The notes under the pieces are model-generated. The model searched no databases. It was given only the letters and a program-made list of their open reading frames with translations, and was not told the origin of the DNA. The position numbers and the translations under genes are program-made. Positions 1 through 64,000 of a stretch of 64,000 bases of DNA are shown one piece after another (the first letter of the stretch is position 1; the number at the start of each line of letters is the position of its first letter). Source of the DNA: Pseudomonas resinovorans NBRC 106553 (GTDB lineage: Bacteria > Pseudomonadota > Gammaproteobacteria > Pseudomonadales > Pseudomonadaceae); assembly GCF_000412695.1 (NCBI RefSeq), contig NC_021499.1, positions 5,580,001 to 5,644,000 on the forward strand, given 5' to 3'.

Positions 1-2717
1 ACCGCGAAGGGCACGGCGGTGACCACCGCGATGGGCAGAGTCCAGCGTTCGTACTGGGCGGCGAGGATCAGGAACACCATGATCAGGCCGAAGACGAACG
101 CAGTACTGCCGGAACCGTGGGTGGCCAGTTCCTGGTAGGCCGAGCCGATCCAGCCGAGGGTGTAGTCCTCGCCCAGCACCTCGCTGGCCACTTCCTGCAT
201 GGCCGCCAACGCCTGCCCCGAGCTGAAGCCCGGCGCCGGCCCGCCGAGCACCTTGGCCGCCGGGTAGACGTTGAAGCGCGCGTAGGAGTCGGGACCGAGG
301 ATGCGCTCCACCCGCACCAGCGACGACAGCGGCACCAGGTCGTCGCTGGTCGAGCGCACATAGACCTGGCTGAGGTCGTCCGGCTTGCGGCGGAACTCCG
401 GCTCGGACTGCAGGCTCACCTGCCAGGTGCGTCCGTAGAGGGTGAAGTCGTTGACGTAGTAGCTGCCGAAAGTGGCCTGCATGGCGGTGAACACATCGCT
501 GATCGCCACGCCCAGGGCCCGTGCCTTAGTGCGGTCCAGGTCGATGTAGTACTGCGGCACGTTGGCGTTGAAGGTGGTGTTCACCCCCGCCAGCTCGGGG
601 CGCTTGGCCGCCGCCGCGACGAACTTCTGCACCACCTGTTCGAGCTGCTGCACGGTGCCGCCGCTGCGGTCCTGGATGTAGGCCTCGAAACCGCCGGTGG
701 TACTCATGCCGGTGATCGGTGGCGGGTTGAACGACAGCACGATGCCGTCCTTCTGCCCCGCGCCCATGCCCATGAAGGTGCGGGTGAGGTTGCGCGCGTC
801 CAGCTCGGGGGTGGTGCGCTCGCTCCAGTCTTTCAGCGGCACGAAGGACACGCCGGCGTTGCTGCGCGAGCCGAAGGTGAGGATGTCGAAGCCGGCGAAG
901 GTGACCACGTCCTGCACCGCCGGGTGTTTCATCAGCTCCTCGGTGACGGCGCCGGTGACTTGCTCGGTACGGGTGAGCGAGGCGGCCGGCGGCAGGAAGT
1001 AGGCGTTGAGCACGTAGCCCTGGTCCTCGTCCGGCACCAGGGCGCCGGGCACCCGGCCGAAGAGGATCACCAGCAGCCCGATCATCGCGGCGAACACCAG
1101 CACACCCAGCGCCGAGCGCTTGAGGAAGAACTGCACGCCGGCGCCATAGCCGTTGGTGACGCGCTCGAAGAAGCGGTTGAACCAGCGGAAGGGGGCCGCC
1201 GGCTCGCCGTGGGTCGGTTTGAGCATCAGGGCGCAGAGGGCCGGCGACAGGGTCAGGGCGACGATGCCGGAAATCACCACCGAGACCGCGATGGTGATCG
1301 CGAACTGCTGGTACATCTGCCCTGCCAGGCCGCCGAGGAAGCCCACCGGGATGAACACCGCGCAGAGCACCAGGACGATGGCGATGATCGGCCCGGTCAC
1401 CTCTTCCATGGCCTCGATGGCCGCCTCGCGCGGGCCGATCTTCTTGGTCGCCATCACCCGTTCGACGTTCTCGATCACCACGATGGCGTCGTCCACCACT
1501 ATGCCGATGGCCAGCACCATGCCGAACAGGGTCAGCAGGTTGATGGAGAAGCCGAGCATGTACATGCCGGCGAAGGTGCCCACCAGCGACACCGGGATGG
1601 CCAGCACGGGGATCAGCGTGGCGCGCCAGTTCTGCAGGAAGATGTAGACCACCAGCACCACCAGCAGCAGGGCCTCGAAGAAGGTGTGGATCACCTCCTC
1701 GATGGAGACCTTGACGAACTTGGTGGTGTCGTAGGGGATCTTGTAGGCGATGCCCTCGGGGAAGCGCTTGGCCAGCCGGTCCATGGTCTCGATCACCGCA
1801 TCGGCGGTATCCAGGGCGTTGGCGCCCGGCTGCAGGTAGATACCGAAGGCGGCGTTCTGCTGGCCGTTCAACGAGGTCATCAGGGAGTAGTCCTGGGCGC
1901 CCAGCTCAACCCGCGCCACGTCCTTGAGCAGCAGGCTGGCGCCGGTGGCGTCGGAGCGCAGGATGACGTTCTCGAACTCCTTGGGATCGGTGAAGCGGCC
2001 CTGGGTGGTCACCGTGTAGGTGAAGTCCTGGGGCTGGTTCAGCGGCTGCTGGCCGAAGCTGCCGGCGGCGAACTGGGAGTTCTGCTCGCGGATGGCGCTG
2101 ACCACATCGCTGGGGGTGAGGTCGTACTGCGCCAGCTTGTCCGGACGCAGCCAGATGCGCATGGAGTAGTCCTTGGAGCCGAACTGGCTGGCGTCGCCCA
2201 CACCGGGGATGCGCTTGAGCTCGTCGATCACGTTGATCAACGCGTAGTTGCTGATGAAGATCGGGTCGCGGGAGTTGTCCGGCGAGAACAGCGTGACCAC
2301 CTGGAGGATGTCGGAGGATTTCTTCTCCACCTTCACCCCTTGCCGGCGCACCTCTTCCGGCAGCTTGGCCAACGCCGCCTGGACCTTGTTGTTGACGTCG
2401 ATGGTGGCCTGGTCGGGGTCGGTGCCCACCTCGAAGTACACGGTCAGGTTCATGACACCGCTGCTGTCGGAGTTGGACAGCTGGTAGATCATGCCCTCCA
2501 CGCCGTTGATTTCCTGTTCCAGGGGCGCGGCCACGGTTTCGGCGATCACCTGGGAGCTGGCGCCGGGGTAGACGGCGCTCACCGCCACCTGCGGCGGGAG
2601 GATTTCCGGGTACTGGGCAATAGGCAATGCACGCATGGCGGACAAGCCGGCGAGCACCACGACTATGGAGATGACCGCGGCGAAGACGGGTCTGTCGATA
2701 AAGAAGCGCGAGATCAC
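1..2717 (-). CDS. RND multidrug efflux permease (AcrB/MexB family), 3' end cut by window edge
   Basis: This is the inner-membrane proton/drug antiporter of a tripartite RND pump. About 905 of the roughly 1,050 residues usual for the family are visible; the C-terminus lies beyond the left edge. The N-terminus reads [15 protein letters not shown], typical of RND permeases. The paired aspartates of the proton relay are seen as [10 protein letters not shown], at about residues 409-410. I chose the GTG at 2717 because an AGGAG ribosome site lies just upstream, inside the end of the preceding adaptor gene, and no in-frame ATG fits the family start. The outer-membrane partner is not in view. The exact subfamily is uncertain. 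Substrates are inferred to be drugs or solvents. Confidence 0.93.
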
Positions 2718-2731
2718 GGCGTGCGCTCCTG

Positions 2732-3895
2732 TCAGGACTGCTTGGCGGCGGATTCAGCGGGGGCCTTGGCCTCCACCGCTTTCACCGGCGAGTCGGGCCG
2801 TACCTTGGGCAGGCCGTCGACTATTACCCGGTCGCCAGCGCTGATGCCGGACTCGATCACCCAGCGGCCGTCCCGCGTGTCGCCGGTCTTCACCTGGCGC
2901 ACCCGCGCCATGCCGTCCTTGTCCACCACGTAGACGAAGGTGCCGCGCGGCCCCTGGGCCAGGGCTCGCTCCGGCACGGTGATGGCGTCCGGGCGGGTGA
3001 AGCCCTTCACCAGCACCCGCATGAACATGCCGGGCAACAACTTCTGCTCCGGGTTGGGCACCACGGCCCGCGCGCTGACGGTACCGGTACCGGTATTGAC
3101 GAAGCTGTCGGTGAAATCCACCCGGCCGGCCAGCGGGTAGCTGGAGCCGTCGCCGAACTTCAGTTCGGCGCTGAGCAGGCCGTCCGGCGGCAGTTGGATC
3201 TTGCCGCTCTTGACGCCTTCGCGCATGCGCTCGGCCTCGGTATCCGGGTAGGCGAAGTTGACGTAGAGGGGATCGAGCTGGGTGAGCTGGGTGAGCAGGC
3301 TGCCGTTGGGATCGTTGGCCACGATCAGGCTGCCTTCGGAGCGGGTCTCCTTGCTGGTCATGCCGGAAATGGGCGCTTCCACCGTGGTGTAGTCGAGGTC
3401 GATCTGCCGGGCCTTCACCTCGGCCTGGGCGGCCTCGACGTTGGCCTTGCTCTGTTCGAAATTGGAAATGGCGTTGTCCAGCTCGCTCTCACTGGCGTAG
3501 CCCTTCTTCTGCAGCTCGCGGGTCCGCTTGAGGTCGCGCTCGGTCTGCCGGTAGCGCGCCTGCTCCTGGGCCAGGGCACCCTTGGCCCGCGCCAGGGCGG
3601 CCTCGTAGGTACGCGGGTCGATGCGGAACAGCACCTGGCCCGCCTTGACCCGGCTGCCTTCGGTGTAGGTGCGCTGCTGGAGGATGCCGCTGACCTGGGC
3701 CCGTACCTCCACCTCGCGGTAGCCTGCCGTGCGCCCGGCATACTCCAGCACCAGCGGCAGCGGGCCCGACTTGGCCACTTCCACCAGCACCTCGGGGGCC
3801 GGTGGGGCGCCGTCGGCGGCATGGACCATGCCGACGAAAAGGGCGCTTGTGACGCAAAGCACAAGATTGAAGGGAAGGCGGCGAGCAAACGGCAT
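2732..3895 (-). CDS. RND efflux periplasmic adaptor (membrane fusion protein)
   Basis: This periplasmic adaptor links the RND permease to an outer-membrane channel. The 387-residue protein has a cleavable signal peptide ending near MVHA, and a barrel-sandwich/lipoyl half-motif ([19 protein letters not shown]). A coiled-coil hairpin follows at about residues 95-165, then the second lipoyl half (TTVEAPISG) and a beta-barrel. There is no lipobox cysteine, unlike MexA/AcrA, so it is probably a soluble periplasmic protein rather than a lipoprotein. The stop lies 14 bp upstream of the permease GTG, so the two genes form an operon. It is transcribed divergently from the TetR regulator and is probably repressed by it. 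Confidence 0.93.
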
Positions 3896-3944
3896 AAGGT
3901 GTCTCCATACGGTGCCGAGTCGGCAAACGAAGCAGGCGCTGAGC

Positions 3945-3970
3945 TATACATTCATTTGTGTGTGTAAACG
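3945..3970. promoter_or_regulatory. Candidate TetR (TtgR/NalD-type) operator between pump and regulator
   Basis: The 147-bp divergent interval contains an imperfect palindrome with TACA at 3947-3950 and TGTA at 3963-3966. Read on the minus strand it is GTTTACAC followed by ATGAATGTA. From memory this resembles the TtgR operator of Pseudomonas putida (TTTACA, about 7 bp, ATGAATGTA). It is well placed to repress both divergent genes. Binding is inferred. Confidence 0.5.
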
Positions 3971-4042
3971 GCTGTGTACCCTGGAAAATCGGTACACTCC
4001 GTCCCCCAAACAAGAAGCCTAGTCAGAATTGGCCTAACTGCT

Positions 4043-4663
4043 ATGCGCAGAACCAAAGAAGAAGCAGAGAAAACCCGCATCGCCATCCTCGACGCTGCCG
4101 AGCACCTGTTCCTGGAGAGCGGGGTGGCACGCACGTCGCTGGAACAGATCGCCCGCGCCGCCGGGGTGACCCGTGGTGCCGTGTACTGGCATTTCCAGAA
4201 CAAGGCGCACCTGTTCAACGAAATGCTGAGCCAGATACGCCTGCCCCCGGAGCAGATGATCGAGCGTCTGTACGGCTGCAACGGCCAGGACCCGATGCTG
4301 TCGCTACGCGACCTGTGCCTGGACGCCGTGGTCAACCTGGCGAAGGATGCCCAGCGCCAGCGCATCTTCACCATCCTGCTGCACCGCTGCGAATTCACCG
4401 AGGAACTGCGCGAGGCCGAAGAGCGCCACTACGCCTTCGTCGACCAGTTCATCCAGCTCTCCCACGACCTGTTCGACCGCCCCACCTGCCGCGAGCGCCT
4501 GCGCCCGGGCATCACGCCGTTGCTGGCGTCCCGGGCGGTGCATGGCTTGCTGGTGGGACTGTTCAGTGACTGGACCCGCGACCCGAAGCTGTTCGACCCG
4601 CTGACCGACTCCGAGCCCATGCTGGACGCGATGTTCCGTGGGCTGGTGAAGGATTGGGATTGA
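4043..4663 (+). CDS. TetR-family repressor, NalD/TtgR-like
   Basis: This is a probable ligand-responsive repressor of the divergent efflux operon. The 206-residue protein opens MRRTKEEAEKTR and carries a TetR helix-turn-helix (TSLEQIARAAGVTRGAVYWHF, about residues 30-50). The HFQNKAHLFNEML segment and the following ligand-binding domain resemble P. aeruginosa NalD closely, as I recall that sequence. A GTG at 3974 in the same frame would add 23 residues, but it lies inside the operator region, so I chose the ATG at 4043. The downstream neighbour copZ is convergent. Which pump it controls, and which ligand it senses, are inferred from position and family only. Confidence 0.9.
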   Translation: MRRTKEEAEKTRIAILDAAEHLFLESGVARTSLEQIARAAGVTRGAVYWHFQNKAHLFNEMLSQIRLPPEQMIERLYGCNGQDPMLSLRDLCLDAVVNLAKDAQRQRIFTILLHRCEFTEELREAEERHYAFVDQFIQLSHDLFDRPTCRERLRPGITPLLASRAVHGLLVGLFSDWTRDPKLFDPLTDSEPMLDAMFRGLVKDWD

Positions 4664-4671
4664 TTGCAGAA

Positions 4672-4740
4672 GCGAGTTCGTTCGCGATCTGGAACAACGG
4701 GCCGCTGCGCGGCCCTTCGCGAATGAATTCGCTCCTACAG
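4672..4740. repeat. Pseudomonas REP-like palindrome
   Basis: The interval between the TetR gene and copZ contains a GC-rich hairpin (GGGCCGC 4699-4705, GCGGCCC 4709-4715). Next to it is GCGAATGAATTCGCTCCTACAG, which also occurs in closely related form near 10611 and 29194. It has the look of a dispersed REP-type element and may also help end the convergent transcripts. Confidence 0.6.
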
Positions 4741-4769
4741 GGAGCTGCCCGTGCCGAGTGGGTAAATGT

Positions 4770-4967
4770 TTACGCGGCTTCGGCCGGGTAGCCTTCGTCA
4801 CGAATCGCGGTGAGCACCTGCTCTTCAGCCAGCCGGCTGGCCACCCGCACTTCGCCGGCCGCCAGGTCGACCTGCACCTCGGCGGCCTGGTCCAGCGCCT
4901 GCACGGCCTGGGTGATGGCGCGGACGCAATGTCCGCAGGACATGCCTTGAACCTTGAATACCTGCAT
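4770..4967 (-). CDS. copZ: Copper chaperone CopZ (HMA domain)
   Basis: This is a cytosolic Cu(I) carrier that hands copper to the CopA ATPase. The 65-residue protein is a single heavy-metal-associated domain with the metal site GMSCGHC near residues 8-14 and a short ferredoxin-like fold. It is transcribed away from the secreted protein and copA. A MerR-family (CueR-type) promoter lies directly upstream, so copper induction is likely. Length and motif fit the family well. Confidence 0.93.
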   Translation of the reverse strand: MQVFKVQGMSCGHCVRAITQAVQALDQAAEVQVDLAAGEVRVASRLAEEQVLTAIRDEGYPAEAA

Positions 4968-4996
4968 GGTGGTTCTCCTGTCTTGAGCCTGTGGAC

Positions 4997-5027
4997 AGTT
5001 TCATCCTTGCCACGATGGCAAGGTCAA
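4997..5027 (-). promoter_or_regulatory. CueR-type promoter/operator for copZ
   Basis: A perfect inverted repeat (CCTTGCC 5005-5011, GGCAAGG 5017-5023) sits in a minus-strand promoter. The -35 is TTGACC (5027-5022), and the over-long 19-bp spacer leads to a poor -10 around 5002-4997. Long spacing filled by a CCTT...AAGG dyad is the hallmark of MerR/CueR-activated promoters. Confidence 0.8.
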
Positions 5028-5071
5028 GGGGCGTTCTACACTTGAGCTGTCGCCCGCAGAGGACCTGCGCC

Positions 5072-5440
5072 ATGAACCGCGTCATCGCCCTTCTCACCCT
5101 CCTCGCCCTGCCCTGGCAGGCCCCGGCCCAGTCGGCGCTGGACTACGCCGTGCTGATCGTTTCCCGTGAGCGCCTGGAGCTCGCCACCGCCTGTGACGTC
5201 GGCCTCTACCTGGACGACCAGTTGGCCGCGCGCCTGGTCCAGGGCCAGCTCTTCTCCTTCAACCTGCCGCCGGGGCCGCTGTCGATCCGCCTCGGCTTGC
5301 TCGGCCCCGGACCCTGCCGGCCGGGCATCGAACAGCTGCGCCAGCAGGCGATCACCCTGCGCGCCGGCGAAGTGCGCAAATTCCGCCTGGCGCAGAGCAC
5401 CGAAGGGCTCTACCTGATACCGACCAACGCCTTCCAGTGA
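5072..5440 (+). CDS. Small secreted protein in the copper cluster, function unknown
   Basis: The 122-residue protein starts MNRVIALLTLLALPWQAPAQ, a clear Sec signal peptide, so the mature protein of about 103 residues is periplasmic. Two cysteines remain in the mature part (TACDVGLY and GPCRPG), which could form a disulfide or bind metal. I do not recognise a domain. It lies between copZ and copA, each of which has its own CueR-type operator, and its frame ends just before the copA promoter. A role in copper handling is only suggested by position. A longer frame from 4991 exists but lacks a signal peptide at its start. Confidence 0.75.
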   Translation: MNRVIALLTLLALPWQAPAQSALDYAVLIVSRERLELATACDVGLYLDDQLAARLVQGQLFSFNLPPGPLSIRLGLLGPGPCRPGIEQLRQQAITLRAGEVRKFRLAQSTEGLYLIPTNAFQ

Positions 5441-5445
5441 AGGCC

Positions 5446-5476
5446 TTGACCTTGCCATCGGGTCAAGGTTGATCCT
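5446..5476 (+). promoter_or_regulatory. CueR-type promoter/operator for copA
   Basis: TTGACC (5446-5451) acts as the -35. The dyad ACCTTG (5449-5454) / CAAGGT (5464-5469) fills a 19-bp spacer, and GATCCT (5471-5476) is the likely -10. The architecture matches that upstream of copZ and of MerR-family copper promoters in general. The copA start is 27 bp downstream. Confidence 0.82.
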
Positions 5477-5502
5477 AGCCTCACGCCAAGGAGGATCAAC
5501 CC

Positions 5503-7887
5503 ATGAGCAACCCCATCGCATTCGACCTGCCCATCGCCGGGATGACCTGCGCCAGTTGCGCTGGCCGAGTGGAGCGCGCCCTGAGCAAGGTGCCGGGTGT
5601 ACAGGCCGCCAGCGTCAACCTCGCCACCGAGCAGGCCCGCGTCCAGGCCCCCGGCGACAGCCTGCCGGCCCTGGTGGCGGCGGTGCAGGCAGCGGGCTAC
5701 GAGGTACCGGCCCAGCGCCTGGAGCTGGCCATCGGCGGCATGACCTGCGCCAGTTGCGTCGGCCGAGTCGAGCGCGCCCTGGGCAAGCTGCCGGAGGTGG
5801 CCGGGGTGACGGTGAACCTGGCCACCGAACGCGCCCACCTGCAGTTGTTCGGTGAAGCCGACACCTCGCGGCTGATCCAGGCGGTGGAGGCCGCCGGCTA
5901 CTCCGCCAGCCTGATAGACGAGAGCAAGCCACCGCTGGACGACGCCCAGGCACGCCTGCGTCGCGAGCGCTGGGCGGTCTTGCTGGCCCTGGTCCTGGCC
6001 ACGCCGCTGGTACTGCCGATGCTGCTGGAACCCTTCGGCCTGCACTGGATGCTGCCGGCCTGGGCGCAGTTCGCCCTGGCCACGCCGGTGCAGTTCATCC
6101 TCGGCGCGCGCTTCTATCGCGCGGCCTGGAAAGCCGTGAAGGCCGGCGCCGGCAACATGGACCTGCTGGTGGCCATCGGCACCAGTGCGGGCTACGGCCT
6201 GAGCCTCTACCAATGGTGGGCCGCGCACCCCGGCCACATGCCGCACCTGTATTTCGAAGCCTCGGCGGTGGTGATCGCACTGGTGCTGCTGGGCAAGTAC
6301 CTGGAAAGCCGCGCCAAGCGCCAGACCAGCGCCGCCATCCGCGCCCTGGAAGCATTGCGCCCGGAACACGCCACCCGCCTGCGGGACGGCCAGGAGCAGG
6401 TCGTCGCCATCGCCGCCCTGCAACTGGGCGACCTGCTGGTGGTGAAACCCGGTGAACGCTTCCCCGCCGATGGCGAGGTGAGCGACGGCCAGAGCCACGC
6501 CGACGAAGCCCTGATCAGCGGTGAAAGCCTGCCGGTGCCCAAGCAGCCCGGCGACCGCGTCACCGCTGGCGCCATCAATGGCGAAGGCCGGCTGTTGGTG
6601 CGCACCACGGCCCTGGGCGGGGAAACCGTCCTGGCGCGGATCATCCGCCTGGTGGAAGACGCCCAGGCGGCCAAGGCGCCGATCCAGAAGCTGGTGGACC
6701 GGGTCAGCCAGGTGTTCGTCCCGGCGGTGCTGCTGATCGCCTTCGCCACCCTGGTGGGTTGGCTCCTGGCCGGCGCGGGCATCGAAACCGCGCTGATCAA
6801 CGCCGTGGCCGTGCTGGTCATCGCCTGCCCTTGCGCCCTCGGCCTGGCCACCCCCACCGCCATCATGGCCGGCACCGGCGTTGCCGCGCGCCACGGCATC
6901 CTGATCAAGGACGCCGAAGCGCTGGAGGTGGCCCACGCTGTCCAGGCCGTGGCCTTCGACAAGACCGGCACCCTCACCTCCGGCAGCCCGCGCATCGCCC
7001 ACCTGGCGACCACCGACGGCGACGAGGCTCCCCTGCTGCAACTGGCCGGCGCCCTGCAACGCGGTAGCGAACACCCGCTGGCCAAGGCGGTGCTGGATGC
7101 CTGCGCCGAGCGTGGCCTCGAGGCGCCCGCCGTGGACGCCAGCCAGGCCCTGGCCGGGCGCGGCATCCAGGGCCGGGTGGACGGCCGCCTGCTGGCCCTG
7201 GGCAACCGCCGCCTGCTGGACGAGCAGGGGCTGCCGCCCGGTGATCTGGCCGCGAGCGCCAAGGAGTGGGAGGCCGAAGGCCGCACCCTGTCCTGGCTGC
7301 TGGAACTGGAGCCGCAGCGGCGCGTAATCGGCCTGTTCGCCTTCGGCGACACGCTCAAGGAAGGTGCCGCGGAGGCCGTGGCGACCCTGCGCGCACGGGA
7401 TATCCACAGCCACCTGATCACCGGCGACAACCGGGGCAGCGCGCGGGTGGTGGCCGAGGCCCTGGGTATCGAGTCGGTGCATGCCGAGGTGCTGCCGGCG
7501 GACAAGGCCGCCGAGGTCGCCGCGCTCAAGGCCGGCGGCGCCGTGGTGGCCATGGTCGGCGACGGCATCAACGACGCCCCCGCCCTGGCCGCCGCCGATG
7601 TCGGCATCGCCATGGGCGGAGGCACCGACGTGGCCATGCACGCCGCCGGCATCACCCTGATGCGTGGTGACCCGCGCCTGGTGCCGGCGGCCCTGGATAT
7701 CTCCCGTCGCACCTACGCGAAGATCCGCCAGAACCTGTTCTGGGCCTTTATCTACAACCTGATCGGCATTCCCCTGGCCGCCGCCGGCCTGCTCAACCCC
7801 GTGGTGGCGGGTGCGGCCATGGCCCTGTCGAGCGTCAGCGTGGTGAGCAACGCGCTGCTGCTGAAAACCTGGAAGCCGGAAGAATGA
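5503..7887 (+). CDS. copA: Cu(I)-exporting P1B-type ATPase CopA
   Basis: This inner-membrane pump exports cytosolic Cu(I) at the expense of ATP. The 794-residue protein has two N-terminal heavy-metal-associated domains (CxxC at C16/C19 and C82/C85). The transmembrane metal site CPC is at 442-444, the phosphorylated aspartate is in DKTGT (D486), the P1B-specific HP is at about 524, and the hinge motif GDGINDAP starts near 687. All catalytic residues are intact. The start has an AAGGAGG site. It is followed 10 bp later by cueR, so activator and pump are co-transcribed from a CueR-controlled promoter. Confidence 0.97.
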
Positions 7888-7897
7888 GGACCACCCC

Positions 7898-8299
7898 ATG
7901 AACATCGGCCAAGCCGCGAAGCAAAGCGGGCTGACCGCGAAGATGATCCGCTACTACGAAAGCATCGGCCTGCTGCCGGCGGCCGGTCGTAGCGACAGCG
8001 GCTACCGCCAGTACAGCAGCCAGGACCTGCACACCCTGGCCTTTATCAAGCGCTCGCGGGACCTGGGTTTCTCCCTCGAGGAAGTGGGCCGGTTGCTTGA
8101 GCTCTGGCAGGATCGCCAGCGCGCCAGCGCCGACGTGAAGTCCCTGGCCCGCGACCATATCGAAGCGCTGAACCGCAAGATCGCCGAGCTCGCCGGCCTG
8201 CGCGACACCCTCCAGGAACTGGTGGAGCACTGCCAGGGCGACCACCGCCCCGACTGCCCGATCCTCAAGGACCTGGAGTCAGGCGGCTGCTGCCACTGA
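7898..8299 (+). CDS. cueR: MerR-family copper regulator CueR
   Basis: This Cu(I)-sensing activator twists over-spaced promoters such as those of copZ and copA. The 133-residue protein has an N-terminal winged helix (MNIGQAAKQSGLTAKMIRYYE), a long dimerisation helix, and the metal-binding loop CQGDHRPDC. Its cysteines fall at 112 and 120, the positions used in Escherichia coli CueR. An extra CCH ends the protein. The last 35 bp overlap the convergent exporter gene on the other strand. Confidence 0.95.
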   Translation: MNIGQAAKQSGLTAKMIRYYESIGLLPAAGRSDSGYRQYSSQDLHTLAFIKRSRDLGFSLEEVGRLLELWQDRQRASADVKSLARDHIEALNRKIAELAGLRDTLQELVEHCQGDHRPDCPILKDLESGGCCH

Positions 8300-9167
8300 A
8301 GACGCGGTCGAGCGCGCTTTTGGGCAGCACGGTGATGACCAGGCCGACGAACACCAGCACGCAGGCCATCCAGCCTGCCGCGCTGAGTTCTTCGCCCAGC
8401 AGCAACCAGCCGGACAACAGGCCGGAAACCGGCACGGCCAGGGCAAAGGGCGTCACCAGGCTGGCCGGGTAGCGCTGCAACAGGAAGCTCCACAGCCCGA
8501 ACCCTACCGTGGTGGCGAGGAAGGCGATGTAGAGCAGCGCGCCGATGCCGCCCCAGCTCGGTTGGCTCAGGGCGCTGGCGATGGCTTCAGGCCCCTCGAA
8601 GACGTAGGACAGCGCCAGCAGGGGCAGCGGCGGGACCAGGCTGACCCAGCAGATCAGCCGCAGCATGTCGCTGGCGCCGCTGCGCTTGGTGGCGATATTG
8701 GCAAAGGCCCAGGCCAGCGCGGCGGCGATCACCAGCATGAAGGCCAGCAGGCTGTCCCCCAGGGGCCGGCCGAGGCCGATCAGCACCAGCCCGGAAGCCG
8801 CCAGCAGCAACCCCACCAGCCCCCGCCGGCTCGGCCGCTCGCCGAGGAACAGGGCGGCGATCAGGATGGTGAAGAACACCTGGCTCTGCAGCACCAGCGA
8901 CGACAACCCCGCCGGCATCCCCAGGTGCATGCCGACGAACAGCAGCCCGAACTTCACCACGCCCAGCAGCAGGCCGATCTGCACGATGCGCCAGAACGGC
9001 GCCGGCATCGGCCCGCGCAGGAACAGCAGCGGCAACGCCGCCAGGGCGAAGCGCAGGGCGCAGAACAGCAGGGGCGGGAAGTCCTCCAGGCCGACCTTGA
9101 TCACGACGAAATTCACGCCCCAGATCAGGGTGACCAGCAGGGCCAGGAGAATGTGCGCAAGCGGCAT
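8265..9167 (-). CDS. eamA: EamA-family exporter (O-acetylserine/cysteine exporter type)
   Basis: This is an inner-membrane drug/metabolite transporter with ten predicted membrane helices in two EamA repeats, 300 residues long. It resembles E. coli EamA through most of its length (for example LIWGVNFVVIKVGLEDFPPL and MPAGLSSLVLQSQVFFTI). That protein exports cysteine-pathway metabolites. I chose the ATG at 9167, which has GGAG about 9 bp upstream, over a GTG at 9194. The 3' end overlaps cueR tail to tail. A TGTAT/ATACA dyad lies upstream at 9218-9229 and may be an operator. Substrate assignment is by similarity only. Confidence 0.85.
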   Translation of the reverse strand: MPLAHILLALLVTLIWGVNFVVIKVGLEDFPPLLFCALRFALAALPLLFLRGPMPAPFWRIVQIGLLLGVVKFGLLFVGMHLGMPAGLSSLVLQSQVFFTILIAALFLGERPSRRGLVGLLLAASGLVLIGLGRPLGDSLLAFMLVIAAALAWAFANIATKRSGASDMLRLICWVSLVPPLPLLALSYVFEGPEAIASALSQPSWGGIGALLYIAFLATTVGFGLWSFLLQRYPASLVTPFALAVPVSGLLSGWLLLGEELSAAGWMACVLVFVGLVITVLPKSALDRVFSGSSRLTPGP

Positions 9168-9310
9168 GGCGGCGGACTCCGGAAAGATCGCCACACGCTA
9201 GCAGCCGGAGGCGGAAATGTATGGATACAGATGGCGGGGAAAACTGTGAAGGTTGTATGGCCTATCCCGAAGGGCGCGGGTGACTCTCGCCGGCAGGCAC
9301 GAAGCAGACT

Positions 9311-9394
9311 GTAGGATGGGTCGGGCGGCGTTCCGCGAGCCGGCGATACCCATCACTCCGGACAGCATGGGTATCGCTTCGCTCAACCCATCCT
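9311..9394. repeat. Intergenic palindrome interrupted by the IS110 element
   Basis: The repeat starts GTAGGATGGG (9311-9320) and should end CCCATCCTAC, as the intact sibling at 14783-14854 does. Here it stops at CCCATCCT (9387-9394), and the missing AC follows the insertion element at 10593. An internal GATACCCAT / ATGGGTATC dyad is shared with the sibling. This identifies the exact insertion point. Confidence 0.85.
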
Positions 9395-9399
9395 TGTAT

Positions 9400-9575
9400 C
9401 TCTCCAGGGCAATGAGGTTAGCTACCTTGATGCCCAAGGCCGGGAAAGCCGTTCCCATCCTGAGAGCCTGACTCTGTTTCGTAGATTGTGCTCCCGGCCC
9501 ACTTCTCCAACTCCTGAATGGTATCCAAGCCCCTCCAGCGGAGTGAGGCTGTATGAACAAGGCAAGGATCGAGAG
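9400..9575 (+). ncRNA. Bridge RNA of the IS110 element, with target and donor guides
   Basis: The region folds as expected for an IS110 bridge RNA. A 5' hairpin pairs GGGCA 9407-9411 with TGCCC 9431-9435. A stem (GGCCGGG 9438-9444 with CCCGGCC 9493-9499) encloses the target loop, and a second loop lies before the gene. In the target loop, CCCATCCT (9454-9461) equals the left target at 9387-9394. TTCGTAG (9478-9484) is the reverse complement of the right target CTACGAA at 10591-10597. In the donor loop, ATGGTATC (9518-9525) equals the right element end at 10584-10591. ACAAG (9557-9561) is the reverse complement of CTTGT at the left junction. Exact RNA ends are not known. Confidence 0.82.
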
Positions 9576-10556
9576 ATGGCGGTTATTGGAATCGATGTCA
9601 GCAAGCAAAAGCTCGACTGTCTGTGGCTACGCGACCCGGAAAGTCTGAAGGTCAAAACCAAGGTATTTACCAATCAAGTGGACGACTTCGCCGCGTTGGT
9701 TGATTGGTGTTGCACGCACACCGGAGCCACAGCCGGGGAACTGAAGGTGTTCCTTGAGGCCACCGGGGTCTATCACGAATCCTTGGCGTATTACCTGCAC
9801 GAGCGCGGCGTTCAAGTCTTTGTCCTGAACCCGGCGCAGGTCCGCGACTATGCGCGCAGCCAGGGCATTCGTGGTAAGACGGACAAACAAGACAGCCTGG
9901 TGCTCGCCCGTTTTGGCGCAACCCAGAAGGCCCGGCGCTGGTTGCCGGAAGCGCGGGAAATCCGCGAGCTGAAAGCGATGATCGTGCGCTATGAGGCGCT
10001 GCAAGAGGACCTTCAGCGCGAACTGAACCGGCGGGAAAAGGCCGAGGTCAGTCAGGCCAGCCTCAGCGTAATGGCCTCCATCGATACGATGCTCAGTGCG
10101 TTGCGCCAGGAAGCCGAGCGCCTGAAACAAGAGATCGACGATCACATCGACCGGCACGACCAGCTCAAACGCAACCGACAGCTGCTGCAGAGCATCCAGG
10201 GCATCGGGGATGTCCTCTCCCGTCATCTGCTGGCGTTTCTGCACAGCCGCGACTTTGGCACTGCCCGACAATGCGCGGCTTTTGCGGGCCTGGTGCCACG
10301 ACCTTGGGACTCCGGCTCATCGGTGAAGGGCAAACCTCGTTTGACCAAGGCGGGGCAGCCTCGACTGCGGGCCAAGCTCTACATGGCCGCGATTGTCGCC
10401 AAGCAGTACAACCCCACGGTTAGAGCGCTTTACCAACGTCTACTGGCGCGGGGAAAAGCCAAGATGAGCGCCCTGGGTGCCGCCATGCGCAAGCTGTTGC
10501 AGATTGCCTATGGCGTGCTCAAGACGCAGACACCCTATCAGCCGCAACCGACCTGA
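9576..10556 (+). CDS. IS110-family recombinase (transposase)
   Basis: This bridge-RNA-guided DNA recombinase is 326 residues long. The N-terminal RuvC-like domain shows a complete DEDD set: D7 in GIDVSK, E61 in LEATG, and D103 and D106 in KTDKQDS. A coiled-coil linker lies at about residues 140-200. The C-terminal Tnp domain has AFAGLVPRPWDSGSSVKGK, holding the catalytic serine region, and LRAKLYMAA. The gene appears intact and probably active. I chose the ATG at 9576 because translation from upstream GTG codons would run through the bridge-RNA region. The length matches IS621, the best-studied relative. Confidence 0.95.
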   Translation: MAVIGIDVSKQKLDCLWLRDPESLKVKTKVFTNQVDDFAALVDWCCTHTGATAGELKVFLEATGVYHESLAYYLHERGVQVFVLNPAQVRDYARSQGIRGKTDKQDSLVLARFGATQKARRWLPEAREIRELKAMIVRYEALQEDLQRELNRREKAEVSQASLSVMASIDTMLSALRQEAERLKQEIDDHIDRHDQLKRNRQLLQSIQGIGDVLSRHLLAFLHSRDFGTARQCAAFAGLVPRPWDSGSSVKGKPRLTKAGQPRLRAKLYMAAIVAKQYNPTVRALYQRLLARGKAKMSALGAAMRKLLQIAYGVLKTQTPYQPQPT

Positions 10557-10569
10557 TAGGGTCGGTTGC
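10544..10569 (+). terminator. Perfect hairpin over the recombinase stop codon
   Basis: GCAACCGACC (10544-10553) and GGTCGGTTGC (10560-10569) form a 10-bp stem. The 6-nt loop contains the TGA stop. There is no U-tract, so it may shape the right end of the element or protect the mRNA rather than act as a classic terminator. Confidence 0.5.
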
Positions 10570-10610
10570 ATCTGATCGGAGAGATGGTATCTACGAACTC
10601 ACCCCAGCCC

Positions 10611-10632
10611 TGTAGGGGCGAATTCATTCGCC
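10611..10632. repeat. REP-like palindrome
   Basis: TGTAGGGGCGAATTCATTCGCC lies in opposite orientation to the copies at about 4719-4740 and 29194-29215. It is a dispersed Pseudomonas-type element just outside the right end of the insertion sequence. The rest of the interval to 10716 shows no gene. Confidence 0.6.
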
Positions 10633-10716
10633 AAGCAGGCCGAAGGGCTGCCCTCACCCCAAGAGGGAGCCAAAAGTGTCGATCAGGACCGTAGGGGGGC
10701 CGTCCATGCCGACATG

Positions 10717-10741
10717 AAAAAGGGCCGCAAAAGCGGCCCTT
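10717..10741 (-). terminator. Rho-independent terminator of ftnA
   Basis: AGGGCCGC (10721-10728), an AAAA loop and GCGGCCCT (10733-10740) form a strong stem. On the minus strand it is followed by a T-run, 20 bp after the ferritin stop codon. Confidence 0.85.
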
Positions 10742-10760
10742 CTCGTTCAGGCGGAAACCA

Positions 10761-11225
10761 TCAGGCCTGCGACTGCAGGTAGTTCTCCAGGCCGATGCGG
10801 TCGATCAGGCCCAGCTGCTGCTCCAGCCAGTAGGCGTGGTCTTCCTCGGTGTCCTTGAGTTGCAGGGCGAGGATGTCGCGGCTCATGTAGTCCTTGTGCT
10901 TCTCGCACAGGGTGATGCCCTTGCTCAGCGCGGCACGTACTTCGTATTCCAGCTTGAGGTCGGCACGCAGCATGTCCGGCACGGTGTGGCCGGGATGGAT
11001 GGTGCGCGGGCGCATGTCCGGGGTGGCTTCGAGGAACAGGATGCGCTGCAGCAGGGCGTCGGCGTGCTGGGTCTCCTCCTCCATCTCATGGTTGATGCGC
11101 TCGAACAGCTTGTTGAAGCCCCAGTCCTGGTACATCCGCGAATGCAGGAAATACTGGTCCCTGGCAGCCAGTTCGCCGCGCAACAGGTCCTTGAGGTAAT
11201 CCACCACTTCGGCTTGGCCTTGCAT
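10761..11225 (-). CDS. ftnA: Ferritin FtnA (formerly BfrA type), 154 aa
   Basis: This is a cytosolic iron-storage subunit that oxidises Fe(II) and deposits the mineral inside a 24-mer. Ferroxidase ligands are visible: E18, E51 and H54 in the first half ([10 protein letters not shown]), with the second pair in [10 protein letters not shown]. The residue at position 52 is Thr, so the methionine that binds haem in true bacterioferritins is missing. This matches P. aeruginosa FtnA, which older annotations called BfrA. A strong terminator follows. No catalase gene or second ferritin lies beside it. Confidence 0.92.
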
Positions 11226-11289
11226 CTACGCATCTCCGGAAAAACGATAGATAAGGATCGTGCGCCGAACCGATCCGGTCAAGTCGGCC

Positions 11290-12183
11290 TCACTCACGCA
11301 TCCACGGCGGCGTGGGCTCTTCCCGCACTTGCGGCGCGTCCTGCTCGGCGAGCGCGGCCTGGCGCCGGGCCTCGTCGGCCAGGGCGGCCTTGATCTCGCG
11401 CATCACGGCATCCAGGTCGGCGGCGTCTTCTGGCTCGTCGAAATGGCCGGTCAGCGGCGTTTCCGGGGTCAGCTTGCCGTCCTCGTAAAGCGCCCACATT
11501 TCCTTGGCGTAACGGGTGTACTTCAACTCGGGGGCGAACTGGCCGAAATATTCGGCCATGTTGCCGACATCACGCTCCAGCATGCGGAAAGCGTGGTTGT
11601 TGCCCGCGGCATCCACCGCCTGGGGCAAGTCGATGATCACCGGGCCATAGGGATCGAGCAGCACGTTGAACTCGGACAGGTCGCCATGGACCAGGCCGGC
11701 GCAGAGCATCTTCACGATCTCGCCGATCATGAAGCTGTGGAATTCGCGGGCGTCCTCGGGCGTCAGGTCGACATCGTTCAAGCGCGGCGCGGCGTCGCCG
11801 GCACCGTCGCTGACCAACTCCATCAGCAATACGCCATCGAGGAAGTCGTAGGGTTTGGGCACCCGCACCCCGGCACTTGCCAGGTGGAACAGCGCGGCCA
11901 CCTCGGCGTTCTGCCAGGACTCCTCGCGCTCGCGACGGCCGTACTTCGAGCCCTTGGCCATGGCCCTGGCGTCGCGGCTGTTGCGCACCTTGCGGCCCTC
12001 CTGGTACTCGGCCGCCTGGCGGAAGCCGCGCTTGTTGGCCTCCTTGTAGACCTTGGCGCAGCGCAGCTCGCTGCCGCAACGCACCACGTACACGGCGGCT
12101 TCCTTGCCGCTCATGAGCGGGCGCAGGACTTCATCGATCAGGCCATCTTCCAACAGAGGCTCAAGGCGTTTCGGGGTCTTCAT
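11290..12183 (-). CDS. RIO-type serine/threonine protein kinase
   Basis: This is an atypical protein kinase of the RIO1 family. The 297-residue protein has the ATP-binding segment around SGKEAAVYVV with the lysine in CAKVYK. The catalytic loop is GLVHGDLSEFNVLL (Asp of HGDLSEFN) and the metal-binding segment is VIIDLPQAVD. The C-terminus is charged and probably disordered. In archaea and eukaryotes RIO kinases act in ribosome maturation; the bacterial role is not established. It lies 65 bp upstream of ftnA on the same strand but appears to be an independent unit. Confidence 0.88.
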   Translation of the reverse strand: MKTPKRLEPLLEDGLIDEVLRPLMSGKEAAVYVVRCGSELRCAKVYKEANKRGFRQAAEYQEGRKVRNSRDARAMAKGSKYGRREREESWQNAEVAALFHLASAGVRVPKPYDFLDGVLLMELVSDGAGDAAPRLNDVDLTPEDAREFHSFMIGEIVKMLCAGLVHGDLSEFNVLLDPYGPVIIDLPQAVDAAGNNHAFRMLERDVGNMAEYFGQFAPELKYTRYAKEMWALYEDGKLTPETPLTGHFDEPEDAADLDAVMREIKAALADEARRQAALAEQDAPQVREEPTPPWMRE

Positions 12184-12255
12184 GCAAGTGCGACGGGCGG
12201 CATCCGAGGAGAGGGGAACAATGGGCGACTTTATACGGCATGCGGGCAGCGGCGG

Positions 12256-13149
12256 CTATCCACGACGCGACAGGCCGCGACGCAAGGTGTCGATGGCATA
12301 GCGTACCTTGGCCGGCAAGGCGTCGCGACGCGGGGTGACGATGTAGAGCCCGAGGGGCGTCGGCTGCCATTCGGGCAGGAGCGCCAACAGCCGACCACTG
12401 GCCAGTTCTTCACGAATTTCCGGCCCCGGCTGCAGGGACACCCCCACCCCGGCCAGGGTGAAGCTGCGCACCGCGAGGATGTTGTTGCAGCCCACCCGGC
12501 TTTCCAGCCGCAGGCGCTGCTGCTCGCCGCCGGGGCCGGTGAAGGTCTGGTGGAATTGCTGGCGCTCGCCGTTGAGGCTGATCCAGTCCAGCTCCAGCAA
12601 CCGCTCAGGAAGGCTGATGGGCCCGCAGCGCGCCAGGTAGGACGGCGCGCAGCAGAGCACCGCCGGCCAGTCGGCGAGGTGGCGCGCCACCAGGCTGGAG
12701 TCCTCCTGGCGGCCGACGCGGATGGCCAGGTCGATGCGCTGCTCCACCAGGTCCACCGGCTCGTCATGGAAGAACAGTTGCAGGCTCAGGCCGGGATGGG
12801 CCTCCAGCAGGGGCGCCAGGGCCTCGGTGAGCATGCCGTTGGAAAAGCCCACTGGCGCGGCGATGCGCAACTCGCCCACCGGCGCGTCGCGCAGCTCGGC
12901 CAGGCGCTGCTCGGCCTGCTGGGCCAGCTCCAGGACCTGGGCGCAGCTCTTGTAGAACACCGCTCCCGCCTCGGTCAGCGTCAGCTTGCGGGTGGTGCGG
13001 TGCAACAGACTGACCTGGGTGTCCTGCTCCAGCTTGCGGATCTGCTGGCTGACCGCCGAGGCCGTCATGCCCAGCACCTGCGCCGCGGCCACCATGCTGC
13101 CGCGCTCCACCACCGTGGCGAACACCGCCATGCGCTTGAGCTGCTCCAT
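12256..13149 (-). CDS. LysR-family transcriptional regulator
   Basis: The 297-residue protein has an N-terminal winged helix (RMAVFATVVERGSMVAAAQVLGMTASAVSQQIRKLE) and a periplasmic-binding-like effector domain. The LHRTTRKLTLTEAG linker is typical of the CrgA/DmlR-like subgroup. I chose MEQLKRMAVF at 13149 because a further 16 upstream residues read like a 5' untranslated region. It is divergent from the NAD(P)-binding protein gene, which it most likely controls from the 100-bp interval between them. The inducer is unknown. Confidence 0.9.
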   Translation of the reverse strand: MEQLKRMAVFATVVERGSMVAAAQVLGMTASAVSQQIRKLEQDTQVSLLHRTTRKLTLTEAGAVFYKSCAQVLELAQQAEQRLAELRDAPVGELRIAAPVGFSNGMLTEALAPLLEAHPGLSLQLFFHDEPVDLVEQRIDLAIRVGRQEDSSLVARHLADWPAVLCCAPSYLARCGPISLPERLLELDWISLNGERQQFHQTFTGPGGEQQRLRLESRVGCNNILAVRSFTLAGVGVSLQPGPEIREELASGRLLALLPEWQPTPLGLYIVTPRRDALPAKVRYAIDTLRRGLSRRG

Positions 13150-13250
13150 TCGTAAGCTCCGCTTAATTGTGAAAGCGCCTTTGGCTACTTTTTCCAATGA
13201 TTATCCAGCAGCGATTATGCATCACCTCGCAACCCAGACTGGAGATGCAC

Positions 13251-13892
13251 ATGAAGATCGCCCTGATCGGCGCCAGTGGATTCGTCGGATCGGCCGTCCT
13301 CGGCGAAGCGCTGCAACGCGGCCACGCGGTAACCGCCATCGTCCGCCACCCGGAAAAGCTCGAGCCGCACCCCCAACTTGCCGCCCGCCAGGGCGACGCC
13401 TACGACGCCGCCGACATTGCCCAGGCGGTGGCCGGCCATGACGCGGTGGTCCACGCCTTCAACCCCGGCTGGGGCGAGGCAAACATCCGCGAGCTGTTCC
13501 TCCAGGGCACCCGGGCCATCTTCGCCGGCGCCAAGCAGGCCGGCGTCGCGCGCCTGCTGATGGTCGGCGGTGCCGGCAGCCTCTACGTGGCGCCGGGGCT
13601 GCAACTGATCGACACGCCGCAGTTCCCCGCCGAGTACAAGGAAGGTGCCGAAGGCGCTCGCCAGGCACTGGAGCTGATCCGCGCAGAAAGCAGCCTGGAC
13701 TGGAGTTTCATTTCCCCGCCCGCCTTACTGGAGCCGGGCTCGCGCACTGGCCGCTTCCGCATTGGCGGCGACCAGCTGCTGATGAGCGGTGACCACCCGG
13801 CGAACATTTCCGTGGCCGACCTGGCCGTGGCCATCGTCGACGAACTGGAACAACCCCAACACCTTCGCCGACGCTTCACCGTCGGCTACTAA
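13251..13892 (+). CDS. NAD(P)H-binding Rossmann protein (NmrA/YwnB-like)
   Basis: The 213-residue protein starts MKIALIGASGFVGSAVLGEA, a dinucleotide-binding GxxGxxG, and belongs to the atypical short-chain dehydrogenase group (NAD(P)-dependent epimerase/NmrA-like). A catalytic YxxxK is not evident in the usual context, so it could be a redox-sensing protein or a flavin/quinone reductase-like enzyme. The ATG at 13251 has GGAG 6 bp upstream. It is divergent from a LysR regulator, and the DUF2218 gene follows 11 bp downstream in the same operon. Confidence 0.85.
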   Translation: MKIALIGASGFVGSAVLGEALQRGHAVTAIVRHPEKLEPHPQLAARQGDAYDAADIAQAVAGHDAVVHAFNPGWGEANIRELFLQGTRAIFAGAKQAGVARLLMVGGAGSLYVAPGLQLIDTPQFPAEYKEGAEGARQALELIRAESSLDWSFISPPALLEPGSRTGRFRIGGDQLLMSGDHPANISVADLAVAIVDELEQPQHLRRRFTVGY

Positions 13893-13903
13893 GGAGCAAC
13901 GCA

Positions 13904-14188
13904 ATGACCCTCAGCGCAACCGCCCATGTCGTCACCGCCACCCCGGCACGCTACATCAATCGCCTGTGCAAGCACTTCGCCCACCGGGTGCCCGTCAGTC
14001 ATGACGAGCAACAGGGCCGCATCGAATTCGACCTGGGCCTCGGCCTGCTGCGTGCCGAAGGCGACGGCCTGACCCTGGCCGTGGAAAGCGCCACGCCGGA
14101 AGGCCTGGAGCGCCTCAAGGAAATCGTCGGCAGCCACTTCGTGCGGGTGGCCTGGCAGGAAGAACTGGACCTCGAGTGGAGCGCCTGA
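13904..14188 (+). CDS. DUF2218 family protein
   Basis: The 94-residue cytosolic protein matches the DUF2218 family by length and by the ARYINRLCKHFAHR start. That family is usually found next to siderophore or reductase genes and has no assigned function. It lies 11 bp after the Rossmann protein gene and is probably co-transcribed with it. Its stop codon is only three bases before a 17-C homopolymer. Confidence 0.8.
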   Translation: MTLSATAHVVTATPARYINRLCKHFAHRVPVSHDEQQGRIEFDLGLGLLRAEGDGLTLAVESATPEGLERLKEIVGSHFVRVAWQEELDLEWSA

Positions 14189-14191
14189 CCG

Positions 14192-14208
14192 CCCCCCCCC
14201 CCCCCCCC
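14192..14208. repeat. Homopolymer of 17 cytosines
   Basis: An uninterrupted run of 17 C follows the DUF2218 stop and is followed at once by GGGG and, slightly later, CCCCC. Such tracts are prone to slippage and can form G-quadruplexes on the opposite strand. The rest of 14189-14414 contains no gene. Confidence 0.95.
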
Positions 14209-14414
14209 GGGGCTGGCCCCCAATAGCTGAGCCCCATTCCCCACTCCTGGCCCACGCCCCACCCAATTCCCTCCCTGAAACCCCGGACCAGAGCGGTTTC
14301 CCGCTCATGGCACAGGCATTGCTCGTGTCCTGTTGCAACGGTGAAACACCCCAGGTGCAGGCCCGGACGGCTGCAGGTGCTGAACGTAATCGTGCAATAG
14401 GGAGGTTCTTTCGA

Positions 14415-14750
14415 ATGACCGACTCCAGTTGGCTGTTTGATTCCGAAACCGGCATGGGCGAGCCGCTTCTCAGCGACGACGCGGACCCCTTCCCATTCCA
14501 AAGCGAGCTGTCAGGGAACGACCGCCGGGAGTCCTCGGCCACGCCCTGGATCGAATACGTCGCCGGCCAGTGGGTGGTGCTCAAGCAGCGCCGCGACGTG
14601 CCCAACGAGCGACGCAGCTACCACGCCATGCGCATGCATGTGGACAAGCTGCTGGAAAAGGGCTGGAGCATCACCGGCCGCGACCCGGTGCGCCTGGAGC
14701 TGCACCAGCGGGTGAAGATCGTGCGGGGCGGGGTGCTGGTGGATGGATGA
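14415..14750 (+). CDS. Hypothetical protein, 111 aa
   Basis: I do not recognise a family. The start is well supported: GGAGG lies 9 bp before the ATG. The N-terminal 40 residues are acidic and low in structure (FDSETGMGEPLLSDDADPF). The C-terminal half is basic and likely folded (WVVLKQRRDVPNERRSYHAMRMHVDKLLEKGW). There is no signal peptide or membrane segment. It stands alone between a C-tract and a palindromic repeat. The charge layout would fit a small nucleic-acid- or protein-binding adaptor, but no function can be claimed. Confidence 0.65.
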   Translation: MTDSSWLFDSETGMGEPLLSDDADPFPFQSELSGNDRRESSATPWIEYVAGQWVVLKQRRDVPNERRSYHAMRMHVDKLLEKGWSITGRDPVRLELHQRVKIVRGGVLVDG

Positions 14751-14782
14751 TGCCCGTGGCGTTTCGCGAGCTTGCATCAGTC

Positions 14783-14854
14783 GTAGGATGGGTTGAGCTT
14801 GCGATACCCATCAACCCTGACCGCATGGGTATCGCTCCGCTCAACCCATCCTAC
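14783..14854. repeat. Intact intergenic palindrome, sibling of the IS110 target
   Basis: GTAGGATGGG (14783-14792) pairs with CCCATCCTAC (14845-14854). An inner dyad GCGATACCCAT / ATGGGTATCGC is also present. It is the undamaged form of the repeat that is split at 9394/10593. Confidence 0.85.
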
Positions 14855-14886
14855 GCACCGCAGCGGTCATCCCCGGGCCGAAAAAA

Positions 14887-14915
14887 AGGGCGGCCCCGAC
14901 AGTGCGGGCCGCCCT
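14887..14915 (-). terminator. Rho-independent terminator of the thiolase gene
   Basis: AGGGCGGCCC (14887-14896) and GGGCCGCCCT (14906-14915) form a 10-bp stem. On the minus strand it is followed by seven T residues. Confidence 0.88.
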
Positions 14916-14973
14916 AAATCACGGAGTTGCTTACATCGCGTGACGGCGATGACTTGCCGTCACCGGTATTGGA

Positions 14974-16251
14974 TTACTTTTCCAGGATCGCGGTCACACC
15001 TTGGCCACCGGCGGCGCAGATGGAGATGAGCCCGCGCCCCTCACCGGCCACCGAAAGCAGCTTGGCGAGGTTGGCGACGATCCGCCCACCGGTGGCGGCG
15101 AAAGGGTGGCCGGCGGCCAGCGAGCTGCCCTTGACGTTCATCTTCGAGCGGTCGATGTCCCCCAGGGGTTCGTCCAGGCCAAGGCGCGTGCGGCAGTAGT
15201 CGGCGTCTTCCCAGGCCTTGAGGGTGCAGAGCACCTGGGCGGCGAAGGCTTCGTGGATCTCGTAGTAGTCGAAGTCCTGCAGTTTCAGGTTGTTGCGTGC
15301 CAGCAGGCGCGGCACCGCGTAGACCGGCGCCATCAGCAGGCCCTCCTCGCCGCTGACGAAGTCCACCGCCGCCGCTTCGCCATCGCGCAGGTAGGCGAGC
15401 ACCGGCAACCCGCGAGCTTTCGCCCATTCCTCGCTGGCCAGCAACACCACCGAGGCGCCATCGGTGAGCGGGGTGGAGTTGGCCGCCGTGAGCGTGCCCC
15501 GTGGGCCCGTCTCGAAGACCGGCTTCAGGCTCGCCAGCTTGTCGGCGCTGATGTCCGGGCGCAGGTTCTGGTCGCGGGTAAGCCCCCGGAAGGGCGTTAG
15601 CAGATCGTCCTGCCAGCCTTCGGCGTAGGCCGCCGCCAGCTTCTGGTGGCTGGCGATGGCGAGCTGGTCCTGCGCATCGCGCGGGATCTCCCAGGTCTGC
15701 GCCATCAGCTCGCAGTGTTCGCCCATGGACATCCCGGTGCGCGGCTCGCCGTTGCGCGGGATGTGCGGTGCCAGGTGACGCGGACGTATCTGCAGCAGGG
15801 CCTTGATCTTGTCCCCGGTGGACTTGGCGCGGTTGGCCTCCAGGAGGATCTTGCGCAATCCCTCGTTGACCCCGATGGGCGCGTCGGAGGTGGTGTCCAC
15901 GCCACCGGCGATGCCGCATTCGATCTGCCCCAGGGCAATCTTGTTGGCCACCAGGATGGCCGCCTCCAGCCCCGTGCCGCAGGCTTGCTGGATATCGTAG
16001 GCCGGGGTTTCCGGCGCCAGCCGCGAGCCCAGCACGCACTCGCGGGCCAGGTTGAAGTCGCGGGAATGCTTGAGCACCGCGCCAGCGGCGAACTCCCCCA
16101 CCCGCACGCCATGCAGGTTGAAGCGCTCCACCAGGCCTTCGAGCGCGCTGGTAAGCATGTCCTGGTTGCTCGCCGTGGCGTAGACGGTGTTGGAGCGGGC
16201 GAAGGGGATGCGGTTGCCGCCGACGATGGCGACCCGGCGAGGCTGGGTCAT
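14974..16251 (-). CDS. Acetyl-CoA C-acyltransferase (FadI/FadA-type thiolase)
   Basis: This thiolase cleaves 3-ketoacyl-CoA or condenses acyl-CoA units. In the 425-residue protein the nucleophile cysteine is in DIQQACGTGLEAA. The histidines lie in EIHEAFAAQ and LAAGHPFAATGGR, and the second catalytic cysteine is in SICAAGGQG. All are intact. The ATG at 16251 has GGAG 6 bp upstream; the frame stays open further upstream without coding character. It is divergent from a two-domain FabG gene with MaoC hydratase nearby. I recall the same order in P. aeruginosa and, as fadA2-fabG4-htdX, in Mycobacterium tuberculosis. Confidence 0.93.
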   Translation of the reverse strand: MTQPRRVAIVGGNRIPFARSNTVYATASNQDMLTSALEGLVERFNLHGVRVGEFAAGAVLKHSRDFNLARECVLGSRLAPETPAYDIQQACGTGLEAAILVANKIALGQIECGIAGGVDTTSDAPIGVNEGLRKILLEANRAKSTGDKIKALLQIRPRHLAPHIPRNGEPRTGMSMGEHCELMAQTWEIPRDAQDQLAIASHQKLAAAYAEGWQDDLLTPFRGLTRDQNLRPDISADKLASLKPVFETGPRGTLTAANSTPLTDGASVVLLASEEWAKARGLPVLAYLRDGEAAAVDFVSGEEGLLMAPVYAVPRLLARNNLKLQDFDYYEIHEAFAAQVLCTLKAWEDADYCRTRLGLDEPLGDIDRSKMNVKGSSLAAGHPFAATGGRIVANLAKLLSVAGEGRGLISICAAGGQGVTAILEK

Positions 16252-16416
16252 GGTGACTCCTTGCAGGTGAGGATTGGCAGGTTGCAGTGTCGGATACAAG
16301 ACTAGACGTCTGGATTGGCCGCTTCGACGGCGGACGGGCCAGCGCGGTCGATTGCGCGCAGCCCGCGACTGCGTAGAGTGTGCCCACTTTCGATTGACCA
16401 GCAGGAGCGCTATCCC

Positions 16417-17772
16417 ATGAACGACCGTTACCTCGCCTTCGCCAACTCCAACACTGGCCGGCGCCTGGTGGGCGCCCTCGGCCTGCCGGCGCCGCTGCGC
16501 CTGGAGCGCTGGATGGCAGGCCGTACGCGGCCGGTGGAAGGCGCCTTGCTGCTGGGCGGCCAGGGCGAACTGGCCGAGGCCGCCAGTGCCGTGCTGAACA
16601 AGCTCACCGACCAGAACTTCGTCGTCGAGGAAGGCCGCTTCGGCCTGCCGCGCTGGACGGCCGAGGGCGGACCGAAGCTCAAGGCGCTGGTCTTCGACGC
16701 CAGCCAGCTGACCCGTTTCGAGCAGTTGATCGAGCTGCGCGACTTCTTCCAGCCCGCCCTCAAGGGCCTGGGCCGGTGCCCGAAAGTGGTGGTCCTGGCG
16801 CGCGCGCCGGAATCCACCCGGGACCTGGTGGCCGCCAGCGTACAGCGCTCCCTGGAGGGGTTCACCCGCTCCCTGGGCAAGGAAATCCGCCGGGGCGGCA
16901 ATGTGCAGCTGGTGTATGTCGGCGAAGGCGCCGAAGACCAGCTGGAAGGCGTGCTGCGCTTCCTGCTCTCGCCCAAGAGCGCCTACGTCTCGGGCCAGGT
17001 ACTGCGCCTGGCCGCCTGCGCCGAGAAGGTCCGTGACTGGACCCGACCGCTGGCCGGCAAGCGCGCCCTGGTTACCGGCGCGTCCCGGGGCATCGGTGCC
17101 GCCATCGCGGAAACCCTGGCCCGTGACGGTGCCGAGGTGGTGCTGCTGGACGTGCCCCAGGCCCAGGACGCCCTCGACGGCCTGGCCGCGCGCCTGGGCG
17201 GCCGTGGCGTGACCATCGATATAACCAGCGACGACGCCGGGGAGCGCTTGCTGGAGGCCCTGCCGGACGGCGTGGATATCCTGGTGCACAACGCCGGCAT
17301 CACCCGCGACAAGACCCTGGCCAAGATGAGCGACGAGTTCTGGAACGCGGTGATCAACGTCAACCTGCGGGCGCCACAGGTGCTGACCCAGGCCCTGCTG
17401 GACGGCGGCAAGCTGCACGACAATGGCCGCGTGGTGCTGATCGCCTCCATCAGCGGTATCGCCGGCAACCTCGGCCAGACCAACTATGCGGCGAGCAAGG
17501 CCGGGGTGATCGGCCTGGCGCAGCACTGGGCGCCGACCCTGGGCCAGCGCGGCATCAGCATCAACGCCGTGGCGCCGGGCTTCATCGAAACCCAGATGAC
17601 CGCCGCCATTCCCTTCACCCTCCGCGAAGCCGGGCGGCGGATGAACTCCATGGGCCAGGGCGGCCTGCCCCAGGATGTGGCCGAAGCCGTGGCCTGGTTC
17701 GCCCAGCCGGGCTCCGGCGCGGTCACCGGGCAGGTGCTCAGGGTGTGCGGGCAGAGCCTGTTGGGGGCGTAG
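16417..17772 (+). CDS. Two-domain 3-ketoacyl-(ACP/CoA) reductase, FabG4 type
   Basis: This short-chain dehydrogenase reduces 3-ketoacyl thioesters. At 451 residues it is nearly twice the length of ordinary FabG. Residues 1-205 form the extra N-terminal domain seen in high-molecular-weight FabG. The C-terminal part has the cofactor site ALVTGASRGIGAAIAE, then NAG, then the catalytic Ser/Tyr/Lys segment (SISGIAGNLGQTNYAASKAG). The start ATG follows a GCAGGAG site. It is divergent from the thiolase, and with the MaoC hydratase it could interconvert ketoacyl, hydroxyacyl and enoyl thioesters. Confidence 0.92.
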   Translation: MNDRYLAFANSNTGRRLVGALGLPAPLRLERWMAGRTRPVEGALLLGGQGELAEAASAVLNKLTDQNFVVEEGRFGLPRWTAEGGPKLKALVFDASQLTRFEQLIELRDFFQPALKGLGRCPKVVVLARAPESTRDLVAASVQRSLEGFTRSLGKEIRRGGNVQLVYVGEGAEDQLEGVLRFLLSPKSAYVSGQVLRLAACAEKVRDWTRPLAGKRALVTGASRGIGAAIAETLARDGAEVVLLDVPQAQDALDGLAARLGGRGVTIDITSDDAGERLLEALPDGVDILVHNAGITRDKTLAKMSDEFWNAVINVNLRAPQVLTQALLDGGKLHDNGRVVLIASISGIAGNLGQTNYAASKAGVIGLAQHWAPTLGQRGISINAVAPGFIETQMTAAIPFTLREAGRRMNSMGQGGLPQDVAEAVAWFAQPGSGAVTGQVLRVCGQSLLGA

Positions 17773-17787
17773 CGCCGGAACGCGTTC

Positions 17788-18234
17788 CTACGCGTCCCGC
17801 CGGCCCTTGCGCCGGAACTCCACCGGCGTTTCCCCCACCCAGCGCTTGAACGCCCGGTAGAAGGTGCTCGGCTCGGAAAAACCGGTGCGCTCCACGATCA
17901 CGTCGATGCGCTCATCGGTGTCCAGCAGGAGTTCCTTGGCCAGTCGGCAACGGTAGTCGGTCACCAGGTCGTTGAAGCGCACGCCGGCCACGCCCAGGCG
18001 TTCGCGCAGACGGCGGGCCGGCATGTTCAGCCGCGCGGCCACCTGCTCCAGGGTGGCGCCACCATCCACCAGCAACTCGCCAATCAGCGCGCGAACCTGG
18101 CGCACCAGCTCCAGGCGTTCGCCTTCGACCAACCGGCGGCGAGCGTTGGTCTCGTCCGAGTCGGTCTCGCGGGTGCGCAGGGCATCGATCACCGGGTGTA
18201 ACAGCGTCACATCGTCGGTCAGATCACTCGTCAT
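17788..18234 (-). CDS. AraC-type regulator, short form (148 aa)
   Basis: The protein is essentially an AraC/XylS DNA-binding domain with a short N-terminal extension and no sensory domain. Two helix-turn-helix units are visible (ATLEQVAARLNMPARRLRERL and ERIDVIVERTGFSEPSTFYRAFKRWVGETPVEFR). The second is the well-conserved family signature. It lies tail to tail with fabG4 (15 bp apart) and head to head with the MaoC gene, so it is likely to control the lipid genes on one or both sides. Without a ligand domain, its activity may depend on expression level or a partner. Confidence 0.88.
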   Translation of the reverse strand: MTSDLTDDVTLLHPVIDALRTRETDSDETNARRRLVEGERLELVRQVRALIGELLVDGGATLEQVAARLNMPARRLRERLGVAGVRFNDLVTDYRCRLAKELLLDTDERIDVIVERTGFSEPSTFYRAFKRWVGETPVEFRRKGRRDA

Positions 18235-18400
18235 TTTCTGAGAATTCTTATTGTCTGCGAGGCGTGATCATCTTATGCGGCTTTTTCTCCGCCGCTCAAG
18301 GCCGCAATTCACAGCCCTGCCACCCACCAGGGACGGTCGGCCAATGTGCCCCCGGCGCCACTGGCTATGCTGAGCCCCACGCGCCTCAAGGAGATCACCC

Positions 18401-19255
18401 ATGGCCACCGACTGGCTCGAGCTGTCCTCACCCCCGGCCCTCCCCGGCCTGTTCGCCCGCGCCGCCGTGCGCCGTGGCCTGCGCGGCAAGACCCTGCCCG
18501 AGCTCGGCGTGCGCGGCCCGGCAAGCGTCGACCCCGGCAACCTGGAGCGCTACCGCGCCCTCTGCGGCTTCAGCGGCAAGGGGCTGTTGCCGGCGACCTA
18601 CCCGCACATCCTCGCCTTCCCGCTGCAGATGCGCCTGCTCACCGACCCGCGTTTTCCCTTCCCGTTGCTGGGCCTGGTGCACCTGGAAAACCGCATCCGC
18701 GTGCTACGCGCCCTGGGCGGCCTCGGGCCCTTCGTCGTCAGCGTGCAGGTGGACGGCCTGCAACCCCATGAAAAGGGCGTCACCTTCAGCCTGATCACGC
18801 GCCTGGAAGACCAGCTCGGCCTGGTCTGGGAGGGCGACAGCCGCATTCTCTTCCGCGGCCTGCGCCTGCCCGGCGAACCACCGTCACGCGCCAGCGAACA
18901 GAGCCTGCCGCTGGAACCGCTCGGCCAGTGGCCGGCGCCCGCCGATATCGGACGGCGCTATGCCCATGTGTCCGGCGACTACAACCCCATTCACCTGTCG
19001 GCGCCGAGCGCCAAGTTGTTCGGCTTCCCCCGTGCCATCGCCCACGGCCTGTGGAACAAGGCTCGCTGCCTGGCCGCCCTGGAGGGCCGCCTGCCCGTCG
19101 CCGGCTACGAGGTGATGGTGCGCTTCCAGAAACCGGTACTGCTGCCCGGCGAAGTCGAACTGCTGGCCAGTGCCCCCGCCGCCGAAGGCCAGCTTGCCTT
19201 GCGCGGCAAGGACGACACGCCGCACATGGTCGGCGGCTGGCGCCTGCTCGGCTGA
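18401..19255 (+). CDS. MaoC-family (R)-specific enoyl hydratase
   Basis: This 284-residue double hot-dog protein hydrates enoyl thioesters to (R)-3-hydroxyacyl forms. The hydratase-2 signature is present in the C-terminal half: YAHVSGDYNPIHL, then AKLFGF, followed by IAHGLW, with the catalytic Asp and His intact. The N-terminal half lacks the motif, as is usual when one hot dog is degenerate. The ATG at 18401 follows AAGGAGA. It is divergent from the AraC regulator and forms a functional set with the thiolase and two-domain FabG. Confidence 0.9.
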   Translation: MATDWLELSSPPALPGLFARAAVRRGLRGKTLPELGVRGPASVDPGNLERYRALCGFSGKGLLPATYPHILAFPLQMRLLTDPRFPFPLLGLVHLENRIRVLRALGGLGPFVVSVQVDGLQPHEKGVTFSLITRLEDQLGLVWEGDSRILFRGLRLPGEPPSRASEQSLPLEPLGQWPAPADIGRRYAHVSGDYNPIHLSAPSAKLFGFPRAIAHGLWNKARCLAALEGRLPVAGYEVMVRFQKPVLLPGEVELLASAPAAEGQLALRGKDDTPHMVGGWRLLG

Positions 19256-19308
19256 CCCTTGCACCGGCGCGCGGGCAGCGGGACCATAGGCGGCTCAAGG
19301 AGAGCACC

Positions 19309-19611
19309 ATGAACCTCGACGAACTCACCGCCCGCCTGCACGCGATCCGCGACCAGAACGACTGGCGGCAATTCCACAGCCCGAAGAACCTGGCCATGGC
19401 CGCCAGCGTTGAAATGGCCGAACTGGTGGAAATCTTCCAGTGGCTGAGCGAAGACCAGTCGCGCCAGCTGCCCGCCGAAAAACTCGCCCACGCCGGGCAG
19501 GAAGTCGGCGACATCGTCCTCTACCTGTTGCTGCTCTGCGCCGAACTCGGCCTGGACATGGACGCCGTGGTGCGCGCCAAGCTCGCCGACAGCGAAAGGC
19601 GCTTCACATGA
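19309..19611 (+). CDS. MazG-like nucleotide pyrophosphohydrolase
   Basis: The 100-residue all-alpha protein cleaves (d)NTPs to the monophosphate. It shows the metal-binding glutamates ASVEMAELVEIFQW and the EVGDIVLYLLLL helix typical of the MazG/iMazG (RS21-C6-like) family. It probably dimerises or tetramerises. Its stop overlaps the cmoM start (ATGA), so translation of the two is coupled. A house-cleaning role, perhaps against modified dNTPs, is inferred from the family. Confidence 0.88.
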   Translation: MNLDELTARLHAIRDQNDWRQFHSPKNLAMAASVEMAELVEIFQWLSEDQSRQLPAEKLAHAGQEVGDIVLYLLLLCAELGLDMDAVVRAKLADSERRFT

Positions 19612-20357
19612 GCGACCGTCACTTCGATGAAATGGCGACGCGCTTCGCCGAGAAGATCTACGGCGGCGCCAAGGGCGCCATCCGCCTCGCGGTGCTGCAG
19701 GCCGACCTCGCCGAAGTCCTGCCCGACCGCCCGCTGCGGGTGCTGGATGTGGGCGCCGGCCTCGGCCACATGGCGCTCTGGCTGGCCGAACGCGGCCACC
19801 AGGTGACCCTCGCAGAACCCGCCGAACCCATGCTCATCGGTGCACGCCAGCGCTTCGCCGATGCCGGGCGCCAAGCCACCTTCATCCAGGCATCCTGGCA
19901 GGAACTGCTCGGCCAGCTCACCGAGCCCTACGACCTGGTGCTGTGCCACGCCGTGCTGGAATGGCTGGCCGATCCGCACGCCATTCTCCCGGTGCTGCAC
20001 CAGCTCACCGCCAAGGACGGCCTGCTGTCGCTGGCCTTCTACAACAAGGACGCGCTGATCTACCGCAACCTGCTCAAGGGCCATTTCCGCAAGCTGCGCA
20101 AACACAAGTTCGCTGGCGAGGGGCAGAGCCTGACCCCGCAACAGCCGCTGGACCCGCGTGAACTGGCGGCGCAACTCGCCGGCCACTGGCAGGTCGAAGC
20201 GCAGAGCGGCGTGCGGGTGTTCCACGACTACATGCCCCAGGAATTCCAGGCCAAGGCCGAGCTGGTCGACCTGCTGGAAATGGAACTCGCCTACCGCCGT
20301 CACCCCAGCTACCAGGGACTAGGCCGTTACCTGCACTGGATCTGCCGGCCGCTCTGA
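19608..20357 (+). CDS. cmoM: tRNA 5-carboxymethoxyuridine methyltransferase CmoM
   Basis: This SAM-dependent enzyme methylates cmo5U34 to mcmo5U34 in the wobble position of certain tRNAs. The 249-residue class I methyltransferase has motif I VLDVGAGLGHMALWLAERG. Family-specific segments (CHAVLEWLADP, SLAFYNKDALIYRNLLKG, SGVRVFHDY) match E. coli CmoM (SmtA). The gene overlaps the upstream MazG-like gene by four bases (ATGA). The rest of the cmo pathway is not in the window. Confidence 0.92.
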   Translation: MSDRHFDEMATRFAEKIYGGAKGAIRLAVLQADLAEVLPDRPLRVLDVGAGLGHMALWLAERGHQVTLAEPAEPMLIGARQRFADAGRQATFIQASWQELLGQLTEPYDLVLCHAVLEWLADPHAILPVLHQLTAKDGLLSLAFYNKDALIYRNLLKGHFRKLRKHKFAGEGQSLTPQQPLDPRELAAQLAGHWQVEAQSGVRVFHDYMPQEFQAKAELVDLLEMELAYRRHPSYQGLGRYLHWICRPL

Positions 20358-20368
20358 ATGGAGGCCCC

Positions 20369-20968
20369 ATGAAATTGCCCGCCCTGCTTGCCGCCCTGCT
20401 GCTGCTCAGCGCCTGCCAGAGCCCCAACCCCTACCTGGCCGAATCCCGCCCGCTGCCGCCCGCCCCGCCGGGCGCGGCCAGCACCTTCGACCGCAGCGCC
20501 TACCCGGCGGCGCCCCGCGACTTCGGCCGCTACCGCAGCTGGGCCTGGCAGGGCGGCCAGCTGCCGGCCGGCAACAACTGGGCGAGCCCCGAGGAGATGG
20601 CCGACCTGGTCAACTCGGGCCTCGACCAGCACGGCCTGCGCCAGGCCCGCAGCCCCGACCAGGCCGACCTCAAGGTCAGCGCCAGCCTGCGCTATGAACG
20701 GCGCCTGCGGCAGTACGACGACTACGGCGGCGCCTATTACGGCAGCGGCCCCTGGCGCGACCAGTACGGCGCCTGGGCCACCGTGCCCCTGGTGCGCACC
20801 TACGAAGAACAGGTGGCGGTGGTGTACCTGGAGTTCTTCGATGCCCGCGACAACCAGCCGGTCTGGAGTGGCAGCGGAGAAGCCAGTGCGGGCGGCAGCC
20901 GCTCCGATGGCGTGGACGCACTGCGGGATGCGTTGAACGCCGCGCTGGACGACTACCCGCCCTACTGA
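20369..20968 (+). CDS. DUF4136 lipoprotein, first of two tandem copies
   Basis: The 199-residue protein has a lipoprotein signal MKLPALLAALLLLSAC, with modified Cys16 and Gln at +2, which suggests outer-membrane sorting. The body matches DUF4136: FGRYRSWAW near the start of the domain, an ADLKVSASLRYERR strand, a Tyr/Gly-rich loop (DYGGAYYGSG) and VYLEFFDARDNQPVWSGSGEA. Function is unknown. It follows cmoM by 11 bp, and a homologue is encoded 84 bp downstream. Confidence 0.87.
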   Translation: MKLPALLAALLLLSACQSPNPYLAESRPLPPAPPGAASTFDRSAYPAAPRDFGRYRSWAWQGGQLPAGNNWASPEEMADLVNSGLDQHGLRQARSPDQADLKVSASLRYERRLRQYDDYGGAYYGSGPWRDQYGAWATVPLVRTYEEQVAVVYLEFFDARDNQPVWSGSGEASAGGSRSDGVDALRDALNAALDDYPPY

Positions 20969-21052
20969 CGTCTCTTGCGGTGACACCAAATTGCCCTTGC
21001 CGGCCACCCTGGCTTGCGCTTCGATAGGGGTCTAGGCCGAGGAGATCCGATC

Positions 21053-21610
21053 ATGATCCGCCGCACGCTACTCCTGTTCACAGCCCTGTTCCTGGCCGCT
21101 TGCCAGAGCTATGACGTGACCCGCGATTTCGACAGCTCTCGTGACTTCAGCGCCTACCGCACCTGGAGCTGGAAGGAACCCGGCCTGCAGTACCGCCCGG
21201 ATGATCCACGGATCAAGAGCGACCTAACCGAACAACGTATCCGCGATGCCGTCGGCCAGCAGCTGGACCAGCGCGGCCTGCGCCCGGCCAGCAGCGACAA
21301 GGCCGACCTCAAGGTGCAGTCCTGGCTGATAGTCGATGAGCGCCAGCGCGAATCCAGCTACAACTACGGCGGCTACTGGGGTGGCTATTGGGGCGGTTAC
21401 TGGGGTGGTCCGACCTATACCGAAACCCGCATCTACAACTACCGGGTGGCCACCATTCAGGTGGACCTCTTCGACGCCCGGGACGGCAAGATGGTCTGGC
21501 GCGGCAGCGCCGAGCAGATCATGCAGAGCTCGCCGCCCAGCCCCGCCGAGCGCGAGGCCGCCATCCGTGAAACGGTCGCCAAGGTGATCGCCCAATTCCC
21601 CCCGCACTGA
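21053..21610 (+). CDS. DUF4136 lipoprotein, second tandem copy with YWGG repeats
   Basis: The 185-residue paralogue of the preceding gene has a lipobox FLAACQS (Cys17, Gln +2). It shares FSAYRTWSW, ADLKVQSWLI and IQVDLFDARDGKMVWRGSAEQ with its neighbour. It carries three and a half copies of YWGG (near residues 109-121) in the loop where the first copy has a shorter Gly/Tyr segment. The proteins are probably outer-membrane, facing the periplasm. An AGGAG site precedes the ATG. The downstream acetyltransferase starts 8 bp after the stop. Confidence 0.87.
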   Translation: MIRRTLLLFTALFLAACQSYDVTRDFDSSRDFSAYRTWSWKEPGLQYRPDDPRIKSDLTEQRIRDAVGQQLDQRGLRPASSDKADLKVQSWLIVDERQRESSYNYGGYWGGYWGGYWGGPTYTETRIYNYRVATIQVDLFDARDGKMVWRGSAEQIMQSSPPSPAEREAAIRETVAKVIAQFPPH

Positions 21611-21617
21611 GGCCTCC

Positions 21618-22103
21618 ATGCCCGAACTGCAATATCGTCCCGCCAGCGCCGCAGACCTCGATGAAGTCGTCCGCTTTCCCCAGGATGCGGAAGAACTCTT
21701 CTTCGCCTACCCCAAGGCCAACTGGCCCCTGACCGTCGGCCAGCTCGCCGCCGCCATGGCCGAGCGCCGTGGCAGCAGCGTCGCCCTGCTGGACGGCAAG
21801 GTGGCCGGCTTCGCCAACTTCTACCAATGGCAGCACGGCGAGTACTGCGCCCTGGGCAACATGATGGTCGCGCCCTGGGCCCGCGGCCAGGGCGTGGCCG
21901 GCTACCTGATCGAAGCCATGGAACGTATGGCCCGCGAGCAGTACAAGGCCAGGCTGATGAAGGTGTCCTGCTTCAACGCCAACGCCGGCGGCCTGCTGCT
22001 CTACACCCGCCTCGGCTACCAACCCCGCGCCATAGTCGAACGCCAGTCCTGGGACGGTCGCCGCGTGGCCCTGGTGCAAATGGACAAGTCCCTCAGCGAA
22101 TGA
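21618..22103 (+). CDS. GNAT-family acetyltransferase
   Basis: The 161-residue protein has the acetyl-CoA-binding motif A (GNMMVAPWARGQGVAGYLIEAMERMA), with the Q/RxxGxG/A loop, and motif B (NANAGGLLLYTRLGYQ). The substrate is unknown; small GNATs of this type modify antibiotics, polyamines, amino acids or protein N-termini. It overlaps the next acetyltransferase by four bases (ATGA), so the two are translationally coupled. Confidence 0.88.
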   Translation: MPELQYRPASAADLDEVVRFPQDAEELFFAYPKANWPLTVGQLAAAMAERRGSSVALLDGKVAGFANFYQWQHGEYCALGNMMVAPWARGQGVAGYLIEAMERMAREQYKARLMKVSCFNANAGGLLLYTRLGYQPRAIVERQSWDGRRVALVQMDKSLSE

Positions 22104-22612
22104 ACCCCTCGCCCATCCGCAACGCTGGGCAGGACGACCTGCCCTTGCTGGCGGCCATCGAGTCCCGCGCCGCCGAACGCTTCAGTGCCGACGACCTGCC
22201 GCCGAAACAACGCGGGGCCACCCAGGGTCAGGGCGCGTTGCAACAGGCCCTGGCCGCCGGGCTGCTGTGGGTCGCACTGGCGCCCTCGGGCGAGCTGGCC
22301 GGTTTTTTGATGGCGGAGGATTGCGGGGATGCGCTGCACGTCGTCGAAGTCAGCGTGCTGCCCGAGCACGGCGGCAGTGGACTCGGCCGCGCCCTGCTGG
22401 AGCGGGCCGCCAGCCACGCGGCGCAACTCGACTTTGTCGCCCTGACGTTGACCACCTTCGCCGCCGTGCCCTGGAACCGTCCATTCTACGAACGCCTCGG
22501 CTATCGCGTGCTGCCAGCGGAGGACTGCGACGTGCGCCTGCGCGAGCACCTCGCCGCCGAACAGCGAGCGGGCCTGCGCAACCGCGTCGCCATGCGCCGC
22601 GACCTCGCCTGA
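22100..22612 (+). CDS. GNAT-family acetyltransferase
   Basis: The 170-residue protein has motif A at VVEVSVLPEHGGSGLGRALLERAASHA, and TLTTFAAVPWNRPFYERLGYRV is the usual C-terminal GNAT segment. It is not closely similar to the upstream acetyltransferase, so the pair is not a recent duplication. The start codon lies inside the upstream stop (ATGA). The substrate is unknown. Confidence 0.88.
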   Translation: MNPSPIRNAGQDDLPLLAAIESRAAERFSADDLPPKQRGATQGQGALQQALAAGLLWVALAPSGELAGFLMAEDCGDALHVVEVSVLPEHGGSGLGRALLERAASHAAQLDFVALTLTTFAAVPWNRPFYERLGYRVLPAEDCDVRLREHLAAEQRAGLRNRVAMRRDLA

Positions 22613-22774
22613 ACCGGTCGGCGCCTGGCGGCCCGGCGACCGCTCCCTTCACTACACTTATCCACAGGGCAGCGGCCAAGTCCGACGCCAAGCGGGGAGC
22701 GGGAGGCTCCTCCTCAGTACCGGTAACGTCGGCTCACCGGGAGCAACGAGCCGACGCCTGGCAGGAGGTGCCCC

Positions 22775-23242
22775 ATGACCATGATCACCCAACTGCAAAG
22801 CAGCCTGATGCAGCACAAGACCCGCTTCGACGTGCTCAACCACGCCGCCTCCATGACCACCCGCGAAGCCGCCCGCCGCGCCGGCGTGCCGCCGCAGCAG
22901 ATGGCCAAGCCGGTGATACTCGACGACTTCCAGGGCCACTGGTTGATGGCCGTGGTGCCCGCCTCGCGCCATGTCGACCTGGAAAAACTCCACAAGCTCA
23001 CCCACCGCCACTGGCGCCTGGTGCGCGAGCAGGACTTCGGCAAGCGCTTCGCCAACTGCGAGACCGGCGCCATCCCCGCCGTGGGCAATCTCTTCGGCCT
23101 CGATACCCTGGTGGACCAGTCCCTCAGTGAGCAACCGGACATCTATGTCGAGTCCGGTCGCCATGACGAACTGGTGCACATGAGCGGCACGCAATACATG
23201 GCCCTGATGCCGGACGCCAAGAGCGGAAGGTTCAGCGAATAG
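22775..23242 (+). CDS. YbaK/EbsC-domain protein (aminoacyl-tRNA deacylase-like)
   Basis: The 155-residue protein belongs to the YbaK/ProX editing-domain superfamily, whose members hydrolyse mischarged aminoacyl-tRNAs. Seen here are HAASMTTREAARRAGVPPQQMAKPVILDD (the substrate-pocket lysine lies in this segment) and a late segment around CETGAIPAVGNLFGLDTLVD. An AGGAGG site precedes the ATG. The 160-bp upstream interval holds no other gene. The tRNA substrate cannot be assigned from sequence. A terminator follows. Confidence 0.85.
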   Translation: MTMITQLQSSLMQHKTRFDVLNHAASMTTREAARRAGVPPQQMAKPVILDDFQGHWLMAVVPASRHVDLEKLHKLTHRHWRLVREQDFGKRFANCETGAIPAVGNLFGLDTLVDQSLSEQPDIYVESGRHDELVHMSGTQYMALMPDAKSGRFSE

Positions 23243-23260
23243 GCGGTAGGTACAGCAACG

Positions 23261-23287
23261 AAAAAGGCCCCTGGACAGGGGCCTTTT
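23261..23287. terminator. Bidirectional rho-independent terminator
   Basis: AAAAGGCCCC, a TGGACA loop and GGGGCCTTTT form a stem with A and T tracts on both sides, between the convergent YbaK-like gene and the small secreted protein gene. Confidence 0.88.
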
Positions 23288-23347
23288 CATTGGGCGGAAA
23301 GCCGGACACCGGGCCGCCGATCAGCGGCCCGCGATGGATCGATTCGA

Positions 23348-23635
23348 TCAGGGCTTGTACTCGGCCTGGGCAACACACCACTTGCTCGCCGGGTCCTTGG
23401 AGCGCGTGCAGGAGTTGCGGAAAACCACCTGGGCGTGCTTCTGGCAGTTCTGGAACTGCGAGGAGCCCTTCTGGTTCTTGCTGCAGACCGTGTCCAGGGC
23501 GATTGCGCCGTTGCGCTCCTGCCAGTTCAGGAAGTAGTTGTCGCTGCCCGGCTTGGACTTTGCCGCAGGGCCGGCGGCAAAGGAGACGCTCGCCATAAGG
23601 ATCAGCGCGCTGCCCACTGCAATTCGGATGCTCAT
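23348..23635 (-). CDS. Small secreted cysteine-containing protein, 95 aa
   Basis: The protein starts MSIRIAVGSALILMASVSFAAG, a clear Sec signal peptide. The mature part, about 73 residues, has four cysteines (TVCSKNQ, NCQKH, NSCTRS, WCVAQA) and is likely a disulfide-bonded periplasmic or secreted protein. I do not recognise a named family. The start at 23635 was chosen over an earlier in-frame codon because the signal peptide begins there. It faces the bidirectional terminator. Confidence 0.75.
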   Translation of the reverse strand: MSIRIAVGSALILMASVSFAAGPAAKSKPGSDNYFLNWQERNGAIALDTVCSKNQKGSSQFQNCQKHAQVVFRNSCTRSKDPASKWCVAQAEYKP

Positions 23636-24138
23636 ATAAACTCCAGGGATTGGTCGATCGTACATACACCCTCTGAGAGGTGCTTTTGTTGGTGCTGTAC
23701 TGCTCGTGCCGACTGAACTTCATTGGCAGTGAAACTGCCAATTTGTCCGACTGCTTACATTTATTAAAGCAACTGCCGGAAAACTGTTGCGCATAGTGCG
23801 CAGCAAATGTGGGGGCGGCAAGTGTCTGGGTGATGACTGGAACGACCGTCTGTCTAAATCAGACCGCCTGCCCAGCCTACTCAGTGCCCGGTCTCTCCCC
23901 GACGCACCACTCGTCCGCCGGGCATCCGGGTCGGTTCCGGCGACCCCGCCCGAGCAACTATGGAACCGGGCAATCAGGATAATCGAAGTAAACAGAAACA
24001 CAGTCAGCGACCATGCCAACTGCAAACAAAATACAGAAACGAATTTGTATGAGTGCAGTAGATCAAAGATCCGAACGTACTGTACGCCGCTATTGCACTC
24101 CCGGCTTCCAGAGTTTAAGCAAACAATCCAATCGGCTA
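23636..24138. other. About 500 bp with lower GC and no convincing gene
   Basis: The interval is visibly richer in A and T than its surroundings. It holds a perfect dyad, ATTGGCAG (23722-23729) and CTGCCAAT (23735-23742), which could be an operator or hairpin. A minus-strand frame from a TTG at 24025 begins with a hydrophobic stretch (TVFLFTSIILIARF) but degenerates into Arg/Ser-rich sequence. I do not call a gene here. Confidence 0.5.
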
Positions 24139-24591
24139 CTAGCGGATATCCCCACAGAAAATATCGAACCCACCATTGGCCGGCGTCGTCCGCAGCACCA
24201 GGGAATACTCACCCGCCTTCAACTTCGAGAGCGCGACAGGCGCGTTCCGTGACAGCCGCCAGACGTCGCCGTCGAAATTGCGGAAGGTGGTCGCCGTACG
24301 GTTCAGCTCATAGGCCGGCGCGCCTCCGGGCTCGGCGCAGGTCCCCGGGTAGATGAAGGCCAGCAGGCGGACCGGCCGCGTCACACTGGGCGGCACGCCG
24401 CTGACCAGCATGGAAACGCTAGTCTGATCCCCGCGCGGCGCAAAGGTCGCCCGCCCGATCCGCCCCGCATTCCGTTGGGTGGGCTCCAGGTTGATATTGA
24501 GCAACTGGTTCTCCGTATCGGCCGGCGGTGTCGTACATCCTTGAAGTCCCGCTACCACCATGACCAACGCCAGGCCTATCGCTGCCTTCAT
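24139..24591 (-). CDS. Putative lipoprotein, 150 aa
   Basis: The signal MKAAIGLALVMVVAGLQGC gives a lipobox (LQGC, modified Cys19) with Thr at +2, so outer-membrane sorting is expected. The mature part is beta-rich, with two further cysteines (GTCAEPGG and FCGDIR) that may pair. I do not recognise the family. It is an isolated gene upstream of a low-GC interval and downstream of the tRNA-Sec gene on the same strand. Its own promoter is likely in the 150-bp gap. Confidence 0.75.
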   Translation of the reverse strand: MKAAIGLALVMVVAGLQGCTTPPADTENQLLNINLEPTQRNAGRIGRATFAPRGDQTSVSMLVSGVPPSVTRPVRLLAFIYPGTCAEPGGAPAYELNRTATTFRNFDGDVWRLSRNAPVALSKLKAGEYSLVLRTTPANGGFDIFCGDIR

Positions 24592-24742
24592 CGCTCGCCT
24601 CCCGCGCCGAAAAACGCCGCTGCAATGACAATCTTTCCACTATAGGCACTGAACTGGCGGGAAGCGTTGCCTCCGAACCGAGTGGTTGGCGGTGATGACG
24701 GGACGGCCCAAGTTTTGGGGGCATTACGAGTGTGGGGAGAAA

Positions 24743-24838
24743 TGGCGGAAGGCAGTGGGAGTCGAACCCACCCAGGAACGGCTGCCGTCCCCCACCGGGT
24801 TTGAAGCCCGGCCACGCCACCGGGCGTGCTTGCCTTCC
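24743..24838 (-). tRNA. selC: tRNA-Sec (anticodon TCA)
   Basis: A 96-nt tRNA with encoded CCA. The acceptor pairs GGAAGGC with GCCTTCC (discriminator G). The anticodon loop CTTCAAA gives anticodon TCA (24804-24802), the extra arm is long, and the T-loop is GGTTCGACTCC. The long acceptor and variable arms are typical of selenocysteine tRNA. It lies 11 bp downstream of selB on the same strand, completing the Sec operon. Confidence 0.96.
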
Positions 24839-24849
24839 ATAACAGGTGA

Positions 24850-26759
<1,910 letters not shown>

Positions 26760-26763
<4 letters not shown>

Positions 26764-28172
26764 TCGACCTCCCCGTGCAGGTGCGGCAGTTGGGCGAGGA
26801 AGGCCGGCTCATCGTCGAGTTGGCGCAGGTCTAGCCACAGGGCGTCGTCGTCGAGGCGGCCGATCACCGGGATGGGCAGGGTCCGCAGGTTCTCTTCCAG
26901 TTGGCGCAGGGCGCGACCGCGCAGGCGCTTGGGTTGTTGCGGGCGCAGGCAGAGGGCGGCGCTGGGCAGCCGCGCCACCGGCTGGGCGCCGCTGCCGATC
27001 ATGCCCAACGCCACCTCGGCGCTGACCTGCCAGGCGGCGCCAAGCCGCGCGGCGAGCAAGGGCGCGAGGCGTTCGGCCTGGGCACGGATTTCCACCTGCG
27101 GGCGGCTGAGCAGGCGCAGGGTGGTGAGGCGTTCGGCCAGGCGCTCGGGGTCGCGGTAGAGGCCGAGCACGGCCTCCAGCGCGGCCAGGGTCAGCTTGTC
27201 CACCCGCAAGGCGCGCTTGAGGGGATTCTTCTTGATCCGCCCGATCAGTTCCTTGCTGCCGAGGATCAGCCCGGCCTGGGGGCCGCCCAGCAGTTTGTCG
27301 CCGCTGAAGGTGACGATGTCGGCGCCATCGCGCAGGGCTTCCTGCACGGTGGGTTCCTTGGGCAGGCCCCAGCGGGTGAGGTCGACCAGGGTGCCGCTGC
27401 CGAGGTCTTCCAGCAGTGGCAGGCCGTGTTCGTGGGCGATGGCCGCCAGCTCGGCGGTGGGCACGCTGGCGGTGAACCCCTGCACGCTGTAGTTGCTGGT
27501 GTGCACGCGCATCAGGAGGCCCGAGCGGGGGCCGATGGCGGCGTGGTAATCCTTGGCGTGGGTACGGTTGGTGGTGCCCACCTCCACCAGTTTCACGCCG
27601 GCGCGGGCCATGATGTCGGGAATGCGGAAGGCGCCGCCGATCTCGATCAGTTCGCCCCGGGAAATCACCCCTTCCTTGCGTGCTCCGAGGCTGTTCAGCG
27701 CCAGCAACACGGCGGCCGCGTTGTTGTTGACCACGGTCACCGCCTCGGCGCCGGTGAGTTCGCGGATCAGGCCGGTGATGAGGTCATCGCGGTCGCCGCG
27801 CTTGCCGCTGGCGAGGTCGAATTCGAGGTTGAGCGGGTAGCGCGCGGCGAGGGTGATGGCCTCGATGGCTTCATCCGGCAGCAGGGCGCGGCCGAGGTTG
27901 GTGTGCAGCACGGTGCCGGTGAGGTTGAACACCCGGCGCACGCGGCTCGAGTGCCAGGCGGCGAGGCGTTCGCCAGCGCGGCCGGCGAGCACGGCGTCGG
28001 TCAGTTCCACGGCGGCGAGCTGGCCCTGGCGCGCGGGCTCGCGCAGCTCATCGAGCAGGTCGCGCAGGGTTTTCAACAGGGCCTCGCGGCCATAGCGCTG
28101 TTGCAGGGGGGTGCAGGCCGGGCTGCGCAGCAGGCGGTCAACGGAAGGCAGGCGAGCGGCCGACATGGGCAT
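26760..28172 (-). CDS. selA: L-seryl-tRNA(Sec) selenium transferase SelA
   Basis: This PLP enzyme converts Ser-tRNA(Sec) to Sec-tRNA(Sec) using selenophosphate. In the 470-residue protein the PLP lysine is in [14 protein letters not shown], and the conserved [16 protein letters not shown] and [13 protein letters not shown] segments are present. It is translationally coupled to selB by a 4-bp overlap. selD (selenophosphate synthetase) is not in the window and must be elsewhere. An alternative ATG two codons later is equally possible. Confidence 0.96.
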
Positions 28173-28213
28173 TCCTTAGCAAGGCGTTCGGGTCCGTGGT
28201 TGAGTCTAGGCGC

Positions 28214-29140
28214 TTAGTCGGTTCCGGGGGCGAGCAACAGGTTGGGCGCACGACGCAGGTAGCCTTCGTCCGCCAGGCACAGGTCGAGGTCGAGGCTGGC
28301 CAGGTCGTCGGCCTGGGCTTCGGCGTCGGGGTCGAACTCCAGGTAGCACTGCTTGAGGTAGCCCTGGCAGTTGGGGCAGGCCTCGGCGCGGATGGGTGCC
28401 TGTTCTCCGCTCACGCCCTCGCGTTCGAGGGAGAGGTGGGCCAGGTGCTTGCTCTCCTGGCAGTGGCTGCACTTGAGGCGCACGAAGTGCCATTCGCAGG
28501 AGCACAGGGAGCAGGCGAGGTAGCGCAAGCCATTGTGCTTGCCGCGATGGCGGATCATCCCGCTCACGGGCGGCGAACCGCAGGCCGGGCAGAGAGCCGT
28601 GGCTTCGCTTTCCACCAGGAAGCCGTCCGGCAGGCTCAGCAGCCAATGACTGAACGCCACTTGCAGGGCGGCGCCGACGAAGGGCGCCAGGGCCGGCGGG
28701 ATCAGGTCGTACTGGCCACTGAGCAGGCCCACGCCCCAGGTCTTGCGTTGCCCGGCATCGGCTTCTCGCAACTGGCTGATGGCCTGGGCCACCTCGGGAT
28801 TGGGCGCCTGGAAGCGGGCCAGTAACGCATCGAGAACCGCCAGCCAGCCATCGGCACGCACCAGGGCCTCGAAGGCGAACGGCGGCATGCCGTGTTCGCG
28901 GCTGCGGGCCAGCGCTTCGGGAGCCGGGCCGGGTAGCGCGGGCGGGTTGTCCAGCACCGCTTGCTGGGCATCGCAGAGGGCGGCCACCAGCAGCAGGTAG
29001 CCGGCCAACGGATGGCCGGCGGCGAGGCGGCGCAGGCGGGCGGCGCGCACGCTGAACAGGTCGTGTCCGGGCAGGTGGAGGAAGGGCGGGATATTGGCGG
29101 CGGCCTCTATCTGGCCGGGTTCGAGTATCTGGCCTGACAC
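28214..29140 (-). CDS. fdhE: Formate dehydrogenase accessory protein FdhE
   Basis: This cytosolic factor is required for active respiratory formate dehydrogenase. It carries iron and shows four CxxC pairs: CPACG, CSLC, CSHC and CPNC. I chose the GTG at 29140 because AAGGAG lies 6 bp upstream. This gives 308 residues, equal to the E. coli protein, whereas the longer ATG forms would read through that ribosome site. It sits between fdnI and selA in the same direction, in one transcription unit with the enzyme it matures. Confidence 0.93.
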   Translation of the reverse strand: MSGQILEPGQIEAAANIPPFLHLPGHDLFSVRAARLRRLAAGHPLAGYLLLVAALCDAQQAVLDNPPALPGPAPEALARSREHGMPPFAFEALVRADGWLAVLDALLARFQAPNPEVAQAISQLREADAGQRKTWGVGLLSGQYDLIPPALAPFVGAALQVAFSHWLLSLPDGFLVESEATALCPACGSPPVSGMIRHRGKHNGLRYLACSLCSCEWHFVRLKCSHCQESKHLAHLSLEREGVSGEQAPIRAEACPNCQGYLKQCYLEFDPDAEAQADDLASLDLDLCLADEGYLRRAPNLLLAPGTD

Positions 29141-29193
29141 GCAGGACTCCTTGTTGGTGATGGAACAGGACATTGGGCGGCAGGGACGCCCTT

Positions 29194-29215
29194 GGCGAAT
29201 GAATTCGCCCCTACA
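29194..29215. repeat. REP-like palindrome between fdhE and fdnI
   Basis: GGCGAATGAATTCGCCCCTACA is the same short element as at about 4719 and 10611. It may modulate expression between the enzyme genes and the downstream fdhE-sel genes. Confidence 0.6.
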
Positions 29216-29236
29216 CAAACGGTCCCCGGCAGCAGT

Positions 29237-29869
29237 TCAGTGCTTGCCGCCCTCCTCCTTGCTGACTTCCTTGTACCAGGCGCCGTGGTGCTTGCGTGCC
29301 CAGGCGCGGCTGACCCAGCCGTGGAGCATGGCGCTGATGGAGCCCTTGATCCAGATGCCGGCGTAGATGTGGACGATGATGCTGCAGATCAGCACCCAGG
29401 CGGCGAAGGCATGCAGCAAGGCGGAGATGCGGATCAGCTCGATGCCGAAGAGGTGGCTGAAGTACTGCCGCCAGATCACCACGCCGGTGGCCAGCAGCAC
29501 CAGCATGCAGAGCAGCAGCACCCAGAAGAGGATCTTCTGCCCGGCGTTGTAGCGGCCGACTTCCGGCAGCTTGTCCTCGCGGTTGTTGACCACGTCCTTC
29601 CACTGCTTCAGCCATTGGCCGTCGGCCTTCTCCCAGCGGTTGTGATGGGCGAAGCGCATGGCCAGCCAGATGAAGAAGATGAACATGGCCACGCCGAGGA
29701 AGGGGTGGAGGATGCGCGTCCAGGGCCCGCCCCCGAAGAAGTTGCTGAGCCAGAACAGCGAGGGGTGGAACAGCGCCAGGCCGGAGAGCCCGGCCAGGAA
29801 GAACAGGATGGCCACCGCCCAGTGATTGCTGCGCTCGGAGGGGGTGTAGCGTTCGATGTCTTTGTTCAT
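29237..29869 (-). CDS. fdnI: Formate dehydrogenase cytochrome b556 subunit FdnI/FdoI
   Basis: This is the membrane subunit that passes electrons from the iron-sulfur subunit to the quinone pool. The 210-residue protein has four membrane helices and haem-ligand histidines in the expected places (NHWAVAILFF, RILHPFLGV, LLHAFAAWVLICSIIVHIYAGIW). The start MNKDIERYTPSERSNHW follows an AGGAG site. It is downstream of fdnH, with a GC-rich hairpin in the 68-bp gap. Confidence 0.94.
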   Translation of the reverse strand: MNKDIERYTPSERSNHWAVAILFFLAGLSGLALFHPSLFWLSNFFGGGPWTRILHPFLGVAMFIFFIWLAMRFAHHNRWEKADGQWLKQWKDVVNNREDKLPEVGRYNAGQKILFWVLLLCMLVLLATGVVIWRQYFSHLFGIELIRISALLHAFAAWVLICSIIVHIYAGIWIKGSISAMLHGWVSRAWARKHHGAWYKEVSKEEGGKH

Positions 29870-29898
29870 GTCTGGCTCCTGGTGGGGTGGAATTCCCT

Positions 29899-29929
29899 CA
29901 CCCCAGCCCTCTCCCAAGGGGAGAGGGGG
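29899..29929. repeat. GC-rich hairpin between fdnH and fdnI
   Basis: The gap holds CCCTCTCCC and GGGGAGAGGG separated by two bases, within the common Pseudomonas intergenic text 'ccctcaccccagccctctccc'. It has no T-run and is more likely a dispersed repeat than a terminator. Confidence 0.5.
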
Positions 29930-29937
29930 CGTTCATC

Positions 29938-30864
29938 TCAACTCGGTGATTTCGGGTCGAATTCCCGTACCGATGGATCGACCTTGTGCACCGTCGCATC
30001 GCCCTGCGGCGCCTCGTCCTCCTCCACCCGGTTCGGGCCGACCCGTACGTAGTGGAAGAAGCCGAACAGCGCCACCAGCCCCATACCCAGCAACGCCAGG
30101 GGCTTGGTCACGCCCTTCCACAGGCTGACCATGGGGCTGATGCCCGGATCGTCCGGCAGGCCGGCGTAGAGCGAGGGCCGGTCGGCGTGGTGCAGCACGT
30201 ACATGACGTGGGTGCCGCCAACGCCCTGCGGGTCGTAGAGGCCGGCGTTCTCGAAGCCACGGGACTTGAGGTCGACGATGCGTTCGGCGGCGTGTTCCTT
30301 CATGTCCTCCTTGCTGCCGAAGACGATGGCGCCGGTGGGGCAGGTCTTCACGCAGGCCGGCTCCAGCCCCACCGACACGCGGTCGGAGCACAGGCTGCAC
30401 TTGTAGGCCTTGTGGTCCTTCTGCGAGATGCGCGGGATGTTGAAGGGGCAGCCGGTGATGCAGTAACCGCAGCCGATGCACTTGTCCTGGTTGAAGTCGA
30501 CGATGCCGTTGGCGTACTTGACGATGGCGCCAGGGCTCGGGCAGGCCGCGAGGCAGCCCGGCTCGGCGCAGTGCATGCAGCCGTCCTTGCGGATCAGCCA
30601 TTCGAGGTTGCCGGCGTCGCTCTCGTACTCGGTGAAGCGCATCACGGTCCAGGACTCGGCCGTGAGGTCCATGGGGTTGTCGTAGACGCCGTGGTTGTGG
30701 CCCACCTCGTCGCGAAGCTCGTTCCACTCCGAACAGGCCACCTGGCAGGCCTTGCAGCCGATGCACTTGGAGACGTCGATCAGCTTGGCCACGTCGTCCA
30801 TCTGGCGCACGGAGGGCATGGGCGTGGTGGTGGCGGAGCGGGCGATGATGTCTTGCGATGCCAT
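29938..30864 (-). CDS. fdnH: Formate dehydrogenase iron-sulfur subunit FdnH/FdoH
   Basis: This periplasm-facing electron-transfer subunit carries four [4Fe-4S] clusters. In its 308 residues the cysteine clusters [35 protein letters not shown] and [20 protein letters not shown] are all complete. One membrane helix near the C-terminus ([19 protein letters not shown]) anchors it. It lies 11 bp downstream of fdnG and is co-transcribed with it. Confidence 0.95.
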
Positions 30865-30875
30865 GGCTCAGCTCC

Positions 30876-33800
30876 TTATGCCTTTTCCACTTTGACCAGG
30901 AACGACTTGAACTCCGGGGTCTGCGTGTTTCCATCGCCGACGAAGGGGGTCAAGGTGTTGGTCAGGTAGCCGTTGCGCGCGAGGCCAGAGAAGCCCCAGT
31001 GCAGTGGGATGCCGACCTGGTGCACGGTCTTGCCGTCCACCGTCAGGGGCTTGAGACGCTTGGTCACCACCGCCACCGCCTTGATGTAGCCGCGGTTGGA
31101 GGAGACCTTGACCCGCTCGCCGGCGACGATGCCCAGCTCGTTGGCGAGCACTTCGCTGATCTCGACGAACTGCTCGGGCTGGGTGATGGCGTTCAACTTG
31201 CAGTGCTTGGTCCAGAAGTGGAAATGCTCGGTGAGGCGGTAGGTGGTGGCCGCATAGGGGAACTCGTCGGCCTTGCCGAGCATTTCCCAGTCGCCCTTGA
31301 ATATCCGCGCCGCCGGATTGTTGGTGACCTTGGCGTGCTCCGGGTGCAGGGGGTTGCGCCCGATGGGGGTCTCGAAGGGTTCGTAGTGCTCGGGGAAGGG
31401 GCCTTCGTTCATCTTGTCGAGGGCGAAGAAACGCGCCACACCCTCGGGGTTCATGATGAAGGGGCTCATTCCGGCCTCGGGCGGGGAGTCGGCCTTGAAG
31501 TCGGGCACATCCGTGCCGCCCCAGGCCTTGCCGTTCCACCACACCAGGCGCTTCTTCTCCGGGTTCCAGGGTTTGCCGGCGAGGTCGGCGGACGCGCGGT
31601 TGTAGAGGATGCGCCGGTTGGCCGGCCAAGCCCAAGCCCAGCCCAGGGTCTGGCCCATGGCATGGGGGTCGGCGTTGTCGCGGCGGGCCATCTGGTTGCC
31701 GGCGGCGGTCCAGCTACCGGCGAAGATCCAGCAGCCGCTGGCGGTGCTGCCGTCGTCACGCAACACCGCGAAGCCCGGCAACTGCTCGCCGGCCTTGAGC
31801 AGCAACGCGCCGCTGGCCGGGTCGTTGAGGTCGGCCAGGGCGCGGCCGTTGAACTCGCGGGCGATCTCGTCGGGGCCCGGTTCGTCGGGACGCAGGTAGT
31901 TCCAGTCCAGGCCCAGGATCGGGTCGGGGAAGGCACCGCCGTCCTTGGTATAGGCCGCGCGCAGGCGATGCAGCAGCCCGCCCATGATGGCGATGTCGGT
32001 ACGCGCCTGGCCGGGCGGCTCGGCGCCCTTCCAGTGCCATTGCAGCCAGCGTCCGCTGTTGACCAGCGAGCCGTCCTCCTCGGCGAAGCAGCTGGTGGGC
32101 AGGCGGAACACCGTGGTCTGGATGCTGGCGGTGTCGACGTCGTTGAACTCGCCGGCGTTGCGCCAGAACTCCGAGGTCTCGGTGGCCAGCGGGTCCATGA
32201 CCACCAGGAACTTCAGCTTGCCGAGGCTGGCGACCACCTTGGCCTTGTTGGGGAACGAGGCGATGGGGTTGAAGCCCTGGCAGAAGTAACCGTTGACCTT
32301 GCCCTGGTGCATCATGTCGAAGTAGCGAAGCACGTCGTAGGCCGGCACGTCGAGCTTGGGCAGCCAGTCGTAGCACCAGTTGTTCTCGACGGTGGCCGCC
32401 TTGCCGAACCAGGACTTCATCAGGCTGACGTGGAACTTGGGATAGTTCTGCCAGTAGGAAAGCTGCCCCGGCCGCACCGGCTTGCTGGTGCGCTTGTCGA
32501 TGTAGGCGGCGTAGTCCTGCTCGGCGTCGCTGGCCAGGGTGAGGTAGCCCGGCAGGGAGTTGGAGAGCAGGCCGAGGTCGGTCAGGCCCTGGATGTTGGA
32601 GTGGCCGCGCAGGGCGTTCATGCCGCCGCCGGGCATGCCGATGTTGCCCAGCAGCAGCTGCACCATGGCGCCGGTGCGGATCATCTGCGAGCCCACCGAG
32701 TGCTGGGTCCAGCCCAGGGCATACATGACGGTCATGGTCTTGCGCGGGTCGGAGGTTTCCGCCACCAGGCCCCAGACCTGATCCAGCTGCGCCTTGGGCG
32801 TGCCGCAGATGCTGCTCACCAGGTCCGGCGTGTAGCGGCTGTAGTGCTGCTTCATCAGCTGGAACACGCAACGCGGGTCCTGCAGCGTGGGGTCGCTGCG
32901 CACGAAGCCGTCCTCGCCCTTGGCGTAGCTCCAGCTGGCCTTGTCGGTATAGGCGCGCTTGGCCTCGTCGTAGCCGTTGAACAGGCCGTCCTCGAAGCTG
33001 AAGCCCTCGTTCACGATGAAGGACGCGTCGGTGTAGTTGCGCACATACTCGTGCTGGATCCGATCGTGGCTGATCAGGTGGTTGATCAGGCCGCCGAGGA
33101 AGGCGATGTCGGTACCGGTGCGGATCGGCGCGTAGTAGTCGGCCACCGAGGCCGAACGGGTGAAGCGCGGATCGACCACGATCAACCGGGCGTTGTTATG
33201 CGCCTTGGCTTCGGTTACCCATTTGAAGCCACAGGGGTGGGCTTCGGCAGCGTTGCCACCCATGATCAGCACCAGATCGGCATTCTTGATGTCGGTCCAG
33301 TGGTTGGTCATGGCTCCACGGCCAAACGTCGGGGCAAGACCTGCCACCGTCGGGCCATGTCAGACACGTGCTTGGTTATCGAACCCCAGCATGCCCAGGG
33401 AACGCACCACCTTGTGGGTGATGTAGCCCGCTTCGTTGGAGGAAGCCGATGCGGCGAGGAAGCCCGTGGTCAGCCAGCGGTTCACGGTCTGGCCCTGGTC
33501 GTTCTTCTCGATGAAGTTGGCGTCGCGGTCGGCCTTCATCAGCGTGGCGATGCGGTCCAGCGCCTCGTCCCAGCCGACACGCTTCCACTCGTTGGAGCCG
33601 GGCTCGCGGACCTCGGGGTACTTGAGGCGGCTGGGGCTGTGGACGAAGTCCAGCAGGCCCGCGCCCTTCGGACAGAGGGTGCCGCGATTCACCGGGTGGT
33701 CGGCGTCGCCCTCGATGTGAATGATGTTCTGCGCGACGTTCTTCGCCGCATCCCCCTGGCTGTGCATGATCAGGCCGCAGCCGACCGAGCAGTAGGGGCA

Positions 33801-33950
33801 GGTATTACGTGTCTCGATGGTGCGCGCCAATCTGAAATGGCGTACCTGGTCGGCGAAAGCTTCTGGGGGCGCTACTCCCAGAGCCGCCAGGCTCGATCCT
33901 CCAAGGCCCACGGCACAGACCTTGAAGAACTGTCGACGGTTCATGTCCAT
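30876..33950 (-). CDS. fdnG: Formate dehydrogenase catalytic subunit, selenoprotein with in-frame UGA
   Basis: This periplasmic molybdenum/tungsten bis-MGD enzyme oxidises formate to CO2. The Tat signal (MNRRQFFKV) is followed by the [4Fe-4S] ligands CPYCSVGC. The TGA at 33362-33360 is codon 197 and interrupts NQARV-U-HGPTVAGLAPTFGRG, exactly where E. coli FdnG and FdoG have selenocysteine. A SECIS hairpin follows. Reading through gives 1,024 residues, the usual length. The nearby selA, selB and selC genes supply decoding. Splitting it into two genes of 196 and about 823 residues would be an error. Confidence 0.96.
33318..33362 (-). promoter_or_regulatory. Bacterial SECIS element after the fdnG UGA
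   Basis: Directly 3' of the Sec codon (33362-33360), GGCA (33345-33342) and TGCC (33336-33333) form a stem with the loop GGTCT (33341-33337). That loop is also found in the E. coli fdhF SECIS bound by SelB. Outer pairing includes GGC/GCC segments on both sides. Confidence 0.88.
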
Positions 33951-34270
33951 CGTGTTCTCCCTTATCAGGCAAGCCGCCCGGTACTCGGCCGGGCATATCC
34001 TTTAAGAGGGTAGTCAGAATCGAGGGTAATGCCAGATTGCCGGCCCCGTGCAGGGCCTTTCCTACCGCGTGGAGCCGGCCCTCGCGAATGAACGCTCTGT
34101 CAAATCTCGCACCGAAATCCTGGAACCTGCCAGGCCTTATCTTCGGGTAACTCGGCGAGTTCCACATAACCCAGAGCATCTGCCTACGAGCTGGCTCACA
34201 TCGTCATACGCACACTCACCCGGGGCCGCCTCGGGCATACTACGCGCCCCCTGATTTTCCGGAGATCGCC
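33951..34270. other. Upstream region of the formate dehydrogenase operon, no gene seen
   Basis: This 320-bp interval separates fdnG from the divergent YdcZ-like gene. It should hold the fdn promoter. I see no clear Anr/Fnr box (TTGAT-N4-ATCAA) and no open frame with coding character. Confidence 0.5.
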
Positions 34271-34723
34271 ATGCCTCAGCCTCAGGTCTGGTGGCTGCTC
34301 GCCCTGCCCTTCGTCGCCGGCGCCTTCCTGCCCCTGCAGGCCGGCATCAACGGCCAGTTGGCCAAACAACTCTCCAGCGTCATGAGCGCGGCCCTGGTGT
34401 CCTTCGTGGTGGGGACCCTGGCCCTGCTCATGGTGGTGCTGATGCAGCGCGAACTGCCGACCTTCGACGCGCTCAAGGGCGTGAGCTGGTGGCAGTGGTG
34501 CGGTGGCCTGCTGGGTGCCGTGTTCATCGCCACCGCCGCCTTCGCCGGCCCGCGCATCGGCGCGCTGCTGTTCATGGTGCTGGTGCTGGCCGGGCAACTG
34601 AGCATGGCGCTGATGCTGGATCACTTCGGCTGGGCCGGTTACCGCGAGGCGCCCATCAGCGCCGGTAAGCTGGCTGGCCTGGCGCTGATCATCGGTGGCG
34701 TCTGGCTCATTCGTCGGGGATGA
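34271..34723 (+). CDS. YdcZ/DUF606-family DMT membrane protein
   Basis: The 150-residue inner-membrane protein has five hydrophobic segments and the family features PLQAGINGQLAKQL near the start and FAGPRIGALLFMVLVLAGQ. It ends with a helix and IRRG. YdcZ-type proteins are half-size drug/metabolite transporters that probably act as dimers. The substrate is not known. It starts with a modest ribosome site (CCGGAGA) and stands alone. Confidence 0.87.
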   Translation: MPQPQVWWLLALPFVAGAFLPLQAGINGQLAKQLSSVMSAALVSFVVGTLALLMVVLMQRELPTFDALKGVSWWQWCGGLLGAVFIATAAFAGPRIGALLFMVLVLAGQLSMALMLDHFGWAGYREAPISAGKLAGLALIIGGVWLIRRG

Positions 34724-34791
34724 ACGGCGGCGATATCAATCTAATGTCATTGCTGATACAGAACGGCTAAGCTCTGCCCGTCGCCGCTGTA

Positions 34792-34805
34792 TTTGTGATC
34801 ACAAA
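34792..34805. promoter_or_regulatory. 14-bp perfect palindrome at the GGDEF gene start
   Basis: TTTGTGATCACAAA lies two bases before the ATG at 34808, where a ribosome site would be expected. It could be an operator or an RNA hairpin that limits initiation. The TGTGA/TCACA halves lack the 6-bp gap of a CRP/Vfr site. Confidence 0.4.
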
Positions 34806-34807
34806 AG

Positions 34808-35935
34808 ATGACCAACGCCGATCTCCCTCATACGCCGGAGTGTTTCAGCCTCTGGCGCGAAGTGCAGGACACCCGGACACGCACGCGACTCGGCGGCTTC
34901 TACTACCTACTGGCCTGGCTGCTCTGCTGGTTGTTCAGCGCAGCCCCCATGGCGCACCTGACGCTGGGGCTGGCCGGCGGCGCCCTGTTCACCCTGCTGC
35001 TGGCCGCGCGCCTGTTGCACCGCCCGCCCGAACCCGACAGCGAAGCCGAGCTGCAGCGCTGGCTGGACCGCCACTGGGGCATCATCCTGCTGTCGTCCTT
35101 CTGCTGGGGCATGACCCATGCCTGGGTGCTGCTGGCGGACGGTTTCGAGCCCGCGCGGCTGATCGCCACCCTGGCCACGGTGGGCTTCGGCACCGCCATG
35201 GCCTTCAACTTCGCCATGCGCCGACGCCGCGCCGTGCTGGCCATCCTGCTGCTCTACGTGCCGGGGCTGGCGGCCCTGGCGCTGAGTGAAGGCGGCTCCC
35301 GCGCCGAGCTGGTCACCCTGGTCTTCTACCTCAGCTACCTGCTGCTGGCGCTCAACCGCAGCCACCGCGAATACGCCAACATGATCGCCCTGGAGCTGCA
35401 GTTGCTGGAGCAGCGTCAACGCATGGACACCCTGAGCCGTACCGACGGGCTGACCCTGCTGGGCAACCGCTACCAGTTCAACAACCTGTTCCCGGCCATG
35501 TGCGCCAGCGCCCAGCGCCACGGCAGCGAGCTGTCGCTGCTGCTGATGGACATCGACTTCTTCAAGCGAATCAACGACGAGCACGGCCACAGCACCGGCG
35601 ACGCCTGCCTGCGGGCCTTCGGCGAGCGCATGCGCGAGTTCTTCCGTCGCGACAGCGATGCCCTGCTGCGGCTGGGAGGCGAGGAGTTCGGTGTGCTGAT
35701 GCCGGACACCGGCATGGAACAGGCTCGCCAGCTCGCCGAGCAGTTCCGCGAAGACCTGGCCAATCGCGGCTTCCTGCTGGGGGACCAGCATCTGCCGATC
35801 ACCGCCAGCCTGGGCTTGGGGTGCTTCGCCGAGGGCGACCAGGGCAGTGCCGAGACCTTCTTCAAGCGCGTGGACGATGCGCTCTACCGCGCCAAGGCCA
35901 AGGGCCGCGACAGACTGGAGCTGGCCCAGGGCTGA
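34808..35935 (+). CDS. Membrane-anchored diguanylate cyclase (GGDEF)
   Basis: This enzyme makes cyclic di-GMP from two GTP. The first 190 residues hold about six membrane helices with no recognised sensory domain. A short coiled coil and a GGDEF domain follow, with the active site GGEEF and the allosteric I-site RDSD five residues upstream, so product inhibition is likely. The metal site DIDFFKRINDEHGH is intact. There is no strong Shine-Dalgarno; a 14-bp palindrome occupies that position. Confidence 0.92.
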   Translation: MTNADLPHTPECFSLWREVQDTRTRTRLGGFYYLLAWLLCWLFSAAPMAHLTLGLAGGALFTLLLAARLLHRPPEPDSEAELQRWLDRHWGIILLSSFCWGMTHAWVLLADGFEPARLIATLATVGFGTAMAFNFAMRRRRAVLAILLLYVPGLAALALSEGGSRAELVTLVFYLSYLLLALNRSHREYANMIALELQLLEQRQRMDTLSRTDGLTLLGNRYQFNNLFPAMCASAQRHGSELSLLLMDIDFFKRINDEHGHSTGDACLRAFGERMREFFRRDSDALLRLGGEEFGVLMPDTGMEQARQLAEQFREDLANRGFLLGDQHLPITASLGLGCFAEGDQGSAETFFKRVDDALYRAKAKGRDRLELAQG

Positions 35936-35959
35936 GTTCGTCGGAGACTCCAGGCCCTG

Positions 35960-35990
35960 TAGGAGCGATTTCAAACGTGAAATCGCCCTA
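35960..35990. repeat. REP-like palindrome
   Basis: GCGATTTCA (35965-35973) and TGAAATCGC (35978-35986) form a perfect 9-bp stem with loop AACG, flanked by TAGGA and CCCTA. It lies between the convergent cyclase and chemoreceptor genes and may serve as a shared terminator. Confidence 0.65.
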
Positions 35991-36024
35991 CCCCTCTCCC
36001 TGACACGTTCTTATCGCAGCCCCC

Positions 36025-37956
36025 TCACAACCTGAACTTGCCCACCTGCTGCGCCAGGTCACCGGCCAGGCGGCTGAGGGTCCGGCATTCCTCGCGGCAG
36101 TCACGCACCTCGCTGGCGGTGGCGTGGGCCAGGTCGGCGATGCCTTGCACGTTGCGGTTGATTTCCTCGGTCACGGACGACTGTTCCTCGGTAGCCGCCG
36201 CCACCTGGTGGTTCATGTCGCTGATGCGCTCGACCTGATCGGTGATGGCGCCCAAGGACGTCCCGGTGCGCTGGCTGGCCTCGACCCCGGTGCCGGTGGC
36301 GGCCTGGCCGGCATGCATGGAGTTCACCGCGGTATCGGCGCCGTGCTTGAGGCGCTGGATCATCTGCTGGATTTCGTCGGTGGAGGATTGGGTGCGGCTG
36401 GCCAGGGTCCGTACCTCGTCGGCCACCACGGCGAAGCCACGGCCCATCTCACCGGCGCGGGCGGCTTCGATGGCGGCGTTCAGCGCCAGCAGGTTGGTCT
36501 GTTCGGAGATGCCACGGATCACCGCCAGCACCTGGTCGATGGAGGCGACCTGGCTGGCCAGCTCGCTCACCGCCGAGGCGGCCACGCCGATCTCGCTGGA
36601 CATCTTCTCGATGTGCCCCACCGACTGGCCCACCACCTGGCGCGCCTGCAGGGACTCGTCGCGCGCCTGCTGCGAGGCCTGGGCGGCGGCGCCGGCGTTG
36701 CGGGCGATCTCCTGCACGGTGAGCCCCATCTCGTGCACGGCGGTGGCCACCATGTCGGTCATTTCCTGCTGCTGGCCGGCGCGGCTGGCGGTGTTGTCGA
36801 CCACCTGGGCCACCTGGCCGACCACGCCGTGGAGACGCTGGCTGGTGTCCAGCACTTCGCCGATCAGGCTGCGCTGGCTCTCCAGGAAGCGGTTGAAGCC
36901 CCGGGCCAGGTCGCCCAGTTCGTCGGCGCGGGATTCATCCAGGCGCCGGGTCAGGTCGCCGCCACCGCCACCGATCTCCACCAGGGCGGCGGTGACCTGA
37001 TGGATCGGCCGCACCAGCCCACGGGCCAGCACCACCACCAGCAGCAGGCAGAAGCCGAGCACCGCGAAACCGGCCAGGCTGCTGGTCCACATGGCCTTGC
37101 GCGCCTCGGCGTAGATTTCCGCCTCCGGCACTTCGCTGACCAGCTGCCAGCCGAGGCTTTCCAGGGGCCTGGCCAGGGCCAGGTAGTCCTCGCCATCGCG
37201 GCTGAAGCGGATCGCCTTGCCAGGGCTGGCCAGCAGCTCGGCCGCCGCGCCGGCGCCGAACACGTCGCCCAGGCGGGCGCTGCCGTTGAGGGCGGCATCG
37301 GGGTGGACCTTGACGTTGCCCTCGGCGTCCATCAGGAACACCCGGCCACGCTCGCCGAAGCGGAAGTCGCGGATCATCTCGGACATGGCCTGCAGGCTGT
37401 AGCCCAGGCCGGATACACCCAGGGTGCGGCCGTCGCGAACGATGCGCTGGTTGATGAACAGGGTGGGCAGGCGGGTGCCCTTGTCGATGTCGATCTCCAG
37501 CACCCGGTTGCGATCGCTGTCCACCAGCTTGTAGAACCACTGGTTTTCCGGCTGGCTGCGCTCGATGGTCCGCGCCAGGCCATTGCCGGTGAAGTAGTGG
37601 CCGCTGTCGAGCACGGCGATGGAGGTGGTGGTGGCACTCTGCTGGGCGCGCACCCCTTCCAGGTAGCGGGAGAAGGCCTCGGCGCGGGCCGGGTCCTCGC
37701 CGTCAGCCAGCCAGTCCTGCACCAGGGCGTTCTGGGCGATGCCGGCGTTGGCGGTGATGGGTGCCGCCAGCGTGCGTTCCAGGGCGTTGCCTATGGCTTG
37801 TACCCTGGCCGGCAGGGCTTCATCCAGGAGGAAGCGTTCGGTCAGACGGTTCATCAGCACCGAGTAGATGCCGACGACGATGAGGATGCCGGCGAGTAGC
37901 GCCGCGCCCATGCTGAAGATCAGCTGCCACTGAATACTGCGTTGCCAGAGGCGCAT
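36025..37956 (-). CDS. Methyl-accepting chemotaxis protein with dCache-type sensor
   Basis: The 643-residue transducer has a first membrane helix at about residues 12-32. A large periplasmic domain follows with dCache features ([22 protein letters not shown] and [17 protein letters not shown]). A second helix at about 292-312 leads to HAMP and a long signalling hairpin with the conserved tip [32 protein letters not shown]. The ligand is unknown; dCache receptors often bind amino acids or organic acids. There is no C-terminal CheR-tethering pentapeptide. The start follows AAGGAGA. Confidence 0.93.
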
Positions 37957-38087
37957 GGAGTGGTCTCCTTGGAATACTTGTTAGGGGCGAGACGGGGCGG
38001 GAAATTGTATACAAACCAATCGACAGATTTCTCGCTTTTTGCCAACAAAGCCTATCGGCGCGCAACGGGAAAAACTTGAGCGATCGG

Positions 38088-40430
38088 TCAGTCGGTGACG
38101 GCGAACTCCAGACGAGCGGTTTGCCCGGCCTCGTCGAGCACGCTCAGCTGGTGCCGGCCACTGCGCCGGAACTCCTGGTTGAAGCTCTCCTCGGCCGTCG
38201 TGGCGGTGAGCGGCACGCCATCCAGGAACCACCAGCGCCGGCCACTGCCGCCCAGGGTGGACAGCTTCAGTCGCAAGGGGTCGGCGCTACCCGCGGGACG
38301 GCGCAACTGATCGCCTTCGCGCACCCCGACGATGGACAGCGGCGCCGCTGGCGGCGGCAACGCGGGCGGGCAGGCGCTAGCCGGCAGCGGCAGGCGTGCG
38401 GCACGCCGCTCCCGGCGCGGCAGCCAAGGCTCCAGAGGCGCCGGCCAGAGCACCAGTTCGCGCGCCTGGGCGCCCGCGCAGCCGGCCGCCACCTGGTGCC
38501 CGTCGGCGTCCACCCAGAGCGGCTGGCGCAGGCCGAGGCCCAGGGGTTGGTCGGCCGCCAGCAAGGTGGGCGGCGTGGTGCCTTCCAGGGTCCAGGCAAA
38601 GCGTTGGCGCCGGCAGTTGGGGTCGCCCTTGGCCATGGGCTGGCCAAGGGGCCAGCAGATGGCGGCCACTCCCACTTCCGCCGGCTGCGGATCGGCGGGC
38701 GCGGCGATGCCGCGCTGTGCGTCACGGTTCACCAGCAGGTCATGCACCTGCAGCAACAGAGGCGCGGCCGAGGCGAGGCCGAACTGGCCGGGCACCGGCG
38801 TGCCGTCGGGGCGGCCGATCCAGATGCCGATCAGGTGACGCGGCCCCACGCCGATGGCCCAGGCATCGCGGAAGCCGTAGCTGGTGCCGGTTTTCCAGGC
38901 CAGCACCGGGCGCTGGGTCAGCCGCGCGCGCGGGTCGCGGTCCGGACGTGCCTGGCCCGCGAGGATGCGGCGGATAATCCAGGCCGATCCGGGGGACAGC
39001 AGCCGCCGCTCCTGCAGCGCGTCCTGGGGTTGCAGGCGCAGCCGGGCGACACGACCACCGCGCGCGAAGGCGCTGTAGCCACTGACCAGTTCCTCCAGCC
39101 GGCTGCCGGCACCACCGAGGATCAGCGCCAGGTTGGGCTCGCTGGCCGCCGGCAACGCCAGGGGCACGCCGACGTTGCGCAGCTCGCCGGCGAAGCGCTT
39201 GGGCCCGAAGGCTTCCAGCAACTGCACCGCCGGCAGGTTTAGGGACATGCCGAGGGCTTCGCTGGCCGACACCGGGCCGATGAACCCGGCGGCGAAATTG
39301 CCCGGGCGGTAGTCGCCGTAGCGACGGGGTACGTCCTGCAGCAGGGATTCGGAATGGATCAGCCCGGCATCCAGGGCCATGCCGTAGAGGAAGGGCTTGA
39401 GGGTGGAACCGGGCGAGCGCAGGGCCTGGATCATGTCCACATGGCCGAAGCGACGCTCATCGGCGATGTCGATCGAGCCCAGGTAGGCGCGAACGGCCAT
39501 GGTCTCGTGCTCCACCACCAGGATGGCCGCCGAGGTGCGTTCCGGCAGACGCGCACGCCAGCCCAGCAGCAGGTCTTCCAGGCGCCGCTGGAGGGCGGCG
39601 TCGAGGGTGGTGCGGATCAGCGGCGGGCTCGCCGGGGTGTTCAGTCGTCGCGCCAGCAGCGGCGCCAGGCTGGGCTCCTGGCGCGGCGCCAACAGCACCG
39701 GTTCCTCCAGGGCTTCCTGCACCGCGCTTTGCGGCCAAACCTGGAATTGCGCCAGGCGCCGCAGCACCTTGTCGCGGGCGGCCTGGGCGCGTTCGGGGTG
39801 GCGGTCGGGGCGCAGCCGGCTGGGGGCCTGGGGCAGCACCGCGAGCAAGGCCGCATCGGCGCGGGTCAGCTGCGACGGTGGCTTGCCGAGGTAGGCCCAA
39901 CTGGCCGCCGCCACCCCTTGCAGGGTGCCGCCGAAGGGCGCGCGATTGAGGTAGAGACCGAGGATTTCGTCCTTCGACAGGTGCCATTCCAGCTGCGCGG
40001 TGCGCCAGAGCTGGCGCAGCTTGCCGGTGAAGGTGCGCGGGTGCGGATCGAGCAGCCGTGCCACCTGCATCGACAGGGTACTGCCGCCGGACAGCACCCG
40101 CCCGCCGCTGAGGTTGAGCCAGCCCGCGCGAGCCAGGGCCAGGGGGTTCACCCCGGGGTGCTGGTAGAACCAGCGGTCCTCATAGGTGAGCAAGGCTTCC
40201 AGGTAGTAGGGCGAGACCTCCGCCTGGTTCACCGGGTAGCGCCACACGCCCTCGGCATCGGCGAAGCGCCAGAGCGGCGTGCCGTCCTCGGCCAGCACCA
40301 CCCGCGCCAGGTCATCCCCCGGCAGTGGCAGCGGGAACAGGCGATCCGCAGCCCAGAGCAGCACCAGCAGCACCAGCGGGGTAGCGAGCCAGGGGCGGCG
40401 GAGGTGGCGGAGAACAGAGGAGAGTTTCAT
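38088..40430 (-). CDS. pbpC: Penicillin-binding protein 1C
   Basis: This bifunctional peptidoglycan synthase has 780 residues. An N-terminal membrane helix precedes the glycosyltransferase domain (EDRWFYQHPGVNPLALARA, GGSTLSMQVARLL). The transpeptidase domain has the SxxK serine in SPGSTLKPF (about residue 340) and KTGTSYG (about 513). The C-terminal domain is the PBP1C-specific BiPBP_C. It is the usual partner of bacterial alpha-2-macroglobulin, which lies upstream in the same direction, but here a RAYT gene separates the two. The ribosome site before the ATG is weak, so the original operon coupling may have been disturbed. Confidence 0.94.
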   Translation of the reverse strand: MKLSSVLRHLRRPWLATPLVLLVLLWAADRLFPLPLPGDDLARVVLAEDGTPLWRFADAEGVWRYPVNQAEVSPYYLEALLTYEDRWFYQHPGVNPLALARAGWLNLSGGRVLSGGSTLSMQVARLLDPHPRTFTGKLRQLWRTAQLEWHLSKDEILGLYLNRAPFGGTLQGVAAASWAYLGKPPSQLTRADAALLAVLPQAPSRLRPDRHPERAQAARDKVLRRLAQFQVWPQSAVQEALEEPVLLAPRQEPSLAPLLARRLNTPASPPLIRTTLDAALQRRLEDLLLGWRARLPERTSAAILVVEHETMAVRAYLGSIDIADERRFGHVDMIQALRSPGSTLKPFLYGMALDAGLIHSESLLQDVPRRYGDYRPGNFAAGFIGPVSASEALGMSLNLPAVQLLEAFGPKRFAGELRNVGVPLALPAASEPNLALILGGAGSRLEELVSGYSAFARGGRVARLRLQPQDALQERRLLSPGSAWIIRRILAGQARPDRDPRARLTQRPVLAWKTGTSYGFRDAWAIGVGPRHLIGIWIGRPDGTPVPGQFGLASAAPLLLQVHDLLVNRDAQRGIAAPADPQPAEVGVAAICWPLGQPMAKGDPNCRRQRFAWTLEGTTPPTLLAADQPLGLGLRQPLWVDADGHQVAAGCAGAQARELVLWPAPLEPWLPRRERRAARLPLPASACPPALPPPAAPLSIVGVREGDQLRRPAGSADPLRLKLSTLGGSGRRWWFLDGVPLTATTAEESFNQEFRRSGRHQLSVLDEAGQTARLEFAVTD

Positions 40431-40473
40431 GGATTCGAGATGCGTCTTCCCCGGATTTCGGGCTGAGCGAGAT

Positions 40474-40502
40474 CGTAGCCCGGATGCAATCCGGGGGCGA
40501 CG
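40474..40502. repeat. REP element at the 3' side of the RAYT gene
   Basis: GTAGCCCGGATGCAATCCGGGGGCG contains a CCCGGAT/ATCCGGG stem preceded by GTAG, the REP layout recognised by RAYT transposases. It abuts the RAYT stop codon. Confidence 0.8.
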
Positions 40503-41033
40503 TCATTCCCCCGCACCGAGAACATCCGCTTCCGCACCGCCCGCCCAATCTACCGGCAGCACGCCTCGCTCGACGAAACGGTGAAAACTTGAAAGAGGCC
40601 AATCCCGCACGGCGCCCACCAAACCATGCTTGACCGGATTGAAGTGAATGTAATCGACATGGGCAATGTAGTCCCGTTCGTCACGGATCAGATGCTCCCA
40701 AAAACGGCGCTGCCAGATGTTGGCTTCTCCCTTGGCATTGAAAGCCAGGCCAGCATCGGGCTTCTCGTGCAACAGCGAGACGAAGGCGGATTTCAGCCGG
40801 CGCACCCGGGACGAAAAGTCCGCATCGCCAGGTGGCAGGTCCATCAACAAATGCAGGTGGTCTGGCAGTACCACCAAGGCCGGCAACCCGAAAGGTGATC
40901 GCGCCATCGCCTGCCTCAAGGCACAGCGCAACTCGTCCTGAAAGCGAACGAGCAGATCCCGTTGCCGGTCCTTGAGTGCCAGGTTGATGAAGTAGCAGGC
41001 ACCTGGCACACGGGCCCTGCGGTAATTGACCAT
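40503..41033 (-). CDS. REP-associated tyrosine transposase (RAYT, Y1/HUH)
   Basis: This single-strand DNA nuclease/transposase (TnpA_REP family, 176 residues) is thought to mobilise REP palindromes. The HUH motif is HLHLLMDLP, and the catalytic tyrosine is in the helix RDYIAHVDYIHFNPVKHGLV. WQRRFWEHLIRDERD is also characteristic. The ATG at 41033 follows AGGAGG by 7 bp. REP palindromes of the same CCCGGAT family flank both ends. The gene lies between alpha-2-macroglobulin and pbpC, which are normally adjacent. Confidence 0.93.
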   Translation of the reverse strand: MVNYRRARVPGACYFINLALKDRQRDLLVRFQDELRCALRQAMARSPFGLPALVVLPDHLHLLMDLPPGDADFSSRVRRLKSAFVSLLHEKPDAGLAFNAKGEANIWQRRFWEHLIRDERDYIAHVDYIHFNPVKHGLVGAVRDWPLSSFHRFVERGVLPVDWAGGAEADVLGAGE

Positions 41034-41058
41034 CCTGCGACCTCCTTGTCGCACGGCT

Positions 41059-41107
41059 TCCCGGATTTCATCCGGGCTACAAAGGCACAAGCCCGGATGA
41101 AATCGGG
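41059..41107. repeat. Inverted REP pair (REPIN-like) at the 5' side of the RAYT gene
   Basis: Two oppositely oriented REPs lie about 10 bp apart. The first is CCCGGATTTCATCCGGGCTAC (41060-41080, read here without its first base) and the second is GCCCGGATGAAATCGGGG (41091-41107 region). Such doublets form long hairpins and are typical RAYT partners. Confidence 0.82.
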
Positions 41108-41119
41108 GAAAGTTTTTTC

Positions 41120-44100
41120 CTACTTGCCCCTCACCACCAGCTTATCCGGCGCCTCGCCCAAGGCCTGCCAGTTCGGCCGGTACATGGATTCCACCGTGGG
41201 CGGCGGCACGCGGTAGGTGCCGGGGGTCACGGCGCGGGCCAGGTAGAGAATGTGGGTGGCGCCGTACTCGCCCACGTCCAGGGCCGCCACATAGCGGTCG
41301 TCACGGAACTCCTGGTGTTTGATGGCGGCGTTCTGCATGGACTTCTGCCACTCCTTCACGGCACTGCTGGCGTCGTCCAGGCTGGCGGCGCTCTGGGCGA
41401 GGTTCTGGTTTTCCAGTTCCAGGCCGGCCGGCAGCAGGTCCACCACCAGGGCGTCGGGCACCCGTTCCTTCGCCTCGATGGCCAGGTGCACCAGCACCAG
41501 CTCGCCGCTCTCCAGGGCGTTGAGGTCGAGGCGCTGGCCATTCATGCCGAGGAATTCGCGGCGGATCGACAGGTTCTCGCCTCCGGCGGCAGGCGCGGCC
41601 AGCGGATAACCGGACAGGGTCAGCTGCTGGTAGATCGGCGCGCTGCTGCTGGCGATGACGCTTAAGGGTTCGCTGAGCAGGGCGGCATCCAGCTTGATGC
41701 CCGGCTGCTGGTTGCTCAGCTCGCGGTGCTGTTCGCCCACCCGCAGTTGCGCGGTCCAGTTCGGCTCGGGCTTGCCCAGCAGGCCGCGACCGGCCAGGTA
41801 CAGGGCGTTGCGCTCCTGGGTCGACAGCCAGCGTTCGCCGGCCAGCAGGTCGGAGAGCGTGAACAGGCGTTCTTCGCGGACACCAGCGGCCAGGTCGTGC
41901 TCTTCCAGCAGCGCCAGGATCAGCGCCTGGTCCCGCAGCGGGCTGCCGTAGTCGGCCAGCCAGTCGCGGCTTTCGCGGGGAATCCGCAGCCCCAGCTCCA
42001 GGACCTGGTCGGCGCGGGGCGCATCGCCCATCAGTTTGAAGGCCACCGCCAGCTGCACCAGCGGCAGGCCGGAGCGGGCATCGGCGCGACGTTCCCAGAG
42101 GCTGCGCAGGGCGCCCAGGGGCGCCTGCTGGCTGCGCGCCAGGACGTAGCCGGCATAGGCCTGCACGGCGAAGCGCGTGTGGTCGGCGTTCTGGCTGTAG
42201 CTGACTTCGATCAGGCTGCGCTCCTGCAGATAGCGCAGCAGGCGCTCGCTGGCCTTCTTCAAGGCTTCCGGCGGTACGGCGAAGCCCTGGTCGCGGGCGC
42301 GCAGGAGGAAATCGGTGACATAGGCGGTCAGCCAGTATTCCTCTTCGCCATCGGCACTCCACAGGCCGAAGCTGCCGTTGTAGCGCTGCATGCCCAACAG
42401 GCGCTCGATACCCAGCTCGATGGCCTTGCGCCGTGCCTCGTCGGGCTCGCCCTCCAGGCCCAGGCGCTGCAGCGATGCGGCGTCGGCATAGAGCGACGGA
42501 TACAGGCCGCTGGTGGTCTGCTCGGCACAGCCGTAGGGGTAGGCCTTGAGCGCGCGTATCTGCTCGCCGAGGTTCAACGGCGGCCGGCTGGAGAGTTGCA
42601 GCAGGGCTTCGCGGCCATTGGGCTCGAAGGCCTCCAGGGTCCCGGCCGGCAGGTCCCAGGGCTCGCTCTTGAGCACGGCACGGAACTGCTTGAGCTGGGC
42701 CGGATAGGCCGGGCGCACGCCCAGGGTCCATTCGCGGCTGAAGGGCGGCAGGTTCTCCCCCGGCAGTTCCAGGCCGTTGACTGTCACCTTGAAGCTGCCC
42801 TGGCCATAGCCGCCCACCGCGCGCACCGGGATGCGCAGGGTGGTGCGCTGGCCGTCGGCAAGCTGCACCGGCGCGGTCTGGCCGCCGGCGCTCTGGGTCA
42901 GGTCAAGTTGGCCGGCGCTTTCCACATTGATGTCCAGGCGCTGGGGCTTGCCGGAGAGGTTGGTCAGGTCCAGCGCCAGGGTGGTCTCGTCGCCACCGGC
43001 GAGGAAGCGCGGCGCGGCCAGCTCCGCCACCAGGGGCGCGGCTACCACTGTCTTCGCCTCGGCCATGCCGTAGCGCTCGTCGGTCCAGGCCTGGGCCATC
43101 AGGCGCAGCTCGCCATTGAACTCGGGGATATCGAGGCTGACTTCGCCCTGGCCCTGGTCATCCAGGGTCACCGGCGTGCTTTGCAGGGCAACGATGGTGA
43201 CGCTGGTCTGCGGGCGTTTGCCGCCGCCGGCCAGGGCGGCGTCGCCACCGAAGGCCAGGGTCGCCAGGCGGCCCTGGCCGGCCTCGATCAACTGACCGTA
43301 GACATCCAGCTGGTCGGCGCCATAGGCCTTGCGGCCGAACAGCGTGGCGAAGGGATCGGGCGTGGCGAAGCGGGTGATGTTGAGGATGCCCACATCCACC
43401 GCCGCCACCAGCACGTTGACGGACTTCGGCACGCTGCCGTCGGCGTTCTTCGCCTGCACCTGGACCTTCAGCGGCTGCATGGGGCGCATTTTTTCCGGCG
43501 CACTGAGGCTGAGGGCCAGCTTGCGCGGCGCGCGGTCCAGCGGCAGGTGCAGCAGGCCCACGGCGCGTTTGGGGGTGACGTTGGCCTTGCGCTCGCCGGG
43601 GCGGATCACCAGGGCGCTGACGTACAGGTCGTGGCGCGCCCAGTCCTTGGCCAGGGGAATGTCGAAGCGCTTGCCCTCGGCCGGCACCTCGATGGGCTGC
43701 CACCAGAGCGGGCCGTCGGACGACTCCACCAGCAGGTAGCCGCTACCGGCGCTGGGCGGAGTGACGGTGACCTGCGCGGTGTCGCCCGCCTGGTAGGCCG
43801 GCTTGTCCAGGGCCAGCTTCACCTGGTCCGGGCGCACCGCGCCGCCTTCGGCGTTGTCCTGCCAGCGGTAGCCGGCCCAGAAGCGCAGGCTGCTGGTGAT
43901 GCCGGTCTGCGGGTCTTCCACTTCCACGCGGTAGGGGCCCCACTCCACCGGGAAGCTGACCTTGGCGGTGCCGCCGGCAGCCACCCGCACCTGCTCCTCG
44001 GAGAGGTTCAGGTACTTCTCGTTGTAGTGGTAGGTCCAGCCATCGCTGTCGGAGTAGTTCCAGTAGTAGTCGCGGCGCTCGCGCACCAGGCGCACCTTGA

Positions 44101-46024
44101 GGTTGTCGGCGGCCAGCTTGTTGCCTTCGGGGTCGGCCACCAGCAGTTCGAACTCGGCCAGGCTGTCGGCGTCGGTCTCCTCGCCGTCGAACAGGGCCCG
44201 AACGCCCGGCAGGCGCTCGGCCGGCCACACCGGCTGCACCAGGCGACGGGTGATGGGGCGACCGCCGGATTCCTGCAGGCTGGCCTGGAGGATCAGTTGC
44301 AGCGGCGACTTGGCCTCGGCCCAGCGGCTTTCGATGTTCAACTCGGTCTTGCCGTCGGCGTCGAGTTCGGTTTCGTCGAGCTCGATGTCCTGCTTGAGTT
44401 CGTCCTCGGTCACCGAGCCGAACTGGTAGCCGGGCAGCGCCTGCACCGCGTCACGCAGCGGGCGCACGTAGAGCTGGCCGCTCAGGCGGTTGCCCGAGGC
44501 CGGCGCGCCGTAGAGGTAGCGACCGGACACCTGGAAGCGGGCGTTGTCGCCCGGCGCGAAGGGCCGCTCGCCGCCCTTGAGCTCCAGGGCCATGCGCTCG
44601 GGGAGGAAGTCTTCCACCAGGAACTCGTAGAGCTGCGGCTTGCCGTCGCCCAGGTCGAAGAGCAGCTGCCAGCGACCGGTGGGGGCCTCGGCGGCCAGGG
44701 CCAGCTGGTGCTGATAGAGGCCGCCCTCGCCGGCTTCCCAGACGAAGCGGCGGCTGACCTGCTCGTCCGGGCGACGTACTTCCACGGTCACCGGCTGGCC
44801 GGCCACCGCACGGCCGTCGGCGTCGCGCAGCAGGGCGTTGAGCAGCACGGTTTCGCCGGGACGGTAGAGGTCGCGCGGACCGAAGACGAAGAACTGCAGG
44901 GCATGGCTGGCGGGGCCGGCGATATCGAACTCGGCCAGGTCCAGCGCCGGCGCGGACAGGCGCAGCAGGCTGGTCTGTTCGTCCTTGCGGGCGAGCAGCA
45001 CTTCGGCCTTGGGCGGTAAGGGCAGTTCGGCGTGGCCCTTGCCGTCGGTCTTGCCCTGGGCCAGGACGCGGCCCTCGCCGTCCAGCAGTTCGAGGGCGAT
45101 CCCGGCCTGGGCGGCGCCGCCTTCCAGGGCCTGGGTGAAGACGTCCAGGCGGTCGTTGTAACGGTGCGCCGAGAGGCCGATATCGCTCAGGGTGAAGAGG
45201 GTCGCCGGGTTGGAGTATTCATAGCTGCCGGCTTCTTTCATCACGGCCAGGTAGACGCCCGGCTGCTTCATCGGCTCGAGGTTGGCGATGGGCAGCAGCA
45301 GGGTCTCGCGGGTGTTGCGCGCAGGCTTGAGGTCGAAGCGCCCGGTGTAGACCAGGTCGGCCATTTTCAGCAGCTCGCGGGACTCCCAGATATCCAGGGT
45401 GCCGCGCTTGCCCCAGCGGGCGAGGAAGCCCGGCAGCGCCTCGGCCTTGACCCGGAAGAAGTCCACATCCACCGCGTCGACGTTCAGCGCGATCACCGGC
45501 AGGCCTTCGGCCAGGCGGGTGGGCAACAGCGAGCCACGGCTGGCGAAGCCGACGGTGGCCTGCAGGTCGCGGGTTTCCAGGCGGGTGATGTGCTCTTCGG
45601 CCAGGCGCGCATCGTTCACCGCCACCAGACCGGGGTCGATGGTCAGCACCAGCTTGCGCTTGGGCTCCAGGTGGCGCAGGCGCAGCTCCATCAGGTTGTC
45701 GGACAGCTCCCAGGCACCGTCCACCTTGCCGTCCTTGCTGTCCACCAGGTGCAGGCGTTCGGCGAACTTCTGCTCCGGGTCCAGCGGTACCGAGAAGGTC
45801 ACCGACAGGGCGCTGGCGCCCTCCAGTTGCACCTCGGAGACGTCCACCACCCGTAGCTCGCGACCGGCAAAGCGCTTGGCCAGCGCCGCGGTGTCGACCG
45901 CCGGGCGCGCCGCCTGCTCGGCGACCGCCGCAGGCGACTTGCTCGCCGCCTGCTCGGGGGTGGAGGAATCGCAAGCGCTGAGCAGGCTCAGCGCCAGGGC
46001 CAGAAGTAGTCCTTTCTTCGGCAT
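41120..46024 (-). CDS. Bacterial alpha-2-macroglobulin (YfhM type) lipoprotein
   Basis: This is a large periplasmic protease trap. The 1,634-residue protein has a lipobox LLSAC (Cys18) followed by Asp at +2, which predicts inner-membrane retention as in E. coli ECAM. Successive macroglobulin domains, a bait region and the thioester domain follow. The thioester motif is intact: YPYGCAEQTTSG with Cys1166. Family members with CxEQ bind attacking proteases covalently. It is usually encoded just before pbpC, whose product repairs peptidoglycan. Here the pair is interrupted by a RAYT/REP unit. Confidence 0.95.
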   Translation of the reverse strand: MPKKGLLLALALSLLSACDSSTPEQAASKSPAAVAEQAARPAVDTAALAKRFAGRELRVVDVSEVQLEGASALSVTFSVPLDPEQKFAERLHLVDSKDGKVDGAWELSDNLMELRLRHLEPKRKLVLTIDPGLVAVNDARLAEEHITRLETRDLQATVGFASRGSLLPTRLAEGLPVIALNVDAVDVDFFRVKAEALPGFLARWGKRGTLDIWESRELLKMADLVYTGRFDLKPARNTRETLLLPIANLEPMKQPGVYLAVMKEAGSYEYSNPATLFTLSDIGLSAHRYNDRLDVFTQALEGGAAQAGIALELLDGEGRVLAQGKTDGKGHAELPLPPKAEVLLARKDEQTSLLRLSAPALDLAEFDIAGPASHALQFFVFGPRDLYRPGETVLLNALLRDADGRAVAGQPVTVEVRRPDEQVSRRFVWEAGEGGLYQHQLALAAEAPTGRWQLLFDLGDGKPQLYEFLVEDFLPERMALELKGGERPFAPGDNARFQVSGRYLYGAPASGNRLSGQLYVRPLRDAVQALPGYQFGSVTEDELKQDIELDETELDADGKTELNIESRWAEAKSPLQLILQASLQESGGRPITRRLVQPVWPAERLPGVRALFDGEETDADSLAEFELLVADPEGNKLAADNLKVRLVRERRDYYWNYSDSDGWTYHYNEKYLNLSEEQVRVAAGGTAKVSFPVEWGPYRVEVEDPQTGITSSLRFWAGYRWQDNAEGGAVRPDQVKLALDKPAYQAGDTAQVTVTPPSAGSGYLLVESSDGPLWWQPIEVPAEGKRFDIPLAKDWARHDLYVSALVIRPGERKANVTPKRAVGLLHLPLDRAPRKLALSLSAPEKMRPMQPLKVQVQAKNADGSVPKSVNVLVAAVDVGILNITRFATPDPFATLFGRKAYGADQLDVYGQLIEAGQGRLATLAFGGDAALAGGGKRPQTSVTIVALQSTPVTLDDQGQGEVSLDIPEFNGELRLMAQAWTDERYGMAEAKTVVAAPLVAELAAPRFLAGGDETTLALDLTNLSGKPQRLDINVESAGQLDLTQSAGGQTAPVQLADGQRTTLRIPVRAVGGYGQGSFKVTVNGLELPGENLPPFSREWTLGVRPAYPAQLKQFRAVLKSEPWDLPAGTLEAFEPNGREALLQLSSRPPLNLGEQIRALKAYPYGCAEQTTSGLYPSLYADAASLQRLGLEGEPDEARRKAIELGIERLLGMQRYNGSFGLWSADGEEEYWLTAYVTDFLLRARDQGFAVPPEALKKASERLLRYLQERSLIEVSYSQNADHTRFAVQAYAGYVLARSQQAPLGALRSLWERRADARSGLPLVQLAVAFKLMGDAPRADQVLELGLRIPRESRDWLADYGSPLRDQALILALLEEHDLAAGVREERLFTLSDLLAGERWLSTQERNALYLAGRGLLGKPEPNWTAQLRVGEQHRELSNQQPGIKLDAALLSEPLSVIASSSAPIYQQLTLSGYPLAAPAAGGENLSIRREFLGMNGQRLDLNALESGELVLVHLAIEAKERVPDALVVDLLPAGLELENQNLAQSAASLDDASSAVKEWQKSMQNAAIKHQEFRDDRYVAALDVGEYGATHILYLARAVTPGTYRVPPPTVESMYRPNWQALGEAPDKLVVRGK

Positions 46025-46085
46025 GGGAGCTCCCGGTAGGGGGAAATGGGCAGGCGCAGAATATAGTCGAGCCGCACGGACGGGA

Positions 46086-47708
46086 CTAGGCCGGGGCGCC
46101 GGGCGAACCCTGGCGCTCGAGCAGCGGATAGGCCAGCGCGGTGACGTGGTGGTGGATGCGCCGGTAATCCCGTAGCAGGCGCTGGAACAGATCGCCGGAT
46201 TCGACCCTGGCCCCGCGCTCCTCGCGCAAGCGCCGGAAGTGCTCGCGGCTGGCGTTGACCTCCAGGCGCCGCAGCAAGGCCTTGCGCGCCATCAGGCGCT
46301 GCGCGGCCGCCACGTCCTCGCGCAGGAACACGCCGATGGCCAGGTGCAGGCTTTCCTCGATGGCCGCCTGCAACGGCAGCACGCAGTCCCGCTCGAACTC
46401 GGACAGCACGCGGCCGCGCCCGGCCCGCTGCATCACCAGCGGCAGCAGGCTGTTGGCCACCAGGTCGCCGATGTGCTCGATGTTGATGGCGAACAGGAGG
46501 ATTTCCTGGGCGCGGTCGGCGTCCTCGTCGCTCATGCCGTCCTGGCCGATATCCGCCAGGTAAGCGCGAATCGCGGCGCTCAGTCGGTCGAGGGCCTGGT
46601 CCTGGCTGCGGATCTCGCCAGCGGCGGCGTTGTCGGGCTTCTCCATCAGGCCGGTGGTGCGGCGCAGCATCAGGCCGGCCATGTCGGCCAGCCGCAAGGA
46701 CTCGCGGGTGGCATTGACCAGGCCGATGTTGGTCACGTCCAGCCCGGCTTCGTCGAGATACTGCGGCAGGCCCGGTTCATCGGCTTGCGGCGTCTCGGGG
46801 AGCAGCCGCACCAGCAAGGCGGCGAGCGGCTCGGTGAAGCCGATGACCAGCAGCGCCAGGGCCAAGTTGAAGGCCATATGGAAGTACACGACGGCGGCGG
46901 CCTCGAACGGCGCCGCCCGCTCGGCCAACGGCGTCAGCCAGGGCAACACCAGCAGGCAGCCGAGCAGTCGCACCAGCAGGTTGCCCAGGGGGAGGCGCCT
47001 GGCCACGGGGGTACGCGCGCCACCCAGGGCCGGCAACGCACCGCCGAGGTTGGCGCCGAGCACCAGGGCCAGGGCGATCGGCAACGTGAGCAGGCCGGTG
47101 GGCACCAGGGCAGCCACCAGCAGCACCACGGCGACGCTGGAATGGCAGGCCCAGGTGAGCAGCGCGGCCAGCAGCAGGGCCAGCAGCGGATCGCCCTGCA
47201 GGCCACGTACGACCACGGTGAACACCGCGGAATCCTCGATCTGCTGCAACACCTGGCCGAGCAGCATCAGCGCCAGCAACATCAGGCCGAGGCCGATCAG
47301 GCTCTGGCCGATGCTCTCCAGGCGCGGGGCATCGCGCAGGCGGAACAGCACCAGGCCCAGCAGCAACGCCAGGGGCGCCAGCAACGCGGTATCGAAACTG
47401 AGCAACTGCACCACCAGGGTGCTGCCGACATTGGCGCCGAGCATGACCGCCAGCGCCGGGGCCAAGCCCAGGGTGCCGCTGGCGGTGAAGGAAGCGGCCA
47501 TCATGCTGGTGGCGGTACTGCTCTGCAGCAGGCCGGTGATTCCGAGCCCCGCCAGCAGGGCCAGCCAGCGGTTGCCCAGGTGACGGCCGAGCCAGTTGCG
47601 CAGGCTGGTGCCGAAGCCGCGCAGCACGCCGCTGGCGATCATGTGCGTCCCCCACAGCAGCAGGGCCACGGCGCCGGCCAGGTTGATCAAGAGCGTGGTT
47701 CCCAACAT
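46086..47708 (-). CDS. Na+/phosphate cotransporter (NptA/YjbB family) with PhoU-like domain
   Basis: The 540-residue inner-membrane protein has two inverted Na/Pi-cotransporter repeats with the QSSTATSMM and CHSSVAVVLL motifs (Q-S-S-T/A signature). A C-terminal PhoU-like helical domain follows at about residues 330-530. Relatives move phosphate with sodium, often outward. It is the last gene of a set beginning with mgtA. The AAGGAG ribosome site overlaps the stop of a 61-codon ORF upstream, so translation may be coupled. Confidence 0.92.
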   Translation of the reverse strand: MLGTTLLINLAGAVALLLWGTHMIASGVLRGFGTSLRNWLGRHLGNRWLALLAGLGITGLLQSSTATSMMAASFTASGTLGLAPALAVMLGANVGSTLVVQLLSFDTALLAPLALLLGLVLFRLRDAPRLESIGQSLIGLGLMLLALMLLGQVLQQIEDSAVFTVVVRGLQGDPLLALLLAALLTWACHSSVAVVLLVAALVPTGLLTLPIALALVLGANLGGALPALGGARTPVARRLPLGNLLVRLLGCLLVLPWLTPLAERAAPFEAAAVVYFHMAFNLALALLVIGFTEPLAALLVRLLPETPQADEPGLPQYLDEAGLDVTNIGLVNATRESLRLADMAGLMLRRTTGLMEKPDNAAAGEIRSQDQALDRLSAAIRAYLADIGQDGMSDEDADRAQEILLFAINIEHIGDLVANSLLPLVMQRAGRGRVLSEFERDCVLPLQAAIEESLHLAIGVFLREDVAAAQRLMARKALLRRLEVNASREHFRRLREERGARVESGDLFQRLLRDYRRIHHHVTALAYPLLERQGSPGAPA

Positions 47709-47719
47709 GGCGGGACTCC

Positions 47720-47905
47720 TTATGGCGGTGGAGCGGCGTTGGCCGTGGACAACACGGCCAGCAGCAAGGTGGTGGCGCAGGCGCAGGCGACGAACAGCAG
47801 CCGCCAGCGCAGGGCCCGCAGGATGGGCGCGGGGAGCCGGGCGAAGGTGGCGCCGGCCGCGTCGTTGGGGGTTGGCGCATCAGCGCGCCGAGTCGGTTCG
47901 TTCAT
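47720..47905 (-). CDS. Small single-span membrane protein between mgtA and the Na/Pi cotransporter
   Basis: The 61-residue protein has a hydrophilic N-terminus (MNEPTRRADAPTPNDA), an Arg-flanked hydrophobic segment (LLFVACACATTLLLAVLST, about residues 36-54) and a short tail PPP. GGAG lies 8 bp before the ATG, and the TAA stop sits inside the ribosome site of the next gene. Both facts suggest real translation. Small membrane proteins are known regulators of MgtA-type pumps (MgtS, MgtR), but I see no sequence similarity to those. Confidence 0.55.
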   Translation of the reverse strand: MNEPTRRADAPTPNDAAGATFARLPAPILRALRWRLLFVACACATTLLLAVLSTANAAPPP

Positions 47906-47968
47906 CTCGTGTCTCCAGGAAGGTCCGGGCGCGCCAGGCGCCGCCCGGACCGGACGTTCGAGGACGGC

Positions 47969-50680
47969 TCAGTACCACTGGCCGAAGCGGCGGATGTAGA
48001 TCGTCTTCATCAATTGGGCGGTGACGCAGTAGCAGAGCAACGTGCCCACCAGCCAGGGGAAGTACGCCCAGGGCAGCGGCACCAGGCCGACCATGGAGCC
48101 CAGCGGCGAGAAGGGGATGTAGATACCCAGCACCATCACCAGCCCGGTCATCAGCATCACCGGCAAGGCCGCGGTGCTCTGGATGAAGGGGATCTTGCGG
48201 GTGCGCAGCATGTGCACCACCAGCGTCTGCGAGAGGAGGCCCTCGATGAACCAGCCGGACTGGAACAACGCCTGCATCTCGGGGCTGTTGGCGGCGAACA
48301 CGAACCACATCAGGGCGAAGGTGGTGATGTCGAAGATGGACGAGGTGGGGCCGATCCAGAGCATGAAGCGGCCGATGTTCTTCGCGTCCCACTTGCGCGG
48401 CTTGGCGAGGAACTCCTTGTCCATCTTGTCCCAGGGCAGCGACAGCTGGGAGATGTCGTACATCAGGTTCTGCAGTAGCAGGTGGATCGCAAGCATCGGC
48501 AGGAAGGGGATGAAGGCGCTGGCGACCAGGACCGAGAACACGTTGCCGAAGTTGGAGCTGGCGGTCATGTTCAGGTACTTCATGATGTTGCCGAAGGTCT
48601 CGCGGCCCTTGATCACGCCCTCCTCCAGCACCATCAGGCTCTTTTCCAGGAGGATGATGTCGGCCGATTCCTTGGCGATATCGGTGGCGCCGTCCACCGA
48701 TATGCCGACATCGGCATCGCGCAATGCCGGGGCGTCGTTGATGCCGTCGCCGAGGAAGCCCACGGTATGGCCGTTGTTCTGCAGCGCCTTGAGCACCCGC
48801 GACTTCTGCAGCGGGGTGAGCTTGGCGAATACCGTGCGTTCCTCCACCAGGCGGCCGAGCACGCCGTCGTCCATGTGGTCGATATCGCGGCCCAGCAGCG
48901 GCTCGCCGACCTCCAGCCCCACCTCGCGGCAGATCTTCGCGGTGACCACCGGGTTGTCGCCGGTCAGCACCTTCACCGCCACGCCGTTGCCGCGCAGGGC
49001 GGCGATGGCCGGGCCGGCGGTTTCCTTCGGCGGATCGAGGAAGGTGAGCAGGCCTTCGATGACCAGCTCGCGCTCGTCGCTGCCGCTGTATTGCTTGCGC
49101 GCCTCGCTCGGCAACAGCTCGCGGGTGCCCACCAGCAGCACGCGGAAGCCGTCGCGGTTCAACTCCCCGGCCTGCTCCAGCAGCGCCGCGCGCTGGCTCT
49201 CGTCGAGCGCCACGGCGACGCCGTCCTGACGCACGCGGGTGGCGATTTCGAGCATTTCCTCCACCGCGCCCTTGCACACCAGCAGGTGATGGCCTTGGCG
49301 GTCCTGGAGGATCACCGACAGCCGGCGGCGGACGAAGTCGAAGGGCAGCTCGTCGACCTTGCGCCATGACCCGGGGGCGCTGAAGCGCGGATTCTCCTCG
49401 GCGAAGCGCACCACGGCGCGGTCCATCAGGTTCTTCATGCCGGACTGGTGGTGGCTGTTCAGCCAGGCCAGTTGCAGTACCTGCTCGCAACGCTGGCCGG
49501 CAAGGTCGAGATGGTGCTCGAGGATGATCCGGTCCTGGGTCAGGGTGCCGGTCTTGTCGGTGCACAGCACGTCCATGGCGCCGAAGTTCTGGATGGCGTT
49601 GAGACGCTTGACCACCACCTTGCGCCTGACCATCGCCACCGCGCCCTTGGCCAGGTTGGCGCTGACGATCATCGGCAGCATTTCCGGGGTCAGCCCCACC
49701 GCCACCGCCAGGGCGAACATGAAGGCCTCGGCCCAGTCGCCCTTGGTGAAGCCGTTGATCAGCAGCACCACCGGCACCATCACCAGCATGAAGCGGATCA
49801 GCAGCCAGCTGACGCTGTTCACCCCACGATCGAAGGAAGTCTGCGCCCGCGAACCGACGATGGAGCGGGCCAGCGAGCCGAAGTAGGTGCGCGCGCCGGT
49901 GGCCACCACCACGGCGGTGGCGGTGCCGCTGACCACGTTGGTGCCCATGAAGCAGATGTTCGGCAGTTCCAGCAGGTCGTGCTGGTCGACGGCCACCCGC
50001 TCGGCGGACTTCTCCCGCACCGCGCCGAGGGTGTCGTACTTCTCCACCGGCAAGGCTTCGCCGGTGAGCACGGCCTGGCTGATGAACAGGTCGCGGGATT
50101 CGATCAGGCGGATGTCGGCCGGGATCATGTCGCCGGCCGACAGGCGCAGGATGTCGCCGACCACCAGCTCGCCCATGGGAATCTCGCGCAGTTCGCCGCG
50201 CATGCCCGGTTTGTCGCGGCGCAGCACCGTGGCGGTGGTGCGCACCATGGCCTTGAGCGCCTCGGCGGCCTTGGCCGAGCGGTACTCCTGCCAGAAGCGC
50301 ATCAGGCCACTGCCCAGGACCATGCAGAGGACGATGGTCACGCCGGTCAGATCGGTTTCCTCGCCGTCTCGCAGCGGCAGCCAGAAGTCGGTGAAGAAGC
50401 TGATCACCGACAGCGTCATCAACACGTAGATGAAGGGGTTGTTGAAGGCCTTCAGCAATTGCAGCAGCGCGTGGGGCGGCCGGTCGTGCGCTACCTCGTT
50501 GGGGCCGTCCTGCTGCAGGCGTGCCTGGGCCTCGGCCAGGTCGAGGCCGTCCTGGCGGCTGCGCACATTGAAGAGGGTGGTTTCCAGGCTGTTCTGCGCC
50601 TCGCGGGCGGCACGCATGGACAGCTTGTCGTTACGGCGTTCGGCTTCGAGCCGGGTGTCTTGCTTGGTCGCTACGCTCAT
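47969..50680 (-). CDS. mgtA: Mg2+-importing P-type ATPase MgtA
   Basis: This P3B-type inner-membrane ATPase imports Mg2+ when it is scarce. In the 903-residue protein the phosphorylation site is CTDKTGTLTQD, with TGEALPVEK (actuator), [16 protein letters not shown] (hinge) and the MgtA-type segments VGLTPEMLPMIV and NMTASSNFGNVFSVLVASAFIPFLPM. I chose MSVATKQDTR at 50680, which has an AGGAG site 10 bp upstream; an in-frame extension to 50737 has no better support. A long leader with a proline-rich ORF precedes the gene. Confidence 0.96.
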   Translation of the reverse strand: MSVATKQDTRLEAERRNDKLSMRAAREAQNSLETTLFNVRSRQDGLDLAEAQARLQQDGPNEVAHDRPPHALLQLLKAFNNPFIYVLMTLSVISFFTDFWLPLRDGEETDLTGVTIVLCMVLGSGLMRFWQEYRSAKAAEALKAMVRTTATVLRRDKPGMRGELREIPMGELVVGDILRLSAGDMIPADIRLIESRDLFISQAVLTGEALPVEKYDTLGAVREKSAERVAVDQHDLLELPNICFMGTNVVSGTATAVVVATGARTYFGSLARSIVGSRAQTSFDRGVNSVSWLLIRFMLVMVPVVLLINGFTKGDWAEAFMFALAVAVGLTPEMLPMIVSANLAKGAVAMVRRKVVVKRLNAIQNFGAMDVLCTDKTGTLTQDRIILEHHLDLAGQRCEQVLQLAWLNSHHQSGMKNLMDRAVVRFAEENPRFSAPGSWRKVDELPFDFVRRRLSVILQDRQGHHLLVCKGAVEEMLEIATRVRQDGVAVALDESQRAALLEQAGELNRDGFRVLLVGTRELLPSEARKQYSGSDERELVIEGLLTFLDPPKETAGPAIAALRGNGVAVKVLTGDNPVVTAKICREVGLEVGEPLLGRDIDHMDDGVLGRLVEERTVFAKLTPLQKSRVLKALQNNGHTVGFLGDGINDAPALRDADVGISVDGATDIAKESADIILLEKSLMVLEEGVIKGRETFGNIMKYLNMTASSNFGNVFSVLVASAFIPFLPMLAIHLLLQNLMYDISQLSLPWDKMDKEFLAKPRKWDAKNIGRFMLWIGPTSSIFDITTFALMWFVFAANSPEMQALFQSGWFIEGLLSQTLVVHMLRTRKIPFIQSTAALPVMLMTGLVMVLGIYIPFSPLGSMVGLVPLPWAYFPWLVGTLLCYCVTAQLMKTIYIRRFGQWY

Positions 50681-50724
50681 GACTCGGGTCTCCTGTCGCG
50701 AGCTGCGCGACGGCGACACGAGTC
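50681..50724 (-). promoter_or_regulatory. Hairpin enclosing the mgtA ribosome-binding site
   Basis: On the mRNA, GACTCG (50724-50719) pairs with CGAGTC (50686-50681), and TGTCGC (50718-50713) pairs with GCGACA (50699-50694). The 7-nt bulge between the right-hand arms contains the AGGAG segment. It ends directly at the mgtA ATG and could gate initiation. Confidence 0.6.
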
Positions 50725-50733
50725 GGCTACCGG

Positions 50734-50868
50734 TCAAGTGACGGGCAGCGGCGTGCCGGGTCGCGGTGCTCGCGATCGGTCATCGGGAATGTCGGGGATT
50801 TCGGGGCAGGCCCACTGCGGGCGGCCGAAGGGGCGGCGCGCAGCGGGCCGACTTGGTGGTTCGTCCAT
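50734..50868 (-). CDS. Proline-rich leader ORF upstream of mgtA (MgtL-like candidate)
   Basis: A 44-codon frame opens MDEPPSRPAARRPFGRP and ends GTPLPVT; 12 of its 44 residues are proline. AAGGAG stands 7 bp before the ATG, an excellent ribosome site. It ends 53 nt before the mgtA start. Salmonella and E. coli mgtA have a leader peptide, MgtL, with an acidic/proline-rich beginning (MDPEPTP or MEPDPTP). In low Mg2+ or proline, slow or unstable translation of MgtL lets transcription continue into mgtA. The arrangement here is the same in kind though the peptide is longer. Function is inferred. Confidence 0.65.
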   Translation of the reverse strand: MDEPPSRPAARRPFGRPQWACPEIPDIPDDRSRAPRPGTPLPVT

Positions 50869-51021
50869 GGCAGGCTCCTTGTGCGGGGGAACGGATACCG
50901 GCGCGCCTAGCGGCGGCGGGCCTGGCGTTGCTCAGGCGCTACGGCGCCCGGCCGTTGGCCGGCCGCGCTGATGCATCGGCTGGAAGTGGTCGTGGCGTGA
51001 GCCAGGAGGCCATTGCGCGGA

Positions 51022-51052
51022 CGCGCATCCGCGCCAACAGGGCGGATGCGCG
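51022..51052. promoter_or_regulatory. Perfect 11-bp hairpin in the mgtA leader
   Basis: CGCGCATCCGC (51022-51032) and GCGGATGCGCG (51042-51052) form an uninterrupted stem with a 9-nt loop. It has no T-run. It lies in the transcribed leader if the promoter at 51295-51323 is used, and so is a candidate structural part of the control region. Confidence 0.6.
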
Positions 51053-51083
51053 GGGGGAATGCGGAGTGTGGAAGTGCATGTAT

Positions 51084-51113
51084 CACCTGTACCCGGCGCG
51101 CCGGTCACAGGTG
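51084..51113. promoter_or_regulatory. Nested inverted repeat in the mgtA leader
   Basis: CACCTGT (51084-51090) pairs with ACAGGTG (51107-51113) around an inner palindrome CCGGCGCGCCGG (51093-51104). It is the second strong stem in the leader. Confidence 0.55.
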
Positions 51114-51294
51114 AGCAGCCAGGGATCAGCCCAGGAAGCCGCTCAACCGACCGGCCCGTTGCGGGCTCCGTCGTGCTTGGTTCGTGTTCATCACGCCGGC
51201 ACTCTCGTTGAGGGCCGGCCGACATCTGCTGGGAATACTGTCCATGGCTCGCTTGATCGGAAAAAGGAGGGCCCGGCTACTGCTGGGCGGGCGA

Positions 51295-51323
51295 TTTATA
51301 GGCCCGGGTGGCGAGAGGGTCAA
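51295..51323 (-). promoter_or_regulatory. Sigma-70 promoter for the mgtA leader
   Basis: On the minus strand, TTGACC (51323-51318) and TATAAA (51300-51295) are separated by exactly 17 bp, close to the consensus. Transcription would begin near 51288, giving a leader of about 600 nt before mgtA. No other gene lies in 50881-51444, apart from a weaker 39-codon minus-strand frame at 51126-51245. Confidence 0.75.
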
Positions 51324-51444
51324 GGACTGATCCGGGCCAGTCGTGCGGTTCGGACGTTTCGTTCAGCGAACCGACAGCTCTCCTACCCGCGAGCGCCCTT
51401 CGACGGCCCCCCGGCTATACTGCGCCGCCTGACTGGAGCCCTGC

Positions 51445-52794
51445 ATGAGCCTGTTGCGCGACGCCTGGCGGCATACCCCGACCCACCACAAGGTCTGGGC
51501 GCTGGCAGCCCCGATGATCCTCTCGAACCTTTCCGTGCCGCTGGTGGCGCTGGTGGACAGCACGGTGGTGGGCCATCTGCCCCACGCGCACCAGCTTGCC
51601 GCCGTGGCGGTGGGTAGCACCCTGTACATGCTGCTGCTCGGCGTACTGGGCTTCCTGCGCATGGGTACCACCGGCTTCGCCGCCCAGGCCGCCGGCCGCG
51701 CCGATGGCGGCGCCCTGCGCCAGGTGCTGCTGCAGGGCCTGGGGCTGGCATCGGGCCTGGCGCTGCTGCTGGGCCTGCTGGCGGTGCCCTTCAGCGGCTT
51801 CGCACTGCACCTGATGGCCCCCTCGGCGGAGCTGGACGCGCTGACCCGCGAGTTCTTCCACATCCGCCTGCTCGGGCTGCCGGCGGCCCTGGCCAACTAC
51901 GCCCTGGTGGGCTGGTTCCTCGGCACCCAGAACGCCCGCGCGCCGCTGGCCATCCTGCTCGGCACCAACCTGGCCAACATCGCCCTGGCGCTGTGGTTCG
52001 TCCTCGGGCTCGACTGGGGCGTGGCCGGTGCCGCGCGCGCGGCGGTGATCGCCGAATGGAGCGGCGTGCTGATCGGCCTGGCGCTGACCCGCGGCGCCCT
52101 GCGCCGCCACCCCGGTCGCATCGACTGGCCGGCGCTGCGGCTGTGGCGCAACTGGCGGCCGCTGCTGGCGGTGAACCGCGACATCTTCATCCGCTCCCTG
52201 GCGCTGCAGCTGGTGTTCTTCCTGCTCACGGTGCAGGGCACCCGCCTGGGGGATGCCACGGTGGCGGCCAACGCCCTGCTGCTCAACGGCCTGCTGGTGA
52301 CCGCCTACGCGCTGGATGGCCTGGCCCATGCGGTGGAGGCCCTGTGCGGTCACGCCATCGGCGCCCGCGACCGCCTGACCCTGCGCCGCTCGCTGCTGGT
52401 GGCCGGTGGCTGGTCGCTGATCGCGAGCCTGGCCTTCGCGCTGTTCTTCGCCATCGGCGGCGACCTGTTCATCAACATGCAGAGCGATATCGCCGAGGTG
52501 CGCGAGGTGGCCCACCACTACCTGCCCTACCTGGCGCTGTTGCCCCTGGTGGCGGTGTGGAGCTACCTGCTGGACGGCCTGTTCATCGGCGCCACCCGCG
52601 CCCGCGAGATGCGCGACGCCATGCTGGTGGCGGTGGTACTTAGCCTGCCACTGGGTTGGGGGCTACAGTTTCTCGGCAACCACGGCCTCTGGCTGGCCTT
52701 CCTCGCCTTCATGGCCCTGCGGGGGATCAGTCTGGGTATCCAGGCCTGGCGCCTGAAACGGAACGACGCCTGGTTCGCCGGCGCACATGGATAA
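51445..52794 (+). CDS. MATE-family exporter (DinF-like)
   Basis: This 449-residue inner-membrane exporter has twelve membrane segments in two MatE repeats. The first helix (LAAPMILSNLSVPLVALVDSTVVGHL) and the repeat GVAGAARAAVIAEW match the DinF branch. MATE proteins expel cationic drugs or other toxic compounds using Na+ or H+. The gene is divergent from the mgtA promoter, with about 120 bp between. The substrate is unknown. No SOS box was noticed in the short upstream interval. Confidence 0.92.
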   Translation: MSLLRDAWRHTPTHHKVWALAAPMILSNLSVPLVALVDSTVVGHLPHAHQLAAVAVGSTLYMLLLGVLGFLRMGTTGFAAQAAGRADGGALRQVLLQGLGLASGLALLLGLLAVPFSGFALHLMAPSAELDALTREFFHIRLLGLPAALANYALVGWFLGTQNARAPLAILLGTNLANIALALWFVLGLDWGVAGAARAAVIAEWSGVLIGLALTRGALRRHPGRIDWPALRLWRNWRPLLAVNRDIFIRSLALQLVFFLLTVQGTRLGDATVAANALLLNGLLVTAYALDGLAHAVEALCGHAIGARDRLTLRRSLLVAGGWSLIASLAFALFFAIGGDLFINMQSDIAEVREVAHHYLPYLALLPLVAVWSYLLDGLFIGATRAREMRDAMLVAVVLSLPLGWGLQFLGNHGLWLAFLAFMALRGISLGIQAWRLKRNDAWFAGAHG

Positions 52795-52842
52795 GCAAGC
52801 CGGACCATAACTAGAAAACCCTGATGACCTGAAGGAGCCCTC

Positions 52843-53301
52843 ATGGGACAAGCAATCGCCGCCTATCTGCATTTCATCTCGATCTTCGTGCTCTTCGCCC
52901 TGCTCACCCTTGAGCACCGGCTGTTCAAGCTGCCGCTGGACCTGGAACGGGCCCGCAGCCTCGTGCGCATCGATATCGGCTACGGCCTGGCCGCCGGCGT
53001 GGTGCTGCTGACCGGCCTGGCGCGGGTGGTCTGGTACGGCAAGGGCCTGGACTACTACCTGCACAACTCGCTGTTCCACGCCAAGGTCACCCTGTTCGTG
53101 CTGATCGCCCTGCTCTCGGCCTTCCCCACGTTCGTCTTCCTCAACTGGCGCAACGAGCTGAAGGCCGGCCAGGTGCCGCACATGAGCACGGGCAAGGCCC
53201 GTGCGGTGATCATGGTGATCCGCCTGGAGTTGCTGCTGGTGCTGATCCTGCCGCTGCTGGCCGTGCTGATGGCGCGCGGCTATGGGGTGATCGGCGGCTG
53301 A
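52843..53301 (+). CDS. DUF2214 membrane protein
   Basis: The 152-residue protein has four membrane helices (QAIAAYLHFISIFVLFALLTLEH at the start, GLAAGVVLLTGLARVVWYGKG, HAKVTLFVLIALLSAFPTFVFL, LELLLVLILPLLAVLMARGYG). It fits the DUF2214 family. Conserved His and Arg residues near the membrane edges hint at a cofactor, but no function is known. An AAGGAG site precedes the ATG. It probably shares a transcript with the upstream MATE gene (48-bp gap). Confidence 0.82.
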   Translation: MGQAIAAYLHFISIFVLFALLTLEHRLFKLPLDLERARSLVRIDIGYGLAAGVVLLTGLARVVWYGKGLDYYLHNSLFHAKVTLFVLIALLSAFPTFVFLNWRNELKAGQVPHMSTGKARAVIMVIRLELLLVLILPLLAVLMARGYGVIGG

Positions 53302-53308
53302 CCGGCGC

Positions 53309-53340
53309 CGTTGGGCTTCGCTGCGCTCAGCCCAACCTAC
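53309..53340. repeat. Intergenic dyad overlapping the azoreductase stop codon
   Basis: GTTGGGCT and AGCCCAAC flank a short loop and are followed by CTAC. The same element, complete, is at 57298-57380. The stop codon of the minus-strand azoreductase (53339-53337) is made by this repeat. Confidence 0.7.
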
Positions 53341-53960
53341 AGCAGCACATCGGGGAAGGGCTCGGGGGCGAACACCGGGTTGAACGACAGGCGCTCCCGG
53401 GCCTGCTGCAGGGCCGCGGCCACGGCCTCCTCGCCATCGGCCAGGCCCTGCAGGTGGATGTACTCCACATGGTGCAGGCCGACGATGCCCAGTACATGGC
53501 GCAGGTAGGGTGAGAGGAAGTCCATCTGCTTGGTCCGTGCGCCCAGGTAATGGCCGCCGGAGCTCAGCACCACGAAGGTCGGGCGGTCCTCCAGCAGGCC
53601 GATTCGCTGGCCGTCCTCGATGCGGAAGCTGCGGTCGATGCGCACCACGTAGTCCAGCCAGAGCTTCAGCGCCGCCGGCACCATGTAGTTGTGCATGGGG
53701 GTGGAAATCAACAGGTAGTGGCTGCTCTCCAGCTCGCCGATCAGTTGCTCGGAGAGCGTGAAGTGCTCGTCCGCGCAGTCGGACTTGCCGACCACCGCCT
53801 GGGCGTAATCGGCACACAGCGGCGGCAGCGGCTCGCGCACCAGGTTGCGGACGATCACCTCGGCCTTCGGGTGGATGCGCCGGGCCATTTCCCGGGCCAG
53901 TTGGCCACCGGGCGAAGCCAGGTCGTTGGGACTGCATTCGAGCAGGAGGACGCGCGGCAT
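53337..53960 (-). CDS. FMN-dependent NADH-azoreductase (flavodoxin fold)
   Basis: The 207-residue protein reduces azo or quinone compounds with NAD(P)H. The FMN-binding start (LLLECSPNDLASPGGQLAREM), STPMHNYMVPAALKLWLDYVVR and the SSGGHYLGA loop match the AzoR family. The C-terminus ends within a dispersed repeat (PEPFPDVLL then stop), so its last residues may have been set by that insertion. It is an isolated gene, convergent with the DUF2214 gene. Confidence 0.88.
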   Translation of the reverse strand: MPRVLLLECSPNDLASPGGQLAREMARRIHPKAEVIVRNLVREPLPPLCADYAQAVVGKSDCADEHFTLSEQLIGELESSHYLLISTPMHNYMVPAALKLWLDYVVRIDRSFRIEDGQRIGLLEDRPTFVVLSSGGHYLGARTKQMDFLSPYLRHVLGIVGLHHVEYIHLQGLADGEEAVAAALQQARERLSFNPVFAPEPFPDVLL

Positions 53961-54299
53961 GGTGGGCTCCTGAAAAGACTGAGAATCGCTCGCGGATATG
54001 AAAGCGCCGCAGCGGGATTTTTGCCAGGGGGGATGGACCGTCGGTTGGGCCGCATGCAGCCGATGGGCGCTGTAAGAGCGGGCAGCACGGGGAGGTGTTG
54101 CTCAAGCCGGATTGGCAATTTTGTGTGATTGCCCGGCCTGGCTCCCTGCCAATGGATGCCTCCCTCTCCCCCGGCCCCTCTCCCGGAGGGCGAGGGGTGA
54201 CTCGCGCCTGATGCCCGTACCAACCTGAAACGAAGCATCGATGATGACGCCGCGCAAAGCGCCCCTTCAGACGGCCGAGTGGAATCCTTGCGCAGGGGG
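53961..54299. other. Intergenic region with no gene seen
   Basis: It contains the 5' side of the azoreductase gene and the common Pseudomonas intergenic text 'cctctcccccggcccctctcccggagggcgaggggtgactcg', which forms a CCTCTCCC/GGGCGAGGGG dyad. No frame with coding character was found. Confidence 0.5.
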
Positions 54300-54490
54300 A
54301 CGAGCGGCATGGATGCCGCGAGAGCCGCGCAGGGCCATGGATGGCCCTTCGCGGCGGCCCCCGGATCAAGGATGGAAGGAGGGAAGTTCGGCGCAGCCGA
54401 ACCCGGATGTCGGGGCAAGCCCTTTGCTTCCTTTGGGTGGTGCGGCATTCCGACGACTGCCAAAGGAAGTCGCCCGAGGGGGCGAAACAG
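54300..54490 (+). ncRNA. Structured intergenic element with repeated GGA hexaloops
   Basis: Two hairpins present the hexaloop ATGGAT. One is GCGGC/GCCGC (54304-54308, 54315-54319). The other is a longer stem, GCCGCG-c-AGGGCC / GGCCCT-t-CGCGGC (54324-54336, 54343-54355). A linker has CAAGGATGGAAGGAGG (54367-54382). Two further stems follow: GTTCGGC/GCCGAAC (54386-54402) and CTTCCTTTGG/CCAAAGGAAG (54427-54436, 54460-54469). Short frames across it do not look like proteins. CANGGANG in a loop is the RsmA/CsrA recognition motif. Transcription and direction are not shown; a repeat-family identity is also possible. Confidence 0.45.
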
Positions 54491-54574
54491 AAACCGGAAG
54501 CCCACTCGGCAATGAGCCAGACATCGGAAGCCCAAACCAGCTTGCCAATCCAACGTGATATCCAACCAAGAAAA

Positions 54575-54595
54575 AGCCCGGCACATGGCCGGGCT
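54575..54595 (-). terminator. Rho-independent terminator of speA
   Basis: AGCCCGGC (54575-54582) and GCCGGGCT (54588-54595) form the stem. The minus strand continues with TTTTTC, 20 bp after the speA stop. Confidence 0.85.
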
Positions 54596-54614
54596 CTTTC
54601 ATTACCGCACCCCG

Positions 54615-56528
<1,914 letters not shown>

Positions 56529-56660
56529 CGGTTTCCCCTTGTGGGATAGAAAAGGGCCATACCCGCCGAAACCTGCCGGGCGGGCGCTGATAGATTAATT
56601 CGGTCGTATGACGCTGGAGTGTTGACCGCGACTATGCCGGTCAGTTTAGAAAGCCGTGGC

Positions 56661-57032
56661 TCAGCCGCCGGATTTCTTGGTCTTGAAGCCGCGCTTGGCG
56701 AGCTCTTCAAGCAACAGGTCCACGTGGTCGCCCTGGATCTCGATCACGCCGTCCTTCAGCGCTCCACCGGTGCCACAGCGCCGCTTGAGCGCAGTGGCCA
56801 GCTCCTTCAGGGCATCCTCGGCCAGCGGCACGCCGCTGACGGTGGTGACGGTCTTGCCGCCACGGCCCTTGGTTTCCCGGCGCACGCGGGCAATGCCATC
56901 GCCGGCAGGCACGCTGGCTTGCTTGCAGATACAGGCATCGAGAGGCTGGCGGCATTCCGGGCAGTGCCGGCCGCTGTCGGTGGAGTACACCAGGCCGCCG
57001 AGGGCGGCTAAGGACGAAGCTTTCTTGACCAC
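56661..57032 (-). CDS. yciH: SUI1/eIF1-like translation factor YciH
   Basis: The 123-residue protein combines an N-terminal zinc-ribbon-like segment (CPECRQPLDACIC) with the SUI1 fold (RRETKGRGGKTVTTVSGVPL, CGTGGALKDGVIEIQGDH). In archaea and eukaryotes this fold polices start-codon selection, and bacterial YciH appears to inhibit aberrant initiation. It lies 130 bp upstream of speA with its own start region. The same neighbours occur in P. aeruginosa. Confidence 0.92.
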   Translation of the reverse strand: MVKKASSLAALGGLVYSTDSGRHCPECRQPLDACICKQASVPAGDGIARVRRETKGRGGKTVTTVSGVPLAEDALKELATALKRRCGTGGALKDGVIEIQGDHVDLLLEELAKRGFKTKKSGG

Positions 57033-57111
57033 CGGCTTTCCTCGTAGGGGTCAGGATAGCGACTGGTCGGCAGGTGCCGACCGCGAAGCCCCACTCTGGC
57101 AGGGGCAGCGC

Positions 57112-57132
57112 AGCCCGGCGCATGGCCGGGCT
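57112..57132. repeat. GC-rich hairpin like the speA terminator
   Basis: AGCCCGGC (57112-57119) and GCCGGGCT (57125-57132) repeat the stem found after speA, but here without a T-run. It lies in the leader of yciH. Confidence 0.5.
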
Positions 57133-57250
57133 TGAAAGGCCGCGAAATTTACCAGCATTCGCGGCGAATGCTAAGTACGAAAATGCGCCATTGATCGACA
57201 GATTGGCGACCCCGTTCGGCATAGCGCACGAAAGGGTCCGGGATAATGCA

Positions 57251-57275
57251 CAAACCCGCGCCTGGCGCGGGTTTG
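57251..57275 (-). terminator. Strong hairpin downstream of the NUDIX gene
   Basis: CAAACCCGCGC (57251-57261) and GCGCGGGTTTG (57265-57275) form an 11-bp stem with a 3-nt loop. It probably ends the DUF2333-NUDIX transcript. The T-tract is short. Confidence 0.65.
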
Positions 57276-57297
57276 GCGTGGAGATGGAGCGCTTCTC

Positions 57298-57380
57298 GTA
57301 GGTTGGGTTGAGGAACGAAACCCAACGCCGCGATCGCCCGGAACCGCACGTTGGGCTTCGCTTCGCTCTGCCCAACCTAC
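57298..57380. repeat. Palindromic intergenic repeat (GTAGGTTGGG family)
   Basis: GTAGGTTGGG (57298-57307) pairs with CCCAACCTAC (57371-57380), and inner GTTGGGCTTCG text is shared with 53309-53340. The repeat provides the stop codon of the NUDIX gene at 57379-57377. Confidence 0.8.
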
Positions 57381-57901
57381 AGGGCAGCGAGATACAACTG
57401 CAGCGCCTTGAGGGAGTCGGGGCAGCAGGGCTCCAGGGCCACGGCCTGCTCCAAGGTCATGAAGCGCGCTTCCAGCACTTCCTCGGGCTGCAACTTCAGC
57501 GGCGCGTCGGAGACGGCGGAGAACACCGCGCCCCAAAGCCGGTTGCCCGGGCCGTCGAAATAGAAGCGGCCATGCTCGCGCAGGGGCACGCCGGCAATGC
57601 CGAGCTCTTCCTCCAGTTCGCGGGCGGCGGATTCGGCGTAGTCCTCGTCTTCCTGGACCATGCCACCAGCGGCCACGTCCCAGTAGCCCGGGTAGAGCGC
57701 CTTGCTCAGGGTGCGGCGGTGCACGCAAAGCTCGCCGGCGGAGTTGAACAGCAGGATGAAGGTGCCACGGGAGATCAGCCCGCGCTCACGCAGCTCGGCG
57801 CGCGGCAGGCCACCCAGGGGGCGGTCCTGCTCGTCGACCCAGGCCACCCGCTCGGCGTCGGAGGCGGCGCGATGGGCCGCCTCGCGATCGTCGATGGCCA
57901 T
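57377..57901 (-). CDS. NUDIX hydrolase
   Basis: The 174-residue pyrophosphohydrolase has the NUDIX box GGMVQEDEDYAESAARELEEELGI, with the metal-binding REXXEE present. The N-terminal part (RVAWVDEQDRPLGGLPRAELRERGL) resembles the YfcD/IDI-like subgroup. The substrate is unknown. The ATG overlaps the DUF2333 stop by one base (TGATG), giving translational coupling. The C-terminus runs into a palindromic repeat. Confidence 0.9.
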   Translation of the reverse strand: MAIDDREAAHRAASDAERVAWVDEQDRPLGGLPRAELRERGLISRGTFILLFNSAGELCVHRRTLSKALYPGYWDVAAGGMVQEDEDYAESAARELEEELGIAGVPLREHGRFYFDGPGNRLWGAVFSAVSDAPLKLQPEEVLEARFMTLEQAVALEPCCPDSLKALQLYLAAL

Positions 57902-58971
57902 CAGCCCTGCTCCAGCAACTGACGCAGGTCGATCACCGCGGCGTTGGCGCGGGAGATGTAGTTGGCCATCACCAGGGAGTGGTTGGCGAGGATGCCGTAG
58001 CCGCTGCCGTTCAGCACCATGGGGCTCCACAGCGGGTCCTGGGCGGCTTCCAGCTCACGGATGATTTGGCGCACGCTGATGGTGGCGTTCTTCTTCGCCA
58101 GCACGTCGGCGAAGTCCACCTCGATGGCGCGCAGGATGTGCGACAGCGCCCAGGCCTGGCCACGGGCTTCGTAGAAGACGTTGTCGATCTGCAGCCAGGG
58201 CGTCTCGACGATCTCCTCGCTCACCGCCGGCACCTGTCCGGACGCGGCGGCGGCTTCCGGGCTGATGTCGGTGTTCAGGCGTACCCGGCCGACGCTCGCG
58301 GAGAGGCGCTGGGACAGCGAACCCAGGCGGGTGGCGACGTCGCCTAGCCAGTTGTTGAGGTTGTCGGCGCGGCTGTAGAACTGCGCGTTGGGTTGCTTCG
58401 GATCGGCCAGGCGGGCGAGGAAGCGGTCCAGCGCACGAATGCCTTCACGGTACTCGGACTCGGAAGCCGGCAGCGCCCAGCTCTTGTTGTCGAAGTTGAA
58501 GCGCGGCTCGGCCTTGGCCAGGTCCGGGTCCTCGGTGGACTGCGACTGGGAGCGGGCGAAGTCCTTGCGCAGCGCGCGGGACAGGTCGCGTACCTGGACC
58601 AGCACGCCGTATTCCCAGCTGGGCATGTTGTCCAGCCAGAGCCCGGGCGGGGCCAGGTCGTTGGAGAGGTAGCCACCGCTCTTGTCGAGCAGGGTCTGGG
58701 CCACCGTCTTGAGGGTTTCCACCGTGGTGTAGCCGGTGACCATCTGGCGGCCGGCACGTTCGGCGGCGGCCTGGGCGTTCTGCTGCACGGGGAACAGGTC
58801 GGGCTCGCGGCTCCAGTACCAGCCGACCACCAGGCAGGCCAACAGGTAGATCACCAGCAGGCTGCCGAGGGCTCGGCTCAACCAGATACCGCCAAAGTAG
58901 CTGCGTACGTCGTCAACCGAATCATCGACGCGCTCGCGCGCCTCGCCCATACGCTTCTTCCAGTTAAGCAT
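57901..58971 (-). CDS. DUF2333 membrane protein
   Basis: The 356-residue protein has a short cytosolic N-terminus (MLNWKKRMGEARERVDDSVDDVRSYFG) and one membrane helix (ALGSLLVIYLLACLVVGWYW, about residues 32-51). A long, mostly helical periplasmic domain with many conserved charged and aromatic residues follows. It fits DUF2333; the function is unknown. I chose MLNWKK at 58971; the frame remains open further upstream without coding character. It lies next to gcbA, divergently transcribed, and before the NUDIX gene in an operon. Confidence 0.87.
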   Translation of the reverse strand: MLNWKKRMGEARERVDDSVDDVRSYFGGIWLSRALGSLLVIYLLACLVVGWYWSREPDLFPVQQNAQAAAERAGRQMVTGYTTVETLKTVAQTLLDKSGGYLSNDLAPPGLWLDNMPSWEYGVLVQVRDLSRALRKDFARSQSQSTEDPDLAKAEPRFNFDNKSWALPASESEYREGIRALDRFLARLADPKQPNAQFYSRADNLNNWLGDVATRLGSLSQRLSASVGRVRLNTDISPEAAAASGQVPAVSEEIVETPWLQIDNVFYEARGQAWALSHILRAIEVDFADVLAKKNATISVRQIIRELEAAQDPLWSPMVLNGSGYGILANHSLVMANYISRANAAVIDLRQLLEQG

Positions 58972-59253
58972 GGCAGTGTCCTTTGAATCTCGATCAGCTC
59001 GGAAAGGGTTCGACCACGTTCCGCCGCAGAGGTTGTGGCCGGGCCTTGCACTATAAGTGATGCGCGGACGCGGTGCAGTGCCCTTGCACCAAAGCAGCGG
59101 CCACGGCGCGATCATGTTTGCGGCTCCCGGCCGCCGATTACCGGCAGGTGCCGGCAGATTCGCGTAAATCCGGGACAGATGGCACTGGCGTACCGGTCAC
59201 AAGATGATAGCATGGCGCCACCATTCGATCGTCTCCAGGCGACCTTCCCAGCC

Positions 59254-60870
59254 ATGACCGAGCACGAAGACCCCAGCCGCGACCGTCTCAAGAACCACTT
59301 CGCCCAGCGAGTGATCAACCAGGCCCGCCACGTACTGGAGATCTGGCAGCGCCTGCAGCGCAGCGAGTGGAGCGCCGCCTGCATGAACGAGCTGGCCGAA
59401 GCCAGCCTCAACCTGCAGCGCTACGCCGAACGCTTCGAACAGCAGGAACACAGCCGCCTGGCTGTCGCCATCGGCAACTGCCTGCGCGGGATCGCGGAGA
59501 ATCGCGGGCGACTGTCCAGCGACCTGATCACCGAACTCAGCCTGCTGATGCAACGCCTGTCGCGTACCGGCCTGCGCCAGGGCGACCAGTTCGAGCAGAC
59601 CTTCCTGCCGCCCCTGCGCAAGCCGGTGTACCTGGCGCTGCAAAGCGAGGACCGCGCCGAACGCCTGACCCAGCAGCTGGAGTTCTTCGGCCTCAACGCG
59701 CAACTCTGCGAAAGCGCCAATGCCTTCCGCTCCGCCATGGCCGAGCGGCACCCGTCGGCGATTGTCCTGGAAGTGGACTTCGCCGGACCGGGCAAGGGCC
59801 TGGAGCTGGCCCGCGAGGCCCAGCAGGGCCTGGAGCAGAAGCTGCCGATCATCTTCTTCAGCCACGACGAAGCCGACGCCCCTACCCGCCTGGCCGCCGT
59901 GCGCGCCGGTGGCCAGGAGTTCTTCACCGGCGCCCTGGACGCCTCCAGCCTGCTGGAGAAACTCGAGACCCTGACCCGCACCGCCCACTACGACCCGTTC
60001 AAGGTGCTGGTGGTGGACGACTCCCGCGCCCAGGCCACCCATACCGAGCAGGTCCTCAACTCCGCCGGCATCGTCACCCGGGTCATCACCGAGCCGGTGC
60101 AGGCCCTGCTGGCCCTGGCCGACTTCCAGCCGGACCTGATCATCCTCGACATGTACATGCCCGAATGCCTGGGCACCGAGCTGGCCAAGGTGATCCGCCA
60201 GCACGAGCGCTATGTCAGCGTGCCGATCATCTACCTCTCGGCCGAGGACGACCTGAACAAGCAGCTGGACGCCATGAGCGAGGGCGGTGACGACTTCCTC
60301 ACCAAGCCGATCAAGCCGCGCCACCTGATCGCCACGGTGCGCACCCGCGCCAAGCGCGCGCGCAGCCTCAAGGCGCGCATGGTGCGCGACAGCCTCACCG
60401 GCCTGTTCAACCACACCCACACCCTGCAGCTCCTGGAAGATGCCAGCTCCCGCACACGCCGGGAGGGCAAGCCGCTGTGCTTCGCCATGCTCGACATCGA
60501 CCACTTCAAGAAGGTCAACGACACCTACGGCCATCCCATGGGCGACCGGGTGATCAAGAGCCTGGCCTTGTTCCTCAAGCAGCGCCTGCGCAAGACCGAC
60601 TACATCGGCCGCTACGGCGGCGAGGAATTCGCCGTGGTGCTGCCCGACACCGACCTGGAGTCGGCCCGGCGGGTGCTGGAGGAAATCCGCCGACGCTTCG
60701 CCGAGATCCGCTACCCCGCGCAGCCCCAGGACCTCAGCTGCACCTTCAGCTGCGGCATCGCCGAGCTGCAGGACGAGCAGGACATCAACCAACTGTCCAA
60801 GCGCGCCGACGAAGCGCTCTACCGCGCCAAGCACGGCGGGCGCAACCGGGTGGAACTGCACCAGGACTGA
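59254..60870 (+). CDS. gcbA: Diguanylate cyclase response regulator GcbA
   Basis: This cytosolic regulator makes cyclic di-GMP and is linked to surface attachment and dispersal in pseudomonads. In the 538-residue protein, an N-terminal helical (Hpt-like) domain is followed by two receiver domains. The second has VLVVDDSRAQ and phospho-acceptor LIILDMYMPE. The C-terminal GGDEF domain has active-site GGEEF and I-site RKTD five residues before it. I chose MTEHEDPSRD; an ATG at 59212 would add 14 residues. The gene order next to ctpL and dsbD is as in P. aeruginosa. Confidence 0.93.
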   Translation: MTEHEDPSRDRLKNHFAQRVINQARHVLEIWQRLQRSEWSAACMNELAEASLNLQRYAERFEQQEHSRLAVAIGNCLRGIAENRGRLSSDLITELSLLMQRLSRTGLRQGDQFEQTFLPPLRKPVYLALQSEDRAERLTQQLEFFGLNAQLCESANAFRSAMAERHPSAIVLEVDFAGPGKGLELAREAQQGLEQKLPIIFFSHDEADAPTRLAAVRAGGQEFFTGALDASSLLEKLETLTRTAHYDPFKVLVVDDSRAQATHTEQVLNSAGIVTRVITEPVQALLALADFQPDLIILDMYMPECLGTELAKVIRQHERYVSVPIIYLSAEDDLNKQLDAMSEGGDDFLTKPIKPRHLIATVRTRAKRARSLKARMVRDSLTGLFNHTHTLQLLEDASSRTRREGKPLCFAMLDIDHFKKVNDTYGHPMGDRVIKSLALFLKQRLRKTDYIGRYGGEEFAVVLPDTDLESARRVLEEIRRRFAEIRYPAQPQDLSCTFSCGIAELQDEQDINQLSKRADEALYRAKHGGRNRVELHQD

Positions 60871-60886
60871 GCCCGCCGTCACGGGA

Positions 60887-60904
60887 CTGTCATCGAACGG
60901 CAAT
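60887..60904 (+). promoter_or_regulatory. Candidate Pho box upstream of ctpL
   Basis: CTGTCAT (60887-60893) matches a perfect Pho-box half. Four bases later, CGGCAAT (60898-60904) matches the second half at four of seven positions. It lies 97 bp before the ctpL start. The P. aeruginosa ctpL receptor is phosphate-starvation induced, so PhoB control would make sense. This is inference. Confidence 0.4.
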
Positions 60905-61000
60905 ATCATCGGGCCATCTCCCAGAGCCCATCCACGACCTCGCGAATGCCCAGACAGGCAGCGCGGGAACCTGGCGGGCTGATTGTCTGCCGAGGTTCCG

Positions 61001-62965
61001 ATGCGCCTGAAACTGCTCACCAACCTGATTACCCTGCTGCTGGTCACCGTGTGCCTGGCGCTGGGGGCCACCCTGTGGTGGTCGCAACGGGCGCTGGAGC
61101 GCCCCTACCAACTGATGGAGCAATACCTCGAGCTGTCCCAGCGCTTCCGCAGCGAGGTGGCGGACAACGTCCAGGGCTATCTCAACAGCGGCGATGCGCT
61201 GCGCCACAGCGCCGCCAGCCAGGGCATCGACAGCCTGGAGCAACGCCTCGGCCAGCTCCCCGCCGAATTCACCGACGAGCTGCTCCCCAGTTTCAATGAA
61301 CTGCGCGAGTTCACCCGCGGCGAGCTACTGGCCGCCGGCAAGCTGGCGGGCGACCCCCAGGGCCTGCTGATCCAGGCCGAGCGGGAAATCGCCGGCGCCC
61401 TCGACCAGCTCGCCCACTATGCCGACTCCGCCGACACCCCGGCGGCCGGCGACTACCGCCCGCCCCTGTTCGCCGCCGCCCAGCACCTCAACCGCCTGAG
61501 CCAGGCCCGCGCCAAACTGGTGGCCAGCGGCCGCGACGAGCTGGCCGCCGACCTCGACCGCGAGTTGCAGGCCCTGGCTGGCGACAGCGCCCGGCTGGAG
61601 CAATTGCCCCTGCTCGGCTTAACCGACAGCGGCGGCTCGGCGGCGGACGATTTCGCCGCGATGATGGGCCTGGAAAGCAGCGGCGACAGCAGCCAGGCGG
61701 AAGACCGGGGCATCGCCTTGAAGCGCGAGCTGGCCGGCCTGCTCAAGCGCTATCCCGGCGAACTGACCCGCACCCGCGAACAGATCCAGCGCCGCGCCGA
61801 ACTGCTCGCCGCCAGCACCCAGCGGGTCGACGCCCTGCAAGCGGCACTGGCCGCCCTGGAGCCGGAAGTCCGCGCCGAACACGGGCGCATCCAGGCCGAA
61901 GTGCGCCTGATGCAGGGCCTGATGATCGGCCTGATCCTGCTGATCGCCCTGTGCATCGACCGCATCCAGCGCCGCCTGACCCAGGTGCTCGGACGCCTGG
62001 TCGACGCCCTCGGCGCCTGGGCCGCCGGCGATTTCAGCCGCCCCATCGCCCTGGGTTCCAGCACCCGCGACCTGCGCCTGATCGAGGAATCCCTCAATCG
62101 CCTGCGCGACTACCTCGGAGAACTGGTGGGCACCATTCGCCAGCACGCCGAGCAGGTGGCCGGCAGCAGCAGCACCCTGGCCGACCTGAACAACGGCCTG
62201 CACAGCGGCGCCGAAGACCAGGCCGGCGGCACCGCGCAGATCCGCGACGCCCTGGGTGAACTGGAAAGCACCATCCAGCAGGTGGCCGGCGACGCCAGCC
62301 TGGCCGCCGATGCCAGCCGCGATGCAGGCCGCGCCGTGGAGCACGGGCAAAGCGTGATCGACCAGAGCCTGGCCGGGCTGCATCAGCTGGTGGGCGAGGT
62401 GCAGAACAACGCCCAGGCGGTGGAACGCCTGGCGGAAGAAACCGAAACCATCGACAAGGTGCTGACGGTGATCCGCGCCATCGCCGAACAGACCAACCTG
62501 CTGGCCCTCAATGCCGCCATCGAGGCGGCCCGCGCCGGCGAGATGGGCCGTGGCTTCGCCGTGGTCGCCGAGGAAGTCCGCTCCCTGGCCCGGCGTACCA
62601 CCGGTGCCACCAGCGAGATCCAGCAGTTGATCGCGCGCCTGCAGCAGGCGGCGCGGCAATCGGTGGACGCCATGCGCATCCAGGTGGAGCACGCCGAGTC
62701 CAGCGCCGAGCAGGCGGCCGCCGCCGACGGCGCCCTGGTGGAGGTGGTCAGCGCCATCCGCACCATCGCCAGCATGGCCGAGCGCATCGCCGACGCCACC
62801 GCCCAGCAGTCCGGCGCGGTCAGCGATATCCGCGACCACAGCGAGCAGATCCACCAGCTGGGCGGCAACAACCTGGTGCGCATCGGCGAGAGCCGCAGCC
62901 AGGGCGAACGGCTGTTGCGCCTGGGCGGGGAACTGCACACCGCCGTGCAGGCCTTCCGGGTCTGA
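61001..62965 (+). CDS. ctpL: Methyl-accepting chemotaxis protein CtpL-like
   Basis: The 654-residue transducer starts [22 protein letters not shown] (first membrane helix). A helical-bundle periplasmic domain of about 275 residues follows, then a second helix ([18 protein letters not shown]), HAMP and a signalling hairpin with the tip [35 protein letters not shown]. In P. aeruginosa the gene at this position, ctpL, mediates taxis to low phosphate and some chlorinated compounds. The symbol is by position and architecture; the ligand is not proven. An in-frame GTG 18 bp upstream is less likely. Confidence 0.85.
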
Positions 62966-63116
62966 GCCGGGCGCGACCGAATGTCGCGCCCGGCCTGCCG
63001 AACGGCCCCAGGTTCCTGACCTTTCGGTCACAGGACAAAACCGCTTACAGCCGCAAGCCTGCAGGAAGCCCCCGAGGTCCGTTATGATGCGGGCATTTTC
63101 CGCCCAAGAGACCTCC

Positions 63117-64000
63117 ATGCGCCGTTTGCTGAGCCTGATCCTGCTACTGGTGGCCCTGCCCGCCGCCGCAGGGTTGCTGGACAACCGCCCAAGCTCGACC
63201 CTGGGTGCCCCCCTGAACAACAGCGGCGACTTCCTGCCGGTGCGCGAGGCCTTCCGCCTCAGCCTGGTGGACAGCACGCCAGAGTCGGTGAAGCTGCGTT
63301 TCACCAACGCCGAGGGCTACTACCTCTACCGCCATCGTTTCCAGTTCCACGCCGAACCCGCCGACAGCGGCCTGGGCCAGCCGGTGCTGCCGGCCGGCAA
63401 GCACAAGACCGACGAATTCTTCGGCGATGTCGAGGTGTACTACGGCGTAACCGACATCGTCCTGCCGCTGGACCCGGCACGCCCCGCGCCCACCGCGCTG
63501 CGGGTGACCTACCAGGGCTGCGCCGACAAGGGCCTGTGCTACCCGCCGGAAACCGAGGTGCTGCAACTCTCCGACGCCGCCGGCAGCGGCACGGGCGATA
63601 TCGGCAGCGCCGCCGGCAAGGGCTGGGGCTGGCACGAACTGGCGCTGTTCTTCCTCGCCGGCCTGGGCCTGACCTTCACCCCCTGCGTGTTGCCGATGCT
63701 GCCGATCCTTTCCGGCGTGGTCCTGCGCGGCCAGGCGGGCGGTGGCCGTGGCCTGGCGTTGTCGCTGGCCTATGTGCTGCCGATGGCCGCCTGCTTCGCC
63801 CTGCTGGGCGCGCTGATGGGCGTGTTCGGTGCGGAACTCAACCTCCAGGCGCGGCTGCAATCCCCCTGGGTTCTGGTGCCCTTCGCCGCGTTCTTCACGG
63901 TCTTCGCCCTGGCCATGTTCGGCCTGTATGAGTTGCGCCTGCCACGCTTCATCAGCGGCCCGCTGGATACCCTGGCCGGCAGCACCAAGGGCGGTTCGCT
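63117..64000 (+). CDS. dsbD: Thiol:disulfide interchange protein DsbD, 5' part
   Basis: This inner-membrane reductant transporter passes electrons from cytosolic thioredoxin to periplasmic disulfide isomerases. The window shows about 295 residues: a signal peptide (MRRLLSLILLLVALPAAAG), the periplasmic alpha domain with its redox pair in YQGCADKGLCYPPE, and the first membrane helices with the buried cysteine FTPCVLPMLPILSG. The rest, including the second transmembrane cysteine and the thioredoxin-like gamma domain, lies beyond the right edge. The ATG at 63117 starts the signal peptide. Confidence 0.94.
   Translation, partial: MRRLLSLILLLVALPAAAGLLDNRPSSTLGAPLNNSGDFLPVREAFRLSLVDSTPESVKLRFTNAEGYYLYRHRFQFHAEPADSGLGQPVLPAGKHKTDEFFGDVEVYYGVTDIVLPLDPARPAPTALRVTYQGCADKGLCYPPETEVLQLSDAAGSGTGDIGSAAGKGWGWHELALFFLAGLGLTFTPCVLPMLPILSGVVLRGQAGGGRGLALSLAYVLPMAACFALLGALMGVFGAELNLQARLQSPWVLVPFAAFFTVFALAMFGLYELRLPRFISGPLDTLAGSTKGGS

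Follow-up and report, generated by a model that had tools for sequence, protein, structure and literature searches.

Bridge RNAs of IS110-family insertion sequences, the targeting of REPs by such elements, and the covariation of guide and target have all been reported, as the available text of the papers describes (PMC11208160, PMC11208158, PMC11187229, PMC1525189). Among REPs, the GTAG-tagged ones carry GTAG beside a short palindrome, reach high copy number, and form head-to-head pairs, according to the available text of PMC3733652.

The window, a 64,000-nucleotide stretch of the 6.48 Mb genome of Pseudomonas resinovorans NBRC 106553, contains an element of this kind. It is very probably an autonomous insertion sequence, of the IS621 type within the IS110 family, working as IS621 does, a reading to which a probability of about 95% can be given. 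The neighbouring genes (5503-9194 and 10761-11225) are presumed from their translated reading frames to encode a copper-type P-type ATPase, a MerR-type regulator, an EamA-like transporter, and a bacterioferritin. The features of the locus are the following.

9311-9394 (+): occupied target, a GTAG-tagged REP pair (GTAGGATGGGT...ACCCATCCT), interrupted right after CT
9393-9394 (+): CT core, left copy; right copy at 10591-10592
9395-10592 (+): complete IS110-family element (IS621-like), 1198 bp, with five genome copies
9408-9563 (+): predicted bridge RNA, a full-length covariance-model match of 97.6 bits
9453-9461 (+): left target guide TCCCATCCT, 9 nt, matching the window flank at 8 of 9
9478-9484 (+): right target guide TTCGTAG, a 4-nt core GTAG plus a 3-nt extension
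9485-9486 (+): target-loop handshake guide AU, whose first base pairs with donor position 7 (T)
9518-9525 (+): left donor guide ATGGTATC, 8 nt
9553-9561 (+): discontiguous right donor guide, AU at 9553-9554 and CAAG at 9558-9561 (compare A157-U158 and C162-G165 of IS621)
9562 (+): donor-loop handshake guide G, pairing with target position 7 (C)
9576-10556 (+): DEDD/serine recombinase gene, 326 aa (PF01548, PF02371, NF033542; IS621 chain, E 8.1e-61)
10584-10592 (+): right end of the element, made up of the left donor and the CT core (ATGGTATCT)

Recombinase and element copies

The recombinase carries both IS110 domains above cut-off, the RuvC-like DEDD domain (PF01548, E 2.2e-25) and Transposase_20 (PF02371, E 8.8e-21), and it scores 208 bits against the NCBIfam model NF033542, 'IS110 family RNA-guided transposase' (cut-off 140). 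Only two solved relatives were found by sequence, IS621 (phmmer) and ISCro4 (PDB 9t56, E 5.1e-56, residues 3-322). A preliminary description of the locus had claimed a complete DEDD set, and the alignment to IS621 bears this out: D7, E61, D103, and D106, together with S246, fall on D11, E60, D102, D105, and S241, numbered as in the available text of PMC11208158 with a presumed chain offset of 2. The five residues are invariant in 12 aligned proteins (the window's and 11 others). The IS1111 group has its guide RNA downstream of the transposase gene; here the model match lies upstream, and the stop codon is only 36 nt from the element end. The sixth match of the protein search in the own genome is a distant, partial IS110-type relative (L011, G000:C1:3889880-3890302), with 32% identity over residues 182-323. 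A search of plasmids returned one partial match, on a Vibrio plasmid (12% of the query, 71.3% identity).

The five copies in the genome show one base difference in all. Four are identical, and L005 differs by one substitution, at the position that corresponds to 9437; such near identity indicates a recent spread. Every copy stands at the foot of a palindromic repeat, with ...CATCCT directly to its left and AC to its right. A single CT core is common to element and site (9393-9394 / 10591-10592). Uninterrupted sites read ...CCTAC..., and the same REP foot at all five copies points to insertion at a short core with no duplication of the target. The occupied REP has the CT of its CTAC foot before the element and the remaining AC past it, at 10593-10594. 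A second repeat family (with GTAGGGGCGAATTCATTCGCC) adjoins the element at 10609-10654 and has many matches of at least 95% across the genus.

By analogy with IS621, the element would leave as a circle joined at the CT core, and its left-end bridge RNA would be bound by the recombinase. The junction predicted from the element ends joins the right end ATGGTATCT to the left end TGTATCTC. The target loop would read the REP foot through its left guide and the right guide TTCGTAG, and the donor loop would read the circle junction through its left guide and AU...CAAG. The recombinase would then exchange strands at CT, without duplicating the target.

A decayed or silent remnant, intact in anatomy and no longer mobile in its host, is an unlikely reading of the element. 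The promoter-like match across the circular junction is indeed weak (7 of 12 consensus bases at best), but the single base difference among five copies implies recent movement, and in all five the recombinase frame is open and the bridge RNA is kept, as judged by covariance-model search. The preliminary description spoke of an intact, programmable system. The element is probably one, and what suggests programmability is solely the natural difference in guides between elements.

The predicted bridge RNA and its guides

The four guide segments proposed in the preliminary description were re-read by script, and all are exact. CCCATCCT (9454-9461) equals the left flank 9387-9394, TTCGTAG (9478-9484) is the reverse complement of 10591-10597, ATGGTATC (9518-9525) equals 10584-10591, and ACAAG (9557-9561) is the reverse complement of 9393-9397. 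For the left target guide, a length of 9 nt (9453-9461) is preferable to 8, and the split AU...CAAG form of the right donor guide is a detail beyond that account. The stem said to enclose the target loop is present, but it has 8 bp and not 7 (GGCCGGGA at 9438-9445 with TCCCGGCC at 9492-9499).

The comparison covered 16 left ends, those of the window, the sister genome identified as Pseudomonas sp. BN417, P. schmalbachii, and 13 others, with recombinases 41-94% identical to that of the window where measured. The relatives were searched at E <= 1e-80 or 1e-70, with the best few candidates per genome scored; they occur in at least 4 of 398 family, 9 of 369 class, and 4 of 398 phylum genomes, the own genome included each time. 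Rows L029 (partial) and L030 and L031 (28% and 27% identity) were not used. Copies appearing under several ids were counted once (L002, L006-L010, L026, L027, L032, L037, L041, L045, L049, L053, L057, L060, L062, L064, L065), and the counts exclude short DNA matches in genomes other than G000 and G014, as well as four small BN417 pieces (C18, C89, C38, and the second place on C137).

RNAalifold gave the 16 left ends a conserved structure of a 5' stem-loop, a target-loop arm, and a donor-loop arm, with two-sided changes in 28 of its 35 pairs. The target-loop helix (helix 2) has such changes in 8 of 9 consensus pairs among relatives. Paired cells reach 90.5%, against 68.7% in shuffles, none of 500 being as high, in a comparison that favours the structure since it was derived from the same alignment; sliding the partners by 1-3 columns lowers the value to 36-47%. 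A covariance model that could have placed the loops elsewhere puts a full-length bridge RNA at 9408-9563. This model was built from 12 distant relatives, with the window, BN417, P. schmalbachii, and L076 left out. Of 943 first-look candidates in the own genome, 150 were scored, and among these E 0.001 is reached by the five copies alone. Single-strand folding of the left end alone was no better than that of shuffles (z -1.34; 19 of 200 as good), and an Rfam scan of 8900-11200 gave eight matches, all under gathering scores and none in the left end.

The bases next to the two right guides (AU at 9485-9486, G at 9562) agree with the handshake pairing published for position 7 of donor and target. 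In 15 of the 16 elements, target position 7 is complementary to the base after the donor-loop right guide, including three changed pairs (C with G in L070 and L077, A with T in L073), and 114 of 100,000 permutations scored as high. Only L076 fails, an element with two stops in its recombinase frame. A first regex pass had failed 2 of 22 rows, L072 and L076; L072 failed because a later CAAG was picked, and in the alignment frame L076 alone fails. At donor position 7, agreement with the other handshake base holds for all 12 elements whose donor end was found, with one changed pair (L077).

The right guide of the window element extends beyond its core to TTC, which predicts GAA after CTAC. Three of five own copies have GAA after the site, compared with 39 of 393 unoccupied sites (Fisher p 0.009), and so do six of the seven BN417 right flanks examined. 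Own and BN417 copies together give 9 of 12 (p 4e-7, the background being the own genome only). With the first 100 sites listed as background, 0.13% of draws equalled or exceeded the summed match of the five copies. The window element and its closest sister appear to use the 3-nt extension. For P. schmalbachii it predicts AAC, which is matched in none of three copies (flanks TTA, GGT, and GCG), so its use is not general. The available text of Durrant et al. describes longer right guides in some orthologues and tests of 7-bp versions, and for IS621 it reports that lengthening the right pairing from 4 to 7 bp improved recombination at non-CT cores (PMC11208160).

REP feet as targets and the covariation of guide and flank

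The insertion site is the foot of a REP present hundreds of times in the genome, a point that the preliminary description had missed. The foot 11-mer ACCCATCCTAC occurs 393 times, against once for its reversed control, and the 14-mer ACCCATCCTACGAA occurs 39 times, against none for the control. The repeat starts with GTAG and forms head-to-head pairs, as GTAG-tagged REPs do, and it fits such a REP in its sequence (GTAGGATGGGT...ACCCATC) and high copy number, extragenic position having been looked at for the window's occupied copy. An uninterrupted pair stands elsewhere in the window, at 14783-14854. In the relative L085 (genome G005), the syntenic gap contains an uninterrupted pair that starts with GCAG; this pair need not be the same copy. 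In the main text of PMC3733652, as far as available, GTAGGATGG has no occurrence, and the REP of the window was not found there by name.

A local RAYT was considered as the spreader of the target REP and rejected, given that GGATGGGT/ACCCATCC are absent from the fetched flanks of both Y1 transposase genes of the genome. A REP-associated tyrosine transposase gene lies in the window at 40503-41090 on the minus strand (NF047646, 166.6 bits); as its fetched flanks lack these sequences, it may serve another REP family.

The other copies had been proposed as a check on the guides, and all five stand at the same kind of site with left flanks that match the guide. The 9-nt left guide matches at 8, 8, 7, 8, and 8 positions in the window copy, L001, L003, L004, and L005, and the 7-nt right guide at 7, 7, 6, 7, and 6. 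The first guide base is mismatched in all five, and L003 has one further mismatch in each half. In BN417, eight left and seven right flanks were examined; the left ones all match at 8 or 9 of 9 and the right ones all at 6 or 7 of 7. On L017 of BN417, a second, partial right end at 2619-2674, ending in GGTATCTACGGA, follows an N run, possibly from nearby or tandem copies.

Across relatives, guide and flank covary. In 15 elements from 14 genomes, the left flank matches the element's own guide at 124 of 135 positions. The best match is 9 of 9 in eight elements, 8 in four, 7 in two, and 6 in one. When flanks were dealt among elements, the mean was 92.5 (sd 3.5, maximum 111), and none of 100,000 permutations reached 124. 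The scan ran freely from position 40 to the donor guide, and every best match fell at offsets 54-64. L059 was left out (flank of 7 nt), L072 and L074, which differ in their guides, come from a single genome, and L056 (BN417) carries the guide of the window. The recombinase frames of L074 and L076 contain in-frame TGA codons (one and two, respectively), and their left guides still match their flanks, at 9 and 8 of 9. In all 12 elements that have a right flank, this flank agrees with the 4-nt core of their right guide. Ten of these flanks read CTAC, and the changed guide/flank pairs are TCAG/CTGA in L073 and TGAG/CTCA in L077. Two of the four core bases belong to the CT core, so only the other two are informative; the permutation test on the 7-nt right flank is weak (2,096 of 100,000 as high). 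The self-consistency claimed for the guides is upheld for target and donor alike, and the matches of elements to their own guides exceed chance across relatives.

A natural guide swap is offered by P. schmalbachii. Its element is about 80% identical in DNA (two copies measured), and three copies were found in the matching genome, G149. It shares its donor guides, ends, and right-guide core with the element of the window, whereas the left guide, CGCCAACCT, differs in three of nine bases. The flanks of the three copies read CGCCAACCT, CACCAACCT, and CGCCAACCT, and the copies lie at the foot of a different REP (GTAGGTTGGCG...). The guides predict the insertion target foot ACCCATCCTAC for the RNA of the window and CGCCAACCTAC for that of P. 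schmalbachii.

These data bear on whether the recombinase protein itself might recognise REP hairpins, by their shape or GTAG tag, with the guide matches as a by-product. REP targeting is discussed through transposases by Tobes and Pareja, with experiments for the IS3-family elements IS1397 and ISKpn1 in the available text (PMC1525189). Many related targets are also REP-like: a strict inverted-repeat test found a near-exact inverted GTAG copy upstream in 8 of 15 flanks (p <= 0.01), the 16th flank being too short. Recognition by the protein is nevertheless highly improbable, since the flanks track each element's own guide beyond any shared shape, the P. schmalbachii element changed palindrome and guide together, guide agrees with flank in L073 and L077 despite their lack of a GTAG right guide or CTAC flank, and 7 of the 15 flanks fail the inverted-repeat test, although some of these look hairpin-like by eye, unscored.

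On the RNA-guided reading, the left guide reads the lineage-specific REP palindrome, and the right-guide core GTAG equals the REP tag. GTAG is a tag common to the REPs of many lineages, and the right-guide core is GTAG in 13 of the 16 elements. Elements of the IS621 type could be REP-tag specialists, with the right guide held at GTAG and the left guide following the palindrome of the host, so that a lineage re-aims between REP families through as few as three of nine guide bases, as between the window and P. schmalbachii; the odds on this idea are about even. In L073 and L077 the tag was given up, right guide and flank having changed together. The idea was not found stated in words in the literature searched, which covered the running text of mostly open-access papers.

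Relation to known systems

For the bridge RNA model, the element is a clean test case provided by nature outside E. coli, with near-identical copies, hundreds of potential sites, and a sister element in which both guide and REP family have changed. Publications on IS621 and its relatives already cover the mechanism, the targeting of REPs, and reprogrammability, and the element itself is a further member of a known group.

Among Pseudomonas elements, ISPpu9, ISPpu10, and ISPa11 are of the IS110 family and insert in REPs like the element of the window, a likeness taken from their descriptions in the available text (PMC1525189, PMC11187229, PMC8450116). ISPa11 belongs to the IS1111 group and, unlike the window element, has its RNA downstream of the gene, as the accessible part of PMC11187229 states. 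The likeness of the ISCro4 transposase, the second solved relative, lies in its protein sequence.

The closest counterpart is IS621 from E. coli. As far as the available text describes it (PMC11208160, PMC11208158), it shares the recombinase domains, catalytic residues, CT core, REP targets, left-end bridge RNA, guide order, discontiguous right donor guide, and handshake bases. The two are distant in sequence, and the left guide of the window element reads a different REP. In the same text, the right guide of IS621 is described with 4 nt and was tested with 7, whereas the 7-nt right guide of the window element is apparently used in nature, which makes its recombinase a candidate enzyme with a right guide of that length.
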